In this document: piece after piece, positions 1 through 64,000 of the stretch | Position numbering within the stretch: position 1 is the stretch's first letter | Layout of the letters: every line of letters begins with the position of its first letter | Source: a candidate division WOR-3 bacterium | GTDB lineage: Bacteria; Hydrothermota; Tepidihabitantia; SM23-42; JAOAFX01 | Reading direction: 5' to 3' | Assembly: GCA_039802005.1 (NCBI GenBank) | Contig: JBDRVV010000001.1 | Location: 62,001-126,000, forward strand | DNA: 64,000 nt | Translations under genes and position numbers: made by a program | Notes under the pieces: model-generated | Database searches by the model: none | What the model was told of the DNA's origin: nothing | Seen by the model: only the letters and a program-made list of their open reading frames with translations

Positions 1-795
1 TCGTACTTAGTGGAAATAGCACCGACAGGTGGACATGGTAAAGAGCCACCTCCACTCATTGGTGAGATTCTAAAAAAGTGCGATGTCTTTATTATCCCAA
101 CGAGTTTCTCTCTAACCCATACCCAGGCGCGCATTCAGGCAACAAAATCAGGGGTCCGGGGTGCGACAATGCCCGGCATAACCACCGATTTGATGATACG
201 GACATTGAATGCTGATTATAATAAAATTGCCCGTTTGACAAAGAAAGTGGAGGCACTACTTACGAGAACAAAAGAGGTTTTAGTGAAAACAGGAAATAAT
301 GAACTTTATTTAGACATAACTTCGCGCAGAGGACATCCTGATACAGGAATTATCCGAACCCCTGGAAGTTTCTCTAATCTTCCTGCCGGTGAATCTTATT
401 GCGCACCACTTGAAGATAAATCTGAAGGAAAAGTTGTAATTGATGGTTCTTTTGCACCTCTTGGGCTCCTTAAAAAGCCAGTCATCCTTACTTTAAAATC
501 AGGCAAGATTGTGAAACTTGAAGGAAATAAAACCCTTGAGAAAATATTTGACCAGGCTGGTGAAAAAGGTAGGGTGCTTTGTGAGTTGGGTATAGGGACC
601 AATTATAAAGCAATTATCACTGGTAATGTCCTTGAAGATGAAAAAGTTATGGGGACTATTCATCTTGCATTTGGTAACAATTTAGGATTTGGTGGAAAGA
701 ATGATGCAAAGATACACCTTGATGGTGTTATTAGAAAACCCTGGGTCTGGTTTGATAAGAAATTAGTAATAAAACAGGGTAAAATTGTCATTTAA
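1..795 (+). CDS. M29-type aminopeptidase (leucyl aminopeptidase / aminopeptidase T-like), 5' partial
   Basis: The reading frame is open to the left edge (codons for S-Y-L precede the GTG at 10), so the true start lies outside the window. The protein resembles metal-dependent exopeptidases of the M29 / thermophilic aminopeptidase group. Candidate metal ligands, counted from the GTG, are E128 (NLPAGE), E192 (CELGIGTN), H218 (HLAFG) and the H236-x-D238 pair (HLDG), in the order expected for the family. It is probably a cytoplasmic enzyme releasing N-terminal residues from peptides. It ends 3 nt before the Omp85 gene, so the two are probably co-transcribed. Family assignment rests on motifs; substrate is unknown. 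Confidence 0.75.
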   Translation, partial: SYLVEIAPTGGHGKEPPPLIGEILKKCDVFIIPTSFSLTHTQARIQATKSGVRGATMPGITTDLMIRTLNADYNKIARLTKKVEALLTRTKEVLVKTGNNELYLDITSRRGHPDTGIIRTPGSFSNLPAGESYCAPLEDKSEGKVVIDGSFAPLGLLKKPVILTLKSGKIVKLEGNKTLEKIFDQAGEKGRVLCELGIGTNYKAIITGNVLEDEKVMGTIHLAFGNNLGFGGKNDAKIHLDGVIRKPWVWFDKKLVIKQGKIVI

Positions 796-798
796 TCT

Positions 799-2472
799 TT
801 GACTTGGATACTCTTAATAAATTTTCTCATAACCCTTCCTATTTCAAAAATTAATTTTGAGGGTAATTACTCTGTTAAATCGAGAGAACTTTCCGGGATA
901 ATTCTTTCTCGTAAAAAAGAACAATTCAGCGATTTTAATTTAATACAGGATGTTAGCCGAATAATTCGTTTTTATAACAACCGTGGTTTTTTTGATACAA
1001 AGGTTGAGCCTGTAATAAAGGAATCAGATAAAGATATAGAAATTCTTTTCAAAATTTTTGAAGGTAAAAGACCACGGGTTAAAGAAATCAGGTTTTCAAA
1101 TGGTGAAAAAGATTTGGTTCGTTTCCTGGAAATTGAAAAAAATGAATTTTTTATCCAGGAAAAGATTAAAAAGTCTGCAGAACAGATTGAAAATTATTAC
1201 AAGGACATTGGATATGCGTTTGCAAGGGCAAATACGCGCAGTTTGCCTGATTCTGGAATTTTAATTTTTGAAATCCAGAAAGACAAAATTTTTTACATAA
1301 ATGACATTTCAGTCAAGGGGCTTAGATTTTGCAATCCATCTGTAGTTCATCATGAGATTGAGATAAAACCCGGTGATACCTACAGCAAAAAGAAGATTTT
1401 CAATAGCCAGTTGCGCATCTACCGTTTGGGTTTTTTTAGTACCGTGGATATTGATATGATTAAAGTCTCTGATGATTCATTGGATCTTATATTTAATTTA
1501 AGGGAATTGAAATCCAGAATTCTCAATTGGGGTATTGGTATATCTATACCGTTGAGTTTCATTATTTCTATTGGACTTGAAGAAATGAATCTTTTTAATG
1601 CTGGACATCGTTTTAAAATCCAGCCTTCATTTAAGATAAACATAAAAAAAGAGTGGGAGACAAAATTTGATTTTATCTATTCCATTCCTTATTTTACAAA
1701 ATTTAGATTGAGTCCGTCAGTTTTACCCTTTTACTGGTATGAAAACAGACAGGATTTTATAAGAAAATCCTGGGGTGCTGAATTTAGGGTTTCAAAAATT
1801 TTCAATGAACATATTCAGGCGAATATCGCCAATAAATATAAATATGTAGATATTGATATGAAATCTGAATTACCGGATACTTTTTCAGGAAGCACAAATA
1901 GTATGAAATTTCAATTAATGGGTGATTACCGCAATGAATTTTTCAATCCTGTTTCTGGTATATACATTGTTCCCATTTTAGAGTATGCTGGTGGTATATT
2001 GGGTGGATCTAATCATTATATTCGTTTTGAAACAGAAGCAAGGTATTACAAAACTTTTTTATTAGGCAAAAGGAATATTCTTGCCCAGCGATTAAAATTT
2101 GGTATTATCATTCCTACCGACGGTGTAAGCCCTGACGAAAAATATTATCTTGGCGGACAGTACAGTCTTAGGGGTTATCCGGAAAAATCAATTGGTCCAG
2201 ATTCATTACAGAATGAACATTATGGAGAAGTTTTGATTAATTTCAACATAGAAGACCGCCTGAACATATTTAAAAACTGGGGTTTTGTAGTATTCTTTGA
2301 TATGGGCTATCTTGATAACCGCGAAAAGATTTTCAGGACCGAGTTTTTCAAAATAAGTACAGGTGCAGGGATAAGATATTATACACCAATCGGACCAATC
2401 CGCGCAGATTTCGGCATACCGCTTAAAGAAAAAGGCAGAGAATTTTATTTGGGTATCTATCATATCTTTTAA
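799..2472 (+). CDS. tamA: Omp85 family outer-membrane protein (TamA/BamA-like)
   Basis: A 557-residue protein starting at TTG 799, the only start leaving a signal peptide (hydrophobic MTWILLINFLI). Residues about 20-235 hold roughly three POTRA-like repeats; the rest is beta-rich with aromatic C-terminal strands ending in F, as in 16-strand Omp85 barrels. A GG-x3-LRGY motif near residues 453-462 matches the conserved loop-6 (V/L)RG(F/Y) signature. It should insert or translocate proteins at the outer membrane. The gene lies 4 nt upstream of a TamB-like gene, which favours TamA over BamA, although in many non-proteobacterial phyla the BamA itself pairs with TamB. No promoter is visible before it, so it is probably read from upstream. 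Confidence 0.8.
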   Translation: MTWILLINFLITLPISKINFEGNYSVKSRELSGIILSRKKEQFSDFNLIQDVSRIIRFYNNRGFFDTKVEPVIKESDKDIEILFKIFEGKRPRVKEIRFSNGEKDLVRFLEIEKNEFFIQEKIKKSAEQIENYYKDIGYAFARANTRSLPDSGILIFEIQKDKIFYINDISVKGLRFCNPSVVHHEIEIKPGDTYSKKKIFNSQLRIYRLGFFSTVDIDMIKVSDDSLDLIFNLRELKSRILNWGIGISIPLSFIISIGLEEMNLFNAGHRFKIQPSFKINIKKEWETKFDFIYSIPYFTKFRLSPSVLPFYWYENRQDFIRKSWGAEFRVSKIFNEHIQANIANKYKYVDIDMKSELPDTFSGSTNSMKFQLMGDYRNEFFNPVSGIYIVPILEYAGGILGGSNHYIRFETEARYYKTFLLGKRNILAQRLKFGIIIPTDGVSPDEKYYLGGQYSLRGYPEKSIGPDSLQNEHYGEVLINFNIEDRLNIFKNWGFVVFFDMGYLDNREKIFRTEFFKISTGAGIRYYTPIGPIRADFGIPLKEKGREFYLGIYHIF

Positions 2473-2476
2473 ATTT

Positions 2477-5400
2477 ATGAAGAAATTAATTGTTACATTA
2501 ATAATAATTGTAATAATTGTTGTGGCATTGGTAGTTGTTGTCAATTTTGTTAACTGGGGTGCAGTTGGTTTGAGTATCTTGAATAGAACTACTGGTTATA
2601 AAATTTCTTATGAGAATATTGAAGGAAGTCTGTTCAAGGGATATACAATTCAAAATTATATAATTAAAACCTCTGAGACAGATAGCATTTATGGAGGGAG
2701 GGCACAGATAAGTTATCGATTTTTACCTTTAAGTTTTCGCCTCCCCACAATTTTTCAGTTGAACCTCCTTGAGCCTGTAATATATATTAAAGAAAAAAAA
2801 GGTGTGGCAGAAGAAGGGAAGTTTAGTATTCCGAAGTTCAATCTTTCAATTCGTATTAATGTAAAAAATGGAAGCATAATTTATGAAAACAACAAAAAAT
2901 ATAAAGTTGAAAATATTTCCGGGTTGATTTTTATAGATTTTTTAGGGAGGAGTCTTTATTTTACCACAATGAATTTAAGTTTGAAGAGTTCTGATATACC
3001 GTTGCAGATCTACGCAGCAAATATATTGTTGAATATTACCCCGGAAAAATTTGATTTAAGATCATGCCAGATAAAGGGCAGGGGGATAAACTTGCAGGGA
3101 AACGGATTTTACATTCCTAAGGAAAAAAATCTTTTTTTCAATATTAAGTCAGGCAGACTGATATTAAAAGAGTTAGGTGTTTATCAAGGAACTGTAGAAC
3201 TGAAAGGCGAAGTCCATTATATTAATGGCAAAATACTACCTCAAATTCAGGGTATGGCATCAGGGATTCCTTTTATAGAAAAGGTCGGTTTTGAATCGAA
3301 TGTGCTTGGTGATACAACTATAATCAATTTTTTTGATGGTCAGGCATTAAATGGTACTTTCTCTGCCCAGATGAAATTGACCAGTTTAAAGAATTACATA
3401 ATTGAAACAAATTTCAGGAACATAGATATTTCAAGGTTTCTCAATTCAAAAAAGGCAATTCTTTTAAGTGGAAGACTTGGTTATAAAGACCAAAAATTCT
3501 TTGGTATAGCGAGTTCTCCTATAGAAAATGGACTTGCCATAGATACACTTTATTTTGCCGGGCGTTATAAAAATAATCAGATATTTATTGATACACTACT
3601 TATAAATGAAAGAGATATGAATATATCTGCAACTGGCAAATTATATCCTGACTATGACATTGGTATTTCAATCAATTTTTTGGAACTTAAAAGATTCAGC
3701 AATTTTTATCCTGTATCTGGTTTTGTGTATGGAAATATCTTTATCAAGGGGAATTTTAATGAACTTGGAAAGACAATTTTTAACGCTGACTTAAAAATAA
3801 ATGATTTTAGCACCACTGATTTTTATTTAAATAATTGTCTTGTTAAAATTGAGAATTTTGTTTGGAATGAAAAAATAAACGTAGTCAAGGTTGATATTGA
3901 TTCGGCAGGATACAAGAATATTGGAATAGATAAATTACATTTTTATCTCAAAAAAGATGAATTTCTTTCAGTTGCCCATCGGAACAGTGATACCCTTTTG
4001 TTAAAAGGAAAATTGCTAATTGATGGGACAGGCACGATTGACTCACTCTTTATTAATTTCCACAAAAAATATGCTCACAACATTGAACCGATTTTTTTTG
4101 ATATTTTTAATAGAAAACTTGGGACTGTGCATTTGAAACTTGCTAATGGAGAAATGGTTTTTTCACTAACTGAAAATAAACTCTCAATTTTTGATATTGA
4201 CCTTGATGAGTTATTCAAATTTTTGGGTTTGAAGGAGCAGATAAAGGGAAAATTAGCTTTAAATTTTGAAAGAAATTTGCTGAGTGTAAATGGTGAAAGT
4301 TTATTTTATCGTGGACTGAATAATGGCAGGCTTTCTATAAAGGGTGAATATCAGAAGAATGAGATAAAAAGCTTTCAATTAAGTATAGCCGACGCTAACA
4401 ATCAATCATTTGAGACTTATGGTTCGGTTTCTTTGGATCAATCAAAGTTATATGCAAAATTTAAAGATGTAAGACCCTGGATATTCCCATTTTTGAATTC
4501 ATTTATGGAATCTCCCGATGGATTGATGAGTGGTGAATTAGAATTTGAAGGTAATTTTAAGGATTTTAAAATAACTGGTTCAAGTGAGATTACCAATGCA
4601 AGCTTTGGAATAAATACTATTTCGGCAAGGTTTGATTCTGGGTATGCAAGAGTTAAATTTACAGGCAATCAAATTGTTTTCGAAACGATAAAAGCGCAGG
4701 TCTATTCAAGCAATTCATTACGCCTTGGAATTAGAAACTGGGTAAACGGTGGTGGAGTTGTAAAATTAGAGCCGAAATTCCGTGTGCGCAATCTTTATTT
4801 TGACTTCAGTTTTCGTGATGCACCACTTCAGTATCAAAATTATGCCTATGGAATCGGCTCGGGAAATATTTCAATCAGTATGAAAGACGAAATAATGTTT
4901 TATAATGGGAATATAAATGTAAAAGAAGGGATTATACCTGTGGAATTCGGAACATATCTTGAATCGGGTGCGGAAGAAGAAAAAAAAGAATGGCGAATGA
5001 ATTTACGGTTGAGTGGTGATAGGAATATCTGGTTGCGGAATCGTGATGCGGATATTGAGTTTGGAGGAGAAGTTTATCTCATAAAAGAACAAGCACCGCT
5101 CTATGTTTCAGGAAATCTGGAGACAAAAAGAGGAAATTATTATTGGCTCAATCATATCTTAAAGATAACAAGTGGGAAGATAACAATTGTTCCCCGGGAA
5201 GTTATTGATCCCGAAATTGATTTCTGGGCAGAACTGAATACCCGGGAAAGGGAGCCTGAGACAAACCAGGAAATAAAAATCATTCTGCACTGCACAGGTA
5301 ATATTTCGGAGCCGATTTTTGAATTCTTTTCTGAACCTCCACGCTATAGCGAACAGGATATATTGACTTATTTGAATCTAAATATCACCTGGCGTGAACT

Positions 5401-5734
5401 TGAATCTATAAAGCAGGGTGAATATGTGGGCAGGGTACTGCCAAGAACTGTGCTTGCTTATCTTGAGAGTGATGTTTCAAGAAGGCTCCGTGCGTATACC
5501 GGGCTTGATTATTTCAGGGTTGAAGCACCAATTTTTGAACCACAGGAAAAGACGAAAGTTACAGTTGGAAAATACATCTCCCGCAATCTTTTTATCACTT
5601 ACACCTATGATATTACATCTTTTTCAAATGAATTTAATGTAGAATATTTTATTGATGACCGCAATGAGATTTTAATCAAAAGAGACGAAACTGGCGAATA
5701 CAGTCTTCAGTATCAATATCGGATAAGATTTTAA
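2477..5734 (+). CDS. tamB: TamB-like translocation/assembly module protein (DUF490)
   Basis: A 1085-residue protein with one N-terminal transmembrane helix (about residues 4-27) and then a long, beta-rich, low-complexity body typical of AsmA/TamB proteins. These form lipid- or protein-guiding beta-taco tubes across the periplasm. The last 300 or so residues look like the conserved TamB C-terminal domain (a segment on cross-species conserved glycine and polar strands, ending in YSLQYQYRIRF). Length is close to the family's usual 1100-1300. It starts 4 nt after the Omp85 gene, forming the classic outer-membrane/inner-membrane TamA-TamB pair. No sign of frameshift. Confidence 0.8.
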   Translation: MKKLIVTLIIIVIIVVALVVVVNFVNWGAVGLSILNRTTGYKISYENIEGSLFKGYTIQNYIIKTSETDSIYGGRAQISYRFLPLSFRLPTIFQLNLLEPVIYIKEKKGVAEEGKFSIPKFNLSIRINVKNGSIIYENNKKYKVENISGLIFIDFLGRSLYFTTMNLSLKSSDIPLQIYAANILLNITPEKFDLRSCQIKGRGINLQGNGFYIPKEKNLFFNIKSGRLILKELGVYQGTVELKGEVHYINGKILPQIQGMASGIPFIEKVGFESNVLGDTTIINFFDGQALNGTFSAQMKLTSLKNYIIETNFRNIDISRFLNSKKAILLSGRLGYKDQKFFGIASSPIENGLAIDTLYFAGRYKNNQIFIDTLLINERDMNISATGKLYPDYDIGISINFLELKRFSNFYPVSGFVYGNIFIKGNFNELGKTIFNADLKINDFSTTDFYLNNCLVKIENFVWNEKINVVKVDIDSAGYKNIGIDKLHFYLKKDEFLSVAHRNSDTLLLKGKLLIDGTGTIDSLFINFHKKYAHNIEPIFFDIFNRKLGTVHLKLANGEMVFSLTENKLSIFDIDLDELFKFLGLKEQIKGKLALNFERNLLSVNGESLFYRGLNNGRLSIKGEYQKNEIKSFQLSIADANNQSFETYGSVSLDQSKLYAKFKDVRPWIFPFLNSFMESPDGLMSGELEFEGNFKDFKITGSSEITNASFGINTISARFDSGYARVKFTGNQIVFETIKAQVYSSNSLRLGIRNWVNGGGVVKLEPKFRVRNLYFDFSFRDAPLQYQNYAYGIGSGNISISMKDEIMFYNGNINVKEGIIPVEFGTYLESGAEEEKKEWRMNLRLSGDRNIWLRNRDADIEFGGEVYLIKEQAPLYVSGNLETKRGNYYWLNHILKITSGKITIVPREVIDPEIDFWAELNTREREPETNQEIKIILHCTGNISEPIFEFFSEPPRYSEQDILTYLNLNITWRELESIKQGEYVGRVLPRTVLAYLESDVSRRLRAYTGLDYFRVEAPIFEPQEKTKVTVGKYISRNLFITYTYDITSFSNEFNVEYFIDDRNEILIKRDETGEYSLQYQYRIRF

Positions 5735-5851
5735 AGCTAGTCGCATTTAAAATCGCAAATTCTTGTTGTAATAATGTTAGAACTATTTCCTTTGTTTACG
5801 AAAGTTGATTCTCTATAGACTAAAGCCATCACATTCAAACTAACAATGATA

Positions 5852-5879
5852 TTGACATTTTTAAATCGCTTTATATAAT
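5852..5879 (+). promoter_or_regulatory. Sigma-70-type promoter, predicted leaderless
   Basis: TTGACA at 5852-5857, 16-bp spacer, TATAAT at 5874-5879. The TTG start codon at 5887 follows after 7 nt, so transcription should begin at or next to the start codon. No Shine-Dalgarno sequence is present. Confidence 0.7.
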
Positions 5880-5886
5880 ATAGAAA

Positions 5887-6810
5887 TTGGAAACTTCGAT
5901 GCAAATTCAGTTTAAATTGTTGTCAGGCACAGTTACAATATTACAGCTCATCGCTTGCATCCCAGCATTGCAATGTATCAATAAGAATGAAACTTCTTTG
6001 AGGTATGACACAAATCCTGCCTGGTCACCGGATGGAAATTATATTGCTTTTTGTCGTATGATTAAAGAAGATCTCCTTGATACACTTAAACCAGATGAAT
6101 TAGATTATTCAATCTTTGGTGATGTGGGAATCAAATTATTGGATTTAAATACTGGAAAAGAACAAATTCTGGTTCACACCTTTTCCGAACTTGATTGGAC
6201 AAAGGACAGTAGATGGATAATCTATGAAGGTATTTATAAAGTTGATGCAAAGAATGGAAAAATCATGAGAATATTGATAGATACATTCTCATTTTATCCG
6301 GTTGTTTCTCCTGATGGTTCAAGAATTCTTTATTGTAGTACTCCGCCTGATTCAATTACACCGGCTGGCTCTGGTATTTATCTTACCGACATTAATGGAA
6401 GTTATAGAAAATATCTTGTCTGCGGTCTATACCCGGATTGGCACCCATCTGGTGATAGATTTCTATTTTGCAATGGCTTTAATCTATGCATTGCTGACAC
6501 AAATGGGAATATTACTAAAACTATCATTGAAAATAAAAATATCCGAAGCCCGAGATTCTCACCTGATGGCTCAAAAATCATCTATTGCGATGGGTATACT
6601 GAGGGAGAAAATGAGAAAGATGCATATATTTATTTAATTGATACGCTGGTAATGGAACAAAAAATAATAGCTCAGGGAATCGAACCGCGTTGGTCGCCTG
6701 ATGGCAAAGAGATAGTCTTCTCTGGATATGATGACACTAATGGTGGAATGGTCTTATGGATTATGGATATAGATGGCAATAATAAAAGAAAGATCACCGA
6801 CCCGGACTGA
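5887..6810 (+). CDS. PD40/TolB-like beta-propeller lipoprotein
   Basis: A 307-residue protein with several WD40-like PD40 repeats (PAWSPDGNYIAF, RFSPDGSKIIY, RWSPDGKEIVFSG), which build a beta-propeller like that of TolB. The N-terminus is hydrophobic with a possible lipobox LIAC (Cys about residue 24), so it is likely an envelope lipoprotein. The TTG start is supported by a promoter placed 7 nt upstream; an internal ATG (5899) is an alternative that leaves the signal peptide intact. It is monocistronic, with a hairpin after the stop. Specific function unknown. Confidence 0.7.
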   Translation: METSMQIQFKLLSGTVTILQLIACIPALQCINKNETSLRYDTNPAWSPDGNYIAFCRMIKEDLLDTLKPDELDYSIFGDVGIKLLDLNTGKEQILVHTFSELDWTKDSRWIIYEGIYKVDAKNGKIMRILIDTFSFYPVVSPDGSRILYCSTPPDSITPAGSGIYLTDINGSYRKYLVCGLYPDWHPSGDRFLFCNGFNLCIADTNGNITKTIIENKNIRSPRFSPDGSKIIYCDGYTEGENEKDAYIYLIDTLVMEQKIIAQGIEPRWSPDGKEIVFSGYDDTNGGMVLWIMDIDGNNKRKITDPD

Positions 6811-6828
6811 AAAAGTGCTTCGCTTTTT
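6810..6828 (+). terminator. Short hairpin, probable terminator
   Basis: An AAAAAGTG / CGCTTTTT stem with a 3-nt loop lies directly after the stop codon of the PD40 lipoprotein gene. The T-rich 3' arm is followed by only a few T residues, so it is a modest rho-independent candidate. Confidence 0.5.
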
Positions 6829-6882
6829 GTAAGTATCACGGCTGGGAGCGTTCCTATAGAAATTCTTAATTATTGCCTGATA

Positions 6883-6910
6883 TTGACTTCTACGGGAAAA
6901 TAGGTATACT
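6883..6910 (+). promoter_or_regulatory. Sigma-70-type promoter, near-leaderless
   Basis: TTGACT at 6883-6888, 16-bp spacer, TATACT at 6905-6910. The ATG at 6919 follows after 8 nt, leaving a leader of about 0-2 nt. Confidence 0.65.
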
Positions 6911-6918
6911 TTAAGGTT

Positions 6919-9900
6919 ATGGAGGTCAATTTGCGTCCAATTCTTACAATTTTATTTTTATTGAGTCTCTGCGGGGCAGAGAAGGTGGTGATAACGAGAA
7001 ATAAAAACTATAATCCACCTCCACTTCCACAATCCAATATAAAGATTAACCTTGTCAGTCCAAAAGGAGTTGAAACGAAAGCACCCCAGATGTTAAAGAC
7101 AACACATTTCTTTAAAGAGTTTGGTCTGCCCCGTCCCAGATTAGGCACAAGAATGCAAAATCTACGCATACTTGTTTTGAGGGCAGAGTTTGTTGAAGAT
7201 AATGATTCTCTAACTACGGGCAATGGTAAAATGGACCTCAAGGGATTTGGTTCTCCATCGGATGGTCTTTTTTATGATCCACCCCATACCAAAAAATATT
7301 TTGAAAGGCAGATGGATTTTTTGCACAATTACTACAAAGCGAATTCATTTGGACATTGCAATGTAACATATACGGTAAAACCTGACCGTCCGACGGATTG
7401 TTATCAATTGCCTCATAAGATGGCATACTACAGCGGATATGACCATTATGACCCAAAGACTGGAATCGTCTGGTTTAATACCTACGCAATGGAAATGGGC
7501 ATGGTAAGGATTGTTGCCGATGCAATTGCTGCTGCGGATATGGATGAAACCGTAGACTTTTCTGACTATGATGCAATAATTGTCTTTCATGCGGGGACTC
7601 TTCTTCAAACAAGTATTAATTTTTATAGATTTCGTGATATTCCAGCAGCAACAATTCCACCAGGTGCCTTAGAATATTATCTTGGTGTGCCATATATTAT
7701 TGCAAATAATGGAACGGATACAATTCAATGCCCGATAAGTTGTTTATCAGAAATGGCAAGGGTTGATTGGTATATGGTTGGTGCACTCGGCACCACTGTT
7801 CATGAATTTGGGCATATTCTCGGTCTGCCTGACTTGTATGATATAACGGGCTGGTCAAATGGTGTTGGTGCATTTGATTTGATGGGAACTGGCGGTTGGG
7901 TTGGAATGCCGGATGCTGGTGTGCCTGAGGGTTCTATCCCTGTAAATTTGGGTGCCTGGACAAGATACTTTTTTGGACACTATACCTATGACCCGGTCTG
8001 GGTTGAACCATTTGTAGTAACACATCCCGAAAGCCTATTAACCCTGCGTGCCTCAGCGGCAGATACTTCACAATCTGGTATTGCAAACCAGACAATGATA
8101 AAGATACCCATTTCACCAACTGAATTCTTTTTGATTGAAAACCGTCAGCAGGATATTAAACAAAAAGACACAATAATAATTGATGTTGAGGATGGAATTC
8201 CGGTTTATGTTGATAATGGCGAGTTCGATTTCTTCTTGCCGGGCAGTGGGATATTAATCTGGCATATTGATGACAATGTGATATATGCAAATTATGGATA
8301 TAATATAATTCAGATTGACCCGAAGCATAAGGGAATTGATGTAGAAGAGGCGGATGGGATACAGCATTTTGATGCCTGGGTATATGTTGATACACTTGAA
8401 TATTATGGCTCAAAGTATGATTTCTTCTTTGTTGATGATTCAAACAAATCAAATCGCAGATTCGGTCCTTTTACCAATCCCAATTCTGATAGTTATTTTG
8501 GGAAATCTCTTTTGAATATAGAAATCTTTTCAAAACTTGATACCTTGATGAGCTTGTCGGTTAATTTTGATATCTATCAAAAAGGATTTCCAGTCTCTCT
8601 ACCGGTACGAAAATCCATTCATTCTTTAAATTACGGCGACCTTGATGGTAATGGCGATATGGAAATAGTTTCGACAACCCGTTACGGGCATATCTATGTT
8701 TATAACCATGACGGCACTCCTTATCGCTCAGCAATGGTTGATACAATCACCACATTTACCGCAATCGGTGATATAAACAATGACGGTGCTGAAGATATTG
8801 TATTTGGCTCAGGATTTAATTTACGGGTTTTGGATGGAATTACTCTTACACCATTAACAAACTTTCCATTCAGGACCGATGGCATAATTCTTGGTGCGCC
8901 TTTATTGTTTGATATAAATGGCGATAATAAACTTGAAATAATATTTGGTTCCGAGGATAGAAAACTATATTGTCTGAATAGTGATGGAACAAATATTGCA
9001 AACTTCCCGATTTATCTCAATTCCTGGATATATTCCACGCCCTGTGTTTTTGATGAAACAAATAGAACCATTGGTGTCCTTGGTGCCGACGGCAGATTCT
9101 GGCTTATAAATAAAGACGGCATAGTAAAGGAATACACTGAATCCCAGCATAATATGCTCACATATTCCTCCCCGGTGGTGGGTGATATAGACCGCGATGG
9201 TAAACCCGAAGCAGCAATTGTCAATGGCTATGGAACTTTTTATATCTATGGTGCAGATACCTTAGAACAGAAATTTGAAACCTGGATTGATACTGTCTTT
9301 TATTATACACCGGCGCTCGCGGATATTGATAAGGATGGCTATCTTGAAATTATCTCACCCAATAGTAGCAAGACCCTTTATGTCTTCAATCGTAACGGGA
9401 CTATTGAAAACAACTTTCCGCTGAATACAGATATGAATATTTTATATCCACTCGTTATTGCCGAACTTGATACAATCAGTAGAGAAGAAATTGTCTTCGG
9501 TCTTGGACCAAAAGATAGCCTGAGTACAGGACAATTGAAGATTATTTATAATCGCAATCATGAATTTGCATTTTCACCATTGTTCGGTGATGGTGGATTT
9601 TCTTCGCCCGGGTTTGTAGCAGATATTGATTTTGATGGTGATTTAGAACTTGCCTGTGGTAGCGATTCTGGCAAGATCTATATCTGGGACTTTCCAGGCA
9701 GAACTGCTTCCTGGTGTGGTTATATGAATTCAAATAAAAATTGGGGAGTGTATAAGGGAGATTATCTTGAAATTTCAAGTTCATCAGAACTCATTGGTTC
9801 TTTCTATATTTATCCATCACCGGTAAAAGGCAAAGGCACGGTGCGTTTCTATCTTTATCAGAATGCAGAAGTGAAGGTTGATATCTTGGATATTACCGGG

Positions 9901-10065
9901 CATAGAATTGGTGGTATGAAACTATATGACACAATGCCGAATGAATATAACGAATGTTATTTTGATTTTAAAAATCAATCCAATGGCGTGTATATTCTGC
10001 GCATTGAAGCGAAGAATAGTAATAAAAAAGAAGTGAAATTTAAAAAATTCGCAGTACTTAAGTAA
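6919..10065 (+). CDS. Secreted M6-family metalloprotease with FG-GAP repeats and T9SS sorting domain
   Basis: A 1048-residue protein. After a signal peptide comes an M6 (immune inhibitor A-like) catalytic domain with zinc motif H295-E-F-G-H299-x5-D305 (HEFGHILGLPD). Residues about 570-930 contain FG-GAP/VCBS-type calcium-binding repeats (DLDGNGDME, DINGDNKLE, DIDRDGKPE), and the last 80 or so residues form a Por-secretion (type IX) C-terminal sorting domain (FYIYPSPV...GVYILRIE). It is likely secreted and attached to or released from the cell surface. Two starts compete: ATG 6919, almost at the predicted transcript end, and TTG 6931, preceded by GGAGG and giving a tidier signal peptide. Confidence 0.9.
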   Translation: MEVNLRPILTILFLLSLCGAEKVVITRNKNYNPPPLPQSNIKINLVSPKGVETKAPQMLKTTHFFKEFGLPRPRLGTRMQNLRILVLRAEFVEDNDSLTTGNGKMDLKGFGSPSDGLFYDPPHTKKYFERQMDFLHNYYKANSFGHCNVTYTVKPDRPTDCYQLPHKMAYYSGYDHYDPKTGIVWFNTYAMEMGMVRIVADAIAAADMDETVDFSDYDAIIVFHAGTLLQTSINFYRFRDIPAATIPPGALEYYLGVPYIIANNGTDTIQCPISCLSEMARVDWYMVGALGTTVHEFGHILGLPDLYDITGWSNGVGAFDLMGTGGWVGMPDAGVPEGSIPVNLGAWTRYFFGHYTYDPVWVEPFVVTHPESLLTLRASAADTSQSGIANQTMIKIPISPTEFFLIENRQQDIKQKDTIIIDVEDGIPVYVDNGEFDFFLPGSGILIWHIDDNVIYANYGYNIIQIDPKHKGIDVEEADGIQHFDAWVYVDTLEYYGSKYDFFFVDDSNKSNRRFGPFTNPNSDSYFGKSLLNIEIFSKLDTLMSLSVNFDIYQKGFPVSLPVRKSIHSLNYGDLDGNGDMEIVSTTRYGHIYVYNHDGTPYRSAMVDTITTFTAIGDINNDGAEDIVFGSGFNLRVLDGITLTPLTNFPFRTDGIILGAPLLFDINGDNKLEIIFGSEDRKLYCLNSDGTNIANFPIYLNSWIYSTPCVFDETNRTIGVLGADGRFWLINKDGIVKEYTESQHNMLTYSSPVVGDIDRDGKPEAAIVNGYGTFYIYGADTLEQKFETWIDTVFYYTPALADIDKDGYLEIISPNSSKTLYVFNRNGTIENNFPLNTDMNILYPLVIAELDTISREEIVFGLGPKDSLSTGQLKIIYNRNHEFAFSPLFGDGGFSSPGFVADIDFDGDLELACGSDSGKIYIWDFPGRTASWCGYMNSNKNWGVYKGDYLEISSSSELIGSFYIYPSPVKGKGTVRFYLYQNAEVKVDILDITGHRIGGMKLYDTMPNEYNECYFDFKNQSNGVYILRIEAKNSNKKEVKFKKFAVLK

Positions 10066-10067
10066 AA

Positions 10068-10145
10068 CCCTCACCCTAACCCTCTCCCTTGTGTCTCATC
10101 TCGAGATTCGACATCGAGAGAAAGGGAGAGGTGAAGGAGAGGGTG
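10068..10145. repeat. Imperfect inverted repeat (CCCTCACCCTAACCC-type)
   Basis: A left arm rich in CCCTCACCCTAACCCTCTCCC (10068-10090) pairs imperfectly with a right arm AAGGGAGAGGTGAAGGAGAGG (10122-10145). An inner stem TCTCGA/TCGAGA sits in the loop. GC content and sequence differ sharply from the neighbouring genes. It resembles mobile palindromic repeats seen dispersed in many environmental genomes. The right arm runs straight into the Shine-Dalgarno of the next gene. Confidence 0.65.
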
Positions 10146-10157
10146 AAAGGAGGCAAA

Positions 10158-10751
10158 TTGATTTTAGGCTTAACACTAATGATTTTCCAGGGAATGAATC
10201 CTATTCTTGCCTCGGCAATAATGCCGGGCTGGGGTGAATGGATTTTGCAGAAAAAGAATGAGGCAAGGACATTCTTCATTTTAGAAGGTTCATTCTGGGT
10301 TTCATATTATTCTTTTAATTATTTTGGTCATAAAATAGAATCTTCCTCAAAAATTTTTGCATTTGAACATGCGGGTGCAAATCCTTTGCGCCAGGATGAT
10401 GAATACTTTGATAATCTTGAAGATTTCGCTTCTTCTGATGAATATAATCTACTTGTTGAAAGGGATGCAAGTTTGATTTATCCCAATGACCCGGTAAAAC
10501 AGCAGGAATACATTAAAGAACATGGATATTTTGGTGAAGATGCATGGAAATGGAATACCTTAACAAACAGGAATTTATATTGGGAAAAAAGGAAATCAGC
10601 ACGGGAAAATTTTCGGCGTGCCACATTTATGACCGGATTTATGATAATAAACCGCATAGTTTCGGTAATTAATGTTGCTGTATTCAAAGAAGAACCCGGT
10701 TTCGGGTTAGAAGCAGAACCGGGTAAAATTGGAATAAACTATAAATTCTGA
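10158..10751 (+). CDS. Uncharacterised membrane-associated protein (DUF5683-like)
   Basis: I start this gene at TTG 10158, because a near-perfect Shine-Dalgarno AAAGGAGG lies 4 nt upstream; a longer frame from 10089 would be encoded by the inverted repeat. The 197-residue product has a hydrophobic N-terminus and the pattern ASAIMPGWGEWILQKKNEA...ILEGSFWVSYY, reminiscent of DUF5683-type proteins (PGxGqxY followed by membrane helices). A second hydrophobic stretch lies near residues 155-175. Function unknown. An in-frame GTG at 10143 directly before the Shine-Dalgarno is a further possible start. Confidence 0.55.
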   Translation: MILGLTLMIFQGMNPILASAIMPGWGEWILQKKNEARTFFILEGSFWVSYYSFNYFGHKIESSSKIFAFEHAGANPLRQDDEYFDNLEDFASSDEYNLLVERDASLIYPNDPVKQQEYIKEHGYFGEDAWKWNTLTNRNLYWEKRKSARENFRRATFMTGFMIINRIVSVINVAVFKEEPGFGLEAEPGKIGINYKF

Positions 10752-10775
10752 TTACTATAAATTAATATTCTATAA

Positions 10776-10803
10776 TTGACACTAATATTTTTTTTGTTAT
10801 AAT
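10776..10803 (+). promoter_or_regulatory. Sigma-70-type promoter, predicted leaderless
   Basis: TTGACA at 10776-10781, 16-bp spacer, TATAAT at 10798-10803, with the GTG start at 10810 after 6 nt. There is no Shine-Dalgarno sequence. Confidence 0.75.
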
Positions 10804-10809
10804 TTACTT

Positions 10810-11484
10810 GTGGAATCAGAGATAACTCTTTCAATAATTATTCCAGTTTATAATGAAGTTGATAATATTGAGAGATTGATAAAAGCAGTTAAGGCGGTTG
10901 ATATTAAAAAGGAACTCATAATTGTTGATGATTATTCAACCGATGGAACGAGAAATTACTTAAAGAAGATAACCGATGCGAAGGTTATTTTCCATGAGAA
11001 GAATATGGGCAAAGGTTCGGCAATAAGGACCGGATTAAAAAATGCAACGGGTGATGTGGTTATAATTCAGGATGCAGACTTAGAATATTCACCGAGCGAT
11101 TATCCAAGACTCCTTGAGCCCATTATCAGAGGTAAAACAAAAGTTGTCTATGGTTCAAGGATTCTGGGTAAAGGTAAATTTTTAAAAAAGAGTTATTTTG
11201 CTAATCGTGTGCTGACCTTGTTGACCAATTTATTATTTAAAGGGCATATCACTGATATGGAAACCTGTTATAAAATGATTGATAGAAATTTGATGCGTAG
11301 TTTGAACCTTGTTTCATCACGATTTGAGATTGAGCCGGAAATTACCTGTAAATTATTAAGAAAGGGTATCAAGATTACCGAAATTCCGATTTCGTATTAT
11401 GGCAGGACTGCAGGTAAAAAAATCGGTGTGAAAGACGGTATTCAGGCGATATGGAATATTGTGAAATGGAAGATAAAAAAATAA
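10810..11484 (+). CDS. Family 2 glycosyltransferase (dolichol-phosphate mannosyltransferase-like)
   Basis: A 224-residue GT-A glycosyltransferase. It opens with SIIIPVYNEVDNI, followed by the nucleotide-binding IVDDYSTDGT and the DAD-type metal motif in VIIQDADLEYSP; it has no membrane helices. This resembles the DPM1-like group that transfers a sugar from GDP or UDP to a polyprenyl phosphate. The GTG start is placed by the promoter 6 nt upstream. It is followed by a GT4 enzyme, so both may act in glycan or glycolipid synthesis. The sugar cannot be told from the sequence. Confidence 0.85.
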   Translation: MESEITLSIIIPVYNEVDNIERLIKAVKAVDIKKELIIVDDYSTDGTRNYLKKITDAKVIFHEKNMGKGSAIRTGLKNATGDVVIIQDADLEYSPSDYPRLLEPIIRGKTKVVYGSRILGKGKFLKKSYFANRVLTLLTNLLFKGHITDMETCYKMIDRNLMRSLNLVSSRFEIEPEITCKLLRKGIKITEIPISYYGRTAGKKIGVKDGIQAIWNIVKWKIKK

Positions 11485-11550
11485 TGGATTTGGTTATTGA
11501 GTGTAGAATTTTGTATGGACACTATGCCCCATAACCAATAACGATCTTTT

Positions 11551-12720
11551 ATGAAGGTTTTATTCGTTGCTACTGCTTTTCCCAGATATAAGGGTGATGT
11601 TATTACCCCCTGGATGATTGAATTGATTGAAAGGTTGCGCAAAAAAGGAATTGAGGTATCAGTTTTTACATCTTCTTATAAAGGATTGAAAAATCAAGTA
11701 TGGAATGGAATGCCTGTTTATAGATTTAGATATTTTCTAAAAAAATACGAAAGATTGACCCATGAAGAGACTGCAGTGGATAGATTTAGTAAGGGCGGAT
11801 TCAATATATTATTGAGTTTTCTTTATGTTATCTTCGGAACAATTGCAATCGCAAGATTGGTGCGCTCAAGAAAATTTGATATTGTCCATATTAACTGGCC
11901 CTTTCCCCATATATTATTTGGTGTCTGTGCTAAGGTGCTATCAAGATGCAAGGTGTTTGCTACATTCTATGGGCTTGAAATTCGTTGGTTGAAAAAGAAG
12001 TTTCCATTTTTAGTCAAACCGTTCGCTTTTTTTGTAAATCGTGCTGATGTTATCACCGCGATATCAAATCATACCGCAGGTGAATTAAAAGGAATTGTGA
12101 AAAAGGAGATTCCAATCATACCATTCAGTATTACGGTTGAGTCGTCATCCGTCGCTGTCTCTGATGAAAATTTTATTCTATTTGTGGGAAGGCATGTGGA
12201 GAGGAAGGGTGTTCATATATTGATTGAGGCGTTCAAACTCATTCACAAAGAAATTCCGCACAACTTAATAATCGTCGGTGATGGGCCAGAAAGAAAAAAC
12301 TGGGAGAAGATGAGTTTAGATTATGGGTTAAGTGACAGAATTAAATTTACGGGTTGGGTCTCTAAGGAAGAGCTGCATAATTACTATAGGACCTGTAGTT
12401 TCTTTGTTCTGCCTGCGATATATGACAAACACGGTGATACCGAAGGGCTTGGTGTTGTAATGATTGAGGCAATGGGTTATTCCAAACCGGTGATTGCCTC
12501 AAATGTTGGCGGTATTACCGATGTGGTGATACATGGGCATAATGGCATACTTGTTAAAGATAATGACCCGAATGAACTTGCTAAGGCAATAAAAGAACTT
12601 GCCCGAAATAAGGAACTCTGCAGAAAGCTTGGTGAGAATGCAAAGAAAGATATTGACGAAAGGTTTAATTGGGATAAAATAGTATCTAAATTGATTGAAC
12701 TATATGAAGCAAATTATTGA
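11551..12720 (+). CDS. Family 4 glycosyltransferase
   Basis: A 389-residue GT-B enzyme. The N-terminal half (MKVLFVATAFPRYKGD) is the acceptor domain; the C-terminal half carries the GT4 donor-site pattern VGRHVERKGVHILIEAF, VGDGPER and EGLGVVMIEAMGYSKPVIASNVGG, including the E-x7-E motif. It is expected to transfer a nucleotide-activated sugar in lipopolysaccharide or exopolysaccharide assembly. Inverted 8-mers TTGGTTAT/ATAACCAA flank the 60-nt gap before it. Its 3' end overlaps scpB by 17 nt, suggesting translational coupling although the functions differ. Confidence 0.88.
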   Translation: MKVLFVATAFPRYKGDVITPWMIELIERLRKKGIEVSVFTSSYKGLKNQVWNGMPVYRFRYFLKKYERLTHEETAVDRFSKGGFNILLSFLYVIFGTIAIARLVRSRKFDIVHINWPFPHILFGVCAKVLSRCKVFATFYGLEIRWLKKKFPFLVKPFAFFVNRADVITAISNHTAGELKGIVKKEIPIIPFSITVESSSVAVSDENFILFVGRHVERKGVHILIEAFKLIHKEIPHNLIIVGDGPERKNWEKMSLDYGLSDRIKFTGWVSKEELHNYYRTCSFFVLPAIYDKHGDTEGLGVVMIEAMGYSKPVIASNVGGITDVVIHGHNGILVKDNDPNELAKAIKELARNKELCRKLGENAKKDIDERFNWDKIVSKLIELYEANY

Positions 12721-13321
12721 AGCCCTGTTAATTGCAACCGATACCCCGCTCAGTTTAGAGCGGATTGCCGGCATTATTAATTGCCCTGAGGAAGAGGTTA
12801 AAAAGAGCCTTGAGATATTAAACGAAGAATATAAACAGACGGGCAGGGCATTTGAGATTAAAGAAGTAGCGGGTGGTTATCAGATTTACACCTTACCTGA
12901 ATATGCAGATTATGTTAGTAAACTAAAACAAAAGAAAGAGAAACTTTCAAAGGCAGCACTTGAAACCCTGGCAATAATCGCCTATCACCAGCCGATTACC
13001 CGTGCAGAAGTGGAAAAGGCAAGGGGTGTTGATTGTTCTTATATCCTTGAAAGTCTAATGGAAAAAGGTTTGATTAAAACCAGTGGGAGATTACCTACGC
13101 CAGGCAGACCTATAAAATATGTAACGACTAATGAATTTTTAAGACACTTTGGAATTCGGGATTTGAGCGAGTTGCCCAGGGAAGAAGATTTTGCCGAACC
13201 CGCGATTGAAACACCACCGAGTTCCCAGCCTACCCAGGAAACGGTCATTGAAGAGAAACAAGAAAAAATTGATAAGGAAATAGAAGAAGAATTCAAAGAT
13301 CTTACTGAGGATGAAAATTGA
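12704..13321 (+). CDS. scpB: Segregation and condensation protein B
   Basis: ScpB is the winged-helix kleisin partner of the SMC-ScpA complex that organises and segregates the chromosome. The 205-residue product has both winged-helix domains (IEALLIATDTPLSLERIA; then ALETLAIIAYHQPITRAEVEKARGV, ending GRPIKYVTTNEFLRHFGI), followed by an acidic, low-complexity tail from about residue 165. I choose ATG 12704 over an upstream TTG (12695), as it gives the normal N-terminus. The gene begins inside the glycosyltransferase. scpA is not in the window. Confidence 0.9.
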   Translation: MKQIIEALLIATDTPLSLERIAGIINCPEEEVKKSLEILNEEYKQTGRAFEIKEVAGGYQIYTLPEYADYVSKLKQKKEKLSKAALETLAIIAYHQPITRAEVEKARGVDCSYILESLMEKGLIKTSGRLPTPGRPIKYVTTNEFLRHFGIRDLSELPREEDFAEPAIETPPSSQPTQETVIEEKQEKIDKEIEEEFKDLTEDEN

Positions 13322-13335
13322 AAGAAAGTACACTC

Positions 13336-13360
13336 TGTAGGAGCGGCTTCCAGCCGCGAT
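13336..13360. repeat. Short GTAGGAGCGGCTTCCAGCCGCGA-type palindromic repeat
   Basis: A GC-rich element with arms CGGCT/AGCCG after a TGTAGGAG head, lying between scpB and the next gene. Diverged relatives sit at 39656-39680 and 19760-19782. It may also act as a terminator. Confidence 0.55.
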
Positions 13361-13391
13361 TCTTCATTATTAATCCAAATTTTTATAATCA

Positions 13392-14036
13392 ATGTCAATA
13401 AAGCAAGAGATTAAGGAATTTTTAAATAAATTCGGTGTAAAAATCATTGGGTTTGGCAATGTCCCAGAAGCTCTTGTGATACTTGAGATAAACTATAAAT
13501 ATCCAAGGGTAATTGTATTTGGTTATCCAATCTCAGATGAAGTTTTGAAAACAATTGAAAATCATCCGACCTTGATTTACAAACAACATTATAAAACAGT
13601 AAACTGGCTTTTAGACCAGACTGCGTATCATCTTGTTCAATTCATTGAAGAAAAAGGGGCAAAGGCGATTGCTATCCCGGCATCCCAGACCGTGGACTGG
13701 CAGAATCAGAAAGGGCATATTTCCCATAAGGTTCTGGCGGTTGAATGCGGACTTGGTTATATCGGCAGGAGCGGACTTGTTGTCAATCCCGAATATGGGG
13801 CAAGGGTCAGGTATATTTCTGTTCTTACCGATATGGAATTTGAGCCTGAAAAAAAGCTCAACGGTGATTGCGGGAATTGTAAAAAATGTATAATTGCCTG
13901 TCCGGCAAGTGCGATTGGTGAGCAGGGTGTCGATTTACAAAAATGTCTGGCAAAATTAAAAGAATTTTCCCGAATGCCAGGGATAGGTCAGTATATCTGT
14001 GGTGTTTGCGTAAAGGTATGCAGTGGAAAGACTTAA
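13392..14036 (+). CDS. 4Fe-4S double-cluster protein, epoxyqueuosine reductase-like
   Basis: A 214-residue soluble protein. The C-terminus has two tetrahedral Cys sets, GDCGNCKKCIIACP and QKC...ICGVCVKVCS, the pattern of double 4Fe-4S domains found in QueG and related corrinoid-linked reductases. The middle (HKVLAVECGLGYIGRSGLVVNPEYGARVRY) resembles the QueG active-site region, but the protein is much shorter than full QueG (about 350-380 residues). It could reduce epoxyqueuosine or another substrate. queD and queC occur elsewhere in the window, which is suggestive but not proof. Start ATG is clear; no promoter is obvious. Confidence 0.7.
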   Translation: MSIKQEIKEFLNKFGVKIIGFGNVPEALVILEINYKYPRVIVFGYPISDEVLKTIENHPTLIYKQHYKTVNWLLDQTAYHLVQFIEEKGAKAIAIPASQTVDWQNQKGHISHKVLAVECGLGYIGRSGLVVNPEYGARVRYISVLTDMEFEPEKKLNGDCGNCKKCIIACPASAIGEQGVDLQKCLAKLKEFSRMPGIGQYICGVCVKVCSGKT

Positions 14037-14074
14037 TATGTTATATTCAGAAGGATGTTACAAAATTTCATTAA

Positions 14075-14113
14075 TTCCCCCTTTTTAAAAGTGGGATACA
14101 GGGGGATTTAAAA
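14075..14113. repeat. Palindromic ATTCCCCC...GGGGGATT repeat
   Basis: ATTCCCCCTTTTTAAAAG followed by TGGGATACAGGGGGATT forms an imperfect palindrome between the Fe-S protein gene and the DUF4416 gene. Such C-run/G-run repeats are common dispersed elements in environmental bacterial genomes. Confidence 0.5.
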
Positions 14114-14118
14114 TAACA

Positions 14119-14640
14119 ATGGCGGAAATTCATGAACCTCATAAAGTCTTATCCTTTGCTGGACTGATATTCATTAAAGAATTCAATCCTGACTCAGCAC
14201 TGGAACATTTTAATGAATTGCTCGGTAAGGTGATTAAAAAATCAGAAGTCATCCCTTTTATTCATACTACATACTACAACAAAGAGATGGGTGAAAATCT
14301 TCTAAGACAATGGATTTTATTTGAGAAACTCATTTATCCTGATTTACTGGTAGATTTGAAGCATAAATCAAATGAGATTGAAAACAAATTTTTGAGCGGA
14401 AATGGCGGAAGGATGATTAACATTGACCCGGGTTTGATTTCTTTGAGCAATATCATCCTCGCCTCAACAAAGAATTATTCACATAGAATATATCTTGGCA
14501 AAGGGATATATGCAGAAGTCACCCTTATTTATAAAGACCATCAATTCCGTCCATTGGAATGGACCTATCCCGATTATCGGGAAGAAAAGGCATTAAAATT
14601 CTTTGATGAATGCAGGATGGTACTGAAAAGAACTTATTAA
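14119..14640 (+). CDS. DUF4416 family protein
   Basis: A 173-residue protein matching the DUF4416 pattern throughout: YYNKEMG near residue 52, conserved R-x-N-x-D-P-G in GGRMINIDPGLIS, then STKNYSHRIYLGKGIYAEVTL and a closing WTYPDYR. The family is found mainly in thermophilic and anaerobic bacteria and has no known activity. It is predicted cytoplasmic. It converges on the S9 peptidase gene; a 12-bp palindrome AATCCGCGGATT (14671-14682) lies between the two stops. Confidence 0.85.
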   Translation: MAEIHEPHKVLSFAGLIFIKEFNPDSALEHFNELLGKVIKKSEVIPFIHTTYYNKEMGENLLRQWILFEKLIYPDLLVDLKHKSNEIENKFLSGNGGRMINIDPGLISLSNIILASTKNYSHRIYLGKGIYAEVTLIYKDHQFRPLEWTYPDYREEKALKFFDECRMVLKRTY

Positions 14641-14693
14641 ATAATCTTTTGAAACTATAGAGTTCCTGCGAATCCGCGGATTTTTAGATAGAT

Positions 14694-16634
14694 TTACTTC
14701 AACAAATACTTTTCAAGAAACAAAACCACTGCCTGCTGATAATAATCGCGATTTGGTTTTTTGCTGAAGCCGTGCCCTTCGTCTTCCGCAAGCAAAAACC
14801 AGACATCAACCTTATTCTTTCTCACCGCTTCCACAATCTGGCGTGCCTCACTCACCGGTACCCTCGGGTCATTTAGCCCCTGGACCACAAATAATGGCTT
14901 TTTTATTTTATGGCTATTGGTGAGCGGCGAGATATTTATCAAAAATTCCTGCATCTTCGGGTCGCGCTCATCTCCGTATTCAGTCCTTCTTATATCCTTG
15001 CGATAATCTGCAGTATTCTTTAAAAAAGTGACAAAATTGCTTATACCACAAAAGTCAATCCCGCATTTCAACAAATCAGAATAATGGACCATACAGGCAA
15101 GGACCATATAGCCACCATAAGACCCGCCGATTACTGCAATCCGTTTTGAATCAAATTCAGATTGTTTTCTGATCCATTCCAGCAATTTGCCGATATCCTT
15201 TACTGCATCTTCGCGTTTATAGCCATCATCAAGGGTCAAAAAGGTCTTGCCATAACCACTTGAACCACGGAAATTCGGGCAGACCACTGCACAGCCGAGT
15301 TCATTCACATAATACTGAACCATTGGTGAGAATAAAGGAGTATACTGCCCTGAAGGTCCACCATGTAAATCAATTATCACAGGATAGGGTCCTGATTTTC
15401 TTGGTTTATAAACATAGGCAGGAATCATTCTTGGTTTGCCATCAACACTATCAAATGTTTCGTAAGAAATCAATTCTGGTGGGACAAAGCGGGTTGTATC
15501 AAGCCCCGCAATCTCCGAATATGTCCAGCGGAGCAATCTTCTGTTTTTGAACTCAAGGGTATAGACATCACTCGGTGCCCGATAGGTAATTAAAGTCAAT
15601 GCCAGACTTTTGCCGTCAGGTTTAAATTTTATTCCCCCAATCCAGCCAATAGGTAGATTAATAAGATTGATTTTTCTTGTGGGGATTTCAAGGATATATA
15701 ATTTCGCAATCCCATTTTCATTGCTGACAAAGGCAATGGTATCGCCATTGGGTGATAGATCAAAGGTAACAATATCCCAGGGAATACTCTTGGTTAAGAT
15801 TTCCTTTGCTCCACTTGTTATATCATAATAAATGAGCTGGTTGAATTCTCCAAACTCATCCGAGATATAGAAGATTCCTTTATCGCCTTTTGCCCAGCGC
15901 GCTATGTCATATGATACTTTTTTATCTATCGGGTTGATTTCTGTTAATGCACTGGTCTTTATATCAAGTATAAAGAGTTGAGATTCATTTGCTGAGATAT
16001 ATTTATGGAGTAGTAATTTTGTATCATCAAAAGACCAATCAACCGGGCTCCAATCACCTTCAACTTTTAAGATTAACCTATGACTTTTTTCCCCACTCAA
16101 ATCGCCGAGATATATATCAAAATCTTTATTATTCCTTTTTGTGCTTGTAAAGGCGAATCTATCACCCTTTCTTGACCATAGATAATAGCCATATTTGGAT
16201 TTCCCATCGGTTAGCATTTCATATTCACCAGTGCGATAATTATATTTAAAAATCTGGTCAACTTCATTCCCTGCAGAATCCTTGCTGAAAAGAAAATAGG
16301 GTTTAGAATAATCCGGACAGACCCTGCCGCCACCAACTGGTTCATCAAAGAATGTTAATTGACGGCGCATCCCGCCCGGAAATTCAACCTGGTGGATTTG
16401 ATTCACATCCGCAAATCGGGTAGCGATTAAGATTCCCTTGTCATCAGGTAGCCAGTCAAGAAAATAGGCATAACGGACATCCTGATATGAATTTAGTTTT
16501 TTAATCAAACTTGTTGGTATTTCCGGGATGTTTTCAATGACAAGATTTCCTTTTTTATATTTAACAATTTCACCTGCGGATAAAAATGCAAGTATTATTA
16601 AATTTAGAGTAATAAATACTTTGTTTCTTAGCAT
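14694..16634 (-). CDS. S9 family prolyl oligopeptidase / acylaminoacyl peptidase, exported
   Basis: A 646-648-residue serine peptidase. The N-terminal two thirds form a beta-propeller with PD40-type repeats; the C-terminal alpha/beta hydrolase has the catalytic triad at about S507 (GGSYGGYM), D591 (QGLNDPRVP) and H623 (DEGHGFS), counting from the upstream TTG. A signal peptide (KVFITLNLIILAFLSAG) points to export to the periplasm. ATG 16634 is preferred because the -10 box ends 5 nt before it; TTG 16640 would begin inside the -10 box. It probably cleaves oligopeptides taken up or released in the envelope. Confidence 0.88.
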   Translation of the reverse strand: MLRNKVFITLNLIILAFLSAGEIVKYKKGNLVIENIPEIPTSLIKKLNSYQDVRYAYFLDWLPDDKGILIATRFADVNQIHQVEFPGGMRRQLTFFDEPVGGGRVCPDYSKPYFLFSKDSAGNEVDQIFKYNYRTGEYEMLTDGKSKYGYYLWSRKGDRFAFTSTKRNNKDFDIYLGDLSGEKSHRLILKVEGDWSPVDWSFDDTKLLLHKYISANESQLFILDIKTSALTEINPIDKKVSYDIARWAKGDKGIFYISDEFGEFNQLIYYDITSGAKEILTKSIPWDIVTFDLSPNGDTIAFVSNENGIAKLYILEIPTRKINLINLPIGWIGGIKFKPDGKSLALTLITYRAPSDVYTLEFKNRRLLRWTYSEIAGLDTTRFVPPELISYETFDSVDGKPRMIPAYVYKPRKSGPYPVIIDLHGGPSGQYTPLFSPMVQYYVNELGCAVVCPNFRGSSGYGKTFLTLDDGYKREDAVKDIGKLLEWIRKQSEFDSKRIAVIGGSYGGYMVLACMVHYSDLLKCGIDFCGISNFVTFLKNTADYRKDIRRTEYGDERDPKMQEFLINISPLTNSHKIKKPLFVVQGLNDPRVPVSEARQIVEAVRKNKVDVWFLLAEDEGHGFSKKPNRDYYQQAVVLFLEKYLLK

Positions 16635-16639
16635 AAACA

Positions 16640-16667
16640 ATTATAATGAAATATCCTAATGGGTCAA
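16640..16667 (-). promoter_or_regulatory. Sigma-70-type promoter, predicted leaderless
   Basis: On the minus strand: TTGACC (16667-16662), 16-bp spacer, TATAAT (16645-16640), and ATG at 16634 after 5 nt. Confidence 0.7.
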
Positions 16668-16765
16668 TATGGGCAGTGTTACTTTATATGACCTATTTCA
16701 TCCAGTTTTTGATAATATCTTTGTTCAAATTATTTTTAGTTCTTAAGCTGTAAATTGATTATTAA

Positions 16766-16824
16766 TGTAGTGGCCGAGTTTACTCGGCTTTTTAAATATA
16801 TGCAGACCAAGGTCTGCCACTACA
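16766..16824. repeat. TGTAGTGG...CCACTACA inverted-repeat element, 59 bp
   Basis: Ends TGTAGTGG and CCACTACA are perfect inverted repeats. Two internal perfect palindromic stems, GCCGAG-TTTA-CTCGGC and GCAGACC-AA-GGTCTGC, fill the middle. A longer copy lies at 36683-36772 and a partial relative at 47871-47891. It looks like a small non-autonomous palindromic (REP/MITE-like) element. Confidence 0.75.
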
Positions 16825-16905
16825 ATTATCATAAATTATAGCAGTGGAGAGGACTCAGAACTGTTGACTCTTGATTTCTTTAATATTTTATGATATTACA
16901 ATGAT

Positions 16906-17153
16906 ATGAAAAGACGCAAAAAGACATTATATGGCATTCCGGTGAACGAAAATCTAATCTGGGATTATGATTGGTCTGAAGAAGAATATAAGACCGAGAA
17001 ATTCTTTAAGTGGTATCTTGCCCGTGTTCTTTCAAATGGCACAGCAAAGGATTTAAAAATATTGATTTTAAGATTATAAAGAAATATCTGCCAAGAATAA
17101 TTGGTGTTCCTAGTTTTATAAGGAACTTCTGGCAATGGTATTTAAAGCTATAA
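16906..17153 (+). pseudogene. Frameshifted antitoxin-like gene (DUF6922-like) upstream of a nucleotidyltransferase toxin
   Basis: The frame from ATG 16906 reads MKRRKKTLYGIPVNENLIWDY... and stops at 17079. The -1 frame continues with NIDFKIIKKYLPRIIGVP and ends at 17153. Adding one A in the A run near 17056 joins them into one protein of about 82 residues with the iWDyD...fkwyLaRvL.nGt.kDl...yLPr...fW.wYl pattern of small proteins found before AbiEii-type toxins. The antitoxin role is inferred from that position. A weak leaderless promoter (TTGATT-17-TATTAC) precedes it. Confidence 0.6.
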
Positions 17154-17154
17154 A

Positions 17155-17831
17155 ATGGAGATCTTAACACCTTTACAACAGGATTTTATAAGAGCATTTT
17201 CAAAAACAAAACTCGTAGAAAATTTTTTCTTGACCGGGGGTACTGCCCTGTCCGCATTTTATCTTTTCCATAGATATTCAGAGGATATGGATTTTTTTAC
17301 TGAAATAGAAGGCGAAGTAATAAAAGTTGTGCCGATATTAAAAAAATTGCTAATGTAACAAAAGCAAATCTTGAAATCAAAAAAGAGTTTTCTACCTTTC
17401 TTGAATCTTTTTTCAAGCGAGGCGATGAAACAATCAAAGTATATTTTGCAAAGGATACGCCATTTCATCTAAGAAAAATCAAAAGAAATAAAGAGTATAG
17501 CATTTTAATTGATAATGAACTTGATATTGCCTGTAATAAGCTCTCTGCATTGTTTGACCGATCAGCAGAAAAAGATTTCGTAGATATATATTTTCTTTCA
17601 AAAGAATTTATGCCATTTGAAGAGATATACAAAAATGCCCGAAAGAAACATATTGGAATGGATGAATATTGGCTTGCCGCTTCTTTAAAAAATATAGATA
17701 AAATTCAGAAATTACCAAAAATGATTAAACCCGTAACCATAGAAGAGCTGCGCGAATTCTATTACGAAAAGATAAAAATGTTAATGGCAAGGATAAGAAA
17801 AAAAATAATGTTGTATCAATCCATTGCCTAA
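17155..17831 (+). pseudogene. Frameshifted nucleotidyltransferase toxin (AbiEii/AbiGii family)
   Basis: The first part, from ATG 17155, has the family's nucleotidyltransferase motif GGTALS-x-FYLFHRYSEDMDFF and stops at 17358. The remainder lies in the -1 frame from about 17338 to 17831 (IKKIANVTKANLEIKKEF...ELDIACNKLSALFDRSAEKDFVDIYFL), which includes the conserved C-terminal region. One extra A in the A7 run at about 17340-17346 would restore a protein of about 225 residues. The break lies exactly at an A_AAA_AAA heptamer, so programmed -1 frameshifting, real decay and a sequencing indel all remain possible. It starts 1 nt after its partner. Confidence 0.7.
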
Positions 17832-17845
17832 AAAACATAGCTCCC

Positions 17846-17873
17846 TTGACTTTATTTGTTTATGGAATAAAAT
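17846..17873 (+). promoter_or_regulatory. Promoter of the first R-M pair
   Basis: TTGACT (17846-17851), 16-bp spacer, TAAAAT (17868-17873). ATG 17883 follows after 9 nt, giving a leader of only a few nucleotides. Confidence 0.6.
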
Positions 17874-17882
17874 ATTAAAGTT

Positions 17883-18710
17883 ATGCAGTATTTATTGGAG
17901 AATATAAGAGTGAATGCGCAAGGGAAGGATAATCAAAGGGTAATATCAGACTTGCTGACGAAATTTATCATTAAAGATATGAATGAATGGTCTGGTGTTA
18001 ACGCGGACCTAATAATTACCGACCCACCTTTTGGCATAAAGTTCAATGGGAAGAATACAAATTACCATAGAAATGTTAAGAATGTGGTTGATGGATATGT
18101 AGAATGGAGTGTTTCTGAGTATGGTGAAAAAATTCAGCAATTATTGGAATGCATTGAGAGAAATTTAAAAGAAAATGGCCAGGCTCTGGTCTTTTCAGGA
18201 TGGAATAATAGCAATATCATCCACGATCGGATTATTAGATTCAAAGGATTGACATTGAGAGGGAAGATGTATTGGACATATAACTTTGCACCGGTTTGTA
18301 GAAAGAAAATGTCACATAATGTCTATGAGATTTACTGGGTTACCAAAGGTGAACAATGGACATTCCATAAGAGATGCAATACTAGTCATTGTTTAAAGGG
18401 TGAACCAAATTTGACAACATTAAATTTCAAAAGGGATTATAAAGTGAGAATGCCTAAATATCCAACAAGATTACCGTTTAAACTACTTCAATGTTTAATA
18501 GAACATTTTTCAAATAAAAATGATTTAATTTTTGACCCTTTATGTGGAAGTGGAATGTTGGGTGTGGTTGCCTATTTTATGGGCAGGAATTTTTTGCTGG
18601 GGGATTTAAATCCAAATGGTAAGATTGTTTTTGAACACCTCCTTGATTATTATTTAAATAAAAACGGGTTGCAGCAGGATAAGATGTTGTTAACCTGGTG
18701 GAAGAAATGA
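17883..18710 (+). CDS. Type II DNA methyltransferase (N6-adenine/N4-cytosine class)
   Basis: A 275-residue methyltransferase with catalytic motif IV first (TDPPFGIKF, about residues 44-52) and SAM-binding motif I late (FDPLCGSGMLGVVAYFMGR, about 219), the beta-class order. The DPPF form suits an exocyclic amino methyltransferase; adenine versus cytosine cannot be told. Its stop overlaps the start of the next gene in an ATGA, and that gene has features of a restriction endonuclease, so together they read as a type II R-M system whose methylase protects host sites. Recognition sequence unknown. Confidence 0.85.
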   Translation: MQYLLENIRVNAQGKDNQRVISDLLTKFIIKDMNEWSGVNADLIITDPPFGIKFNGKNTNYHRNVKNVVDGYVEWSVSEYGEKIQQLLECIERNLKENGQALVFSGWNNSNIIHDRIIRFKGLTLRGKMYWTYNFAPVCRKKMSHNVYEIYWVTKGEQWTFHKRCNTSHCLKGEPNLTTLNFKRDYKVRMPKYPTRLPFKLLQCLIEHFSNKNDLIFDPLCGSGMLGVVAYFMGRNFLLGDLNPNGKIVFEHLLDYYLNKNGLQQDKMLLTWWKK

Positions 18711-19366
18711 ATCACGCCAATTTTTTCAACTTGGCAAAAGAAATATCCAAAAACATGCGTAATATTCCAACTATTTGGAATGGAAGAAAATCTATTCTTG
18801 AAATGAAAGAGTCAGGATTTAATCAATGGAGGCAAATGGAATGGATTGGGTGGTACTTTCAGTTTTTATGTGAAAAGTTACTAAAAAATATCGTAAAAAT
18901 ACCAGGTCCAAAATATGGCAATGTGGAATTTGATGGCTTTAAAGAAATACCGTGGGATTTTAAATCTCATGCAATAAACACAAGCAGTCATCAAATTATT
19001 GTAAACGACAGGCAAGCCATAGCGAATGCAATACGAGATTTCGGATGTGTCGGTTTAATTTTGGCAATGGGTTATGTAGAATACAATGATGAATTTCGTA
19101 GTTTTCAGAGGTGGCATGAAAAACTCAAAGGTGGAAAGTCAAAATACGAATTAGAGAGGATAAAAAGAGGTGCCTGGTCACGCTTAAGAAAGGTAGAATT
19201 TCGATTAAAACAAATTTCTTTTATAAAGATTGATGACAATGTTCTCATAAAATGTGGTTCTTTCCAAAGGGATTTTCGTAATGCCGATGGTTCGCCAAGA
19301 AGAGAAAAAGTTTTACTTGACTTGGAAAAATTAGATGAAGAATTGATTTACTTTATGGAATTTTAA
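18707..19366 (+). CDS. Putative type II restriction endonuclease
   Basis: A 219-residue protein starting at ATG 18707, which overlaps the methyltransferase stop by 4 nt (a GTG 9 nt earlier is less likely). I cannot name its family with certainty. A PD-(D/E)xK-like arrangement is visible: E74-x-D76 (VEFDG) and D84-F-K86 (PWDFKSH) around a predicted beta hairpin. Tight coupling to a methyltransferase of matching size strongly implies it is the cognate endonuclease. The next gene, queD, starts 17 nt later but is functionally unrelated. Confidence 0.65.
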   Translation: MNHANFFNLAKEISKNMRNIPTIWNGRKSILEMKESGFNQWRQMEWIGWYFQFLCEKLLKNIVKIPGPKYGNVEFDGFKEIPWDFKSHAINTSSHQIIVNDRQAIANAIRDFGCVGLILAMGYVEYNDEFRSFQRWHEKLKGGKSKYELERIKRGAWSRLRKVEFRLKQISFIKIDDNVLIKCGSFQRDFRNADGSPRREKVLLDLEKLDEELIYFMEF

Positions 19367-19383
19367 AATAAAAAGAAATAATC

Positions 19384-19740
19384 ATGTTTGAAATATCGGT
19401 TCAAGGGAATTTTTCGGCAGCGCATCGCGTCAAAGGCTATAAAGGTGATTGTGCGGGTGTGCATGGACATACTTATAAAATAGAGGTGAAGGTTGAAGTT
19501 GAGAAACTGGATAAGTTAGGAATGGCAATGGATTTTAGAAGGGTGAAAAATTTACTCAAAAAAATTCTTTCAAAACTTGACCACAAAAACTTAAACAATT
19601 TGGCATTCTTCAGAAAACATAATGCCACTGCCGAATGGATTGCAGTCTATATTTATAACGAAATGAAAAAGAAAATAAGAAACATAAAATCTGTTACGGT
19701 CTGGGAAGGGCTTGAAAATTCAGTGACATATATGGAATAA
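19384..19740 (+). CDS. queD: 6-carboxytetrahydropterin synthase
   Basis: QueD converts dihydroneopterin triphosphate to 6-carboxytetrahydropterin, the second step to preQ0, queuosine and 7-deazaguanines. The 118-residue protein has the zinc ligands H14 (SAAHRV), H27 and H29 (GVHGHTYK), the active-site C23 (GDCAG), the KLDHKNLN motif and a closing VWEGLENSVTY. Length is normal for the bacterial enzyme. queC lies 10 kb away at 29295; queE and queF are not in the window. Confidence 0.92.
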   Translation: MFEISVQGNFSAAHRVKGYKGDCAGVHGHTYKIEVKVEVEKLDKLGMAMDFRRVKNLLKKILSKLDHKNLNNLAFFRKHNATAEWIAVYIYNEMKKKIRNIKSVTVWEGLENSVTYME

Positions 19741-19759
19741 AACCAAATTTCTAAAAAAT

Positions 19760-19782
19760 TGTAGGGCGAGGCTTTAGCCTTG
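19760..19782. repeat. TGTAGGGCGAGGCTTTAGCCTTG-type short repeat
   Basis: A small palindromic core AGGCTTTAGCCT after a TGTAGGGCG head, between queD and the DUF2703 gene. Same general design as the element at 13336. Confidence 0.45.
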
Positions 19783-19832
19783 AAAAGATTTGATTTAGGA
19801 TACATGATTAACAGCAATGATAAAGGAGGTTT

Positions 19833-20282
19833 ATGAGAAGAAGTGAATACGGATGTTGTGGCTCAGCAAAGAAGAAGCAGCTGACCATTAGATGGGAAAG
19901 GTTGTTAACCGATGGTAAAACCTGCCCGCGCTGTGGAGAGACAGAAAATGAATTAGAGAAGGCCGCTGATATTCTTAGAAAATCATTGAAACCAATGGGG
20001 ATTGAAGTTTTGCTTGAAAAAGATTCACTTTCAAAGTCAGAATTTGAGAAAAACCCATTGCGGTCAAATAGGATATTATTTAACGGCATCCCGCTTGAAG
20101 ATCTTGTTGCAGGAAAGACAGGTAAGAGTCCTTGCTGTGATGTGTGTGGTCCTGTGGAATGCAGGACACTTGAAGTTGATGAACAGCAGTATGAGACAAT
20201 CCCTTCAGAGATTATCGTCAAGGCAGGCTTAATCGCTGCTGCCCGGATGTTAAATAAAGACAATTGCTGTGGGGAGAGATGA
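19833..20282 (+). CDS. DUF2703 family cysteine-rich protein
   Basis: A 149-residue protein preceded by a strong AAAGGAGG site. It has a CCG near the N-terminus, a thioredoxin-like pattern TIRWERLLTDGKTCPRCGETENEL, and further Cys clusters SPCCDVCGPVECRTLEVD and NCCGE, matching the DUF2703 family of anaerobes. The four clusters suggest metal or Fe-S binding, or redox work; no activity is established. It stands alone between queD and a convergent operon. Confidence 0.8.
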   Translation: MRRSEYGCCGSAKKKQLTIRWERLLTDGKTCPRCGETENELEKAADILRKSLKPMGIEVLLEKDSLSKSEFEKNPLRSNRILFNGIPLEDLVAGKTGKSPCCDVCGPVECRTLEVDEQQYETIPSEIIVKAGLIAAARMLNKDNCCGER

Positions 20283-20300
20283 TATTACTTTTTTAAGCAA

Positions 20301-20326
20301 TTCTGGTAATTACCGGAATACCAGAA
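20301..20326. terminator. Hairpin between convergent genes
   Basis: Perfect 8-bp stem TTCTGGTA/TACCAGAA with a 10-nt loop; the inner GGTAATTACC is itself a palindrome. It lies in the 146-nt gap between the convergent DUF2703 gene and the methyltransferase operon, and could serve both directions. No long T tract follows. Confidence 0.4.
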
Positions 20327-20428
20327 CTTTGAAAAAACTACAATTCAGTAATTCTTATCTGTTTTTTGTATTCGTAAGGAATAGACTTTTTAAAGATTTC
20401 GCCCTCTGTCTACTCATTTTTACTTTTT

Positions 20429-20992
20429 TTATTTCTTACCTGTGTGTGTTGCAATTGAAACGATTTTAAAAATATCTTCGCCTGCTTTAAGTGCCTCTAA
20501 TAATTTTTTAAACATATATGCCGTTTCTAAATTAGTTTTTTCTTGAAGCATTAATAATTTTGCAAGGAGAATAAGAAACCTAATACTATATTCACCTTTT
20601 TGGCCTAAGTCTTCATATTTTTTGAACTCATCTTGATTGATTTTTAACAAATATTCGATATTCAAGATTTTTCTTCTTTGCTCTTCAGACTTTATTGGTT
20701 CAATTTCGTCCCATACTTTTAACAGAAAATCTAAAAATTCCTTTGTCTTTTGAGGATCAGCATGCATTTTTATGAGAATATCAACTGCCCAATGAATATG
20801 TTTCGGTGTTCTGATATTTGACCATCCTTTTTTATTTTTCTGTCTATATTTTATAAGGATATCATATTTACTTATGCTTCCCTGATAGACAGCTATGATA
20901 AATTTTTCATTTACTTTAGAAACAAATAGAGGGGTTGCTTTTTGTCCTTTCTTTTTGAAAGACATAAGTGTAAACAAATTGTTATCGTTCAT
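20429..20992 (-). CDS. Unknown helical protein, third gene of methyltransferase operon
   Basis: About 187 residues from ATG 20992, which has a GGTGGAG site just upstream; an in-frame ATG at 21007 is the alternative. I do not recognise the family. The N-terminal 80 residues are mixed alpha/beta with a striking polar strand SKYDILIKYRQKNKKGWSNIRTPKHIHW (nuclease-like in flavour: D-x3-K on one strand, basic residues and H nearby). Residues 85-187 are predicted all-helical. It overlaps the preceding 68-residue gene, so it is translated with the methyltransferase. A restriction or modification-accessory role is inferred only from that. Confidence 0.6.
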   Translation of the reverse strand: MNDNNLFTLMSFKKKGQKATPLFVSKVNEKFIIAVYQGSISKYDILIKYRQKNKKGWSNIRTPKHIHWAVDILIKMHADPQKTKEFLDFLLKVWDEIEPIKSEEQRRKILNIEYLLKINQDEFKKYEDLGQKGEYSIRFLILLAKLLMLQEKTNLETAYMFKKLLEALKAGEDIFKIVSIATHTGKK

Positions 20993-21188
20993 TATTTCTC
21001 CACCCATCCTTTGACTGCTCTTTTAAATTGCGTATACCTTTTGGAACTATAGGGCCAAAAACTGGTGGCATTAAAAAACCATATATCCTTTTTTGCAGAT
21101 ATAACTTCAATGTATCAATGTCATAAAGGACTATAAATAATCCGGATTTGGGTATATTGTTCATAGACAATTCATTTCTTCTTTTCAT
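20982..21188 (-). CDS. Unknown small protein (68 aa), second gene of methyltransferase operon
   Basis: A small basic protein whose ATG lies 17 nt inside the end of the methyltransferase gene, and whose end overlaps the next gene. It contains one likely beta-alpha unit, GLFIVLYDIDTLKLYLQKRIYGFLMPP, then GPIVPKGIRN. I find no known family. Overlap on both sides makes it likely to be a genuine translated subunit rather than a chance frame. An internal ATG (21164) would shorten it by eight residues. Confidence 0.5.
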   Translation of the reverse strand: MKRRNELSMNNIPKSGLFIVLYDIDTLKLYLQKRIYGFLMPPVFGPIVPKGIRNLKEQSKDGWRNNER

Positions 21189-22707
21189 AAATTAACAAAT
21201 AATAATGTGTTATTTCCAAAAATTGATTTGCTTTATAATCCAAATCAACTTTGTGATTCTCTGTGGTTACGATTACAATTTCTTTAAGTAAAAGATTGTT
21301 AAATTTAATTATATCAGTGATTAACTTGCCGAGCGGCAATAAATAATTATCTTTTCGTATATCATTAATTAATATGGCAATTATGCCACCTTTATTTAAA
21401 CTATTGAGTTCACGTTCTACAATATTCTTTATCTCTTCAAGATATTTGTCAGTATCCCAATTAGATGATTCAATATGTGGAATTTTGGCCTTAATATAAA
21501 CTAAACTGTTTCTCAACTTCTTTTTCGTTCTTGCCAAATTTTGAGAGGAACCACCATTAGCAGAAAGGCTAATCGTTACATACCCATCGCTTGTCCAATA
21601 ACGCTCAATTATATTTGTATCCAGATTTTTTTCAAAATCATCCTGCGGGAAAATCCATACGGTGGTTGTTTCAAGTTCTTTTAATTGTTTCTTTAACACC
21701 GGTTTAACAAATTTAGGCTTTAAGGAAGTATAAACAAAGGCATCTTCTTTAATGGTGATAGGAGTGAATGGTTTTTCAAAAATAGGAAGGTATTCGTGTG
21801 CCAAGAGTAAGAAATTATATTTTATGCTATTTGTATACCAGAATCCAGTTGTTTTACAATTATGCTGGCGTTTTATTACAAGTTCACGAAGCTTGAAGCC
21901 AGCTTTTAAGTATACATCAATCAATTTGAAACCCAAAGGCACAACATATTTGTGTTTCCGCATATCTCCAATAAGTATTACACATTGTCTACCAGGCTTT
22001 AATACCCGAAAACTTTCTTCGGCAACCTTTTTCATTTCGGTAAGAAAGTCATCAATATTAAGATGGGACAGATCACTTTCATTTGAATTGGTATATTGAA
22101 TAATGTTTGCATATGGGGGATGTGAGCAAATTAAATCTATTGAATTATTTTGAAGGAAGGATAAATTACGGGCATCGCCAACCATAACTTCAGGTTCATA
22201 TATCTCGTATTGATTATCTTTATCTACTAATCTTAATTGCAAGGGTGTGACTGAAAAGTTTAAATTTCGCCTTGCCAATTCAATTGCTTTTTCGTTTATG
22301 TCCAAAGCTATACATCGCCTTCCTAATAGTTTACTCTCAACAGCGGTTGTGCCCGCACCGCAAAAATAATCTAATACAATCTCGCCAGGTTTTGAATATT
22401 TTAGAATTACATTCCTTGGTATATAAGGTGACCAATTGCCACGGTATTCACCACTATGCGTTGCCCAATTTCCCCTTTGTTTAAAGCTCCAGACAGTCGT
22501 TTGCTCTTCTATAAAGTCTTTAGGATGTAATATTTTTATCTTTTTTAAATCTTTAAACCCACTTACATTTATACCTTTAGCTTTGGTTATAACCTTTTCA
22601 ATATATTTATAAGTCACACCGAACTTTCGTCCAATTTCAATATCCGGTGTCCCTTTTTCTTTTTCCAATAAAATTGCTTGCTCAAGGTTCTGCTCTTTTG
22701 ATGCCAT
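21172..22707 (-). CDS. DNA methyltransferase with N-terminal HTH and degenerate second methylase half
   Basis: A 511-residue protein. Residues 22-42 form a helix-turn-helix (EIGRKFGVTYKYIEKVI). Residues 66-315 form a methyltransferase: WATHSGEYRGNWSPYIPRN (80-98), SAM motif I VLDYFCGAGTTAVESKLLGR (111-130) and catalytic motif IV DLICSHPPYANI (191-202), the amino-methyltransferase type. Residues about 347-511 echo the same domain (TTVWIFP versus TTVWSFK; GIIAILINDIRKDNYLLPLG versus QCVILIGDMRKHKYVVPLG) but lack both motifs. A near-leaderless promoter precedes it. It heads an operon of three overlapping genes. Sequence specificity unknown. Confidence 0.85.
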   Translation of the reverse strand: MASKEQNLEQAILLEKEKGTPDIEIGRKFGVTYKYIEKVITKAKGINVSGFKDLKKIKILHPKDFIEEQTTVWSFKQRGNWATHSGEYRGNWSPYIPRNVILKYSKPGEIVLDYFCGAGTTAVESKLLGRRCIALDINEKAIELARRNLNFSVTPLQLRLVDKDNQYEIYEPEVMVGDARNLSFLQNNSIDLICSHPPYANIIQYTNSNESDLSHLNIDDFLTEMKKVAEESFRVLKPGRQCVILIGDMRKHKYVVPLGFKLIDVYLKAGFKLRELVIKRQHNCKTTGFWYTNSIKYNFLLLAHEYLPIFEKPFTPITIKEDAFVYTSLKPKFVKPVLKKQLKELETTTVWIFPQDDFEKNLDTNIIERYWTSDGYVTISLSANGGSSQNLARTKKKLRNSLVYIKAKIPHIESSNWDTDKYLEEIKNIVERELNSLNKGGIIAILINDIRKDNYLLPLGKLITDIIKFNNLLLKEIVIVTTENHKVDLDYKANQFLEITHYYLLIYEKKK

Positions 22708-22718
22708 AATACTTAGTA

Positions 22719-22746
22719 ATTATATTTTAGTGGGCAATAAAGTCAA
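22719..22746 (-). promoter_or_regulatory. Promoter of the second methyltransferase operon
   Basis: On the minus strand: TTGACT (22746-22741), 16-bp spacer, TATAAT (22724-22719), then ATG at 22707 after 11 nt, a leader of about 4 nt. Confidence 0.65.
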
Positions 22747-22755
22747 GCCAAATTT

Positions 22756-23316
22756 TTATTCAATCAGTATCAATCCTACATAAGAGCAAAAAGATTTTCG
22801 TGTTTTGACGACATCAAGTTGCCAGCCATTATTGCGGACGGTCTGAAAGACATCTATTCCGCAGGCTTCCATTGAAGGGCGGGCAAAATCAGGATTTACG
22901 CACCTTTTTGTAGTATCACACTTTTTACAGAAATGGCAGGGACCCGTGGATAATCCAAAGGCTTTGTAATAACCATCCAGAAATATCTCCCTTTCTAATT
23001 TTACAATTGCACGCTTAAACTTTTGCCAGATCTGGTCTTCTTTCTCAGGCGGAATCTTATCAATCTGTAAGAGGAGAGCAGTTTTATATTCACTGATGAC
23101 CTTCTTTGTATATTCCGGTGTTGGTGAAAATGGCGGGCAGGTCAGATATTTATTATATCCACTACAACCATACTGACATTTCAGTCTCACCCAGTTGGCA
23201 ACGACGATGGTCTTGGTATCAATTATCTGAGCATTGGGAATACCAAGTTTATTTGCCCGAGAAACATATCCTTCTTTGCCTTTCAATTTTATGCTTTTTC
23301 TTATAGTATTAGCCAT
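22756..23316 (-). CDS. DUF2284 metal-binding protein
   Basis: A 186-residue cysteine-rich protein of the DUF2284 group common in methanogens and anaerobes. Cys motifs are visible as WVRLKCQYGCSGYNKYLTCPPFSPTPE, then GPCHFCKKCDTTKRCVNPDFARPSMEACGIDVF, which probably bind a metal or Fe-S cluster. Function unknown. Unlike several neighbours, it has a leader of about 35 nt with an AGAAGGAG site 7 nt before the ATG, and a promoter TTGACA-16-TAATAT on the minus strand (23378-23351). Confidence 0.85.
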   Translation of the reverse strand: MANTIRKSIKLKGKEGYVSRANKLGIPNAQIIDTKTIVVANWVRLKCQYGCSGYNKYLTCPPFSPTPEYTKKVISEYKTALLLQIDKIPPEKEDQIWQKFKRAIVKLEREIFLDGYYKAFGLSTGPCHFCKKCDTTKRCVNPDFARPSMEACGIDVFQTVRNNGWQLDVVKTRKSFCSYVGLILIE

Positions 23317-23350
23317 TTTTTCTCCTTCTGATTACAACCTCTACTTTTTA

Positions 23351-23378
23351 ATATTATGGAAATCCAGAGTTATGTCAA
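23351..23378 (-). promoter_or_regulatory. Promoter of the DUF2284 gene
   Basis: TTGACA (23378-23373), 16-bp spacer, TAATAT (23356-23351); an ordinary leader with a Shine-Dalgarno site follows, in contrast to the leaderless genes nearby. Confidence 0.55.
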
Positions 23379-23414
23379 TATCGCTATGCATATAGTCCAT
23401 TAAATTCATTTCTC

Positions 23415-23450
23415 ATTTTCACATTTGGTCAATTGACCAAATGTGAAAAT
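23415..23450. promoter_or_regulatory. Perfect 36-bp palindromic operator
   Basis: An uninterrupted perfect palindrome (18 + 18 bp) centred between 23432 and 23433; its core is TTTGGTCAATTGACCAAA. Its right half contains the -35 box TTGACC (23433-23438) of the promoter for the ArsR-type gene. A bound dimer would cover the -35 region, so autorepression is likely. Confidence 0.85.
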
Positions 23451-23460
23451 TGGATATAAT
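23433..23460 (+). promoter_or_regulatory. Promoter of the ArsR-type gene, predicted leaderless
   Basis: TTGACC (23433-23438), 16-bp spacer, TATAAT (23455-23460); the GTG start at 23466 follows after 5 nt. The -35 box lies in the palindromic operator. Confidence 0.8.
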
Positions 23461-23465
23461 AGGTC

Positions 23466-23777
23466 GTGCGAAAAAAGAAAATTCCAGAAATAAGATACAT
23501 GGCCTCAAGAATTTGCAGGGTTCTGGCTAATCCTACTGCCTATGAAATACTACATATTCTTAAGAAGGGTGCGAAAACAATGATAGAACTTGGTGAAATT
23601 TTGGGATTACATATTTCCACAGTATCTCATGTTTTGAAATCGCTACGCCAGTTAGATCTGGTCAGGTATGATGTTAAGTTCAGAGAAAGGATTTATTGGA
23701 TCAAGGAAGATGCGATTCTTTTGGTGATGGCAGACCTTGAAGAAATGGTTAAGAGAATAAAAACCAAGGAATATTAA
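23466..23777 (+). CDS. ArsR-type winged-helix transcriptional regulator
   Basis: A 103-residue winged-helix protein: LANPTAYEILHILKKGAKTMIELGEILGLHISTVSHVLKSLRQLDLVRYD places the recognition helix at about residues 50-63. No Cys pair typical of metal sensors is seen in the recognition helix (ELCVCD is absent). The GTG start is set by the promoter only 5 nt upstream; ATG 23499 is an alternative. The perfect 36-bp palindrome over its promoter is the obvious autoregulatory site. The gene for a four-helix membrane protein follows 5 nt later and should be co-regulated. Confidence 0.85.
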   Translation: MRKKKIPEIRYMASRICRVLANPTAYEILHILKKGAKTMIELGEILGLHISTVSHVLKSLRQLDLVRYDVKFRERIYWIKEDAILLVMADLEEMVKRIKTKEY

Positions 23778-23782
23778 TTTGT

Positions 23783-24304
23783 ATGAAAAATATCGCAAGT
23801 GAGATTTTTGGGGTGATTGCCGGTGCGGTTGCGCTCTTTGCATTGTTTGACCTGGCAAATTTTTTGAAATTTAGAGAAAAAGAAAAGAAGTCTCTGTGGC
23901 AATATATCAGTATTAGCAAGATTCGCCTTGTAGTATGGGTTATAGGGGTTGGTGTATTAATCATTTTTTGTTTGTACTTAACAATATCTGATATCCTGCC
24001 TGTTGTGAAAACTGGTGATAGCCAAAAGATATTTTATTCAATAACCGGGTATATAATTATAATTATTGGAATTTTAATAATGTTTTATGGTGCAGTTATA
24101 TTCTTGCACGATACTATTTTTGCCTTTACTTCCGCGGATTCACCCATTACCCAAGGGGTACCTGAAAAAGAAAAAAATAAGTTCCGCTGGGGAAATGCGA
24201 AATATCTGTTAAAGTTGTGGCGAAAAAGTTTCATTATTATTTTAGTGGGATTTGCGGTAGCCCTCATCGGCGCACATCTCGGTTACCGCCTAGGTGGTCT
24301 TTAA
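23783..24304 (+). CDS. Uncharacterised four-helix membrane protein
   Basis: A 173-residue protein with predicted membrane helices at about residues 5-25, 48-70, 90-115 and 148-170; a charged cytoplasmic or periplasmic loop (PEKEKNKFRWGNAKY) lies between the last two. I do not recognise a family. It begins 5 nt after the ArsR-type regulator gene, so it is probably the regulated target, perhaps a transporter or sensor partner. A CGACAATTTTGTCG palindrome starts just after its stop. Confidence 0.65.
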   Translation: MKNIASEIFGVIAGAVALFALFDLANFLKFREKEKKSLWQYISISKIRLVVWVIGVGVLIIFCLYLTISDILPVVKTGDSQKIFYSITGYIIIIIGILIMFYGAVIFLHDTIFAFTSADSPITQGVPEKEKNKFRWGNAKYLLKLWRKSFIIILVGFAVALIGAHLGYRLGGL

Positions 24305-24367
24305 CGACAATTTTGTCGAATTGACATAATTGACGAATTATTGAGAGAAAACCGCATGAAATTTCAT
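24305..24367. promoter_or_regulatory. Candidate upstream activator sites for the sigma-54 promoter
   Basis: Within 100 bp of the sigma-54 promoter lie three inverted repeats: CGACAATTTTGTCG (24305-24318, about -92 from the predicted start), TGTC-GAATT-GACA (24314-24326) and ATGAAATTTCAT (24356-24367). Position and symmetry suit binding of an NtrC-type activator; one is encoded 3 kb downstream. Which of the three is used cannot be told, and the first could instead be the end signal of the preceding gene. Confidence 0.5.
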
Positions 24368-24377
24368 CACTTTATCA

Positions 24378-24392
24378 GGCACGGGATTTGCA
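24378..24392 (+). promoter_or_regulatory. Sigma-54 (-24/-12) promoter
   Basis: GGCACG-GGAT-TTGCA matches the consensus TGGCACG-N4-TTGC(A/T) at all positions after the first T, with exact GG-to-GC spacing. Predicted start near 24403, before the ribosome site of the next gene. The nearby NtrC-type regulator gene fits this reading. Confidence 0.75.
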
Positions 24393-24419
24393 TATTATAA
24401 GGGTGTGAAAGGAGGCAAA

Positions 24420-25202
24420 ATGAAAAGGCAGATCTTTCTAATCAGCTTGCTCTTACTCGGTTTATGCGGGGCACTTTTTGCCGCAGAAACGACCGAGATA
24501 ACCGGCGAGGTTGTTAAGAGTGAGGAAGTAAAAGACCCTGAGACCAATACCTATATGCTCAGGATTCAGGTGCGATTAAGAAATCAGAGTGACGAGAAAC
24601 AGGTTCAGAACCAGGAGATGGTGAATGCCCATCTCGGTCCTGTCTGGATGTTTGATACGGATTTGAATCCGGGTGATGAAGTAGTTCTTAAGGGCAAGTA
24701 CAAAGAGCAGAATCAATTTATGGTGCAGGATATGGTCAGGAATAATGTTCGCTATCGGATAAGGGACGAGAACGGTGAACCTCTGTGGATAAGGGAAAGG
24801 GTTAGACTACGCAACCATTTTTACAATCCCGCAACCGAGAAATCGCTCAAATGTAAGATTGATGAACTATATGCTGAAAAAGAGACAAATATGATGGTTG
24901 CCCAGGCAAAGTTACAGAATGGCGAGACAATCCAGTTGAGGTTTGCACCAGAATGGTATCTCCAGAATCGTTTAAGAATCGGCGATGAGATTGAACTGCG
25001 CGGTTCCGAAGCAGATGTTGACGGACAGAAGATGATAATCGCCCGCGAAATGAGAAACTTAAGGACCAGGCAGGAAATACAATTGAGAAACCGCGAAGGC
25101 TTCCCTGAATGGTGCGGCAAGGGTGAATGTGAACAGCACCGGACCGGTAAAGAATCTTGCTGTGGTGAGCATAATAAAGAACATGGCCGAAAGAATAAGT
25201 AG
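24420..25202 (+). CDS. Exported OB-fold-like protein with Cys/His-rich tail, sigma-54 controlled
   Basis: About 260 residues from ATG 24420, with Shine-Dalgarno GAAAGGAGG 4 nt upstream; an in-frame GTG at 24405 is a possible earlier start. A signal peptide (IFLISLLLLGLCGALFAA) precedes two similar domains of about 90 residues, each with an OB-fold-like strand pattern (HLGPVWMF...GDEVVLKGKY; RFAPEWYL...GDEIELRGSE). The last 32 residues hold five Cys and four His (WCGKGECEQH, ESCCGEHNKEH), a likely metal site. It is the first gene of a sigma-54 transcript, with a two-component system downstream, so an envelope or metal stress role is inferred. Confidence 0.65.
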   Translation: MKRQIFLISLLLLGLCGALFAAETTEITGEVVKSEEVKDPETNTYMLRIQVRLRNQSDEKQVQNQEMVNAHLGPVWMFDTDLNPGDEVVLKGKYKEQNQFMVQDMVRNNVRYRIRDENGEPLWIRERVRLRNHFYNPATEKSLKCKIDELYAEKETNMMVAQAKLQNGETIQLRFAPEWYLQNRLRIGDEIELRGSEADVDGQKMIIAREMRNLRTRQEIQLRNREGFPEWCGKGECEQHRTGKESCCGEHNKEHGRKNK

Positions 25203-26187
25203 GTCATGCACAAGGGGAGGAGTATTTCTGCTCCTCCCTTTTGTTGTTTATGGTGCAGGGGCGCTGTCATTTAATATATCTGCTACCGATAATATCAATA
25301 TGCTCAGTCTGAAAGAACCGGGTATTGTTTTCAGTCTCACTCCTATTTATGATTTCAAAGATCACTTGGGCTTTCATTACGACGGTGCATTCTCGCTGAT
25401 AAACTTAACCCCGGAGAATCTTATCATTGAAAATTATCTAAGAATAGAAAAGACCATTGATTTTGAAGGAATTGGCAATAAGAATATTATTGCAGGAAAG
25501 ATTTACAGTTTCTTTCCGGTTTCTTTCAAAATTTATCAGTTATTTGATTTTGGTTTATCTGATTCACTAAACTATTACATAAAAGACCGATACCTATTTG
25601 CTCCAGATATAAAATTCAGATACCGATATTTTCTTTCGGATTCAATCATTGACTACACTGAAGTTAGATTGGGCACCGGAATCAGGTTTCCGCTGCCTTA
25701 TTTCTTCTTCACACCCTATGGGGCAATGGGAATGCGGTATATCAACCAGAATCTGTTATTTTTATATTCATTAGTTTTTGATTTTTCTTTCCCCTTAACT
25801 GGTGATTTTTCATTGAGTGCCTATTTGAAATATGACCGCACAGGAGAAGCAGAGCATTTATCTCCAATAGCATTGGAATATGCTGATGACCCATTCTTTG
25901 AGTATGAGAATCTTCATCAGACGCAAGAAATACAGATTGCCATGCATCGCCTTTGGGCAGATACAAGAATTTCAGGTTCTTTTATGTTATACAAAAAAGA
26001 TTTCTTCCCGGCATATGACCAGACAAGGGCTGATAATGGATTTGTAATAAGTATCAATTACACAAAGATTATTGAAAGAAATATCGCATTATCTGTTGGG
26101 ATTGAATCCGTTAATAACTATTCTTCTATTAATGATTTTGATTATACCAAAAATAGTGGATTACTGAACATCCGGTTGACATTCTGA
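25183..26187 (+). CDS. Outer-membrane beta-barrel-like protein, unknown
   Basis: About 334 residues from ATG 25183, overlapping the preceding gene by 20 nt. The frame is open further back to 25123, but only this start gives a compact signal peptide (GGVFLLLPFVVYGAGA). The mature part is beta-rich with alternating aromatic residues and ends in NIRLTF, an outer-membrane C-terminal signature. No family recognised. Its signal-peptide codons form a strong GC hairpin followed by TTTT (25213-25244), which may attenuate transcription from the gene before it. Confidence 0.65.
   Translation: MAERISRSCTRGGVFLLLPFVVYGAGALSFNISATDNINMLSLKEPGIVFSLTPIYDFKDHLGFHYDGAFSLINLTPENLIIENYLRIEKTIDFEGIGNKNIIAGKIYSFFPVSFKIYQLFDFGLSDSLNYYIKDRYLFAPDIKFRYRYFLSDSIIDYTEVRLGTGIRFPLPYFFFTPYGAMGMRYINQNLLFLYSLVFDFSFPLTGDFSLSAYLKYDRTGEAEHLSPIALEYADDPFFEYENLHQTQEIQIAMHRLWADTRISGSFMLYKKDFFPAYDQTRADNGFVISINYTKIIERNIALSVGIESVNNYSSINDFDYTKNSGLLNIRLTF
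25213..25244 (+). terminator. Terminator-like hairpin inside a signal-peptide coding region
   Basis: GGGAGGAG and CTCCTCCC form an 8-bp GC-rich stem around TATTTCTG, followed by TTTTGTTGTTT. It lies just after the stop of the Cys/His-tail protein gene and within the first codons of the next gene. It looks like an attenuator between the two genes. Confidence 0.6.
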
Positions 26188-26204
26188 TTTGAACAGGGTA
26201 TAAT
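26176..26204 (+). promoter_or_regulatory. Promoter of the kinase-regulator pair, predicted leaderless
   Basis: TTGACA (26176-26181), 17-bp spacer, TATAAT (26199-26204). The -35 box lies inside the end of the preceding gene; the GTG start at 26211 follows the -10 box after 6 nt. Confidence 0.7.
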
Positions 26205-26210
26205 TCTGTT

Positions 26211-27368
26211 GTGAAGAAGAATTTGTTTATCATATCGGTCATAATCATTGCTTGTGGTGCGGGCTTTTTTTCTGTTTACTTGAACAATACCCATCTTACC
26301 CAAACCTTTGAGCAGTCATCAGAAAATACCTTTTTTCTACTTACCAGTCTTGTGGAGCACTATTTGTATGAATCAAAGAATAGCGATAAAGGAATTAGTA
26401 ATATCAAGATAAATGAAATCTTTGATCGGATAGTTGAAACTTCAGACCTTCTGTATTTTGCAGTGCTGGATGAAAATAAAAAGCCCGTGATATTCAGCAC
26501 TCTATATGAGGACTATCTACCTATTAGAGGAGAAGGTAAATATGTGATAAAGACCCCTGCGGGCAATATTTTTCAGATTGAACGAAAGCTCTTTGATAAA
26601 TATTTTGTTGCTGGTTTTGCATTGAGACCCCTGGAAAATATCCGATTTACAAATTCTTTTCTTATCATTTCTATTATTGGAATTTTTGCGGTCAGCACTT
26701 TGATTCTTTCGGTCGGTGTAATGCAACTTGAAAAATATAAAACTGCAAAAGAAAAGGAAGTTGCCAATTTGCGAGAGATAAATGCCCTTGCTACAGGATT
26801 CAGCCATGAATTCAGGAATTCACTCCATACCCTATCGCTTCTTGCCCGCGCACTCAGCGGTGACGAAGCAAAAATCTTGAATGCCGAGATTGAAAGAATG
26901 AAGGCAGTGATGGATTCTTTGAAATTGTTGAGTCGGGCTGAAATAAAAAAAGAAAAGATAGAAGTCCAGGACTTGATGAATGAAGTACTCTCTATTTGTA
27001 AAGGAATCATACCCGAAGGTGTCAATGTCAATCAGAGTGTAAAGCCAAATCTTATTATCACCGGTGATTCGGTGCTTCTGACCACTGCCCTGGTCAATCT
27101 GATAAGAAATAGCATAGAAGCAAAGGCAAAGAATATAATGGTGAGCAGCTTTAAGAAGGGAAATAAGATCTTAATAGAAATCATTGATGATGGAGCAGGG
27201 GTTGATAAAAACGATATCAACCGCATATTTGAACCATTTTATTCTAAAAAAGGGCAGACCGGTCTTGGTTTGTATCTGGTGAAAAAGATAATCACCGCTC
27301 ATTCCGGCAATATAGAAGTATATTCTGATAACGGAACGAAGTTTGTAGTTAGTCTAAAAGAAGGTTAG
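26211..27368 (+). CDS. Membrane sensor histidine kinase
   Basis: A 385-residue kinase. Membrane helices at about 5-24 and 150-172 enclose a periplasmic sensor domain of about 125 residues. The phosphoacceptor is H199 (GFSHEFRNSLHTL), followed by an HATPase domain with N box LVNLIRNSIEA, G1 IDDGAGV and G2 GQTGLGLYLVKK. The GTG start is placed by its promoter, 6 nt upstream. It lies 2 nt before an NtrC-type regulator, with which it surely pairs. Layout (exported Cys/His protein, kinase, sigma-54 activator) is like the zinc-responsive ZraPSR system, but the sensor is not recognisably homologous. Confidence 0.88.
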   Translation: MKKNLFIISVIIIACGAGFFSVYLNNTHLTQTFEQSSENTFFLLTSLVEHYLYESKNSDKGISNIKINEIFDRIVETSDLLYFAVLDENKKPVIFSTLYEDYLPIRGEGKYVIKTPAGNIFQIERKLFDKYFVAGFALRPLENIRFTNSFLIISIIGIFAVSTLILSVGVMQLEKYKTAKEKEVANLREINALATGFSHEFRNSLHTLSLLARALSGDEAKILNAEIERMKAVMDSLKLLSRAEIKKEKIEVQDLMNEVLSICKGIIPEGVNVNQSVKPNLIITGDSVLLTTALVNLIRNSIEAKAKNIMVSSFKKGNKILIEIIDDGAGVDKNDINRIFEPFYSKKGQTGLGLYLVKKIITAHSGNIEVYSDNGTKFVVSLKEG

Positions 27369-27370
27369 AT

Positions 27371-28711
27371 ATGAAGTTGTTATTGGTTGAAGATGAACAG
27401 GCACAGCGAGCACTTTTGAAAAGAATTTTGGAAAAAGAAGGATACATAGTAAGCGAGGCAGAGGACGGCAAAAGAGCAATAGAATTATTCACCAATGAAG
27501 ATTTTGATATTGTTTTGCTTGACCAGCGTCTGCCGGATATGAGCGGAATTGAGGTGATTGAAAAGTTAAAAGAGATAAGTCCCATTGTTCCCGTGATAAT
27601 GATTACCGCCTATGCCAATGTGCAGGATGCAGTAAAGGCAATGAAAATGGGGGCATTCCATTATCTTAACAAACCGGTTGACCCTGATGAATTGCTCATA
27701 ACGATTCAGAAGGCGACTGATACACTCAATCTAAAGAGAGAAAATGAAGAATTAAAAAGACAGTTGAGGATAAAATATCAGTCGGACCGCATTATCTATA
27801 AATCAGAAAAAATGGAAAAGGTGATGTCCCTTGTTTATCGGGCGGCTCAGAGTGATGCCAGTGTCCTGATCACCGGGGAGAGCGGAACCGGTAAGGAATT
27901 AGTTGCAGGTGCTATTCACAACTTATCAAAAAGAAAGGACAAAAATTTTGTGGTGGCACATCTTGCCGCATTACCTGAAACCCTGATTGAGGCAGAATTA
28001 TTCGGGCATGAGCGTGGTGCTTTTACTGGTGCAGATAAAAGAAGAATCGGGAAATTTGAATTTGCCTCTGGCGGAACGATATTTCTTGATGAGATTGGCG
28101 AACTCCCACAGACCGTGCAGGTAAAATTGCTCCGGGTGCTTCAGGAGAAGAAGATTACCCGTCTTGGGTCTAACGAAGAAATACCAGTAGATATTAGAAC
28201 CATTTGTGCGACGAACAAAAATATTGAAGAAGAAGTAGCGGTGGGAAGATTCCGCGATGATTTGTATTATCGTCTCAATGTGATAAGAATACATATTCCA
28301 CCCTTGCGCGAAAGAAAAGAAGATATTCCTTTGCTTATTGATAATTTTATAAAAGTCTATTCCGCGCGGGAAAATAAAAAGATTAAAGGAATAAGTGATG
28401 AGGCATTGAAGACAATTACAAGATATAATTTTCCGGGCAATATCCGGGAACTGGAAAATATTATTGAACGGGCGATTGTCTTTGCACGGGGTGAGTTGAT
28501 TACCACAGATGACCTGCCTGAATATTTAATTACGCAAAAAGTATATAATTTAGGAACAGGAAAATTGAACGAAACAGTGGAAAAGATTGAAAGAGAAATG
28601 ATTGAAATGGCATTAAAAAAACATAATAATAATCAAACCCGCGCCGCTGAAGAACTGGGCATTTCAGAGCGGGTTTTGAGGTATAAGATTAAGAAATACA
28701 AAATTAAATAA
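27371..28711 (+). CDS. Sigma-54-dependent response regulator (NtrC family)
   Basis: A 446-residue activator with receiver domain (phosphorylation site D51 in LLDQRLPDMSG, T79 and K101 as switch residues), AAA+ domain with Walker A GESGTGKE (169-176), the sigma-54-contacting GAFTGA loop (216-221), and a C-terminal Fis-type helix-turn-helix (NNQTRAAEELGISERVLRYKI). All needed residues are present. Translationally linked to the kinase before it (2-nt gap). It should bind upstream palindromes and open the sigma-54 promoter at 24378, and requires RpoN encoded elsewhere. Confidence 0.93.
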   Translation: MKLLLVEDEQAQRALLKRILEKEGYIVSEAEDGKRAIELFTNEDFDIVLLDQRLPDMSGIEVIEKLKEISPIVPVIMITAYANVQDAVKAMKMGAFHYLNKPVDPDELLITIQKATDTLNLKRENEELKRQLRIKYQSDRIIYKSEKMEKVMSLVYRAAQSDASVLITGESGTGKELVAGAIHNLSKRKDKNFVVAHLAALPETLIEAELFGHERGAFTGADKRRIGKFEFASGGTIFLDEIGELPQTVQVKLLRVLQEKKITRLGSNEEIPVDIRTICATNKNIEEEVAVGRFRDDLYYRLNVIRIHIPPLRERKEDIPLLIDNFIKVYSARENKKIKGISDEALKTITRYNFPGNIRELENIIERAIVFARGELITTDDLPEYLITQKVYNLGTGKLNETVEKIEREMIEMALKKHNNNQTRAAEELGISERVLRYKIKKYKIK

Positions 28712-28724
28712 TAAATGTTCATCA

Positions 28725-28752
28725 TTGACAGCCCATCTAATTTGACTATAAT
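28725..28752 (+). promoter_or_regulatory. Promoter of the toxin-antitoxin pair
   Basis: TTGACA (28725-28730), 16-bp spacer, TATAAT (28747-28752). A leader of about 15 nt follows with Shine-Dalgarno AAGGAG (28761-28766) before ATG 28774. Confidence 0.7.
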
Positions 28753-28773
28753 AATAAATCAAGGAGTTGGTAT

Positions 28774-28962
28774 ATGATTATCTCAAAATCTAAGTTAGTT
28801 ACACTAATTAAGAAACTACCAGAAGAAATTGATATTGAGGAAGTGATGTATAGACTTTATATGCTTCAGAAAATAGAAACTGGCGAGAATGCAATTAATA
28901 AAGGTAAAATCTTTTCACATAAAACGGTATTAAAAAAGTTTGAGAAGCGGTGGCGAAAATAA
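28774..28962 (+). CDS. Antitoxin-like protein of a RelE/ParE pair
   Basis: A 62-residue charged, helical protein (KLVTLIKKLPEEIDIEEVMYRLYMLQKIETGENAINKGKIFSHKTVLKKF) of the small type that precedes ParE/RelE toxins in many genomes. It should neutralise the toxin and may repress the operon. It has its own Shine-Dalgarno and promoter; its 3' end overlaps the toxin gene by 13 nt, typical of such pairs. Confidence 0.75.
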   Translation: MIISKSKLVTLIKKLPEEIDIEEVMYRLYMLQKIETGENAINKGKIFSHKTVLKKFEKRWRK

Positions 28963-29252
28963 TTTGGGCTGAACCAGCGTTAAAGGATCTGGAGGGAATA
29001 TATGATTACATTGCCCGCGATTCACACTTATTTGCCCGACATCAAATAGAAGAAATTTTCAAGGCTGTTGAACGTTTGGTACAATTTCCAAAGTCAGGGC
29101 GTCGGTTACCTGAATTTCCTGACTTACCTTACCGTGAAATCATAGTAAAAAATTATCGTGTAGTGTACCGCTTTGATGAGGAACTAAATCAGATAATTAT
29201 AATTTCTATAATCCATAGCTCAAGATTGTTAAAAAGAATAGAAAATACTTAA
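28950..29252 (+). CDS. RelE/ParE family toxin
   Basis: A 100-residue protein starting at GTG 28950. It has the fold's pattern IIWAEPALKDLEGIYDYIARDS...FPKSGRRLPEFPDLPYREIIVKNYRVVYRFDEELNQIIIISIIHSSR, ending in the conserved strand and H-x-x-R. This fits ParE/YoeB/RelE toxins, which block gyrase or cut mRNA on the ribosome; which target is used cannot be told. It appears intact, unlike the toxin-antitoxin pair at 16.9-17.8 kb. Confidence 0.85.
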   Translation: MAKIIWAEPALKDLEGIYDYIARDSHLFARHQIEEIFKAVERLVQFPKSGRRLPEFPDLPYREIIVKNYRVVYRFDEELNQIIIISIIHSSRLLKRIENT

Positions 29253-29260
29253 TGTATAAA

Positions 29261-29288
29261 TTGCCTAAATTTTTGAGGTTGAAATAAT
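29261..29288 (+). promoter_or_regulatory. Promoter of queC, predicted leaderless
   Basis: TTGCCT (29261-29266), 16-bp spacer, AATAAT (29283-29288), then ATG at 29295 after 6 nt. A weaker box match than the others, but identical geometry. Confidence 0.5.
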
Positions 29289-29294
29289 AAATCA

Positions 29295-29900
29295 ATGAAA
29301 CCCAAAAGTATTATCCTTTTATCGGGTGGGCTGGATTCAACCGTGAGTGCCTCAATTGCAGTAAAAAAGACAAAACCATTATTTGCCCTGACGATTGATT
29401 ATGGACAGCGTGCCGCAAAGATGGAGATTTTAGCTTCCAAGCGAATCTGCCGTGCCTTAAAAATCAAACACCGAATAATTCAACTGCCATTTTTCAAAGA
29501 ATTCAAAAAATGTTCTTTAATTACCGATTACCGATCACCAACTAACTTAAAAGACATCTGGGTTCCTAACCGAAATGCTTTATTTATCAATATTGCAGCC
29601 TGCTTTGCTGAATACTACAAGGCAAACATGATTGTCACTGGATTCAATCTTGAAGAGGCAAGGGAATTTCCGGATAATACAAAAGATTTCATAAATGCAA
29701 TTAACAAGACCCTGCAATTCAGCACATTGAAAAAGGTAAAAGTCGTAAGTTATGTCGCAAATTATACAAAAAAAGAGATTTACAAACTTGGCATAAAATA
29801 CAACGTCCCTTTGCAATACATATATTCCTGTTATCTCGGTGGCAAAAAAATGTGTGGCAAATGCCCATCGTGCAAGAAATTACTTGAGGCAATAAAATAA
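29295..29900 (+). CDS. queC: 7-cyano-7-deazaguanine synthase
   Basis: QueC makes preQ0 from 7-carboxy-7-deazaguanine with ATP and ammonia, in the queuosine pathway. The 201-residue protein has the PP-loop SGGLDST (10-16), the conserved IDYGQRA segment, PNRNALF and the C-terminal zinc-binding set C-x(8)-C-x2-C-x2-C (YLGGKKMCGKCPSCKK). Slightly shorter than the usual 220-230 residues but all motifs present. queD is 10 kb upstream. Confidence 0.92.
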   Translation: MKPKSIILLSGGLDSTVSASIAVKKTKPLFALTIDYGQRAAKMEILASKRICRALKIKHRIIQLPFFKEFKKCSLITDYRSPTNLKDIWVPNRNALFINIAACFAEYYKANMIVTGFNLEEAREFPDNTKDFINAINKTLQFSTLKKVKVVSYVANYTKKEIYKLGIKYNVPLQYIYSCYLGGKKMCGKCPSCKKLLEAIK

Positions 29901-29999
29901 AATTCTTATTTCCATCAATAAAAAATTATAGATTATCATTAAAGATGGCAAATTTTGACTTTTAAACTTATTGATTAAACAATTATGCGTCGGTTGATA

Positions 30000-30992
30000 T
30001 TAGTCTGACAATCTAAAGTTGAAAGGGCACGCGATTGATACTATGACCGGCTTGCCACCTTGTATAGCCGGAGTAAATTTATATTTTAAACCTGCGGATA
30101 GGGCAGAAAAATCCAGTTCCGCATATCCGCTTGATTTTATGACTTTACAACTTAAAACACTACCATCAACATCAATAACCATACCTACTATTACACTTCC
30201 TTCAATGCCTTTCTTTATCAATTCTCTTGGATAATAAGGTTTAGGGCTGCTGACCAACTGGGGTTTCTTTTCAATCAACTCGTAATTGATAGACGCGATT
30301 TTTTTTGGCTCCGGGGTTATAATTACTACATCGGCGGTATTTTTTTCTAATATTTCCAAATTATCGGCAAATTGCCAGTTTATACGATCCTTTATAAATA
30401 CTGTTATGTCCTTATTTATTTTCAAAATACGCGGAACCGCAAATGTGATGTTGATATCTTTAGAGATTCTTGCATGCCATTTTCCATCAGGATTGAATGA
30501 TAGAGTAATGGTATCGCCTTCAGTAGTATAATCAACATAAGTCAATTCCTTTAAATTGAGCAGTGTTGTAGTAACGAAGTATTTTAATTCATTGTAAGAA
30601 AGTGGCAGTCTGTATAATGCAAGTGTCATCAAGCTCTTTTTTTCGGTTTCAAAGAATCTTTCTCTTTTGTCAATCAATGGATCATATTTATCAAAATATT
30701 CGTATACGAGTAAGTAGCCGCTACCAGCTATTTTTTCATAAGAAATCAATCCAATTTGTGTGCTATCTTTTATAATGGCAAACTTGTAGAAAATTTTAGA
30801 ATATTTTAGTTCTTCAGATGGTGCATATGAAACAACCAAAAATTCACCTACCTTGAAATCTTCTTTTGGATTTTCCGGCGTGACGAAATTTGCGTAATGA
30901 CCCTGCCATAATATAGGTTTGCGTGCGCAGAATACAGACAGCAAGATTATTGTGGCGATAAATAATTGTTTCAATAATGGTTTCTTTATCAT
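30000..30992 (-). CDS. Lipoprotein with C-terminal TonB domain
   Basis: A 330-residue protein. The N-terminus is a signal peptide ending LLSVFC, a possible though imperfect lipobox (F at -1). The last 90 residues are a TonB C-terminal domain (YPRELIKKGIEGSVIVGMVIDVDGSVLSCKVIKSSGYAELDFSALSAG), followed by FTPAIQGGKPV. The middle (about 50-230) is beta-rich and unrecognised. A TonB domain on a secreted lipoprotein rather than on an inner-membrane anchor is unusual, but such TonB-domain proteins are common in FCB-like genomes. It has its own promoter and a leader of about 100 nt. Confidence 0.75.
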   Translation of the reverse strand: MIKKPLLKQLFIATIILLSVFCARKPILWQGHYANFVTPENPKEDFKVGEFLVVSYAPSEELKYSKIFYKFAIIKDSTQIGLISYEKIAGSGYLLVYEYFDKYDPLIDKRERFFETEKKSLMTLALYRLPLSYNELKYFVTTTLLNLKELTYVDYTTEGDTITLSFNPDGKWHARISKDINITFAVPRILKINKDITVFIKDRINWQFADNLEILEKNTADVVIITPEPKKIASINYELIEKKPQLVSSPKPYYPRELIKKGIEGSVIVGMVIDVDGSVLSCKVIKSSGYAELDFSALSAGLKYKFTPAIQGGKPVIVSIACPFNFRLSD

Positions 30993-31106
30993 TTCTTAAA
31001 AACTTGCAATTTTTGATAGATATCTGTAAGCATTGTATATATGTCGTCAGTAAGATTTTGAGCAAAAACCCTATTCAACTCAGGTTCCCTGTCTGTAAGA
31101 TAATGT

Positions 31107-31134
31107 ATTATATTCATTTAGACAAAATTGTCAA
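31107..31134 (-). promoter_or_regulatory. Promoter of the TonB-domain lipoprotein gene
   Basis: On the minus strand: TTGACA (31134-31129), 16-bp spacer, TATAAT (31112-31107). The -35 box is part of a GACAAAATTGTC palindrome (31121-31132). A leader of about 100 nt follows. Confidence 0.65.
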
Positions 31135-31184
31135 GTAATATGAGAATCAGATGTTTGTATATAAAATTGGGTACAGAATAGTAC

Positions 31185-31212
31185 TTGACAGAAGGGTAGC
31201 GATCGATATTAT
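31185..31212 (+). promoter_or_regulatory. Promoter of the hypothetical lipoprotein gene
   Basis: TTGACA (31185-31190), 16-bp spacer, TATTAT (31207-31212), divergent from the TonB-lipoprotein promoter. The leader of about 65 nt contains a small upstream frame. Confidence 0.6.
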
Positions 31213-31254
31213 TTTATAATGGGGTTTGATAATATAAAGTCTTGAAGGAGATAA

Positions 31255-31305
31255 ATGCAGATAAAATTAACAGGAGGAAATTATGAAAAGCATGATAAAA
31301 GATAA
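31255..31305 (+). other. Possible upstream frame (16 codons) overlapping the lipoprotein start
   Basis: ATG 31255 is preceded by GAAGGAG and reads MQIKLTGGNYEKHDKR, ending 20 nt inside the next gene in another frame. Its codons for GG also form the Shine-Dalgarno of the main gene. It could tune translation of the lipoprotein; it may also be chance. Confidence 0.3.
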
Positions 31306-32539
31306 GGTGATTTTCATCATTCCCGGTATTGTAATACTGATGCTCTTTTTATCATCCTGCAGAAAAGAAGTCGGAGAGATAGCCAAACTTGACCTTTCAG
31401 GTGCAAAATACCTTTTTATAAAAAAATCTGGCAGCGGTTCTTCGCTTCTAAATACTCAGCAGGATGGCAATGAAGGTGGTATTCTTTTCAAAATAAAAGA
31501 AGATGGTACGATTGAACAGGTTATAGTCTATGATGAAAATGGAAAGATCATTAAGGACGTTCTTGTAAAATACTGTGTACGGGTGGGCACAAAATTTATT
31601 TCAATAGGGCTAATTATTTCCGGGGAAGAGCGCAGATATCTGGTAAGGGTCTCGGATGGCGCAGTCTTTAGCGGCGATTGTGCCCTACCTGATGACTACG
31701 CAGATAAAGTTCTTGAAGACGGTGCAGGTAATTATTATTATAAAGCAATGGTGGGTCCAGACCCATATACCTTGACCAGTGGTGTGGTAAAACTTGACCC
31801 GGTGGCGATGACAACGCAGATAATAAGTGCCCAGGAAGATTATGTTTATGATTTTGATGTGGACAAATATGGCAATTTGATTTATTATACTTCAGTCATT
31901 TATCTTACTTACCGAGCAGCAAGTAATGGTCGTATTTATCGTCTTTATGAAGGATATAGTTTAGAAGGAACCGATATTAACCGGGATACTATTTATCTCT
32001 TTGATGCCTATGTAGAGCGAATTTTAAAGTTGACTCATCCTGCTGATTCTTTAAAAATGGACTCGGTTATTATCTCACCTCCTGCCATACCATACGCTGG
32101 TGGAAGAGAAATAATAGGAAAAGGAAATAGAGTGGTATTGTTTCTAAATACTGATGTGAGTATTATAAGATTTATAAAGGTCAGTCTTCTTGATGGCTCA
32201 AACGACTGCGATTCTGTTAATCTGAGTGGTTTTTCTTTAATAGACTATGAGATGGTTTCCAGCGATCTTGTTTATGTGCTTTTGACAAGTGGACAATCGC
32301 CTTACAAGAAATATACTTTTATTTCTGTTGATATACCAACAATTACTTACAATACTATTTACGAAACGACTGATTTTGAGATAAAATCATTCTGGATCGA
32401 TGAGAACGGTGATATTATCGCCAATGCATTGAACCTTAATAATGGAAAGAGTTGTGTTATAAAAATAACACCATCAGGTCAGATGACAATAATTGAAGAA
32501 GGCGAAGACACGATTTCTTATTTGGTCCGGATTGGTTAA
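31283..32539 (+). CDS. Hypothetical beta-rich lipoprotein
   Basis: A 418-residue protein with a clear lipoprotein signal (IVILMLFLSSC, Cys about residue 26) and Shine-Dalgarno CAGGAGG before ATG 31283. The mature part is beta-strand rich with repeating segments of about 45-60 residues (YDFDVDKYGNLIYYT, SFWIDENGDIIANAL) that suggest a beta-propeller. No family recognised. It stands alone. Probably located in the periplasm or on the outer membrane. Confidence 0.7.
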   Translation: MKSMIKDKVIFIIPGIVILMLFLSSCRKEVGEIAKLDLSGAKYLFIKKSGSGSSLLNTQQDGNEGGILFKIKEDGTIEQVIVYDENGKIIKDVLVKYCVRVGTKFISIGLIISGEERRYLVRVSDGAVFSGDCALPDDYADKVLEDGAGNYYYKAMVGPDPYTLTSGVVKLDPVAMTTQIISAQEDYVYDFDVDKYGNLIYYTSVIYLTYRAASNGRIYRLYEGYSLEGTDINRDTIYLFDAYVERILKLTHPADSLKMDSVIISPPAIPYAGGREIIGKGNRVVLFLNTDVSIIRFIKVSLLDGSNDCDSVNLSGFSLIDYEMVSSDLVYVLLTSGQSPYKKYTFISVDIPTITYNTIYETTDFEIKSFWIDENGDIIANALNLNNGKSCVIKITPSGQMTIIEEGEDTISYLVRIG

Positions 32540-32656
32540 AAAACGATTTACACTAAATTCTGATAAATTAGAAAACTATAGATTTAAAAACAAGTCTGCG
32601 GTGTGCAATTACACGCTAAAGTTTTAATATAAACTGCTTATAGCCTAATAAAATCA

Positions 32657-32684
32657 TTGACAGGAATTAATTTATATATATAAT
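32657..32684 (+). promoter_or_regulatory. Promoter of the HepT-like gene, predicted leaderless
   Basis: TTGACA (32657-32662), 16-bp spacer, TATAAT (32679-32684); ATG 32690 follows after 5 nt. Confidence 0.75.
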
Positions 32685-32689
32685 ACGCT

Positions 32690-33112
32690 ATGGATAAGGG
32701 GAGGTTTAGAGAGGTTTATGAAACAATGCAAAAAAATATTGAAGAAATAAAAACGGTGGTTGAAAAACTTAACAAATATAGCCCTGAAGACCAGATTAAA
32801 TTGTGCGAAAAGATAAAATACTTATTTTATGGATTGGCTAAGACCCTTGTGGATATTGGCAACAGGATAATCGTTGAGAATGACTTCCGCCAACCATTGA
32901 ATAATGCAGATGTATTCATTAGTCTCGCAGAAAATGATATAATTAATTCTAATCTTGTTCCTGGCATCAAAAAAGCAGTTCTGGTAATTCCAAAGGTTAT
33001 GCAGAGCAATAAAGATGATGTTGTTGCCCTTATTAAAGAAAGTATGGAATCTATCTGTAAATGCTTGGATTCATTTGCAGTTTATTATGATTTAAAAGAC
33101 AAAGGCATATAA
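32690..33112 (+). CDS. HepT/DUF86-like protein lacking the catalytic motif
   Basis: A 140-residue all-helical protein whose middle follows the HepT/DUF86 pattern: LFYGLAKTLVDIGNRIIVENDFRQPLNNADVFISLAENDII aligns with the family's ..aiDIgNhIiaE.g...P.....f..LaE.gii. HepT toxins need R-x4-H-x-Y; here that position reads KKAVLVIPKVMQSNKDD, with neither R nor H. No MntA-type nucleotidyltransferase antitoxin lies nearby. It is therefore probably not an active RNase or AMP acceptor and may have a structural or binding role. Leaderless; a prepilin peptidase gene follows after 1 nt. Confidence 0.65.
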   Translation: MDKGRFREVYETMQKNIEEIKTVVEKLNKYSPEDQIKLCEKIKYLFYGLAKTLVDIGNRIIVENDFRQPLNNADVFISLAENDIINSNLVPGIKKAVLVIPKVMQSNKDDVVALIKESMESICKCLDSFAVYYDLKDKGI

Positions 33113-33113
33113 T

Positions 33114-33884
33114 TTGAAAATTTTTTATTCAATTGTTATTTTTATTTTCGGCTCGGCGCTGGGAAGTTTTCTTAATGTCTTGATTTACAGAATGCCCAGG
33201 GGTTTATCTATCGTGAATCCCGGCTCATTTTGTCCCCACTGTAAGAAGCCAATAAAATGGTATGAGAATATTCCGATATTGAGTTTTATATTTTTAGGTG
33301 GTAAATGCAATAAGTGTAAAAATTCGATTTCAATTCAATATCCAATTGTTGAGTTATTGACTGCACTGCTTCTACTCTGGTCATTTACAAAATTTTCGTT
33401 TAGGATAGAATTCTTTTTTATCGCAATATTTTTCATAATTCTGATTGTAATTTCTGGCATTGATTTTAAACATCAAGTCATACCGGATATTTTTTCAATT
33501 CCCGGAATATTTGTTGGATTAGTCTATCAATTTATAAATCATAATTTTTTACCTGGTTTGGTTGGTGCATTTTTTGGTGGTGGTATTATTTTTCTGATAA
33601 GGGTTCTGGGTGGTTGGGCTTATAAAAAAGAGGTGATGGGGATGGGGGATGTTTATCTTGTCGCATTGATTGGTGCTTTTGTGGGATTTCCAATGATAAT
33701 CCCCGCAATATTTATTGCTGCATTGGTTGGTACAATTTTCGGCATAATTTATCTCGCTGTAACACATCAGAGCAAAGATAACCCTATACCGTTTGGTCCG
33801 TTTTTAAGTGCTGGTGGTGCGATTGTAGTAATATTTCACCACCAAATAATACACTTTTTGCGAAGTTTAGGTATCTACTTTTGA
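33114..33884 (+). CDS. pilD: Prepilin peptidase (A24 family)
   Basis: A 256-residue inner-membrane aspartic protease that cleaves and N-methylates type IV pilin-like precursors. It has the N-terminal methylase-like domain with two CxxC pairs (CPHCKKPIKW, CNKCKNSI), then catalytic Asp residues in SGIDFKHQVIPD and GMGDVYL (the GxGD motif). About seven membrane helices. The TTG start at 33114 follows the HepT-like gene's stop after 1 nt, so it depends on that promoter. Pilin genes are not in the window. Confidence 0.92.
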   Translation: MKIFYSIVIFIFGSALGSFLNVLIYRMPRGLSIVNPGSFCPHCKKPIKWYENIPILSFIFLGGKCNKCKNSISIQYPIVELLTALLLLWSFTKFSFRIEFFFIAIFFIILIVISGIDFKHQVIPDIFSIPGIFVGLVYQFINHNFLPGLVGAFFGGGIIFLIRVLGGWAYKKEVMGMGDVYLVALIGAFVGFPMIIPAIFIAALVGTIFGIIYLAVTHQSKDNPIPFGPFLSAGGAIVVIFHHQIIHFLRSLGIYF

Positions 33885-35587
33885 TTAATTTTTCTCGACT
33901 TAAGTAATTTTTCTAGGGGGTAAGTATTTACAACGTCATTCTTTTCAAGCCAACCGCGGCGACAGGTTGCAACCCCAAACTTCATCCATTTTAATTCTTC
34001 TACACCATGGGCATCGGTTCCTATACTGACTTTTGCACCAAGTTCTTTGCACCTTTTTAAATTTATATCATTTAAATCAAGCCGGTCAGGATAGGCATTA
34101 CATTCTAAAAATGTTTTCGTTTCGGCTGCCTTTTTAATTATTTTTTCAATATCAACCGCATAACCTTCTCGTTTAGAAATAAGCCTTCCAGTTGGATGTC
34201 CTATTATGTCAACATACGGGTTTTCCATTGCAGAACATATCCGTTCAGTAACATTTTTTGTAAATCCCTGGTGGACTGATGCTACAACCACATCAAGCTC
34301 CTCCAAAATTTTGTCGGGATAATCAAGTTTCCCATTCGGTAGTATATCAACCTCAATGCCTTTTAGAATTTTAAAATTTTTAAATTTTTTATTCAATAAA
34401 TCTATCTCTTCCCATTGTTTGTATAATCGGTCAATCTCAAGCCCATGTGCATATTTTGCCGAGCGGGAATGGTCAGTAATTAAAATATATTCGTATCCCA
34501 TTTTCTGTGCAGCCAAAGCCAGTTCTTCAATTGTGGCTGAAGAATCAGAGTAATTAGAATGCATCTGGAGGTCACCTTTTATGTCGGAAAGTTCTACAAG
34601 TTTTGGCAATTCATTTTTTTGTGCAAGTTCTACTTCACCACGGTCCTCACGCAATTCCGGTGGTATCCATTGCAAACCAAGTTTTTTATAGACATCTTCT
34701 TCATCTTCTCCAGCAATGGCTTTTTCACCTTCAAAAAGTCCATATTCATTTAGTTTCCATTTTTTACTTACTGCTATGCCACGTAATTTCACATTGTGTG
34801 CCTTTGAACCTGTAAAATATTGCAATGCCGCACCATATGATTTTTTATCAACGATTCTTATATCAACCTGAATACCACCCTGGACAAGGATTGAACTCTT
34901 TGTCTCGCCGGCGGAGATAATCTGCTCTGCTTCTGGATATTTAGTAAACGCATCAACAATCTTTTTATGGTCTTTTCCGGTGACAAGAATATCAATATCA
35001 CCAATGGTTTCTTTCCATCTTCTTAAAGAGCCGGCTGGTGAGATCTGTAATATTGGTGCGTTTTTTTTAAGATATTCAACTACATTTGAAGCAATTGATT
35101 CAGCAACTGCAATAGAGAGACGCTCGTGACTTCTTTCATACAACTCAATACCCTTTTTTATATTTTCTACCTTCTTTTCACCCATCTGGGGAAGTTTTGC
35201 AAGACTGCCATCCGCGATAACCCTTTTTAAGTCTTCAAGATTTTTAACACCAAGATGCTTATTTGCAAGGGCAAGTGTTTTTGGTCCGAGATTCTGGATA
35301 TTGAGTAATTCAAGTAAAGATGGAGGAATCCCTTTTGTTGCCTCTATATATTTCTGGATTTTTCCGGTTTTTAAATATTCTTCTATCTTTTCGGCCATAC
35401 CCTCACCAATTCCAGGGAGGCTCTTTAGTCTTCCAGACTTCAAAAGTTCTTCAACATCTTCTGTTAATTCTTCAAGAATTCTTGCTGCCTTGCGATATGC
35501 CACAACCCTGAATACATTCTCACCTTTATATTCAAGGGCATCAGCGATTTGATTAAAGATATCGGCAATTTCCCTGTTCTTTTTCAT
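33875..35587 (-). CDS. polX: DNA polymerase X with PHP domain
   Basis: About 570 residues from ATG 35587 (or the adjacent ATG 35590). An open frame continues to 35755, but its extra residues do not resemble PolX, and a promoter lies just before these ATGs. N-terminal helix-hairpin-helix (KSLPGIGEGMAEKI), nucleotidyltransferase core with GSLRRWKETIGDIDILV, then a PHP phosphoesterase/exonuclease domain starting QMHSNYSDS and including TDHS and GTDAH. It fills gaps in base-excision repair. It ends 10 nt inside the prepilin peptidase gene (convergent overlap). Confidence 0.92.
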   Translation of the reverse strand: MKKNREIADIFNQIADALEYKGENVFRVVAYRKAARILEELTEDVEELLKSGRLKSLPGIGEGMAEKIEEYLKTGKIQKYIEATKGIPPSLLELLNIQNLGPKTLALANKHLGVKNLEDLKRVIADGSLAKLPQMGEKKVENIKKGIELYERSHERLSIAVAESIASNVVEYLKKNAPILQISPAGSLRRWKETIGDIDILVTGKDHKKIVDAFTKYPEAEQIISAGETKSSILVQGGIQVDIRIVDKKSYGAALQYFTGSKAHNVKLRGIAVSKKWKLNEYGLFEGEKAIAGEDEEDVYKKLGLQWIPPELREDRGEVELAQKNELPKLVELSDIKGDLQMHSNYSDSSATIEELALAAQKMGYEYILITDHSRSAKYAHGLEIDRLYKQWEEIDLLNKKFKNFKILKGIEVDILPNGKLDYPDKILEELDVVVASVHQGFTKNVTERICSAMENPYVDIIGHPTGRLISKREGYAVDIEKIIKKAAETKTFLECNAYPDRLDLNDINLKRCKELGAKVSIGTDAHGVEELKWMKFGVATCRRGWLEKNDVVNTYPLEKLLKSRKINQK

Positions 35588-35593
35588 CATTGA

Positions 35594-35622
35594 ATTATAA
35601 TGTAAGGGAGCTATTTTGTCAA
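35594..35622 (-). promoter_or_regulatory. Promoter of polX, predicted leaderless
   Basis: On the minus strand: TTGACA (35622-35617), 17-bp spacer, TATAAT (35599-35594). Two consecutive ATG codons (35590, 35587) follow at 3 and 6 nt; the second fits the expected transcript start. Confidence 0.7.
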
Positions 35623-35705
35623 TATTACCACATAACATTGTTTTTACCAATAAATTTGCTGAAAATGCTTTGAAACTAAGTTTTACGCATAGAATAAAAT
35701 CAATC

Positions 35706-35733
35706 TTGAAATATAAATTTTTTTTGTTATAAT
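35706..35733 (+). promoter_or_regulatory. Promoter of the Sir2 gene, predicted leaderless
   Basis: TTGAAA (35706-35711), 16-bp spacer, TATAAT (35728-35733), ATG 35740 after 6 nt. Confidence 0.7.
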
Positions 35734-35739
35734 CATTCA

Positions 35740-36462
35740 ATGATTGATAACGCAATTAGAATATTAAAGAGTTCAAAAAGTTTGTTTGTGCTCACCGGTG
35801 CAGGGATTTCTGCGGAGAGTGGGATTCCTACATTCCGGGGCAAAGATGGATTATGGAAGAATTATTCAGCAACTGATCTGGCAACACCCGAGGCATTTGA
35901 GAGAAATCCAGAACTGGTCTGGGAATGGTACAGGTGGCGGCAGGAGATTATTTCCAGGGCACAACCCAATCTTGGACATTATGCGCTCGTTGATTTAGAA
36001 AATCATTTTGAAAGATTTTTGCTCCTGACCCAGAATGTTGATAATCTCCACCAGCGTGCGGGTTCAAAAAATGTCTTAGAACTGCATGGCAATATATTCA
36101 GAACCAGATGTTTGAAATGTGGAAAAATAGACAAGATTGAAAATGCCAGGATTGAAAAGATGCCTTATTGTAAATGTGGTGGTTTATTAAGGCCGGATGT
36201 TGTCTGGTTTGGTGAGGCAATACCTCAGGATGCATGGCAAAAGTCAATTGAGTTTTTAACTTCCGCGGATACCGCAATTATCTGTGGTACATCCGGGGTG
36301 GTTTGGCCTGCTGCTGGTATCCCTGAAATTGCTGGAAACTACGGGGTCAAGACGATAGAAATAAATCTTGAACCCACACCTATAACTTCGGTTGTGGATG
36401 TAAGTATTGTTTCTCCAGCAGGTAAGATTCTGCCCGAAATAGTCAGGGTTTTAATCAATTAA
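35740..36462 (+). CDS. cobB: NAD-dependent protein deacylase (sirtuin)
   Basis: A 240-residue Sir2 protein removing acyl groups from lysines with NAD. Visible: the NAD motif GAGISAESGIPTFRG (21-34), TQNVDNLHQRAG (97-108), catalytic H116 (ELHGN), zinc ligands C124-x2-C127 and C144-x-C146, and FGEA for cofactor contact. In place of the usual GTS-x-x-V-x-P-A it has GTSGVVWPAAG, a normal variant. Leaderless start. Divergent from polX with about 150 bp between. Confidence 0.92.
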   Translation: MIDNAIRILKSSKSLFVLTGAGISAESGIPTFRGKDGLWKNYSATDLATPEAFERNPELVWEWYRWRQEIISRAQPNLGHYALVDLENHFERFLLLTQNVDNLHQRAGSKNVLELHGNIFRTRCLKCGKIDKIENARIEKMPYCKCGGLLRPDVVWFGEAIPQDAWQKSIEFLTSADTAIICGTSGVVWPAAGIPEIAGNYGVKTIEINLEPTPITSVVDVSIVSPAGKILPEIVRVLIN

Positions 36463-36682
36463 TAATCTGGGTCATTTCCTTTTTCCATACTCTGATTGAG
36501 TAATTTTTTCTGTTGGTTATGCAATTCATTGGGTTCCATAGTTAATCAAGTAAACAATGTTTATCCTTACATTTGTAGAAAAAATGCTAAAATTTGTAGA
36601 AAGGGTTTCCAACTCGATAAAATTGGCAATAGAGTGTCTCCTAACAATTGCTTATTATCTTCAAGATATCTATATAACTAAA

Positions 36683-36772
36683 TGTAGTGGCCGAGTTTAC
36701 TCGGCTTTTAAATATCTGCAGACCAAGGTCTGCCACTACTGGTCTGGATGCAGACCAAGGTCTGCCACTACA
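36683..36772. repeat. TGTAGTGG...CCACTACA element, long copy
   Basis: Same design as 16766-16824: TGTAGTGG end, GCCGAG-TTTA-CTCGGC stem, GCAGACC-AA-GGTCTGC stem and CCACTACT. The last unit (stem plus CCACTACA) then recurs after a short linker, making 90 bp in all. Confidence 0.75.
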
Positions 36773-36852
36773 AGTCCTGCTGAATTTCTTCGATTTATTG
36801 AACCTGAATAAAGCATTCTATTAAGACGGCGAAGATTCAGAGCGGCAGTATC

Positions 36853-36880
36853 TTGACATTAGAGAAAATCTAAATATAAT
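36853..36880 (+). promoter_or_regulatory. tRNA-Lys promoter
   Basis: TTGACA (36853-36858), 16-bp spacer, TATAAT (36875-36880), 20 nt before the mature tRNA. Confidence 0.8.
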
Positions 36881-36900
36881 AGAAAATAATTGCAGAATCC

Positions 36901-36973
36901 GGGTCATTAGCTCAGGTGGCAGAGCATCGGATTTTTAATCCGGTGGCCGCAGGTTCGAATCCTGCATGACCCA
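36901..36973 (+). tRNA. tRNA-Lys (anticodon TTT)
   Basis: Acceptor GGGTCAT pairs with ATGACCC; D arm GCTC/GAGC; anticodon loop TTTTTAA with anticodon TTT; T loop TTCGAAT. The CCA end is not encoded. The only tRNA-Lys in the window. Confidence 0.95.
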
Positions 36974-36981
36974 CTTCTTTT

Positions 36982-38523
36982 ATGAAGAAATTCCAAATTT
37001 CAAATTCCAAATTCCAAACCAAATCTAAAACCCAAGATTTTACGATACTCATTTGTCGTTTGTCATTTGTCATTGGGATTTTGGGCTTAGCGAATCTTGC
37101 TTACTGTTCAGATACCCTTAAACAAAAGTTGGTTGTCCATTTTTTCTATTCCCCTGATTGTGGTCATTGTATGGATATACTACTTGATGATATTCCACGA
37201 TTGCAAAACAAATATGATTTTCAATTAAAAAAATATGACCTGAACAATCTTGATAATTACAAATTGCTTGAACAATGGGAAAAGGAAAAAAATATCAAGA
37301 ATATCGGTGAGGATTTGCCCGTAGTATTTGTTGACGATTTGGCATTTTATGGACCAGAAGAGGTCAGAGAAAAACTGGAACCAGCACTAAAAAAATATGC
37401 AGGTATTAAAAAGCCAATCATAAAAAAAGATACGATAGAAATAAAACCTGATACTTTGCAGGTTAAAACTCAGGATATCAATTTATATTATTTTTATCAA
37501 CCATCCTGTCCTGAATGTAATCGTGTTGAGGCATTATTAAATGGTCTTGCAAAAAAATATCTGAATCTTATTATTTATCGTTATAATATCTTTAATGATA
37601 CCAGCAAAGTTTTCTACGAAGGGCTCAGTGATTTGCAAAAAATTCCTGAAGAAAAGCGATTGATTATTCCCGCAATATTTATTGGTGAGGATTATATAGT
37701 AAAAGACATTTCCGCAGAGAGATTGGAAAATTTGATACAGAAATATTCTGCAGGCAGTCCCAGGCTTGATACATTAAAATTTACTACTGCGGAAAAGAAT
37801 ATTATTCAGAGATTTTCTAAATTTTCAATAATTGGTATAATGATTGCCGGTCTTTTAGATGGTGTAAACCCGTGTGCATTTGCCACGATTATCTTTTTTA
37901 TAAGCTATTTATTATTCATCGGAAGGCAGAGAAAAACAATAATCTTAATGTCAATATCTTTTATTATCGCTGTTTTCTTATGTTATCTTGCTATCGGGCT
38001 TGGTGCATATACTGTCCTTAATGTAGTAACCGGAATAAAAATAGTCGGACGGATAATATTTTTATCCTTTGGCATTCTGGCGATTGTTCTCGGTGTATTG
38101 AGTTTTTATGATTACTTTGTTGCCCGTACCGGTGCCACAAATAAAATGCTTCTACAACTTCCTTTAATAATCAAACAAAAAATCCATAAAGAAATAAAAG
38201 AAAAAACCAGTATCGGGGGTATAATGATTGGGTCTTTCGTAGCCGGCATTCTCGTCTCTTTTCTTGAATTCGGCTGCACCGGGCAGGTCTATCTGCCCAC
38301 GATTACATTTGCTATCTCAAAGGGGAACTTTGGTTTGAGACCATTCTTTCTCTTAATTATTTACAACATCATGTTCGTCCTCCCCTTGATAGTAATTGCA
38401 CTTCTGGCAAATCTTTTTTCCCGTGAGAATGTTGCAAATACTTTATCAAAAAAGATTCCACTCATTAAGCTTCTCACCGCCCTGCTCTTTTTTGTATTGG
38501 GTATTTTATTACTTTTATCATGA
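36982..38523 (+). CDS. Double-thioredoxin DsbD/CcdA-like redox transporter
   Basis: A 513-residue fusion. Two thioredoxin-like domains (FYSPDCGHCMD, C60/C63; FYQPSCPECNRV, about C176/C179) precede a six-to-eight-helix CcdA/DsbD transporter domain with its two conserved Cys (DGVNPCAFATI, FLEFGCTGQVYLP). It should carry reducing power across the inner membrane. Order (soluble domains first) differs from E. coli DsbD. The first 40 residues are coded by repeat-like DNA (AATTCCAAATTTC and TTTGTCATTTGTCATT) yet end in a usable signal sequence. Next gene overlaps by 4 nt. Confidence 0.8.
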   Translation: MKKFQISNSKFQTKSKTQDFTILICRLSFVIGILGLANLAYCSDTLKQKLVVHFFYSPDCGHCMDILLDDIPRLQNKYDFQLKKYDLNNLDNYKLLEQWEKEKNIKNIGEDLPVVFVDDLAFYGPEEVREKLEPALKKYAGIKKPIIKKDTIEIKPDTLQVKTQDINLYYFYQPSCPECNRVEALLNGLAKKYLNLIIYRYNIFNDTSKVFYEGLSDLQKIPEEKRLIIPAIFIGEDYIVKDISAERLENLIQKYSAGSPRLDTLKFTTAEKNIIQRFSKFSIIGIMIAGLLDGVNPCAFATIIFFISYLLFIGRQRKTIILMSISFIIAVFLCYLAIGLGAYTVLNVVTGIKIVGRIIFLSFGILAIVLGVLSFYDYFVARTGATNKMLLQLPLIIKQKIHKEIKEKTSIGGIMIGSFVAGILVSFLEFGCTGQVYLPTITFAISKGNFGLRPFFLLIIYNIMFVLPLIVIALLANLFSRENVANTLSKKIPLIKLLTALLFFVLGILLLLS

Positions 38524-38975
38524 AATTTATACGGATTATTTTATTTGGATTACTTATAATTTTTATTTTATTTATGATCATAAAATTACTACCCGATGAA
38601 AAGAAGAACTTGATAAGGGATATAAATGCCCTAAAAAATGCAGTGGAAAAAGAAGATGCAGGCAGAGTCTTGAATTACCTTGATAAAGACTACCTTGATA
38701 AACATCAACTTGATTTTAATGGATTGAAATCAACGATAAATGAATTTCTGAATGCTGCGGACTCAATAAACATAATGATGTCCGGACTGAAAGTCTGGAT
38801 TGATTCCAGCTCCCATAATGCCATTTATGCACATTGCAGTCTTGGCTTGAGGGTGATTGCTAAATATGAAAATGAAAAGGTGCTGGTATTTGGTGGTGTG
38901 ATACAGCCTGCATCAGTCAAAGGATATTTCCGAAAGCAAAGAGAAAATTATAAAATATATTCAGCCGAGTATTGA
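38520..38975 (+). CDS. Uncharacterised membrane-anchored protein
   Basis: A 151-residue protein with one N-terminal membrane helix (IRIILFGLLIIFILFMIIKLL), then a small alpha/beta domain beginning DINALKNAVEKEDAGRVLNYLDKDYLDKHQ, resembling NTF2-like or DUF4878-type domains. Overlaps the redox transporter by 4 nt (ATGA) and ends 1 nt before the CPBP protease gene, so it forms an operon. No function can be assigned. Confidence 0.6.
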   Translation: MKFIRIILFGLLIIFILFMIIKLLPDEKKNLIRDINALKNAVEKEDAGRVLNYLDKDYLDKHQLDFNGLKSTINEFLNAADSINIMMSGLKVWIDSSSHNAIYAHCSLGLRVIAKYENEKVLVFGGVIQPASVKGYFRKQRENYKIYSAEY

Positions 38976-38976
38976 T

Positions 38977-39651
38977 ATGAAGAATTGGATAAATGAGATA
39001 ATCGCTGAGCTCAAAAAATTTGATTTAGAGGTTCTGGTGATTATCTGTTATTCAACTTTTGTATTACTATTTTCGCTCTACCTCAAGCGAACAAGAATAT
39101 TCTTCCCCAATGAATCTTTTTTTGAAAAAATGCTTGTGCTCGGAATAATGTATGGAACCTCACCGGTGATTCCAATGCTCCTATTTAAAAATAAACCAAA
39201 AGATTATGGAATACGAATCGGTGATTATAAGGTTTGGGCCAAAGATATTTTGATAATCCTTTGTATAATGATTCCTATTCTGCTGGTTGCATTCATATTC
39301 ACTAATTTCAAGACGGTATATCCGCTCTCTCACACTGCCCGACGGGGAATCAACAATCTTTTAATCTATGAGTTTGTCCATTTATGTTATATGTTTGGCT
39401 GGGAACTATTCTTCCGCGGATTTATGCTCTTTGGTCTTTCAAAAAAGATTGACCACAGATTGGCAATACTAATTCAGACCATTCCATTTGCCTTGCTCCA
39501 CTACCGTAAACCACCCCTTGAAGCATATGGCTCAATCATTGCGGGAATTTTCCTGGGAATGATTGCCATTCGCGGCAAGAGTTTTTTGCCCTGTGCAATA
39601 CTACATTTTTCAGTAGCATTAATCGCGGATATTTTGGGATTGATATTTTAA
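38977..39651 (+). CDS. CPBP family intramembrane metalloprotease
   Basis: A 224-residue membrane protein with about six helices. The CPBP/Abi motif 1 (EExxxR) appears as GWELFFRGFML, with W in place of the first E; motif 2 His is in FALLHYRKP and motif 3 in AILHFSVALIAD. The family includes CAAX-type proteases and bacteriocin-immunity proteins. Loss of the first Glu may still leave metal binding. It ends the operon; a short GTAAGAG repeat follows. Confidence 0.8.
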   Translation: MKNWINEIIAELKKFDLEVLVIICYSTFVLLFSLYLKRTRIFFPNESFFEKMLVLGIMYGTSPVIPMLLFKNKPKDYGIRIGDYKVWAKDILIILCIMIPILLVAFIFTNFKTVYPLSHTARRGINNLLIYEFVHLCYMFGWELFFRGFMLFGLSKKIDHRLAILIQTIPFALLHYRKPPLEAYGSIIAGIFLGMIAIRGKSFLPCAILHFSVALIADILGLIF

Positions 39652-39655
39652 GATA

Positions 39656-39680
39656 TGTAAGAGCCGATTCCAGCGGGGAT
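39656..39680. repeat. Diverged GTAGGAGC-type repeat
   Basis: TGTAAGAGCCGATTCCAGCGGGGAT is a diverged copy of the 13336 element, with GTAAGAG for GTAGGAG and the core stem partly lost. It lies between convergent genes. Confidence 0.45.
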
Positions 39681-39692
39681 TTGAGAATATTT

Positions 39693-40925
39693 CTATTTCA
39701 AAAATGGAGACCAGTCGGGTGCGTAGGCAACAAGCCCCTGGGTTAATTTGCGCTGCCTTGTGCCATCCCAGTTCATTGTCCAGAGTTCATACTGGCCAGT
39801 GCGGTTTGAGGTAAATACAATATGCAATCCATCCGGTGACCAGGATGGTTCTTCGTTATTGCCTTCAAAGGTTAATTGAATGGGTTGAAAATCATTCGGG
39901 TCAGTGACACAAATCTGCTGGGAATAATTTGATTGTCTTGATACATAGGCAATCAAATCACCCCTTGGTGACCACGCAGGAGAAGTATTATAGTCACCGT
40001 GGTATGTCAATCTTCTAACATTGGTGCCATAAATATCCATTATATAAATCTGTGGCATTCCAGAGCGGTCAGAGACAAAGGCGATTTCACGGCTATTTGG
40101 TGAAAATACGGGTGAGCAATCAATCGCACGATTGTTGGTAAGTCTGTATAACTGTTTACTTTCTAAATCAAGAAGATAAATTTCGGCATTCCCATCTTTG
40201 GTTAAGGTCAGGGCAATCTTTGTGCCATCCGGAGACCAGTCCGGTGCGTAATTCAATCCCGCATGGGTGGAAATGATTGTCAGTGTTTTCTGATTCAGGT
40301 CAAGAAGATTTAGATTCAATCGGTCTTTTATATAAGTTGAATAAAGAACCCTGCTACCATCAGGTGCCCAGCAGGGAAAGAGATTGAAATTGTTATTTTT
40401 TGTCAGCGGTGTAAAATTATAGCCGTCATAATCAATCATTGCCAGTTCTTTACCTGTTCCTGAGCGATATGAAAAGACAATCTTGGTTGTTGATATTCCC
40501 TTTTCCCCGGTTATTGTTTCAATAATTTTATCAGAAAGGGTGTGGGCATAATGCCTTAATTCACCGGATAGGGGTGAGGTAAATTCACCGATTTTCTGCT
40601 TGGTTTCAAAGTCAATGAGGCTGATCGTCAGATTTGGTTCCTTCCCCGATGCCTTTATTATCACCCCACTCTTTTTGGGATTGCCGGTTAGTGCATTTGT
40701 ATCAGATAGTATCTCAAAATACAAAGAATAATCAAGGTCAAATTTTATTATTGATTCAATATTTTTTATCTTGGTGATAAAATCAGGTGTGCCCTGGACA
40801 CTGAACGGTTCAATAACTACATTTGTCTTTCCGCCCGCATAGTCGGTAAGCCTAAGATATACTTCCTGGGCTGAGAGGATAAGGATTAACGAAGTTGTGA
40901 TAATGGTTGCTTTTTTGATTCCCAT
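39693..40925 (-). CDS. tolB: TolB-like periplasmic beta-propeller protein
   Basis: A 410-residue exported protein: signal peptide (KKATIITTSLILILSA), N-terminal alpha/beta domain (residues 25-150) and PD40 propeller repeats (CWAPDGSRVLYSTY, DWSPDGTKIALTL, VFSPNSREIAFVS, AWSPRGDLIAYVS, SWSPDGLHIVFTS). TolB works with Pal and TolA in outer-membrane constriction at division. It is the last gene of the tol-pal cluster but is separated from tolA by an R-M pair; its ATG comes 1 nt after the endonuclease stop, so its translation probably depends on the inserted genes. Confidence 0.92.
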   Translation of the reverse strand: MGIKKATIITTSLILILSAQEVYLRLTDYAGGKTNVVIEPFSVQGTPDFITKIKNIESIIKFDLDYSLYFEILSDTNALTGNPKKSGVIIKASGKEPNLTISLIDFETKQKIGEFTSPLSGELRHYAHTLSDKIIETITGEKGISTTKIVFSYRSGTGKELAMIDYDGYNFTPLTKNNNFNLFPCWAPDGSRVLYSTYIKDRLNLNLLDLNQKTLTIISTHAGLNYAPDWSPDGTKIALTLTKDGNAEIYLLDLESKQLYRLTNNRAIDCSPVFSPNSREIAFVSDRSGMPQIYIMDIYGTNVRRLTYHGDYNTSPAWSPRGDLIAYVSRQSNYSQQICVTDPNDFQPIQLTFEGNNEEPSWSPDGLHIVFTSNRTGQYELWTMNWDGTRQRKLTQGLVAYAPDWSPFLK

Positions 40926-40926
40926 A

Positions 40927-42000
40927 TTAAGTTAAAATGTCGTTTAAATCAATACCATTTATCTTTACATGAAAATTATTAACCGTAGATTCTTTATTAA
41001 GCAGCGTTAAATATTGTATCTTGATTGGTGGCAATTTGTCTTTAATCAACTTTTTATCCGTTGTAAGTTTAAGTATTGGAGATGGATTATATTTTTTTTC
41101 ATTAACTTTTACATCTTTTAAGTTTGTAAATAAAATCATTTTAAGTAAACCATCCTTTATGTCTTCTAAAGAAGGTAAAATACTTTGCTTACTATGTTTA
41201 CCTTCAATCAAATAAATTGAATTATCCATTATAAATACCTCATCACATGTGAAAAAATATTGCCCACCAAGAAAGTTTTTTATGTTTAATATTGCTTTTT
41301 TGCCTGTTAATTTTTCTTTAGGCTGATTGGTCACCAATTCTCTATGTTGAGCTTTGCGTGCTAAATCTCGGGATAAATTCATAAAAGAATCCTTACTTTT
41401 GACTAATTCTTGAATCCGCCTTTCTACGGTCATTGTTGAGTGCATTGAGACCTTTAAATTTTTTGATATGATTTCATAACTCTGCAAAGCCCTATTAGCG
41501 ATTTCACCGACTCTACCAATGTGCGAAAGATTCCAGTGTAAAGCATCTGATTGAAAATATCTAATCTCATTTAATTTATTTTTAATGTAATTAATATCAA
41601 ATTTTTGATTCGTTATTTTATTTTTAAACTTTAGATTTTTTTCAGCATCTACATAATAAGCGATAATTGTATATACGCCCAGTAAGCTCATCAGTGAGAT
41701 GGTATCCCATTGGAGAAAATCTCGGTCGCCATCTTTACCTTCATCTTTCATCACCGGTATAATTGTTATCTTCTTACCCTGAAAGTTTAATGAATCATAT
41801 ACTCTTGCATAGGGATAAGACCTTGTTCTTTTAGGTGAAACCCACCAGCTTACAGCAACCTGCGTATTATTATCAATTTGCAAAATAAAGGTGCCATCGT
41901 GTGAGAAGGCATTGCTCAAATCTTCAATGAAATAAGTCTTTAATGTACGACATAGAAATGGAGAATATTTTATGCCGGTAATTTTAGCGGATACAACCAT
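40927..42000 (-). CDS. Putative type II restriction endonuclease in the tol-pal operon
   Basis: A 357-residue soluble protein starting at ATG 42000, overlapping the methyltransferase end by 17 nt, with Shine-Dalgarno GAGAAGG. No named family is certain. A PD-(D/E)xK nuclease core is visible: D253-E254 (CDEVFIMDN) followed by E266-x-K268 (YLIEGKHS), the usual D-x12-E-x-K spacing. The N-terminal region (SWWVSPKRTRSYPYARVYDS) is rich in basic and aromatic residues. Pairing with a TSPPY methyltransferase makes an endonuclease role likely. One nucleotide separates it from tolB. Confidence 0.7.
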   Translation of the reverse strand: MVVSAKITGIKYSPFLCRTLKTYFIEDLSNAFSHDGTFILQIDNNTQVAVSWWVSPKRTRSYPYARVYDSLNFQGKKITIIPVMKDEGKDGDRDFLQWDTISLMSLLGVYTIIAYYVDAEKNLKFKNKITNQKFDINYIKNKLNEIRYFQSDALHWNLSHIGRVGEIANRALQSYEIISKNLKVSMHSTMTVERRIQELVKSKDSFMNLSRDLARKAQHRELVTNQPKEKLTGKKAILNIKNFLGGQYFFTCDEVFIMDNSIYLIEGKHSKQSILPSLEDIKDGLLKMILFTNLKDVKVNEKKYNPSPILKLTTDKKLIKDKLPPIKIQYLTLLNKESTVNNFHVKINGIDLNDILT

Positions 42001-42835
42001 ATTTCACACCTTCTCTAACAATGACTTCAAAGGTATCATTCTGATTGTTAAAATCCATCTGACCCTCAAAACCAACTTTTTTTCTGATTATTGGTATAAG
42101 TGATTTTTTTATTTCAATACCAATACTATTTCGCCCTAATGCCCTCGCTACTTTCATTGTGGTACCACTCCCGACGAATGGGTCTAATACCGTCTCTCCC
42201 ACATATGAAAATAATTTTATTATTCTATAAGGCAATTCCTCAGGGAATGCAGCAATTTCTTTTTCCAATTCCGAACCCGGCAGTACGTTCACCATCTCCC
42301 ACAATGTCATATACCATTTATTATCTGAAAATTCTTTAATATCAATTTTTGATGCTTCTCGAATATCTTTTGGAATAGACCTATAATTAAATTTCCCTTT
42401 TTGGAAAATTATTATACTCTCCAGTAGGTTATCAGGGTAATAATACATAGGATAAGGATTCTGTAATAGTACGCCACTCCTTCTGCTAATTCTCAAATAT
42501 CCATCGGGTTTTTTCCAGATTATTCTGTCTCGGTATCTAAAGCCAGCACTCTGGAAAATTTTTATAGCATCGGCTACAATCGGAAATTTTTCGCCATTCA
42601 CTAACATATCATCAATATTTAAAACCGCAATTCTTCCATCTTTTAAAACCCTATAAACTTCTCGTGCCACTTTATTAAGAACTCCAAGATATTGTCCGTA
42701 ATTTTTGAATAAACCATTGTAGTCAAAAGGTGCATTAAAATAGGGTGGAGAGGTAACCATCAAATGTACACTTTCATCGGCAATTTCTGCCATACTCATA
42801 CAGTTACCGATTATCAACTTGTGGTGAGTGCCCAT
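41984..42835 (-). CDS. Type II DNA methyltransferase (TSPPY, probable N4-cytosine) in the tol-pal operon
   Basis: A 283-residue beta-class methyltransferase: catalytic TSPPYFNAPFDY at 28-39, then motif I VLDPFVGSGTTMKVARALGRNSIGIEI at about 217-243. TSPPY is usual for N4-cytosine methyltransferases, but adenine is not excluded. The ATG comes only 2 nt after the tolA stop, and its end overlaps the endonuclease start; hence it is transcribed from the pal promoter unless an internal one exists. Recognition site unknown. Confidence 0.88.
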   Translation of the reverse strand: MGTHHKLIIGNCMSMAEIADESVHLMVTSPPYFNAPFDYNGLFKNYGQYLGVLNKVAREVYRVLKDGRIAVLNIDDMLVNGEKFPIVADAIKIFQSAGFRYRDRIIWKKPDGYLRISRRSGVLLQNPYPMYYYPDNLLESIIIFQKGKFNYRSIPKDIREASKIDIKEFSDNKWYMTLWEMVNVLPGSELEKEIAAFPEELPYRIIKLFSYVGETVLDPFVGSGTTMKVARALGRNSIGIEIKKSLIPIIRKKVGFEGQMDFNNQNDTFEVIVREGVKYGCIR

Positions 42836-42837
42836 TT

Positions 42838-43482
42838 TTACCTTGCGGTTAGAAATTCTAAATGTACCTTAAGATAGTCATCAGAAAACTCCTCGGGTAA
42901 GGGCGGGAGTTTTTTGGTCAATGCGACCGCGCGGATTGTTGATTCATTATAGATTTCATCGCCTGAGTCTTCTTCAACCCTGATATTAGAAATCACACCA
43001 TTTTTATCAACTTCAAAATAGACAATTGACTTTAATATTACATCTTTATCCCGGTATGGATTATTCCAGTTCTGGGCAATTTTGTTTAATAAGATATTCA
43101 AATAATATGAATATGTAAATCCCCGACCACTGCCGGTATAAATCTGGGGTCTGATATCGGGAAGTCCATCAGGTAAGCCTTTCTTTTTTGTCTCCTTGGT
43201 CGGTTTGGACTCCTTTGTTCCTTTACTATCTTTTGTAGTTACCGCCTTCTTTTCTTCAGGTGGCTTCTTTTCTTCAACCTTTTTCTCAGGTTCTTTTATT
43301 GTAGGTGGTGGCTCGGCAGGTGGCTCAGGAATACCTGCAACCTTTGGTTGGGGTAAAGGCGCAAGGCTTACTTTATAGACTTCCATTTTGGGAATTGACT
43401 TGAATGTATTCCTTGAAGAAAGGGCAATTGTGCCAAATAAAAGAAGGTGGAGCAAAATGGAAAGGAGTGTAAAACGGTTCAT
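42838..43482 (-). CDS. tolA: TolA/TonB-like protein
   Basis: A 214-residue protein: one N-terminal membrane helix (LLSILLHLLLFGTIAL), a Pro/Glu/Lys-rich linker (about 50-115, PEPPAEPPPTIKEPEKK) to span the periplasm, and a C-terminal domain (YYLNILLNKIAQNWNNPYRDK...FEVDKNGVISNIRVEEDSGDEIYNESTIRAV) matching TonB/TolA C-terminal folds. In this cluster it should link TolQR to Pal and TolB. It overlaps tolR by 4 nt. TonB cannot be ruled out from the sequence; cluster position favours TolA. Confidence 0.85.
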   Translation of the reverse strand: MNRFTLLSILLHLLLFGTIALSSRNTFKSIPKMEVYKVSLAPLPQPKVAGIPEPPAEPPPTIKEPEKKVEEKKPPEEKKAVTTKDSKGTKESKPTKETKKKGLPDGLPDIRPQIYTGSGRGFTYSYYLNILLNKIAQNWNNPYRDKDVILKSIVYFEVDKNGVISNIRVEEDSGDEIYNESTIRAVALTKKLPPLPEEFSDDYLKVHLEFLTAR

Positions 43483-43886
43483 TCTTCCTGTGGTATTTCA
43501 GCAACGAGTCCTAAATCCTTTACCCCTGCCTTTCTCATTCTGCCGATCACTTCAATAACAAATCCATAATCAATATCCTTATCGGCACGAAGATAAACCA
43601 TAACTCCAGGTGGTTTTTTATCAAGAATCTTTTTTAATTTTGATTCAAAATCTTCGGGTTTGACCCCTTCATTTTCAATAAATACCTGTTTGTTTTCTTT
43701 TATAGATATTGTTATTCCTTCTTCGTCATGGGGCAGCGATGCATCAGTCCTTGGAAGATTGACATCGATACCTGGCGTCATCATTGGCGCGGTGATAATA
43801 AAAACGACAAGAACAGTTAAAGCAACATCAACAAGATTGGTAAAGTTTAAGTCCTGAATCAAACCGCTATTTCTATTGTTTTTCAT
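43479..43886 (-). CDS. tolR: TolR/ExbD-type biopolymer transport protein
   Basis: A 135-residue inner-membrane protein with one helix at 15-37 including the essential Asp (NLVDVALTVLVVFIITAPM) and a periplasmic domain (ENEGVKPEDFESKLKKILDKKPPGVMVYLRADKDIDYGFVIEVIGRMRKAG). With TolQ it forms the proton-driven stator. Overlaps at both ends (4 nt) show tight coupling with tolQ and tolA. Confidence 0.93.
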   Translation of the reverse strand: MKNNRNSGLIQDLNFTNLVDVALTVLVVFIITAPMMTPGIDVNLPRTDASLPHDEEGITISIKENKQVFIENEGVKPEDFESKLKKILDKKPPGVMVYLRADKDIDYGFVIEVIGRMRKAGVKDLGLVAEIPQEE

Positions 43887-44560
43887 AATGGCGGATTGGT
43901 AGGTGTTTCAATCAATCCTTTTTTCATCTTTGCAAAGACTTCACTGATAAAATTGTCAAGTTGTGAATCCAGTTTAATTATTCTACTACGTAATAGATTA
44001 TTGAAAATTAATGCCGGAATTGCAACAAGGAGTCCATAAACAGTAGTAATCAATGCATCAGAAATTCCCGGTGCAACAACCGTGATATGGGCAGAGCCAC
44101 GGGCACGAATCTGCAAAAATGATTCCATAATACCCCATACTGTTCCTAAAAGTCCCAAAAATGGGCTCGCAGCAACAATCGTTCCGAGTATCGGCAACCC
44201 GGATTCAAGGGTTTCTATCTCTTTAGCCTTTGTCCGTTCCATTGCAAGTTTTATATTTTCAGCAAGTTGCAGGTTGACGGGGTTGCTTGAAAATTTGAGC
44301 GATTTAAATTCATCAATGCCGTCTTTTAATATCTTCCCATATGGATTATCCATTAGCAAATGTCCAAGATTTTCCATTTCTCTTATATTTTTATGGAATT
44401 GATAACTCATCAAAAATGCCTTGCTCCGCCTGTTGGTCAGTGCCAGTTCATATAACTTTTTAAAAAACAGCGCCCAGGACCAGATAGAGAAAATAACTAA
44501 AATAATCATTATAATCTGGGCAGCAAGTCCGGATTCAATGAAGACACGGAATATATTCAC
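43883..44560 (-). CDS. tolQ: TolQ/ExbB-type proton channel protein
   Basis: A 225-residue protein with three membrane helices (about 12-34, 130-155 and 165-190). The MotA/TolQ/ExbB core reads GTIVAASPFLGLLGTVWGIMESF...VAPGISDALITTVYGLLVAIPALIFNN. It forms the pentameric channel around TolR and uses the proton gradient to energise TolA. It overlaps tolR by 4 nt and the ybgF-like gene by 4 nt. Confidence 0.93.
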   Translation of the reverse strand: MNIFRVFIESGLAAQIIMIILVIFSIWSWALFFKKLYELALTNRRSKAFLMSYQFHKNIREMENLGHLLMDNPYGKILKDGIDEFKSLKFSSNPVNLQLAENIKLAMERTKAKEIETLESGLPILGTIVAASPFLGLLGTVWGIMESFLQIRARGSAHITVVAPGISDALITTVYGLLVAIPALIFNNLLRSRIIKLDSQLDNFISEVFAKMKKGLIETPTNPPL

Positions 44561-45324
44561 TTTTTCAACCTTTCTTTTGCAAGTGAGGCTTCAGGGGCAT
44601 TGGGAAACTCCTGAATTACCCTTTCAAAATATGTCTTTGCAGTCTTGGTATCTTTTGCCTCCTCGTAAATTATACCGATTTTATACAAGGCGGTGGGACG
44701 TTTGTTACTCTGGGGATATTTGTTAATTAACTCATTGAAGGTATCAACTGCGTCCTGTCTTTTTCCGAGCGAATAGTAGCATTCACCAATCCAGTACATA
44801 GCATTATCAGAAAGCGGCGAATCAGGGGCAACTTTTAGATAGGAACGAAACCCGGTTATTGCTTCGTTATAATTACCCTTCACATAATTATGATAAGCAG
44901 ATTCATAAATCAATCTTGCTTCAGGGCTTACCGAAGACACATCTTCTGAATCGGCAGATACTTTTTTGCCGCGGGATAATCTTTCATTTATTTGGGTTAA
45001 TTGTGATTCTTGTTCACTTAGCCTTGTATTTAACATCTCAAGTTTTTCTGCAAGTTCTTCGGATTTTGTATAATAATCCGTGCGTAATTGGGACATTTCT
45101 TTTGATTGTTGTTGTAAGATACTATCAAACTTTGCTGTATAGTATCTCAGACTATCCATTTGCCAGTTGAAATTGTTGAATCGGGTGCGACTCAGACATC
45201 CAAAACAGCAAAGGTAAATAGAAGGTAGAATAATAAGCCAGGGCTTAAAAGGGGTAATCAGGGACAGAAATCTTAAATTTCCCTGATTCCCCCTGATATT
45301 CCCTGATACTTCGTGTTCTTCCAT
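44557..45324 (-). CDS. ybgF: YbgF/CpoB-like Tol-Pal coordinator
   Basis: A 255-residue exported protein. After a signal region with a possible lipobox (CCFGC) comes a coiled coil (about 55-115, SILQQQSKEMSQLRTDYYTKSEELAEKLEMLNTRLSEQESQL), then TPR repeats (LIYESAYHNYVKGNYNEAITGFRSYL..., NAMYWIGECYYSLGKRQDAVDTFNEL..., ALYKIGIIYEEAKDTKTAKTYFERV), the YbgF/CpoB plan. Its first 30 codons are made of repeated ATCAGGGAA-like units, so the signal peptide's n-region seems to come from repeat DNA. It starts 5 nt after pal. Confidence 0.9.
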   Translation of the reverse strand: MEEHEVSGNIRGNQGNLRFLSLITPFKPWLIILPSIYLCCFGCLSRTRFNNFNWQMDSLRYYTAKFDSILQQQSKEMSQLRTDYYTKSEELAEKLEMLNTRLSEQESQLTQINERLSRGKKVSADSEDVSSVSPEARLIYESAYHNYVKGNYNEAITGFRSYLKVAPDSPLSDNAMYWIGECYYSLGKRQDAVDTFNELINKYPQSNKRPTALYKIGIIYEEAKDTKTAKTYFERVIQEFPNAPEASLAKERLKK

Positions 45325-45329
45325 TTTTT

Positions 45330-45821
45330 CTACTTCATTATTACAAATTCACAACGTCGGTTTCTTTCTAATACCTTCGGGTCTAAAGGTCTTTCTTCAC
45401 CATAACTCACCGTAGATAATCTATCCGATGCAATCCCCAACATGATTAGATAATCCCTTGCTGATTTTGCCCTGCGCTCACCAAGAGCCATATTATACTC
45501 GGCAGTTCCGATCTCACAGCAGTGTCCTTCTATTATTACTTTTACTTCTGGATATATTTTAAGCATCTCGGCATTCTTTTTCAGGGTCTCAGCTGCATCC
45601 TGTCTGATGTCGGATTTATCAAAGTCAAAGAATATTCGCTCCAAAACAAGTTGTGGTCTGGTCTCCACAACGGTTGTTTCTTGAGGAACAACGACGGTTG
45701 TTTCCTCTGGAGCAGGTTCTACAGGTTTTACCACCTGCTTCTTTGGGCAACCAAAAAATACAACAGCAATTAATATTATAGGGATAGTTAGTTTAATATA
45801 GCGCATTATGCCTCCTTTCAT
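45330..45821 (-). CDS. pal: Peptidoglycan-associated lipoprotein Pal
   Basis: A 163-residue (from ATG 45821) or 158-residue (from ATG 45806) lipoprotein. Signal IPIILIAVVFFGC leads to a Pro/Val-rich linker and an OmpA-like domain with the peptidoglycan-binding pattern FFDFDKSDIRQDAAETL...IEGHCCEIGTAEYNMALGERRAKSARDYL. Two ATGs are usable: 45821 is 6 nt after the -10 box (leaderless), and 45806 has Shine-Dalgarno AAAGGAGG that lies inside the codons following the first. Pal anchors the outer membrane and heads the tol-pal transcript. Confidence 0.93.
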   Translation of the reverse strand: MKGGIMRYIKLTIPIILIAVVFFGCPKKQVVKPVEPAPEETTVVVPQETTVVETRPQLVLERIFFDFDKSDIRQDAAETLKKNAEMLKIYPEVKVIIEGHCCEIGTAEYNMALGERRAKSARDYLIMLGIASDRLSTVSYGEERPLDPKVLERNRRCEFVIMK

Positions 45822-45827
45822 AGGTTA

Positions 45828-45855
45828 ATTATATTAAAATTGCATTCAAAGTCAA
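45828..45855 (-). promoter_or_regulatory. Promoter of the tol-pal operon
   Basis: On the minus strand: TTGACT (45855-45850), 16-bp spacer, TATAAT (45833-45828), then ATG 45821 after 6 nt. The promoter should drive pal through tolB, including the embedded R-M genes. Confidence 0.75.
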
Positions 45856-45974
45856 GAAAAATCGGTTCTGCAATGTCCTATTATTCAAAGGCTTAAATAT
45901 CGGTATACCTTTTTAGACATTAAGGTATATACTGGAGTTAATTTTTTTGTGACTGGAAATCGTTTCTGTAAAAA

Positions 45975-46973
45975 CTATTGGATAATCAGAACCGATGAAC
46001 CCGAGACCTTTGAATATTTTATATTCAGTAGCGCCTGATTCGCATCTTCTAATTTGTATTCATTTATTTCAGTTCTAATCTTGAATTTCCCTACAAGATT
46101 TAAAAATTCCCGTACATTCTCTCTTGATGTATGGGCGACCGAGGTCAAAGTCTTTTCCGGATAGATATGGGAATAATCAAAGCCAGGCAAGGGCGTGGTA
46201 TAGATACCCGCTGAGACCACAATCCCTCCTTTATCAATCTTTTTCAACGCCTTGACCAGCAGTTCGCCGCTGGGAGCAAAGACAATAACGGCATCGAGTA
46301 AAATTCCCATCTCGTCATCAATCCTCCCTGTCCATCTTGCCCCGAGTCTTTCGGCGAGTTTAAGTTCTTTTTCTGTCCGTGATACGACATATGTTTCTAT
46401 ACCGAGATGGTTACAAACCTGTAACAAGATATGGGCGCTTGAGCCAAAGCCGAATAAACCCAATTTTCCGGAATTTTTCAACCCCGTTGCCTTAAATGCC
46501 TGATAACCAATGACCCCCGCGCACAACAGTGGGGCAACTTCTTTATCATTGTAATTTTCTGGAAGCGGATATGCGAAATCTTCTTCAATAATCACATATT
46601 CAGCAAATCCACCGTCCGCATCATAGCCCGTAAACTTTGGGTTATCGCATAAATTTTCTCTTTCTGATTTACAATATTTACACTTCCCACAGGTCTTATA
46701 CAACCAGGGGATACCGAGTCGGTCACCCAGTTTGTAATTTTTTGCTTCTTTACCAAGTTTATCGACCCTTCCTACAATTTGATGTCCTATAATGACCGGC
46801 ATTTTATGGGCGGGTAATTCACCCTCGACTATATGCAAATCGGTTCTACATACACCACAGACATTTATCTTCAATCTAATTTCGTTATCTTTGGGCTCGG
46901 GAACAGGAAGTTTTTTGAGTATTAATGGCCGATTTTCAATTAGATCCTGTTTTTCTAACACCATTGCCTTCAT
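45975..46973 (-). CDS. Zinc-dependent alcohol dehydrogenase
   Basis: A 332-residue medium-chain dehydrogenase. Catalytic zinc ligands are in CGVCRTDLH and GHQIVG; the structural zinc set is CGKCKYCKSERENLC; the Rossmann nucleotide-binding part is GLFGFGSSAHILLQV, with GFGSSA in place of the usual GxGxxG. It should oxidise alcohols or reduce aldehydes with NAD(P). ATG overlaps the msrA stop by 1 nt (TAATG), so translation is coupled with msrA. Confidence 0.9.
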   Translation of the reverse strand: MKAMVLEKQDLIENRPLILKKLPVPEPKDNEIRLKINVCGVCRTDLHIVEGELPAHKMPVIIGHQIVGRVDKLGKEAKNYKLGDRLGIPWLYKTCGKCKYCKSERENLCDNPKFTGYDADGGFAEYVIIEEDFAYPLPENYNDKEVAPLLCAGVIGYQAFKATGLKNSGKLGLFGFGSSAHILLQVCNHLGIETYVVSRTEKELKLAERLGARWTGRIDDEMGILLDAVIVFAPSGELLVKALKKIDKGGIVVSAGIYTTPLPGFDYSHIYPEKTLTSVAHTSRENVREFLNLVGKFKIRTEINEYKLEDANQALLNIKYSKVSGSSVLIIQ

Positions 46974-47458
46974 TAAAACCTCTTTTTATAAATATGGCAG
47001 ACTGGTTGTTGCCCTTTTTTCTCGTAATAATCCTGGTGATAATCTTCGGCTTTATAAAATTTAGAGGCGGGGAGAATTTTTGTGACGACATTATAGCCTT
47101 TTGTCCTCAATATACCGATTAATTTTTCCGCAATTTTCTTTTCTTCTTCATCATTGTAAAAAATAACGGATTTATATTGTTCGCCAATATCCGGTCCCTG
47201 TCCATCGGGCTGGGTTGGGTCATGGATCTCAAAGAATAGTTTTGCCAATTCTTCGTATGACACTTTTTCAGGGTCGTAGGTTACTTCAACGGTTTCATAA
47301 TGACCGGTCTTACCGGTCTTTACATCCTGATAATTAGGATTTTGTAGCGAGCCACCCATATAACCCGATACTGCTGAGACGACCCCTTCTTTTTTGTCAA
47401 AATAATATTCAACACCCCAAAAACATCCACCAGCAAAATATGCCTTTTTCATCTTCAT
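46973..47458 (-). CDS. msrA: Peptide methionine sulfoxide reductase A
   Basis: About 161 residues from ATG 47458, 7 nt after a -10 box (an open frame to 47485 adds nine residues not seen in MsrA; ATG 47452 is also possible). The active site is AGGCFWGVE, with the conserved YMGG and later HDPTQPDGQGPDIGEQYKSVIFY and FYKAEDYHQDY. It repairs oxidised methionine. The next gene is an alcohol dehydrogenase, translationally coupled. No MsrB here. Confidence 0.93.
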   Translation of the reverse strand: MKMKKAYFAGGCFWGVEYYFDKKEGVVSAVSGYMGGSLQNPNYQDVKTGKTGHYETVEVTYDPEKVSYEELAKLFFEIHDPTQPDGQGPDIGEQYKSVIFYNDEEEKKIAEKLIGILRTKGYNVVTKILPASKFYKAEDYHQDYYEKKGQQPVCHIYKKRF

Positions 47459-47465
47459 AAGTTTT

Positions 47466-47493
47466 ATTTTATCTTTTTTTACCAAAAAATCAA
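47466..47493 (-). promoter_or_regulatory. Promoter of msrA-adh, predicted leaderless
   Basis: On the minus strand: TTGATT (47493-47488), 16-bp spacer, TAAAAT (47471-47466), ATG 47458 after 7 nt. Confidence 0.5.
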
Positions 47494-47521
47494 TACATTT
47501 TGGGCAATATAAGGAGTTTGG

Positions 47522-47549
47522 TTGACAATTCCATTAATTTGGTTATAAT
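47522..47549 (+). promoter_or_regulatory. tRNA-Ser promoter
   Basis: TTGACA (47522-47527), 16-bp spacer, TATAAT (47544-47549), 12 nt before tRNA-Ser(TGA). The second tRNA-Ser, 54 nt further on, has no separate promoter that I can see. Confidence 0.8.
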
Positions 47550-47561
47550 ATAGAGTTATAA

Positions 47562-47645
47562 GGAGGGCTAGTCCTAATCGGTAAGGCAGCGGACTTGAAA
47601 TCCGCCGGGAGCAATCCCTTGGGGGTTCGAATCCCTCGCCCTCCG
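47562..47645 (+). tRNA. tRNA-Ser (anticodon TGA)
   Basis: Acceptor GGAGGGC/GCCCTCC, anticodon loop CTTGAAA in a GCGGA/TCCGC stem giving TGA, long variable arm typical of serine, T loop TTCGAAT, discriminator G. CCA not encoded. Confidence 0.95.
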
Positions 47646-47699
47646 TGCATAGTAAGAAAAGAAGATAAAAAGTGGTTCGTGGATTAGGGTTGAGAAGTT

Positions 47700-47788
47700 G
47701 GAGAGGTGGCCGAGTGGTCGAAGGCACCCGCTTGCTAAGCGGTTTCTCATCGAGAGATGGGACGGGAGTTCGAATCTCCCCCTCTCCG
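47700..47788 (+). tRNA. tRNA-Ser (anticodon GCT)
   Basis: Acceptor GGAGAGG/CCTCTCC, anticodon loop with GCT, long variable arm, T loop TTCGAAT, discriminator G. It lies 54 nt after tRNA-Ser(TGA) and is probably co-transcribed. Confidence 0.95.
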
Positions 47789-47870
47789 TTTGTAAGTGGT
47801 TATTCTGTGGGCTGTGGATATATAGAGATATTTGCTGTGGGTAAGTCTTATTTGATAATTTTTTAAAGCT

Positions 47871-47891
47871 TAGTAGCAGAGTTTACTCTGC
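47871..47891. repeat. Partial relative of the TGTAGTGG element
   Basis: TAGTAGCAGAG-TTTA-CTCTGC repeats the hairpin design of the first stem (GCAGAG/CTCTGC for GCCGAG/CTCGGC), followed as in the 16.8-kb copy by AATTATCATAAATT. It lies just before gltX. Confidence 0.5.
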
Positions 47892-47911
47892 AGTTAATTA
47901 TCATAAATTTT

Positions 47912-49381
47912 ATGAAGCAAGAAATAAGAGTCAGGATAGCGCCGAGCCCTACCGGTTTTTTTCACATTGGTAGCGCAAGAACTGCTTTATACAACTGGCT
48001 ATTCGCACGCCATCATAATGGTAAATTTATTTTAAGAATTGAAGATACAGATGCAACCCGTTCTTCAAAAGAAATGACAAAAGTAATCATTGATTCATTA
48101 AACTGGCTTAAACTTGATTGGGATGAGGGACCGGAAAAAGGTGGAGATTACAGTCCTTATTTTCAGTCAGAGCGCAAAGAGATATATAAAGAATATGCAA
48201 AAAAACTTATTGAGGAAAATAAGGCATACTGGTGCTATTGTACTCCAGAAGAAATAGAAAGAGAAAGAGCCGAATTTTTCAATAAAAAAATGAACTGGCA
48301 ACATCGTTGTCGCGAGAAATTTTCACAAGAAGAAATAAATAGACGAAAAAATACCGGGATAGTTCCAGCATTGAGATTTGTTGTGCCACTTGATAAAAAA
48401 ATTATATTTACTGATATCATACACGGAGAAGTTGAAAAAGAATCTGCCGCTATTGAAGATTTTGTAATTATGAAATCCGATGGAATGCCAACATACAATT
48501 TTGCATGTGTAATAGACGACTTCCTAATGAAGATCAATTATGTTATTCGTGGTGTTGAACATATCGCTAATACACCAAAACAAATACTACTATATAATGC
48601 ATTTAATATGCCTGTCCCACATTTTGCCCATTTGCCGGTAATTCTTGGTAAAGACAAAAAGAAACTATCAAAAAGACTCGGTGCCCGTTCGGTCCTCGAA
48701 TATAAAGAAGAAGGGTATCTATCAGATGCCCTGATAAATTTTCTTGCATTACTCGGTTGGTCTCCAGGTGGTGATGAAGAAATTATGACCCGAGAGCGAA
48801 TGGTAGAGCTTTTTTCTCTTGAGAGGATAAACCCCGCAAACGCAATATACGATGAGGCAAAATTAGAATGGTTGAATAACCATTATATAATTAATCGCAT
48901 TGACGAAAAAAGCTTTCTTACAAACATATTGCCGTTTTTATTTTCAACCGGATTTTTAACTGAAGATGATTATAATAAAAGAAAAGAATGGGTTGACCGT
49001 GTATGTCTATTGATGAGACCAAGATTGAAGGTTTTTAAAGATATTGCCAAGGCAAAATATTTTTTCACCGATGATTTTGAATATGAGCCCGAGGCATTAA
49101 AAAAATATTTCAATGAAAAAAGTGTATTATTGGTTAAGGAATTCAATCAAAGATTAGAAATAATAAAAGACTTTAATGCCAAGGACATAGAAGAAACTTT
49201 GAGAGATTATTGTACTAATAAACAGATAAAGGCAAAAGAGTTAATCCATCCATTAAGGGTTTATATTACGGGCACTGAGGCAGGGCCAGGACTTTTTGAA
49301 ACTATGGAATTAATCGGTAGGGAAAGATGTATAAAAAGGATAACACAGATAATCGAAAAATATGAAAATAGAGCAATTTGA
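47912..49381 (+). CDS. gltX: Glutamyl-tRNA synthetase
   Basis: A 489-residue class I synthetase charging tRNA-Glu (and, where needed, tRNA-Gln). Motifs: APSPTGFFHIGSARTALYNWLF (HIGH region, 9-30) and KDKKKLSKRLG (KMSKS equivalent KLSKR, about 249-259). C-terminal helical anticodon-binding region present. Length is normal. Whether it is discriminating cannot be told. Its end overlaps the JAMM gene by 20 nt, so the following genes are likely translated from its transcript. Confidence 0.95.
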   Translation: MKQEIRVRIAPSPTGFFHIGSARTALYNWLFARHHNGKFILRIEDTDATRSSKEMTKVIIDSLNWLKLDWDEGPEKGGDYSPYFQSERKEIYKEYAKKLIEENKAYWCYCTPEEIERERAEFFNKKMNWQHRCREKFSQEEINRRKNTGIVPALRFVVPLDKKIIFTDIIHGEVEKESAAIEDFVIMKSDGMPTYNFACVIDDFLMKINYVIRGVEHIANTPKQILLYNAFNMPVPHFAHLPVILGKDKKKLSKRLGARSVLEYKEEGYLSDALINFLALLGWSPGGDEEIMTRERMVELFSLERINPANAIYDEAKLEWLNNHYIINRIDEKSFLTNILPFLFSTGFLTEDDYNKRKEWVDRVCLLMRPRLKVFKDIAKAKYFFTDDFEYEPEALKKYFNEKSVLLVKEFNQRLEIIKDFNAKDIEETLRDYCTNKQIKAKELIHPLRVYITGTEAGPGLFETMELIGRERCIKRITQIIEKYENRAI

Positions 49382-49934
49382 AAATAATGTTCAGAAAAGG
49401 GGAATTGAGGCGTATCTTAGTCTTCCCGCATTTTTATCCATTGTTTCATCGGCAATTGAAACATTTAAGAAAGAAACTATCGGCTATCTGGTCGGGGTTA
49501 AAGGGGAAAATAAATATGTTGTTGAGTATGCAATACCATATCAAACTGCGGATAGTGGATTTGCCCATGTTACGGTTGATTTAAAAAGGGTGGAAAGGGT
49601 TAATTCAATATTAAGATTATTATCTGAGGGATTAGAATATATTGGTGAGTTTCATTCTCACACTGCATTTGGAGAGACAAAGGCATATACCACACCCTCG
49701 GGAGAGGATTTGTTGACAACCGTTCCGGGTGAATTGAATATTATCTGTGCGGTAAATTCAAAGAAACGGTCTGTGAAGTGGTATGAAGATAAAAGGGGTG
49801 TACTTATCGGGACTGTGGATGAATACAGGATTGAAATTGGCGGTTATTTTGTCAAAAAACCTACGGTGGGCAAAAAATACCAAAGGGTGCGAATAAAATG
49901 TCCGTCCGTAACCGGAATCGGAGCGAAAAAATAG
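49362..49934 (+). CDS. JAMM/MPN-domain metalloprotease-like protein
   Basis: A 190-residue protein with an MPN core: an upstream Glu (KKETIGYLVG), then YIGEFHSHTAFGETKAYTTPSGEDL, i.e. H-S-H, followed by S-x-x-D. Between HSH and SxxD lie 12 residues rather than the usual seven, so the loop is longer. Bacterial relatives cut isopeptide bonds or sulphur-carrier fusions; substrate unknown. It overlaps gltX by 20 nt and ends directly before acpS, so it is part of that operon without an obvious shared function. Confidence 0.8.
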   Translation: MKIEQFENNVQKRGIEAYLSLPAFLSIVSSAIETFKKETIGYLVGVKGENKYVVEYAIPYQTADSGFAHVTVDLKRVERVNSILRLLSEGLEYIGEFHSHTAFGETKAYTTPSGEDLLTTVPGELNIICAVNSKKRSVKWYEDKRGVLIGTVDEYRIEIGGYFVKKPTVGKKYQRVRIKCPSVTGIGAKK

Positions 49935-50312
49935 ATGGAGATATTTGGTATTGGTATTGACTTAATTGAGGTTGCAAGGATAAAATTGGCGATTGAAAAA
50001 CATAAAAAATTTGTTGATAAAATATTTTCACCTGAAGAACTCAGATACTCCGAGCGAGGTGTTTTTCGTTATGAAGAACTTGCCGGAAGGTTTGCGGCGA
50101 AAGAGGCCGTTTTAAAATCAATTAAAGTTGGATGGCGTCAAGGTATAAGTTTCCGAAATGTTGTGGTGTTGAATGAGAAAAGCGGTGCCCCTTATGTTGT
50201 TTTATCCGGTCGGGCAAAAGAGATATGTGAGGAATTAAGGATAACCAAAATATTTGTCAGTATTAGCCATACCAAAGAACTGGCAATAGGAATGGCAATA
50301 TCAACAATTTAA
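49935..50312 (+). CDS. acpS: Holo-[acyl-carrier-protein] synthase
   Basis: A 125-residue trimeric phosphopantetheinyl transferase. The magnesium-binding GIGIDLIEVARI begins the protein; RFAAKEAVLK and ISHTKELAIGMAI complete the active site. It transfers phosphopantetheine from CoA to ACP. It starts the nucleotide after the JAMM stop and is followed by fabD, so the two fatty-acid genes are linked. Confidence 0.95.
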   Translation: MEIFGIGIDLIEVARIKLAIEKHKKFVDKIFSPEELRYSERGVFRYEELAGRFAAKEAVLKSIKVGWRQGISFRNVVVLNEKSGAPYVVLSGRAKEICEELRITKIFVSISHTKELAIGMAISTI

Positions 50313-50326
50313 GAAAGGAGTGATAA

Positions 50327-51259
50327 ATGAAAAAAATCGTATTTTTATTTGATGGACAGGGTGCGTTTAAACCCGGCATAGGCAGGGAATTGTATAATAA
50401 ATATCCACAGGCAAAACAAATAATTGAACAGGGCTGTGAGGTTCTTGGTTATGACATAAAAGAATATCTATGGGGTGAAAAGGTGAGTCAGACAAGCAGC
50501 CTAACGAGTATTGCCCAGCCTGCGATTAGCCTTGTTTCACTTGCCTATGCAAACATTTTAATGGATAGAGGAATTGCGGGCGATGTGTCATTGGGACATA
50601 GTTTAGGTGAGGCAACTGCAATAGTTTATTGCGGCATAACAAATTTTACGGACGGAATCCTTATGATTAAAAAAAGAGGTGAGGTTATGGAAAAAGGTGG
50701 AAAACAGGGTGGAATGATGGCGATAATCAACCTTGACCCGAATGTTCTTGAACAGGAATGCCGCAGAGTGAGTGATGAGATTAAAGAGCCCGTGGTGATT
50801 GCAAATATAAATGCACCAAATCAGATTGTGATATCTGGTTCAAAGGCGGGGATTCAAATGGTCGCTCAATTTGCCGCAAAAAATCGTGCACGGGGAATTC
50901 CGCTTGATGTCGGGGGTGCGTGGCATAGCCCTTATCTTAAAGAAGCATCAGAGGAATTCAGCTCATTTCTCGACAAAATTGAATTCAAATCACCGCAACA
51001 TAAATTTTATTCTGTAGTTGAACAAAAGCTCCTTTCGTCTGCTGGAGAAGTGAAAGATTCTCTGAAAAAACAGATGCTGGCAAGGGTTGACTGGGTTGGT
51101 GCAATAAATAATTTAAAATCATTGGGTTATGAAAATTTTCTTGAGATTGGTCCAAGTAAAATATTAAAAGATCTGGTGAACAAAATTGATCCAGCATTAA
51201 AGTGTGAGTCGGTTGCCCTTTATACCGATATAGAAACAGTTATTCAGAATTTAGGATAA
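50327..51259 (+). CDS. fabD: Malonyl-CoA:ACP transacylase
   Basis: A 310-residue enzyme loading malonyl groups on ACP for fatty acid synthesis. Nucleophile S92 in GHSLGE, oxyanion Q11 region DGQGAFKPG, catalytic H in GGAWHSPYL (about 203). Shine-Dalgarno AAAGGAGTG precedes ATG 50327. It lies in an acpS-fabD-DUF2520 order; other fab genes are outside the window. Confidence 0.94.
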   Translation: MKKIVFLFDGQGAFKPGIGRELYNKYPQAKQIIEQGCEVLGYDIKEYLWGEKVSQTSSLTSIAQPAISLVSLAYANILMDRGIAGDVSLGHSLGEATAIVYCGITNFTDGILMIKKRGEVMEKGGKQGGMMAIINLDPNVLEQECRRVSDEIKEPVVIANINAPNQIVISGSKAGIQMVAQFAAKNRARGIPLDVGGAWHSPYLKEASEEFSSFLDKIEFKSPQHKFYSVVEQKLLSSAGEVKDSLKKQMLARVDWVGAINNLKSLGYENFLEIGPSKILKDLVNKIDPALKCESVALYTDIETVIQNLG

Positions 51260-51262
51260 AGA

Positions 51263-52090
51263 ATGAAAATCGGACTCATTGGTTGTGGCCGTGTTGGGTT
51301 GACCTTCGCCTATTTTTTAAGAAAGAAAGATATTCTTTACGGTGTTTTTGACAAAAATAAAAATGCATTAAAGAGAGCGGTGCAGATTCTTCAGATAAAA
51401 AGGAATCCTGAATATGTAGATTTGATAAGAAACTCCAATGTTCTACTATTTGCCACACCGGATGACGAACTAATAAATGCCTATAATAAAGCAGAAAGGT
51501 ATATAACTGAAACGAAACATTTATTCCATTTCAGCGGGGTATTACCAGCAGAAATATTTCCAAAAAAAAAGAAAATCTATCGGGCATCGCTCCATCCTTT
51601 TGCTTCTTTTCCAAAGGTCGTAATACCGCCGAGAAGAAATAGATATATCCTTTTTGTCCAGGGTGACAAAGAGTCAATTAAAGTCGCGCACGCTATTTTC
51701 CCTAAAAAGAATTTTAAAATGCGCAAAATAGACAAAAGGCAAAAACCGCTATATCATTTATTGGGCGTATTTTCAAGTAATTTTGTGGTTAGTTTGAGCG
51801 AGGCGATACATATATTGCTAAAGAAATTAAGGTGGAAGGACACAGAATTTGAAGAGGTCGTTCTGCCAATGATTTTTGATTCTTTCAATAATGTTAAAAA
51901 ATATGGTGTAAAAATGGGGTTGACCGGCCCCCTTATTCGTGGTGATTTGAAAACGATTGAGAAACATTTAGAAACATTGAAAAAGGACCAAGAATTGTCT
52001 TACATATATCGCGCCCTTTCTTACTTAATAATAAAATATGCACCGGCTAAAACTCAAAAGCGATTAAAGGAAATTCTAAATATCAATTGA
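51263..52090 (+). CDS. Rossmann-like DUF2520 family oxidoreductase
   Basis: A 275-residue protein. The N-terminal NAD(P)-binding fold reads IGLIGCGRVGLTFAYFLRKK, followed by LLFATPDDEL and HFSGVLP...LHPFASFP, and a C-terminal helical domain (LLGVFSSNFVVSLSEAIHILLKKL...PLIRGDLKTIEKHLETL) of the DUF2520 type related to ProC-like/ketopantoate reductase folds. Substrate unknown. It begins 3 nt after fabD. Confidence 0.82.
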   Translation: MKIGLIGCGRVGLTFAYFLRKKDILYGVFDKNKNALKRAVQILQIKRNPEYVDLIRNSNVLLFATPDDELINAYNKAERYITETKHLFHFSGVLPAEIFPKKKKIYRASLHPFASFPKVVIPPRRNRYILFVQGDKESIKVAHAIFPKKNFKMRKIDKRQKPLYHLLGVFSSNFVVSLSEAIHILLKKLRWKDTEFEEVVLPMIFDSFNNVKKYGVKMGLTGPLIRGDLKTIEKHLETLKKDQELSYIYRALSYLIIKYAPAKTQKRLKEILNIN

Positions 52091-52119
52091 CTTTTTCATA
52101 AAAAGAAATAGAATATGCT

Positions 52120-53040
52120 ATGTTCAGAATTTTTAAGTATTTTGTTGGTCTGATTGTTATTTCATTTTTATTCTGCGCCCATAAAGGTCCGCCACTGCGC
52201 ATAGACCGCATAGACCCCGGGTTAAAAAAAATTACCCCAATAAATGAGCATCAAATTCTTCTATTTTTTTCTGAAGAACTTGATACGCTTAGTATTAAAC
52301 CTGAAAATTTTACAATCTATACCGAACAGGATACCTTAAAAATAATATCGGTAACTCCTGGCAATACTCCAGACCAGATCTCTTTATATACACAAAAGAT
52401 GACAAAGATTGAATATTTTATAGAAGGGCGGGTTTATGATTTAGCAAAGAGGGTTGGCATTTTTAAAACAAAATTTACTGGCTCAATAAAACCTGACACA
52501 ATTTCGCCTGTAATATACAGTTATTCAAAAGGATTTAAACTAAAAAATTTTTATATTGAATTCTCTGAACCGGTTGACACGACTGCTATTATATTTTATG
52601 TCTTTCCCAAGCGGAAGATGGCTAAAGACTGGTATTATATGAAAAAACTATATCTTAAACCTGAAAGTGATTCATTAAATTATGATACTACATATTATCT
52701 ATTTCTCAAGGAAATAAAAGATTTGAGCGGCAATCCCGGGGCACCTTTTGTTACAACAATTACGCCCGACACCATTTATAATCCAATTTTTATAAGAGGC
52801 AGGGCGGTATTAAATGATACGTTGCTTATCAGGGGGATAGCGCTGATTGGTTATGAAAAGATTTTAGGTATAAGCATGATTGAGCGCGGTGAGTTTTTGT
52901 TTGAGGTGCGTGATAGTTTGAAATATTTGATTCAAGTCTTCGGCGAAGGGTGTTATGGTGTTGACTCGGTATCCGCATCAGATACGAATATAATCAGGGT
53001 CGCGCCTGGAGTCTTTAACCTTGATTCAATTATTAATTAG
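52120..53040 (+). CDS. Ig-like (SbsA-type) envelope lipoprotein
   Basis: A 306-residue protein. Signal region FVGLIVISFLFC with a possible, imperfect lipobox (F at -1). Then bacterial Ig-like (SbsA/Big_5) segments, GLKKITPINEHQILLFFSEELDTLSIKPENFTIY and a second copy around FKLKNFYIEFSEPVDTTAI. Probably located on the outer membrane or surface. The next gene, with a VWA domain, overlaps by 20 nt; both may act together. Confidence 0.75.
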   Translation: MFRIFKYFVGLIVISFLFCAHKGPPLRIDRIDPGLKKITPINEHQILLFFSEELDTLSIKPENFTIYTEQDTLKIISVTPGNTPDQISLYTQKMTKIEYFIEGRVYDLAKRVGIFKTKFTGSIKPDTISPVIYSYSKGFKLKNFYIEFSEPVDTTAIIFYVFPKRKMAKDWYYMKKLYLKPESDSLNYDTTYYLFLKEIKDLSGNPGAPFVTTITPDTIYNPIFIRGRAVLNDTLLIRGIALIGYEKILGISMIERGEFLFEVRDSLKYLIQVFGEGCYGVDSVSASDTNIIRVAPGVFNLDSIIN

Positions 53041-54934
53041 TATCTCTGCAATCGTTTTATGTATAATGCTATACCACAAAAGATTAATACAATTATTACT
53101 AAGAGTTTTCGCCATAATCTTATTATACCTTTTGATAACGAACTTCTCCATTCATTTTACAAAAACAACTGAATTATCATCCCCGGTATTACTCATGGAT
53201 GTTTCGCCAAGTATGAAAAGATATTTCAGAGAAATATTATCGGAAGTTGATTCGATGAGATTAACATTCAATAAGCTTTTCTTCAGCGAGGCGGTTTATT
53301 CAGACACAATTGGTATAAAGCCAAGGTTTACCAACATTACTGGTGCATTGCGATACGCTGAAGAACTTTCCCCGTCAAGTATTATTCTGATTTCGGATGG
53401 CAATCACAATTTTGGACCTGCACCAGAAGAGATTTTTGACAATTTCAAGACGCCTGTTTATTGTTTTGCTGCAGGCAATAAATATATTAAAGACCAGTCA
53501 ATTGTAGATGTATTTTATTCTGATTACACATTTCTAAATGATACGGTTAAAATTGAGGTTGTACTCGAAACAAGGGGGTTAGGTGGTAAGATCGGTAGGA
53601 TTGATTTAAAAAGTGATGGGATACAAATTACGAGGGATTATAAGTTATCTGAAGAGGTGTCACGACAATCAATTGAATTTAGGGTTTTGCCCAATAAAAT
53701 TGGTGAACAAAAATTTAATGTTGTTCTCAGACCTCAGGTTGATGAATCTGATTATAACAACAATGATTTTAATTTTGTAATAAAGGTATTTGAACGTAAG
53801 ATTTTAGTGCTTTATTATACAGACCATCCTTCTTTCAACACACAATTTATCATAAATTTTCTTAAAAGAAATATTGATGTGGAATATGCGGAGATAATTC
53901 GTATTTCAAAAGATAAGTACCTTACTAAAGGGAGAGGTGTTAATAATGGTAATATAGATTTAAACAAGTTTGATATAATGATTATTGATAATGTTGATGG
54001 AAATTTAAATTGGGATTTAAAAGATTTTCTTAATGGTGGTAAGGGAATTCTTATTATGGGAAATATCACCGGGATGAATAATGTTTTAAACGAAATTCTA
54101 CCTTTTTCGGTAACTGGTTCGCAACTTGAGGAAGAATTACGGATTAAGATTTTATTACCGTTTTCGGTACTTTCACCTAAAGAAGAATATGCACCAGTCT
54201 CAAAGATAAATCGTGCCCTGGGTGTGAAACAGAATACAACACTTATAGCCCGGGCAGGTGAATTCCCTTTGATTGGCTACCGAAAGGTTGGCAATGGCGT
54301 TGTTTTTCAAATCAATGTTTCAGAACTTGGCATATGGCATTTTACGCAAATTAATTTAAAAAATAAAGATATTTTGAATCCGTTGATTGAGGATGTTTTA
54401 AGATTTCTCTCACCTTATGGAAAAAGTGAACGGTTATTAATGAGAACAGCAAAAAATCAGTATCGGATTGGTGAACAGATAAAGATTGAATTGAAGGCAT
54501 ATGACCAAAATCTTCTGCCCGGCACGGGAGGCGAATTTTATATTAATTTTCAAAATAAAAAAATTCCTTTCTTTGAGGTAAAACCAGGAATATATGAAAC
54601 ATCCTTTTTTTCTGAGAACCCCGGCGAATTTGTTATATCTGCAATGGGCAATCTTTATAATGATACATTGAGGAGTAATAAATTAAATTTAAAGATTGTT
54701 GAAATCGAGACCGAGCCCGAGGAATTGGTCAATGAGCAATTGCTTGAAAAAATTGCATTGAAAACCAACGGCGGATATTACGATATTTCTCAATTGAAGA
54801 AATTTAATCTCATTGAAAATAAAAAAAGATATGAACTTGTAAAATTTTCCTTTGATAGACCGATTTTTTATTTTTTGATATTTCTCTTAATTCTTATTGA
54901 CTGGATTATCAGAAAAAAAGGAGGTTCGATATGA
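53021..54934 (+). CDS. VWA-domain membrane protein
   Basis: A 637-residue protein starting at TTG 53021 (ATG 53066 is an alternative). Helices at about 1-16, 22-46 and at the C-terminus (about 612-630) enclose a periplasmic part. The von Willebrand A domain has the MIDAS motif LLMDVSPSMK (D-x-S-x-S) and ILISDGNHN; the rest resembles the amidotransferase-like/BatA-type proteins of the FCB group (DIMIIDNVDGNLNWDLKDFLNGGKGILIMG). Function unproven. Next gene overlaps by 4 nt. Confidence 0.75.
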   Translation: MIQLLISISAIVLCIMLYHKRLIQLLLRVFAIILLYLLITNFSIHFTKTTELSSPVLLMDVSPSMKRYFREILSEVDSMRLTFNKLFFSEAVYSDTIGIKPRFTNITGALRYAEELSPSSIILISDGNHNFGPAPEEIFDNFKTPVYCFAAGNKYIKDQSIVDVFYSDYTFLNDTVKIEVVLETRGLGGKIGRIDLKSDGIQITRDYKLSEEVSRQSIEFRVLPNKIGEQKFNVVLRPQVDESDYNNNDFNFVIKVFERKILVLYYTDHPSFNTQFIINFLKRNIDVEYAEIIRISKDKYLTKGRGVNNGNIDLNKFDIMIIDNVDGNLNWDLKDFLNGGKGILIMGNITGMNNVLNEILPFSVTGSQLEEELRIKILLPFSVLSPKEEYAPVSKINRALGVKQNTTLIARAGEFPLIGYRKVGNGVVFQINVSELGIWHFTQINLKNKDILNPLIEDVLRFLSPYGKSERLLMRTAKNQYRIGEQIKIELKAYDQNLLPGTGGEFYINFQNKKIPFFEVKPGIYETSFFSENPGEFVISAMGNLYNDTLRSNKLNLKIVEIETEPEELVNEQLLEKIALKTNGGYYDISQLKKFNLIENKKRYELVKFSFDRPIFYFLIFLLILIDWIIRKKGGSI

Positions 54935-55464
54935 CACCGCAAGACCTTGTTGCAAAAGGATTCACTCCTGAATGGGCAGTTTTTTTCACCTCAATGATTC
55001 CGGTTGTGGAATTGCGTGGTGCATTACCACTGGCGATAAATCTATTCAAAATTCCCTGGCAAAAGGCATTTATTATCTCTTTTATTGGGAATATACTTCC
55101 TGTTCCTTTTATTTTACTTTTTTTAAAACCGGTTACTGATTTATTATGTAAGGTATATCTGTTTAAAAGATTTTTTGACTGGTTATTTAGCAAAACCAGA
55201 AAGAAGAGCAGGGTGATTGAAAAATATGAAGAACTTGGACTTCTTATATTTGTTGCAATTCCTCTGCCGGGGACTGGAGCCTGGACTGGTGCCCTGCTTG
55301 CTTATTTAATGGGGCTTGATTTCAAAAAGTCAATATTTTTCATCGGTATTGGAGTATTTATTGCGGGTGTGATTGTAACTTCTCTATGTCTTATCGGCTG
55401 GATAGGTGCAATAATTGCTGTATGTGCAATGGTGATTTTTGTATTGATAAGGATATTTTATTAA
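54931..55464 (+). CDS. Small multidrug export-like membrane protein (COG2426)
   Basis: A 177-residue protein with about five membrane helices. The conserved features are MIPVVELRGALPLAI near the start and the PLPGTGAWTGALLAYLMGLD segment, characteristic of the COG2426 family, loosely annotated as small multidrug exporters. Transport has not been shown for most members. Overlaps the VWA gene (ATGA) and is convergent with the kinase-like gene after it, with 3 nt between. Confidence 0.85.
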   Translation: MTPQDLVAKGFTPEWAVFFTSMIPVVELRGALPLAINLFKIPWQKAFIISFIGNILPVPFILLFLKPVTDLLCKVYLFKRFFDWLFSKTRKKSRVIEKYEELGLLIFVAIPLPGTGAWTGALLAYLMGLDFKKSIFFIGIGVFIAGVIVTSLCLIGWIGAIIAVCAMVIFVLIRIFY

Positions 55465-55467
55465 AAA

Positions 55468-56040
55468 CTACATAATCAAACTCATTCCAATACCGGTGAG
55501 TATTGGAACTGAAAAATTGTCATCCCAGGGAAGAGGCAGGGCTTCAAATATCGTTGACATAAGAGCACCAGAAAAGAGAATCCATAACGGTACGTTTAAT
55601 AAAGAATGGAGAATAATAACAACAATTAAATTTGAACAAAAATAGGCTATGCTTCCAATGAGTGTTTTTTTAAATAATTTTGGTCCTCTTATATTCTGTC
55701 CGAACATTGCAGCAAATGTATCGCCGACAATGACAAAAGTACAGGCAGAAATTACAATGGGACGGGAGAATAGTAATGCCGTAATCAAACAACCTAATAA
55801 TAAAAATGTTGCACCGCTAAGATTTGTTAATTCTCTTCTCCTTAAAAAAGAACCGAAGAAAAGGATAAATCCTTCTTTCACACCATTTACATGAAGACGA
55901 ATAAAGTCAACCGCAACAATGACTACTGTTACAATGATTAGTAAAGATCTTGCTGATGGCTGGGGTAGAAGATAATATAAGACTGGTATAAAGATTGCCC
56001 AGAGGTTCATTAATTTACGAAAAATTTCAGCCTTAAGCAT
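55468..56040 (-). CDS. Diacylglycerol/polyprenol kinase-like membrane protein
   Basis: A 190-residue protein with about six membrane helices, resembling the SEC59/dolichol kinase and CTP-dependent phosphatidate kinase group: EIFRKLMNLWAIFIPVLYYL, GDTFAAMFGQNIRGPKLFKKTLIGSIAYF and EALPLPWDDNFSVP. The D-x-(A/F)AA...G and KT-x-GS motifs suggest CTP-dependent phosphorylation of a lipid. Expressed from the strand of the PorV-like gene, which ends 9 nt upstream of its start. Confidence 0.8.
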   Translation of the reverse strand: MLKAEIFRKLMNLWAIFIPVLYYLLPQPSARSLLIIVTVVIVAVDFIRLHVNGVKEGFILFFGSFLRRRELTNLSGATFLLLGCLITALLFSRPIVISACTFVIVGDTFAAMFGQNIRGPKLFKKTLIGSIAYFCSNLIVVIILHSLLNVPLWILFSGALMSTIFEALPLPWDDNFSVPILTGIGMSLIM

Positions 56041-56049
56041 TATTTTTTA

Positions 56050-56982
56050 TTAAAATTCAATACCGGCAGAGAATTTGTTTGATATCCCAAGATCCTGGTG
56101 GGTTATGAGACCATAATCAAAGGTTAGTTTTTTATATTTTAAACCCACACCTGCGGTATAACGATTATTACTTTTACCCAGCCTTCCATAAATTTTATTT
56201 TGATATGCAATTTCTATTCCATTATTCAACATAAAATCATTTAAAGAAAGGTCTTTTACAATATCTGATTCTATTGTCAAAACTAAATTCATTTTTGTTA
56301 TAGGAATATTCGGTGCTATGCCAAGGCATATCTTGGGTGATATATACTCCTTTGTTTCGCTTTCCCAGTAGATAGGGGCAAGAACAAAATCACGTATGCT
56401 AATACCGGCATTTAGATTGCTTAAATTCAATTTCAATCCGATATCAAACCCGCCACCAATACCGGTGAGTACCGCGAGGTCGCGATAATATATTTTCAGA
56501 TTCATTCCATAAGAAAAAATATTTTTTAATTTACTGAAATTTAGATAAAAGACCATATCCTTTGTTGATACTGTATCATAAGGAATGGGTATATTTTCAT
56601 CCCCGGGCTGTTTGGTTGTATCGGGAAGGGTTGTTAATTTAATGCTGCCGACATAAACCATTTGAGCCCCGACACCATAAATAATACTTTCCTTTGGAAT
56701 AACTATAGCACCAAACTCATTTTTTACAATACCGGCAAAATTCTCTGCATGCATAATGTGAAGGGATTTATTAATGAGAAACGAACCTGCAGGGTTTAAA
56801 ACAATATAACTTGGGTCAATGCCCTGTGCAACGCCGGTACCACCCATACCGCAAGTCCTTCCGCCAACGATTAACTCCTGAAATTCACCTGCATATTTTG
56901 TGCCGAAACAAAGACTGACACAAAAAAAGATTGTGCCCATAAAACAAAGACAAAAATTATTAATTTTTATGTTCCTATACAT
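56050..56982 (-). CDS. PorV/PorQ-family outer-membrane protein
   Basis: A 310-residue protein with signal peptide and typical opening: KYAGEFQELIVGGRTCGMGGTGVAQGIDPSYIVLNPAGSF, the signature of the UPF0164/PorV-PorQ barrels. Its C-terminus ends in AGIEF, an outer-membrane signal. PorV shuttles T9SS cargo in Bacteroidota; a T9SS-type sorting domain is present on the M6 protease in this window, so a similar role is possible. Overlaps the NHL-protein gene by 16 nt. Confidence 0.82.
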   Translation of the reverse strand: MYRNIKINNFCLCFMGTIFFCVSLCFGTKYAGEFQELIVGGRTCGMGGTGVAQGIDPSYIVLNPAGSFLINKSLHIMHAENFAGIVKNEFGAIVIPKESIIYGVGAQMVYVGSIKLTTLPDTTKQPGDENIPIPYDTVSTKDMVFYLNFSKLKNIFSYGMNLKIYYRDLAVLTGIGGGFDIGLKLNLSNLNAGISIRDFVLAPIYWESETKEYISPKICLGIAPNIPITKMNLVLTIESDIVKDLSLNDFMLNNGIEIAYQNKIYGRLGKSNNRYTAGVGLKYKKLTFDYGLITHQDLGISNKFSAGIEF

Positions 56983-58283
56983 TTTACAACACCCCTTAAA
57001 TATTTTTTTACCCTTGCGCCATGCCCGTGGCGAGCCCTGACAGTTATTCTGAATTCATATTCCCCGGGTGGCACAACATTACCTTTATCATCCAGTCCAT
57101 CCCAGACAATTAGAACTTCACCGGCAGGTTTTTTTAATCCGTCTATCAAATTTGCTATTTTCTGTCCTGCCTGATTATAGATATCAATATCAATCCTTGC
57201 TTCGTCTGTAACATATAGTGCCAGTGTTGTTCCTGGTTGTTTCGCCGAGAAAACGGATGGGAAACAACCAACAAATATTGCGTCTATTGAAATCCAGAGA
57301 TACTGTCCGCCTTCTTTTTCGGTGATAAAAACCTGACCATATCGTCTTCCAATAGTAATACCACGCGGTGAATGGAATTCTCCCTGTCCAACCCCGGTTC
57401 TTCCTTCAGATATTATATATGTTAAATTACGATCAAACTTATGTATCTGGTCATTTTTCTCATCGGTCACATATATATTCCCAAAGTAATCAATCGCGCA
57501 ATACAGAAAGTTCGCTTCAGCAAGACCAATTTCAAAACTATATAATGAGTTCAAAAATCTCCCAGAAGTCGCAAATCTGGATACCCTTTTACCATCGTTA
57601 TCAATTATCACAATAAACTCATCTTTATAATGGTTATTAGGTGCATCTGCATCAATTACTTCAATGCCCATTGGATGGAAGATTTCACCATAAGATTGCC
57701 CTTCTCTGCCAAAAGATCTCAATAGAGAATCTGCAGGAGAATAAACATATATTTTTGAGTTATCGTAATCTGTGATATATAAGTTATTCTTTGAATCAAG
57801 GGATACATCAAATGGCCTGCCTGGAAGTTGTATCTCGCCAATCAACTCTAATTTACCTTTTGCGTATTGCAATTTTACAACCCTCTTATTTCCAAAATCA
57901 GCAACACATACTAAACCATCTTCATTGGCAGTTATTCCTTTGGGCTGGGAAAACATTTTCTCATTTCCAAATAATTTTACAGCCGATAACCCAATATTAT
58001 AAACAATTTGTCCTGAGCCGGAATTCACTGCAAAGACGGTTAATTCATCATCGTCTTTCTTTGTCTTTGGGTCATCAAGTTCTTTTAACTTTACTGCGGC
58101 AATACCCTGAGGGTCATTGTAATCGAAATTTGGTCCGATATACAATCTTAAATAATACTTTGATGCACGATAAAAACCAAATGTATGTTCAAATGGTGGT
58201 ACTGCCAGGGTTTGGGGCTGATACTGGCAGATAATGAAAAAAATTAACCTGAACACTTGATAATTATAAAGATTTTTTGCCAT
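56967..58283 (-). CDS. NHL-repeat protein with FlgD-like C-terminal domain
   Basis: A 438-residue exported protein. Hydrophobic start, then an NHL-type beta-propeller (PKGITANEDGLVCVADFGNKRVVKL, RPFDVSLDSKNNLYITDYDNSKIYVY, HPMGIEVID, SPRGITIGRRYGQVFITEKEGG) and a C-terminal FlgD Ig-like domain (RIDIDIYNQAGQKIANLIDGLKKPAGEVLIVWDGLDDKGNVVPPGEYEFRI). The FlgD-like fold is frequent at the C-terminus of secreted proteins in FCB-like lineages. Probably an envelope or surface protein. No ribosome site seen. Confidence 0.8.
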   Translation of the reverse strand: MAKNLYNYQVFRLIFFIICQYQPQTLAVPPFEHTFGFYRASKYYLRLYIGPNFDYNDPQGIAAVKLKELDDPKTKKDDDELTVFAVNSGSGQIVYNIGLSAVKLFGNEKMFSQPKGITANEDGLVCVADFGNKRVVKLQYAKGKLELIGEIQLPGRPFDVSLDSKNNLYITDYDNSKIYVYSPADSLLRSFGREGQSYGEIFHPMGIEVIDADAPNNHYKDEFIVIIDNDGKRVSRFATSGRFLNSLYSFEIGLAEANFLYCAIDYFGNIYVTDEKNDQIHKFDRNLTYIISEGRTGVGQGEFHSPRGITIGRRYGQVFITEKEGGQYLWISIDAIFVGCFPSVFSAKQPGTTLALYVTDEARIDIDIYNQAGQKIANLIDGLKKPAGEVLIVWDGLDDKGNVVPPGEYEFRITVRARHGHGARVKKYLRGVVKCIGT

Positions 58284-58303
58284 TTGTCAATAAACAAATA
58301 CCA

Positions 58304-58331
58304 TTGACATTATAATAAAAATTTATAAAAT
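58304..58331 (+). promoter_or_regulatory. Promoter of the small gene and GGDEF gene
   Basis: TTGACA (58304-58309), 16-bp spacer, TAAAAT (58326-58331), with ATG 58341 after 9 nt. It overlaps the divergent upstream region of the NHL-protein gene. Confidence 0.55.
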
Positions 58332-58340
58332 AATCAATAT

Positions 58341-58514
58341 ATGCAACAGACGATAGTTTTAGATAATAATATAGAAGGGCTAGTTGAAATTATTGTTTCA
58401 AGGGGACAGACCTGGGGATCTCCATTGATTATCGGTTATTTAAGAAATTGTACAAATGTTTCTGATATATTCCTGGCTGATTTGGTACCACATTTGATAA
58501 AAAGAACCGGTTGA
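58341..58514 (+). CDS. Small hypothetical protein (57 aa)
   Basis: A short frame, MQQTIVLDNNIEGLVEIIVSRGQ followed by TWGSPLIIGYLRNC and a helical tail. It has a near-leaderless promoter and ends 6 nt before the GAF-GGDEF gene, so the two are probably co-transcribed. No known family. The mix of hydrophobic and charged residues is protein-like, but the length keeps confidence modest. Confidence 0.5.
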   Translation: MQQTIVLDNNIEGLVEIIVSRGQTWGSPLIIGYLRNCTNVSDIFLADLVPHLIKRTG

Positions 58515-58520
58515 AGCAGA

Positions 58521-60482
58521 ATGATATTTTTTTATATTGCCGCCCTTATCTATGCCATTATATCGGCGCGGGGAATTTTACAATATAATATTGATATCAG
58601 ATTTGGCTATGTATTACTGGGTGTAGTAATTGCATATTTTTTACTATACACGCTGAGAAAAAAAATTCAATTACATCACACGTTAATTGCGGGTATCATA
58701 CTGAATCTATTAATTCAGTTAACGGGTGGATTAAAATCGCCATTTTTTTTACTGTACTTTCCAGCCATACCAATTATTGGTTATAAAGAAACTCAAAAAC
58801 ATTACTGGATTTTTGCTGGTATATTGTGTTTGACGGAATTAAGTTCAAGTATCTTTAAAAAACAATTTAACCCCTTTTCTATTATATTTTTTGTAATTAC
58901 CATTATTGTGACAGCGGTAATAATTGATAAGATAACTAAACGTGAAGATAAACTAAAAAAATCTTTAGCACGATATGAAGCAAGGGATTATTTCTTTGGA
59001 CCCGCAAATTTTGAAGCAAAAAATCTTATCACATCAATAAAGGATATTGACCGTCATCCCGGGATTGAAAGGCCATTACTTTTTTATGTAAAATTTGTTC
59101 ATAGTATTTTTAAATCTCATACCACTGCAATTTTTTCTTATAATGAAGATAAACTCATTCTTGTGCAGGGTTTTTCTTGTTCAGAATTATTCCTCTCTGA
59201 CTCTGTAATAAATGTGGAGAGGGGACTATATCGCCAGATAATCTTAGAAAAGAAATCTGTGCTTATAAAAGAATTTGTTCAGAGCTCGGAAGAACTCGGT
59301 TATTATCGTGGTGATGTCAGAATTAATTCGGTAATGATTGCGCCAGTTTTAATACTCGATAGAGTGGAAGGTATTTTTGTTGTTGACCGCAGGGGAGATG
59401 GTTTCACCGATGAAGACAAGATTCTTTTTGATGAAGCAACGAAGGGAATAGGATTTTTGATTTCAATGCTGAGATTGTATGAAAAAGAACGATATGAATC
59501 TAAATATCTTTCTTCTATTGCAGAACTTGCGCGCAGATTGCAACGCGGATTGGAATTAAAGACCATTGTTAGCGATACAGTAAGATCGTTTAAAGCCGTC
59601 TTAAATTGTGATGAGTTATCCATTGCCTCAGTAGATGAATTGAATAATCAGGGAACGGTTCTTGAATCTACCTATCTCAAAGAAAATACAAAATTCGGGC
59701 TCGATGAAGGGCTTGTGGGATTGGTTGTTAGACATCGTAACTATATAATGAAAGAAGATTTGAGTGAAGGTAATCTGATTGTATTAAAGAAAGGTGAGAA
59801 GAAAAATCGCGGGTCATTTCTTGGTGTACCGGTCAAGGGAGATAATGAAGTCCTCGGGGTGATATGGCTTGAGGACCACAGACGAAAAAGATTTGGTGAG
59901 GAGGATGTTGAGGCATTACACATACTCGCCTCTCAGCTTACCCTTGCCTGGCAGAGGGCAATCCTTTATGAGAGGGTAAAAGAACTTTCAATAAGGGATG
60001 GCCTTACTGGTTTATATAACCACAGGCATTTTCAGGAATTGCTTGAACAGGAGATAAAAAAACAAAAAGAATTTGTCCTTATGTTATTTGACATAGATTA
60101 TTTTAAAAAGATAAATGATACATATGGACATCAGGCAGGTGACGAGGTTTTGAAATTCATCGGAAGATTGATTTCGCAAACTGGCATTGCCGGTCGATAT
60201 GGTGGAGAAGAATTTGCAATAATACTTCCTAATAGTAATTTGAAGAAAGGGGTTGAAATTGCGGTGAGGTTAAAGGACCATATCAATAAATCTGAGGTGC
60301 TATTTAATCAGGTGAAGATAAAATTTACAATAAGTGTTGGTATTGCTCACTATCCAAAAGATGCAAAGAATAGGGTTGATCTCATAGAGCAGGCTGACCG
60401 GGCCCTATATTCAGCAAAAGAAACAGGCAGGAATAAAATCGTTATTGCAAAATCATTGAATGAAAAAAAATCTAATAATTGA
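58521..60482 (+). CDS. GAF-domain diguanylate cyclase with membrane region
   Basis: A 653-residue signalling protein. Residues 1-135 hold about five membrane helices; two GAF-like domains follow (about 175-320 and 330-485), and a GGDEF domain (about 490-645) with active site RYGGEEFAIILP and metal-binding DIDYFKKINDTYGHQAGDEVL. The inhibitory RxxD site before GGEEF is not present (the position reads R-L-I-S), so product inhibition may be absent. It should make cyclic di-GMP in response to a ligand or membrane cue. Its stop overlaps the tRNA-Sec -35 box. Confidence 0.9.
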   Translation: MIFFYIAALIYAIISARGILQYNIDIRFGYVLLGVVIAYFLLYTLRKKIQLHHTLIAGIILNLLIQLTGGLKSPFFLLYFPAIPIIGYKETQKHYWIFAGILCLTELSSSIFKKQFNPFSIIFFVITIIVTAVIIDKITKREDKLKKSLARYEARDYFFGPANFEAKNLITSIKDIDRHPGIERPLLFYVKFVHSIFKSHTTAIFSYNEDKLILVQGFSCSELFLSDSVINVERGLYRQIILEKKSVLIKEFVQSSEELGYYRGDVRINSVMIAPVLILDRVEGIFVVDRRGDGFTDEDKILFDEATKGIGFLISMLRLYEKERYESKYLSSIAELARRLQRGLELKTIVSDTVRSFKAVLNCDELSIASVDELNNQGTVLESTYLKENTKFGLDEGLVGLVVRHRNYIMKEDLSEGNLIVLKKGEKKNRGSFLGVPVKGDNEVLGVIWLEDHRRKRFGEEDVEALHILASQLTLAWQRAILYERVKELSIRDGLTGLYNHRHFQELLEQEIKKQKEFVLMLFDIDYFKKINDTYGHQAGDEVLKFIGRLISQTGIAGRYGGEEFAIILPNSNLKKGVEIAVRLKDHINKSEVLFNQVKIKFTISVGIAHYPKDAKNRVDLIEQADRALYSAKETGRNKIVIAKSLNEKKSNN

Positions 60483-60506
60483 CAAAATTGTTTTGATAAA
60501 TATAAT
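60479..60506 (+). promoter_or_regulatory. tRNA-Sec promoter
   Basis: TTGACA (60479-60484), 16-bp spacer, TATAAT (60501-60506), 11 nt before the tRNA. The -35 box uses the stop codon of the GGDEF gene. Confidence 0.8.
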
Positions 60507-60517
60507 ACAATATGTTT

Positions 60518-60611
60518 GGAGGCGGATGGGTGCTGGTGTGCCTGACGGGCTTCAAACCCGGTTATCCCTCGAAAGGGGGATGGTAGGTTCGATTCCTACA
60601 CGCCTCCGCCA
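60518..60611 (+). tRNA. selC: tRNA-Sec (anticodon TCA)
   Basis: Acceptor GGAGGCG/CGCCTCC with a possible eighth G-A pair, anticodon loop CTTCAAA giving TCA, long variable arm (ATCCC.../GGGAT), T arm GTAGG-TTCGATT-CCTAC, discriminator G (60608) and encoded CCA (60609-60611). This is the UGA-decoding selenocysteine tRNA; selB and selA follow on the opposite strand. Its last 16 nt overlap the end of selB. Confidence 0.93.
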
Positions 60612-62518
60612 GTTCCTAACACTCTGATTTCTCCTCGTTTAATGGTGATGCCTTTTGAATCAAAATAAATCAAAAGTGGAAGTGCAAATTTTCTGCTGGC
60701 GTTTAATAAATCCCTGAATTCAGAAACCCTAATTTCTTTATGCTCCATCAGGAAATTGATTATCTTCTTTTTTGCTTCTTCAACCATTTCTTTGTGGAAT
60801 ACAACACCTTCCCCAACGTTGACAAGGGTCCCATTATCAAGGAGATAACGGTATGCCTTCTTTACGAGTTCAGGGGGTCCAATTCTTTGTTCTATTATTT
60901 TTTCTAACTCCGGGGGCTGAAACCTTGCATCAATATATATATTTTCCAGTTTTTTAACCATTCTGCCAAGTTCTTCATCAAGGGCAACTTGAAAATCATA
61001 AAGGCTTATTTTCCCATCGTTGGAAATCTTAATCTTAGATACCTCTTTTAAATGCTGTATGGTAAAATTAAATAAGGTATTATCCAATCCTTTGGGCAAT
61101 TTATTTAACAATTCAAGTCTTGGTATGCCAACAAGGGTTGGGTTATTCTGATGAAAGGTTTTAACAATTCCTACTATCATCTCTTCAAGTTTATCTAAAT
61201 TTTTACGGGAGTAATATAAGTTGCGTTTTTCATCTACCACAAGCAATGTTTTTTGATTCAATAAATCTTGAATTATATTTTTCACATTATCAACCGGAAG
61301 ATTTATATCATGCGCAATTTCTTCGGGTCTTAAGGGCAAGGTAAAACTTTGATTCAAATTTTCTTCTACGATTACCGCAGGCTCCTGGGTTTCAATTTTT
61401 TGCAAGTGTGATAAAATCTCTTCATCGAATTCTTTTATTTTATCCGCTTTTGGAACCAATATAACACCACCACCGATTGTCACCGGTGGGGAATAGGTTC
61501 GGATTACAAATCTGTCTCCAATATCACAAACTGCAGGTGTTTCAAGCCGGAATTGTACCATTAACTTTTCGCCGGGTTCCATTGTTTTCTTTTCTAAAAT
61601 CACAACCCTTGCGAGAATTTCGCTCGTCCCGAGATGCAGTCTTATTCGCGAGAAGGTTTTTAATGGATGTGATGAATGCAAAAGGTACAGGGAGCCATTC
61701 ATAAATAGAGAAGGTTCAAAAAATCCCGGCTGGGCAATTACATTGCCTCTTTCAATTTCTTCTTTCTCAGCACCCGCAATATTAATTGCGGCACGAAATC
61801 CGGTACCAACTTCTTCAACTTTTTTGTTATGAACTTCTATGCCGCGTATTTTTAATTCCCTTTTTTGGGGAAGCAGTTCTACTGTGTCGCCGACTTTTAT
61901 CTTACCTGAAAGTACTGTTCCAGCAACAACTGTGCCAAAACCCTTCATTGTAAAACATCTATCAATCGGCATTCTAAAAATGCCTTTGTCCGTTTTTGGC
62001 TCGGTCTGTTCAATCATCTGTTGGAGAATCATTTTTAAAGTATCAATGCCATCTCCAGAAACATTTGATACAGGGATTATAGGTGCTTCTTGTAGAAATG
62101 AATCTTTAGTTAAATGTTTTATATCATCTACCACCAGGTCAAGTTGTTGGTTGTCTACCAGATCAATCTTGGTTATGACAATGACCCCCCTTTTTATCTG
62201 AAGTAATTTTAATATTTCAAAATGTTCAATTGTCTGGGGCATTACCCCGTCATCCGCAGCAACAACAAATAATACAAAATCTATTGTGCTGGCACCAGCA
62301 AGCATATGACGGACAAACTTTTCGTGTCCTGGAACATCAATTATTGTGACATCATCACCATAAAATGCAAAACCCAGATCCGTAGTCATTCCCCTTTCTT
62401 TTTCTTCCTTCAATCGGTCCGGGTCTGTCCCGGTCAAAGACTTTATCAATGCACTTTTGCCATGGTCTATGTGTCCTGCTGTTCCAATGACGATGTGCTT
62501 CTTAATTGACTCGATCAT
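60596..62518 (-). CDS. selB: Selenocysteine-specific elongation factor SelB
   Basis: A 640-residue GTPase that brings Sec-tRNA to UGA codons at SECIS hairpins. G domain: GTAGHIDHGKSALIKSLTG, switch segment TTDLGFAFYG, DVPGHEKFV and TKIDLVD, followed by EF-Tu-like domains 2-3 and four C-terminal winged-helix domains (about 400-640) that bind the SECIS. Its ATG overlaps the selA stop by 4 nt; its stop codon lies inside the 3' end of tRNA-Sec on the other strand. Full-length. Confidence 0.95.
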   Translation of the reverse strand: MIESIKKHIVIGTAGHIDHGKSALIKSLTGTDPDRLKEEKERGMTTDLGFAFYGDDVTIIDVPGHEKFVRHMLAGASTIDFVLFVVAADDGVMPQTIEHFEILKLLQIKRGVIVITKIDLVDNQQLDLVVDDIKHLTKDSFLQEAPIIPVSNVSGDGIDTLKMILQQMIEQTEPKTDKGIFRMPIDRCFTMKGFGTVVAGTVLSGKIKVGDTVELLPQKRELKIRGIEVHNKKVEEVGTGFRAAINIAGAEKEEIERGNVIAQPGFFEPSLFMNGSLYLLHSSHPLKTFSRIRLHLGTSEILARVVILEKKTMEPGEKLMVQFRLETPAVCDIGDRFVIRTYSPPVTIGGGVILVPKADKIKEFDEEILSHLQKIETQEPAVIVEENLNQSFTLPLRPEEIAHDINLPVDNVKNIIQDLLNQKTLLVVDEKRNLYYSRKNLDKLEEMIVGIVKTFHQNNPTLVGIPRLELLNKLPKGLDNTLFNFTIQHLKEVSKIKISNDGKISLYDFQVALDEELGRMVKKLENIYIDARFQPPELEKIIEQRIGPPELVKKAYRYLLDNGTLVNVGEGVVFHKEMVEEAKKKIINFLMEHKEIRVSEFRDLLNASRKFALPLLIYFDSKGITIKRGEIRVLGTGGGV

Positions 62519-63900
62519 TTATTACTCAAAATATTTAATATTTTATCAATGATAATTTTTTCCTCTCCCTTAAATATGGTTCGGAAATCAAGTAAATAAT
62601 GGCCATTTTCAATCCTGCCAAATATTGGTGGATTAGAAAGGCGCAATCTTTTTGCAAGATGCTCAACCGAAAAATTTTTGGGCTTGATTGCTAAAACATA
62701 TGTTGGCAATTGTTCAGTGCTCAATGAACCACCACCTATTTCAGATACCGACCATCTGACCTCCAATTTTAGATCAGGTAAATCCTGTAATTTTTTTGCA
62801 CACCACCGTGCCTGTTTTTTAATATCCTGAATTGGTTTTAAAAGTAATGACATAACGCCGTGATTTTCTAAGATTATTTCTTCCTTTCTTAAAAATAACT
62901 GGAGTGTTGCTTCAAGGACAGCACTCGTTAGTTTGTCACATCTCAATGCCCTTGTCAGCGGGTTCTTTTTTATTTTTTCAATATATTCTTTTTTGCCAAT
63001 GATTATTCCACACTGGGGACCACCAATCAACTTATCACCGCTGAAACAAATTATATCTGCACCGATCTTTACGCTTTCCTGAACCAGGGGTTCTTTAGGT
63101 AGATTATATTTTGAGAAATCAATCAAAGCGCCACTTCCTAAATCATCAATCACCGGTAAATTATATTTCTTTCCCAGCATGACGAGTTCTTCAAGTGGCA
63201 CCTGTTTAGTGAAACCCGATATCCGATAATTTGATTGATGAACCCTCAAAATTGCAGCAGTATTTTCGTTTATCGCTGACTCATAATCTTTCAAGTGGGT
63301 CCGATTTGTTGTTCCAACCTCACGCAATATCGCACCGCTCTGAGCCATTACATCAGGAATTCTAAACGAACCGCCGATTTCAATTAATTGCCCGCGGGAA
63401 ATAATAATTTCTTTGCCTTTACCAATGGTATTGAGTATCAATAATGTTGCTCCGGCATTGTTATTTACAAACATTCCAGCCTCTGCACCCGTTATGATCT
63501 GGAGTAATCTGCTTATTTTTTTATAGCGGTCAGCCCTTTTCCCTTCTTCATCTATCTGTAGTTTTGAATACCCGATACTAACAGAATACAATGATTGTAA
63601 TATACCTTCAATATATGGTGCCCTACCCAATCCAGTGTGAAGGATAACTCCCAATCCGTTTATTGCGTAGGTGTAATAAGGCTTTATTAAATCATTTAAT
63701 TCCTCAATAATTGAGTTTTTTAAATCATCAATACTTAAAGTTTCTTTATCAATTATCCTTTTTCTAAAATCTTCTGTTTTCTCACGAATAACTTTTATTA
63801 TATATGCATGCTCTAATTCGTCAGTAAAATCTTTTAATTCAGGAAAATTCAATATTTTATCAACAGAAGGAATTTCCCTTACATCTTTTATTTCATTCAT
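62515..63900 (-). CDS. selA: L-seryl-tRNA(Sec) selenium transferase
   Basis: A 461-residue PLP enzyme that turns Ser-tRNA(Sec) into Sec-tRNA(Sec) with selenophosphate. PLP lysine K290 lies in CFSGDKLIGGPQCG; HTGLGRAP, NNNAGATLLIL and IDDLGSGAL are conserved. Its ATG overlaps the stop of the preceding gene (ATGA), and its own end overlaps selB by 4 nt, so all three are coupled. Together with tRNA-Sec and selB this completes most of the pathway; selD is not here. Confidence 0.95.
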   Translation of the reverse strand: MNEIKDVREIPSVDKILNFPELKDFTDELEHAYIIKVIREKTEDFRKRIIDKETLSIDDLKNSIIEELNDLIKPYYTYAINGLGVILHTGLGRAPYIEGILQSLYSVSIGYSKLQIDEEGKRADRYKKISRLLQIITGAEAGMFVNNNAGATLLILNTIGKGKEIIISRGQLIEIGGSFRIPDVMAQSGAILREVGTTNRTHLKDYESAINENTAAILRVHQSNYRISGFTKQVPLEELVMLGKKYNLPVIDDLGSGALIDFSKYNLPKEPLVQESVKIGADIICFSGDKLIGGPQCGIIIGKKEYIEKIKKNPLTRALRCDKLTSAVLEATLQLFLRKEEIILENHGVMSLLLKPIQDIKKQARWCAKKLQDLPDLKLEVRWSVSEIGGGSLSTEQLPTYVLAIKPKNFSVEHLAKRLRLSNPPIFGRIENGHYLLDFRTIFKGEEKIIIDKILNILSNK

Positions 63901-64000
63901 ATTTGAGCTTGATATTTTATCTCGCCATTTCTAATTACATATTCGGCTCGGCCGGTGAGTTCTTTATTCAAAAATGGCGTATTTCTTGATTTTGATTTTA
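63897..64000 (-). CDS. Dihydroorotase-like amidohydrolase, C-terminal end only
   Basis: The minus-strand frame from the right edge ends at TGA 63899-63897 and reads KSKSRNTPFLNKELTGRAEYVIRNGEIKYQAQI. The NTPF(L)...EL-x-GR...V..V.NG.I.Y pattern is typical of the C-terminus of dihydroorotase and related amidohydrolases. Only 33 residues are in the window, so a paralogous hydantoinase-type enzyme cannot be excluded. Overlaps selA by 4 nt. Confidence 0.55.
   Translation of the reverse strand, partial: KSKSRNTPFLNKELTGRAEYVIRNGEIKYQAQI

Follow-up and report, generated by a model that had tools for sequence, protein, structure and literature searches.

Restriction-modification (R-M) systems of the DpnII type are among the best studied restriction systems, and the DpnII, MutH/Sau3AI, D12 and DpnA families are GATC enzymes in the systems characterized. 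In the beta class of methyltransferases the catalytic PPY motif usually precedes motif I, and a HPPY motif cannot distinguish m6A from m4C. For EcoP15I Mod2 a split of labor has been proposed, in which one protomer recognizes the DNA and the other methylates it (PMC4490356). The MTA1 complex of ciliates includes MTA9, an inactive subunit that lies against MTA1; when charges in MTA9 are reversed by mutation, the complex binds DNA less well (PMC9852454). Two methyltransferase domains on one chain have been described for M12.MhoVII in a type II system (PMC12898733). Here we analyze a 64,000-nucleotide stretch of the genome of a candidate division WOR-3 bacterium (the window). One of its loci probably represents a variant of GATC-type methylation modules and contains a part that had gone unrecognized.

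An ORF check of the window placed P0001, P0002 and P0003 on the minus strand, where the initial annotation had them (Table 1). P0001 and P0002 overlap by 17 nt. The overlap of P0002 and P0003 amounts to 26 nt with the longest P0003 start (20429-21007, 192 aa) or to 11 nt with an inner ATG at 20992 (187 aa), the start favored by homologues. Of the trio proposed initially, the pair of P0001 and P0003 could be upheld, whereas P0002 as a third member, having no credible homologue, could not.

Table 1 Features of the methyltransferase locus, in positions of the window.
Feature	Position	Strand	Basis
P0001, 511-aa two-domain DNA methyltransferase (predicted)	21172..22707	-	PF01555, PADLOC MTase_II PDLC03376, AlphaFold
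P0001 N-terminal three-helix, helix-turn-helix-like domain, residues 1-50	22558..22707	-	AlphaFold helices
P0001 predicted active methyltransferase domain, residues 69-314	21766..22503	-	Motif order, homologue conservation, Foldseek
P0001 SAM-binding motif I LDYFCGAGTT, residues 112-121	22345..22374	-	Sequence reading; conserved columns in homologues
P0001 catalytic motif IV HPPY, residues 196-199	22111..22122	-	Sequence reading; invariant in homologues
P0001 degenerate second methyltransferase domain, residues 345-511, lacking both motif I and PPY	21175..21675	-	hhalign, PF01555, secondary structure, selection, single origin
P0002, 68-aa ORF, probably not a component	20982..21188	-	Codon score; homologue search; relatives' loci
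P0003, 187-aa member of the unnamed methyltransferase-associated family 'P3'	20429..20992	-	Alignment, AlphaFold, neighborhoods

Sequence and structural model predict P0001 to be a DNA methyltransferase of the N6_N4 type with the active domain in its N-terminal half. The protein belongs to PF01555 (E 1.7e-29, 103.8 bits at a gathering cut-off of 26.7), and residues 55-312 match the PADLOC type II methylase PDLC03376 with an E-value of 2.1e-97, the 249 positions of this model fitting the active half best. The motifs follow each other in natural order, motif I and then HPPY, and the key residues of the domain are invariant or nearly so in 19 homologues. An AlphaFold model built with 19 sequences reached a pLDDT of 74 and a pTM of 0.71, and Foldseek matched the active domain to methyltransferases (best E 9.4e-12). 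The traits of a type III Mod protein were not found, as motif I precedes HPPY and no helicase-size ORF adjoins P0001 in the window. The MT-A70 domain is absent from the 13 Pfam families listed at E-values up to 0.5. At the N-terminus, the model shows helices at residues 2-17, 22-29 and 33-44 with block pLDDT values of 80-86. This helical domain is conserved among proteins with a degenerate second half and remains unaligned in their sister enzymes; Pfam gave no HTH match in it, and we infer that it binds DNA.

According to the initial annotation, residues 347-511 repeat the layout of the active domain without SAM motif I and the catalytic PPY, and both parts of this claim are borne out. TTVW recurs at about residues 348-351 and GIIAILINDIRKDNYLLPLG at residues 441-460 repeats QCVILIGDMRKHKYVVPLG at residues 241-259, while motif I and HPPY have no counterpart in the second half. 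The position of strand 4 reads Y-I-K there, and K406, which takes the place of HPPY, is invariant in nine aligned homologues. When a profile of nine C-terminal halves was compared with a profile of eight active halves, hhalign returned a probability of 98.1% and an E-value of 8.6e-14. Taken singly, eight of the nine homologous C-terminal halves hit PF01555 (best E 1.1e-5), and a profile made of C-terminal halves only, searched across the phylum, leads back to the active half within one and the same protein (E 1.0e-13). The repeat is far stronger than chance would give.

Structure prediction had been suggested as a check, and the order of helices (H) and strands (E) in the AlphaFold model of the C-terminal half is indeed methylase-like: the succession H218-235/E236-244/E249-251/E254-256/H258-269/E272-280/E304-311 of the active half is repeated as H419-434/E437-447/E450-452/E455-457/H459-466/E472-482/E502-509, with block confidence in the core of the C-terminal half mostly at 85-94. 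What is repeated is the post-catalytic part of the methyltransferase domain; about 75 residues, including motif I, are lost. A sequence search of the PDB with the C-terminal half returned only chance matches to Mcl-1, and its architecture is described neither in Pfam PF01555 nor in PADLOC PDLC03376. Judged by its sequence, the second half of P0001 is a homologous copy of the methyltransferase domain, which the loss of motifs predicts to be catalytically dead and to which we refer as the dead half.

All dead-half enzymes fall into one clade in a maximum-likelihood tree of active domains (17 rows, support 100/99). The enzymes come from WOR-3, Chloroflexota, Armatimonadota, Nitrospirota and Patescibacteria, and the sister rows of the clade are loci L108 and L147. 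One unlabeled row is the viral contig L009, with the dead half in an overlapping second frame. A split into two ORFs was seen only there, and a frameshift, be it natural or due to sequencing, accounts for it. Free-standing dead-half genes in the genomes G045 and G019 were considered and rejected, both ORFs running to contig ends. The viral contig measures 60 kb and carries another methylase behind the two overlapping frames of the dead-half methylase (L009:3929-6138); dead-half enzymes may also travel on viruses.

To estimate selection, pairwise dN/dS values were calculated after Nei-Gojobori. Three informative pairs gave 0.24, 0.30 and 0.14 for the C-terminal half, whereas their active halves had values of 0.07, 0.05 and 0.04; a fourth pair, with a C-half dN/dS of 0.52, is too close (dS 0.05) to be informative. 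As the values of the informative pairs are well below 1, the dead half is kept by purifying selection, and its confinement to one clade shows a single old fusion. It is highly unlikely that the C-terminal half is instead a passive remnant of a tandem duplication, without a function of its own. Such a remnant might be expected from its faster evolution relative to the active half (0.14-0.30 versus 0.04-0.07) and its further shortening in L112, but the dN/dS values, 20 invariant columns in the C-terminal halves of nine divergent sequences, the confidently modeled core and the retention of the dead half in every clade member seen, across several phyla, all speak for a constrained domain.

The claim that the 68-aa P0002 is a partner of the methylase did not hold, as it is absent from this position in relatives and gave only marginal matches elsewhere. 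Searches returned no family match, and among 147 genomes of the phylum none yielded a credible homologue; the best match was marginal (E 0.0014), and the locus concerned has no corresponding ORF. In L099, L111, L115 and G030, the homologues of the methylase and of P0003 lie at most 10 nt apart or overlap, with no P0002 between them. Since nothing like P0002 is conserved, we rejected it as a component of the system. Its codon score of 0.176 is borderline (wrong-frame stretches have their 95% point at 0.128 and their 99% point at 0.184), and P0002 may be expressed.

For P0003, no significant model was found in Pfam, NCBIfam, PADLOC or PHROGs at a cut-off of 0.001. Assignments to DUF6978 (E 0.09-0.12), BrxL_N (0.028 in one of seven members) and YqeK (0.047) were rejected, all being below cut-off and not common to the family. 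We scanned 85 thousand genomes, one per species, and obtained 61 loci, 60 of them with a P3 reading frame. A methyltransferase is located within 3.5 kb at 55 of the 60 loci, in line with the expectation that the last gene co-occurs with the methylase, and at 41 the two genes share a strand and are no more than 60 nt apart. These neighbors belong to three classes, namely Dam/D12, DpnA and the 'TTVW' kind of the window. The DpnII endonuclease is also present at 13 of the 60 loci. P3 typically stands in operons of the order D12 Dam - DpnII - P3 - DpnA-type methylase (L105, L126, L129, L131) or DpnA - D12 - P3 - DpnII (L113, L117, L137), and it is fused behind a Dam (D12) enzyme in one locus, L136 (Lawsonibacter). 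Five loci have no methyltransferase nearby: four are at contig ends, one of these (L100) adjoining a weak MutH-like gene, and the fifth, L138, encodes a full-length P3 without R-M neighbor and without a recognized methyltransferase within at least 3.4 kb. The family spans bacteria and archaea; in archaea and candidate phyla its genes come after orphan methylases, Dam among them. It was not found in phages, plasmids or IMG/VR, and none of the papers searched describes P3 as part of a DpnII system.

Within an alignment of 51 sequences, P0003 is 53-60% identical to the P3 proteins of DpnII operons. It carries the family signature of D44, TPxHxH, K75 and QE..N and shares the methyltransferase neighborhood. 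The AlphaFold model of P0003 (pLDDT 90.8, pTM 0.86) shows a small N-terminal beta-sheet with D44 and K48 and a TPKHIH turn, followed by helices. A Foldseek search against the PDB gave no match (best E 0.24, with TMq not above about 0.2), BFVD contained no fold match to the model, and profile comparison revealed no relation between P0003 and the dead half. P3 is a widespread unnamed family without a known fold, tied to GATC systems.

Some variants were seen around this family. P3 is tandemly duplicated in a DpnII operon at L114:4620-5396 (+) and L162:629-1405 (-), yielding a protein of 258 aa whose first copy is without the TPKHxH signature, a dead-copy fusion within P3 itself. A second, weakly P3-like family of 176-181 aa with the motif GQEDCNYPEGEGREMSM adjoins the same methylases (L159:1790-2317 (-), L160:4655-5200 (+), L110:4746-5276 (+)), and for one of its members NucS_N was hit marginally (E 0.01). 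A gene for 407-449 aa is a repeated neighbor of methylases of the dead-half or TTVW kind (L156:1459-2796 (+), L159:9-1232 (-), L124:2189-3538 (+)); it had no family above cut-off and is possibly a further partner of these systems.

Of the 147 genomes surveyed in the phylum, 14 encode the dead-half enzyme: 13 matched the C-half profile at E-values under 1e-40, and G087 was added to them. The gene that follows is P3 in seven genomes (G000, G007, G030, G039, G041, G045 and, after a 181-aa gene, G135) and of the DpnII type in four (G019, G087, G145, G146). A PF04556 DpnII gene directly follows the methylase in the WOR-3 genomes G019 (E 1.1e-12), G087 (E 2.2e-11) and G146 (E 1.1e-17); the gene of G145, cut by a contig end, is a near-identical homologue recognized by eye. 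The remaining genomes have a short P3-like remnant (G004), a P3-like 176-aa gene (G075) and a 445-aa gene of no assigned kind (G130). Dead-half loci with DpnII have no P3 and those with P3 have no DpnII; P3 could stand in for the endonuclease here.

This distribution bears on the possibility that P0003 provides the restriction activity of the pair, as a small nuclease with a new fold that uses D44, H65, H67, K75 and E151. The pair would then be a complete two-gene R-M system, and P3 a second nuclease in DpnII operons. We consider this, the main alternative, somewhat unlikely. The mutual exclusion of P3 and DpnII-type genes in the dead-half loci seen would fit such a role, as would the invariant or nearly invariant, enzyme-type set of D/H/H/K/E, the frequent position of P3 directly after a methyltransferase as its sole partner and the fusion to Dam in L136. 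Restriction genes are often found cut short or broken, and P3 is shortened or broken beside an intact methyltransferase in L095, L118, L141 and G004. However, P0003 has neither a sequence nor a fold match to any nuclease, a genuine DpnII endonuclease shares the locus with P3 in 13 cases, including the operons listed above, and L138 keeps a full-length P3 with no recognized methyltransferase close by. The initial suggestion that a polar strand of P0003 could form a nuclease site likewise found no backing in a nuclease fold or family; the strand coincides with the family signature (D44, K48, TPKHxH), by itself no evidence of a nuclease.

GATC, or a sequence close to it, is the most likely target of P0001, because the operon partners of its sister enzymes and of its dead-half relatives are GATC-linked. 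L147 (Fusobacterium vincentii) has Dam-D12, DpnII, Mrr-like and TTVW methylase genes in tandem, and at L108, with L147 one of the two closest outgroups of the dead-half clade, the methylase has Dam and P3 genes as neighbors. In the Bacteroidota locus L130, a TTVW enzyme is joined by a D12 Dam, P3 and an endonuclease of the MutH family (PF02976, E 5.8e-11). The ratio of observed to expected GATC sites is 0.32 in the window's genome, 0.30, 0.38 and 0.07 in three carriers and 0.70 and 1.10 in two other carriers; two genomes without the system have 0.29 and 0.08, and under-representation does not track the system. Site avoidance depends on system lifetime (PMC4687349). Over 164 kb, made up of the window and 100 kb of other contigs, CTAG, GGCC and GATC are all strongly under-represented (observed/expected 0.08, 0.25 and 0.32).

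An alternative, which we regard as unlikely, is that the module is a solitary epigenetic methyltransferase with a non-GATC target and P3 a general helper of amino-methyltransferases. GATC-linked enzymes are what Pfam identifies as type II endonucleases beside P3 or directly after dead-half enzymes (DpnII, MutH/Sau3AI), and the D12 and DpnA partners are GATC enzymes in characterized DpnII systems. A non-GATC target would nevertheless agree with the failure of GATC avoidance to track the system, with the pairing of P3 with three methyltransferase classes and with a type III-like Res gene just upstream in G004, and our analysis found no characterized member of this methylase class.

The whole draft assembly of the window's genome (97.6% complete) gave no match to DpnII (PF04556) or MutH/Sau3AI (PF02976), the two endonuclease families searched for. 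The window's operon contains no D12 Dam methylase. The only D12 of the assembly is on another contig, within a 686-aa frame (G000:C24:19678-21534) that appears to include a PF01555-like domain as well, much as in MhoVII and other fused M1-M2 methylases (PMC12898733). The description of the locus as a poorly known R-M type is only partly apt: the dead half and P0003 are unrecognized parts, but their relatives reside in ordinary GATC-type (Dam/DpnII) R-M operons.

Other genes of the window are also of note. A second candidate R-M pair at 17883-19366 (+) consists of a PF01555 methylase (275 aa) overlapping a 222-aa protein, in which the stretch EIPWDFKSH is, by eye, possibly PD-(D/E)xK-like; this protein has no family or PDB match. 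An apparently broken AbiEii-type toxin gene lies at 17155-17831 (+); its N-terminal piece matches PF08843 (E 8.4e-10), and ORF 17550-17831 may be its continuation. Another PF01555 methylase (41984-42835 (-), E 1.1e-46) is found at an odd site, between a TonB/ExbD/ExbB/OmpA-type envelope cluster and a 357-aa gene.

Our explanation of the locus as a whole, to which we give an even chance, is that of a DNA modification module made up of P0001 and P0003 and akin to GATC-type (Dam/DpnII) R-M. With support from motifs and fold, the N-terminal half of P0001 would transfer methyl groups. By its sequence, the C-terminal half is a second protomer fused to the first; the SAM site and the catalytic motif disappeared from it once, in a common ancestor, and selection has kept it since. 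It would act as the inert partner of an intramolecular pseudo-dimer, binding the target and positioning the active half, with additional DNA contacts made by the N-terminal helical domain. Such a built-in pseudo-dimer or DNA-recognition role is most likely, being the most economical reading of the dead half, and the precedents of EcoP15I Mod2 and MTA1-MTA9 render it plausible; P0001 may alternatively form an ordinary homodimer. P0003 would be an accessory protein whose link is to the GATC site or its methylation and not to one enzyme, since P3 is paired with different methylase classes that share the presumed site. Its likely roles would be site binding, binding of the methylation state, or regulation. 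With no partner DpnII or MutH endonuclease in the assembly, the module probably acts here as solitary modification or protection.

With somewhat less than even confidence, we further propose that P0003 founds an unrecognized family of unsolved fold, a shared part of bacterial and archaeal GATC systems that acts on the GATC site or its methylation state as a reader, a regulator or a new-fold nuclease, and that P0001 is a single-chain methyltransferase with a permanently inactive protomer, a prokaryotic counterpart of MTA1-MTA9. An extra gene of unknown fold recurs in the well-studied DpnII operons, and should P3 read GATC methylation or act on it, a component missing from such systems in general would have come to light. 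The dead domain, being fused, in turn offers a compact natural test of how inert partners such as MTA9, METTL14 or the second EcoP15I Mod contribute to substrate recognition, because both halves are on one chain and separable.

Compared with the PF01555 N6_N4_Mtase family and the PADLOC PDLC03376 type II methylases, of which the active half is a clear member, P0001 differs in the architecture of its C-terminal half. EcoP15I Mod2 of type III consists of two identical beta-class subunits and works with a Res helicase, whereas the second protomer of P0001 would be permanently inactive and fused, and no Res lies beside P0001 in the window. In M12.MhoVII both domains are active, belong to different classes and methylate complementary motifs; in P0001 one domain is presumably dead and the two share a same-class origin. 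The ciliate 6mA pair MTA1-MTA9 and METTL3-METTL14 likewise combine an active with an inert methyltransferase domain, together with helical DNA-binding partners (PMC9852454). P0001 would unite such a pair and an N-terminal helical domain on one prokaryotic chain, but is not of the MT-A70 kind, and its dead half is the shorter one by the roughly 75 residues that include motif I. From R-M systems of the DpnII/MboI type, made up of a D12 Dam, a second methylase and DpnII, the window differs by having neither the Dam partner nor the endonuclease, and by a TTVW methylase with a dead second domain; yet the family of P0003 and a sister of P0001 are found inside such operons, and an endonuclease of the DpnII type accompanies relatives of the dead-half enzyme.

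Follow-up and report, generated by a model that had tools for sequence, protein, structure and literature searches.

In the DNA treated here, a stretch of 64,000 nt from a candidate division WOR-3 bacterium that we refer to as the window, the genes selB and selC lie on opposite strands, tail to tail (convergent), and selB ends inside selC, the gene for tRNA-Sec. This is a real and long-lived gene overlap, of a kind that has been described previously. It probably arose (we put the probability at about 0.8) when, after loss of a spacer, selB captured its stop codon from the invariant tRNA, in a way that was roughly neutral for SelB and has no regulatory role. Rather than being a switch, it is most likely a side effect of the way the genes are packed.

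The selB-selC junction

The features at the junction are as follows.

60479..60506, + strand: predicted sigma70-type consensus promoter match (TTGACA-N16-TATAAT) before selC, ending 11 nt before the tRNA
60518..60611, + strand: selC, tRNA-Sec (anticodon TCA) with CCA encoded (ARAGORN; Rfam RF01852)
60596..60611, both strands: the 16-nt overlap of selB and tRNA-Sec (sequence, ARAGORN, ORF list)
60596..60598, - strand: selB stop codon TAG (60598-60596), the complement of CTA in the T-stem 3' strand of tRNA-Sec
60596..62518, - strand: selB, 640 aa (ORF list; TIGR00475)
62515..63900, - strand: selA, 461 aa (TIGR00474, 541.3 bits), upstream of selB with a 4-nt overlap

The preliminary description had placed the selB stop inside the 3' end of tRNA-Sec, at 60596-60611, and both coordinates and description are borne out by ARAGORN, Rfam, the ORF and TIGR00475. 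The RF01852 match covers 60518-60607 and scores 78.3 bits (gathering score 47), and selB scores 344.7 bits with TIGR00475, whose cut-off is 242.25. The overlap takes in 16 nt at the 3' end of the tRNA, namely 4 nt of the T-stem 3' strand, position 66, the acceptor 3' strand (7 nt), the discriminator G and CCA. On the minus strand this reads T GGC GGA GGC GTG TAG, that is the wobble (third) base of one codon followed by four SelB codons (Gly-Gly-Gly-Val) and the stop.

Gene callers usually avoid overlapping tRNA genes, and one could suppose that the selB frame has been miscalled and that SelB ends before the tRNA, or that there is an assembly error. We consider this extremely improbable. There is no in-frame stop before 60598, and the coding pattern, with synonymous changes dominating, is kept up to the last codon before the overlap. 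The identical overlap and identical stop are present in all three genomes of the genus that were compared (the others being L011/L050 and L012/L049), and as these are separate assemblies a sequencing error is very unlikely, and their agreement speaks likewise against an error of assembly. All three place the stop in the T-stem, and not upstream of the tRNA.

The cloverleaf is the minimum-energy fold of the tRNA-Sec (z -3.03). The 8/5 acceptor domain of bacterial tRNA-Sec would have eight pairs in the acceptor stem; here seven standard pairs are followed by G8 opposite A66 (window 60525 and 60600). Over 68 distinct tRNA-Sec sequences the 8/66 position is G-A in 48, G-C, T-A or C-G in 16 and another mismatch in 4, and A66 is not a consequence of selB, since relatives without the overlap also have it.

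It had also been claimed that tRNA structure dictates the C-terminal residues of SelB. Of the 55 tRNA-Sec loci of the phylum, 36 share one and the same 20-nt 3' end and 19 have another. Among the 36, five have the 16-nt antisense overlap by a supported gene (L001, L011, L012, L018 and L058) and 31 have no Pfam-supported antisense overlap. The presence of the same end in those 31 indicates that the SelB tail follows from the tRNA sequence, rather than the tRNA sequence from the tail, and it led us to reject a special tRNA sequence selected for SelB's sake. Among the three genus genomes whole selB has pS of 0.76-0.82, which is saturated, and pN of 0.10-0.14, and yet the last four codons have 0 changes at 4.0 synonymous and 8.0 non-synonymous sites. 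The overlap is thus old and held fixed by the tRNA and, as judged from these sequences, predates the divergence of the species of the genus.

The claim stands on both counts, the shared 20-nt end and the unchanged codons, but in a weaker form, as it concerns four residues only, which stand in place of a non-conserved tail of roughly equal length. The last winged-helix match, SelB-wing_3, covers residues 589-634 of the 640, and in an alignment of nine SelB proteins (three from the genus and six relatives) Gly 635 is the most C-terminal of the invariant positions. The tail that follows is TGGGV or LGGGV in the genus (RVLG-TGGGV in the window) and QKYR, QKYQ or QTGS in the six relatives, QTGS being that of G003. 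From this alignment and the winged-helix end at 634 we take the tRNA-encoded tail to have replaced a non-conserved one of similar length, and a C-terminal SelB extension with a new function is unnecessary as an explanation. More distant relatives have the tails LSKKFKD, SPKYQKP and SSKYKTNKA.

With regard to the rest of the selenocysteine system, a selD match above cut-off is present at G000:C22:17404-18315 (L187). It has one in-frame TGA, and SelD is therefore probably itself a selenoprotein. With selA, selB, selC and selD all found the system appears complete by gene content. The SelB of L106, also from candidate division WOR-3, has 62% identity to that of the window.

Genes ending in tRNA-Sec in the phylum and beyond

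The phylum set comprises 55 tRNA-Sec loci found at E values up to 1e-12 in 54 of 147 genomes. Weaker matches, for example a contig-end fragment in G014, are outside the 55, and a few loci are cut by contig ends. All were screened for ORFs of 80 aa or more touching the tRNA, with a Pfam match taken as family support.

The 16-nt antisense overlap of selB is present in three of the 55 loci, those of the three genus genomes. The comparison of junctions in related genomes that had been suggested at the outset was run, and gave, besides the overlap in 3/3 within the genus, eight relatives in which selB and selC are convergent with a spacer. The distance from the tRNA end to the leftmost base of the selB stop ranges from 25 to 1,872 nt (G008, 25 nt; G004, 107 nt; G050, 115 nt; G043, 155 nt; G049, 996 nt; G003, of the same family, 1562 nt; G009, 1671 nt; G010, 1872 nt). 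Because these eight have a convergent selB that does not touch selC, the convergent order looks older than the overlap.

The tRNA 3' ends, including that of selC, are known integration sites, and with the breakpoint on the 3' side of the tRNA one might think that a mobile element fused selB to the tRNA when it entered or left the 3' end of selC. This we regard as very unlikely, since the three long ORFs tested at the junction are selB, selA and a diguanylate cyclase gene, and the same convergent pair is kept in related genera.

There are five apparently separate cases in which a family-supported protein gene ends inside tRNA-Sec, in 8 of the 55 loci.

selB, antisense, 16 nt: L001, L011, L012
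selB, sense, 12 nt: L056, L057, L058 (G132, G133 and G134, all three with SelB support)
tsaB-like gene (named here from its Pfam TsaD match), antisense, 16 nt: L018 (G051)
lysR, antisense, 16 nt: L058, with a lysR fragment likewise in L056
holA-like gene (named here from its Pfam DNA_pol3_delta match), antisense, 43 nt: L059:836-1867

In the case of G132-G134 the sense selB ends GGA GGC (or GGT) GGA TAG inside the 5' end of the tRNA. As the TAG is tRNA nt 10-12, the selB mRNA would lose its stop when RNase P cuts at the 5' end of the tRNA. L058 has one tRNA-Sec overlapped at both ends, by selB in sense on the 5' side and by 16 nt of lysR at the other end.

The tsaB-like protein of G051 ends ...AELQREKR-TGGGV, with its stop inside selC, by way of the same 16 nt, and its counterpart in G048 ends ...AELQREKR, with the stop 39 nt beyond selC. 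This pair shows the likely route to such an overlap.

At least one ORF of 80 aa or more touches tRNA-Sec in 28 of the 55 loci. Three same-strand ORFs that start inside or just before the tRNA were not counted, those of L029 and L040 (Porin_O_P) and L065 (Se_S_carrier), as the Pfam stretches begin past the tRNA; these ORFs may have a later start codon. The one in L065 (L065:1785-2144, G070) encodes a putative Se/S carrier protein and is directly after tRNA-Sec on the same strand. The remaining touching ORFs have no Pfam match and are uncounted, among them a 234-aa ORF in L071 with the same end point as selB. Real genes without a Pfam match would be missed in our total.

As a baseline we used 37 distinct tRNA genes, of at least 45 in the window's own genome, that lie around the fetched loci. 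An ORF of 80 aa or more touches 14 of the 37, and three touching ORFs have Pfam support (selB, cNMP_binding and PvlArgDC), the others tested being without a match. The PvlArgDC overlap (L104) is probably not real, as the match begins at residue 28, where the ORF is already past the tRNA. That leaves two of the 37 into which the end of a Pfam-supported gene runs, tRNA-Sec (selB) and tRNA-Glu (cNMP_binding). The latter is at G000:C3:128946-129017 (L086), where the gene for the cyclic-nucleotide-binding protein, on the same strand, extends over the first 22 nt of tRNA-Glu.

A wider set of 81 loci was made up of one viral contig and, out of 583 SelB loci in named genomes, the 80 best. There is a tRNA-Sec in 26 of them; within the stretch fetched the other 55 have none, and in 3 of the 55 selB is cut off. 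Where tRNA-Sec is present, selC follows selB on the same strand in 17 loci, precedes it in 6 and is convergent in 3, and there is no selB-selC overlap in any of the 26, which indicates that the trait is rare. The SelB end in L170, of this wider set, reads oddly.

Known selB-selC overlaps

Mukai 2021 (PMC8124441) described selC nested in selB in Alphaproteobacteria, a partial sense overlap in Dyella, Luteibacter and a Nitrospirae lineage, and a reversed overlap in Shewanella and some Ferrimonas, for which mutual cis-antisense RNAs were proposed. In an open-access library we found no title on such an arrangement in the present lineage.

The window's overlap resembles the reversed type of Shewanella and Ferrimonas in that the genes are convergent and the last SelB residues are encoded by the strand opposite tRNA-Sec (PMC8124441). 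However in those genera selB crosses the whole tRNA, starting with a Trp from the CCA end and stopping around the selC promoter (PMC8124441), whereas here another frame is used, the stop comes after 16 nt in the T-stem, and the bacterial lineage is different. The whole-tRNA crossing with noticeable SelB extension is absent here, SelB being as long as in the aligned relatives. As selB stops after 16 nt we treat the overlap as a variant of the reversed type and not as the same form.

With the partial overlap of Dyella, Luteibacter and Nitrospirae it shares a selB stop inside tRNA-Sec, but there both genes are on the same strand, with the stop at tRNA residues 46-48 in Dyella and Luteibacter (PMC8124441), and the 12-nt sense overlap of G132-G134 is the closer parallel to that type. 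In the nested type of Alphaproteobacteria selB and selC also share sequence (PMC8124441), but on the sense strand and with the whole tRNA in the ORF, and this brings a conflict over processing from which the antisense arrangement is free.

Few selB-selC overlaps are known, and the present one is new among them in both lineage and geometry. The relatives show a possible origin, in which the stop of a protein gene is lost and another is taken over from a tRNA whose sequence is not free to vary. It also bears on annotation, as rules that forbid overlap of a CDS with a tRNA gene can misplace the ends of such genes.

Origin of the overlap and the case for regulation

The course of events that we favour is the following. 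In the ancestor of the genus, presumably within a WOR-3-like lineage, selB and selC would already have been convergent, separated by a spacer as they are in related genera. The spacer would then have been lost, most simply by a deletion that also removed the old selB stop and the last few codons, and this would have joined the selB frame to the back of selC. There the frame would have met TAG, presented on the other strand by the conserved T-stem CCTAC, and gained its new stop. A strong promoter match precedes selC itself. Lying past the last winged-helix domain, the new SelB tail should be harmless. Because tRNA-Sec is strongly constrained, the borrowed stop and the Gly-Gly-Gly-Val would be unable to drift, and the arrangement could persist unselected.

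The deletion, the neutrality and the lack of a regulatory role are all three things that we infer, and some points tell against this reading. Weak selection for the overlap would also account for its retention while synonymous sites became saturated, two of the five overlap cases of the phylum involve selB, and the spacer may have been lost stepwise rather than in a single deletion; no intermediate of spacer loss was seen among the relatives examined.

The promoter match before selC is at 12/12 in all three genus genomes, its end lying 8-12 nt from the tRNA. Scores were obtained for 51 of the other 52 loci, the best being 11 and none 12/12. In a scan for intrinsic-terminator-like sites none was found for selB or selC within about 500 nt of the junction. 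The first is at 60009-59989 in the selB direction (1 found against 0.9 expected) and at 61128-61141 in the selC direction (3 found against 1.4 expected), so the counts are near chance. Given the absence of such sites near the junction, read-through of selB and selC into each other is possible in principle.

The preliminary description had raised the idea that a selB transcript running past its stop would be antisense to the tRNA and could affect its processing. The idea is neither needed nor new. As a full alternative, the overlap would be a regulatory device in which the 3' ends of the convergent transcripts, and more of them where termination is not nearby, are cis-antisense to each other, and each reduces the other's maturation, stability or transcription, so that SelB and tRNA-Sec are kept in balance. 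The lack of early terminator-like sites in both directions is in its favour, as are the retention of the overlap in 3/3 genus genomes over saturated synonymous divergence and the fact that selB-selC overlaps arose elsewhere, in sense in G132-G134 and in nested, partial and reversed form in Proteobacteria and Nitrospirae (PMC8124441). We nevertheless think it unlikely. The overlap is a mere 16 nt, and a relative with a 25-nt gap is equally open to antisense read-through; tsaB-like, lysR and holA-like genes overlap tRNA-Sec as well; the 26 further tRNA-Sec loci near selB have no overlap; the fixed tRNA sequence accounts for persistence without selection; and Rho or processing may end both transcripts. 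If selB-selC overlaps do prove regulatory, they would offer a natural test of the balancing of SelB against tRNA-Sec.

We also considered, as a quite doubtful proposition, that tRNA-Sec is a repeated donor of stop codons, through the T-stem TAG on the other strand and, in some tRNA-Sec, the TAG at nt 10-12 on its own strand, and that the selB overlaps among these are kept by tying SelB output to tRNA-Sec output. The means would be antisense contact in this genus and RNase P cutting of the mRNA in the sense overlap of G132-G134.

One further observation concerns the other side of the tRNA gene. In eleven other loci (L015, L019, L021, L023-L027, L034, L038 and L042) an A+T-rich hairpin of about 42 nt abuts the 5' end of tRNA-Sec. 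There are changes on both sides in 11 of its 18 pairs, and 97.2% of cells are paired. A cmscan of five loci, of which four carry the hairpin, matched tRNA-Sec alone. A model of the hairpin finds none in the window's genome, and 8-22 copies per genome in six of nine chosen genomes. In six of seven further copies the preceding sequence ends GGGAC and appears to form a second, G+C-rich hairpin, and one copy adjoins the 3' end of a tmRNA gene. The hairpin looks like a dispersed repeat.
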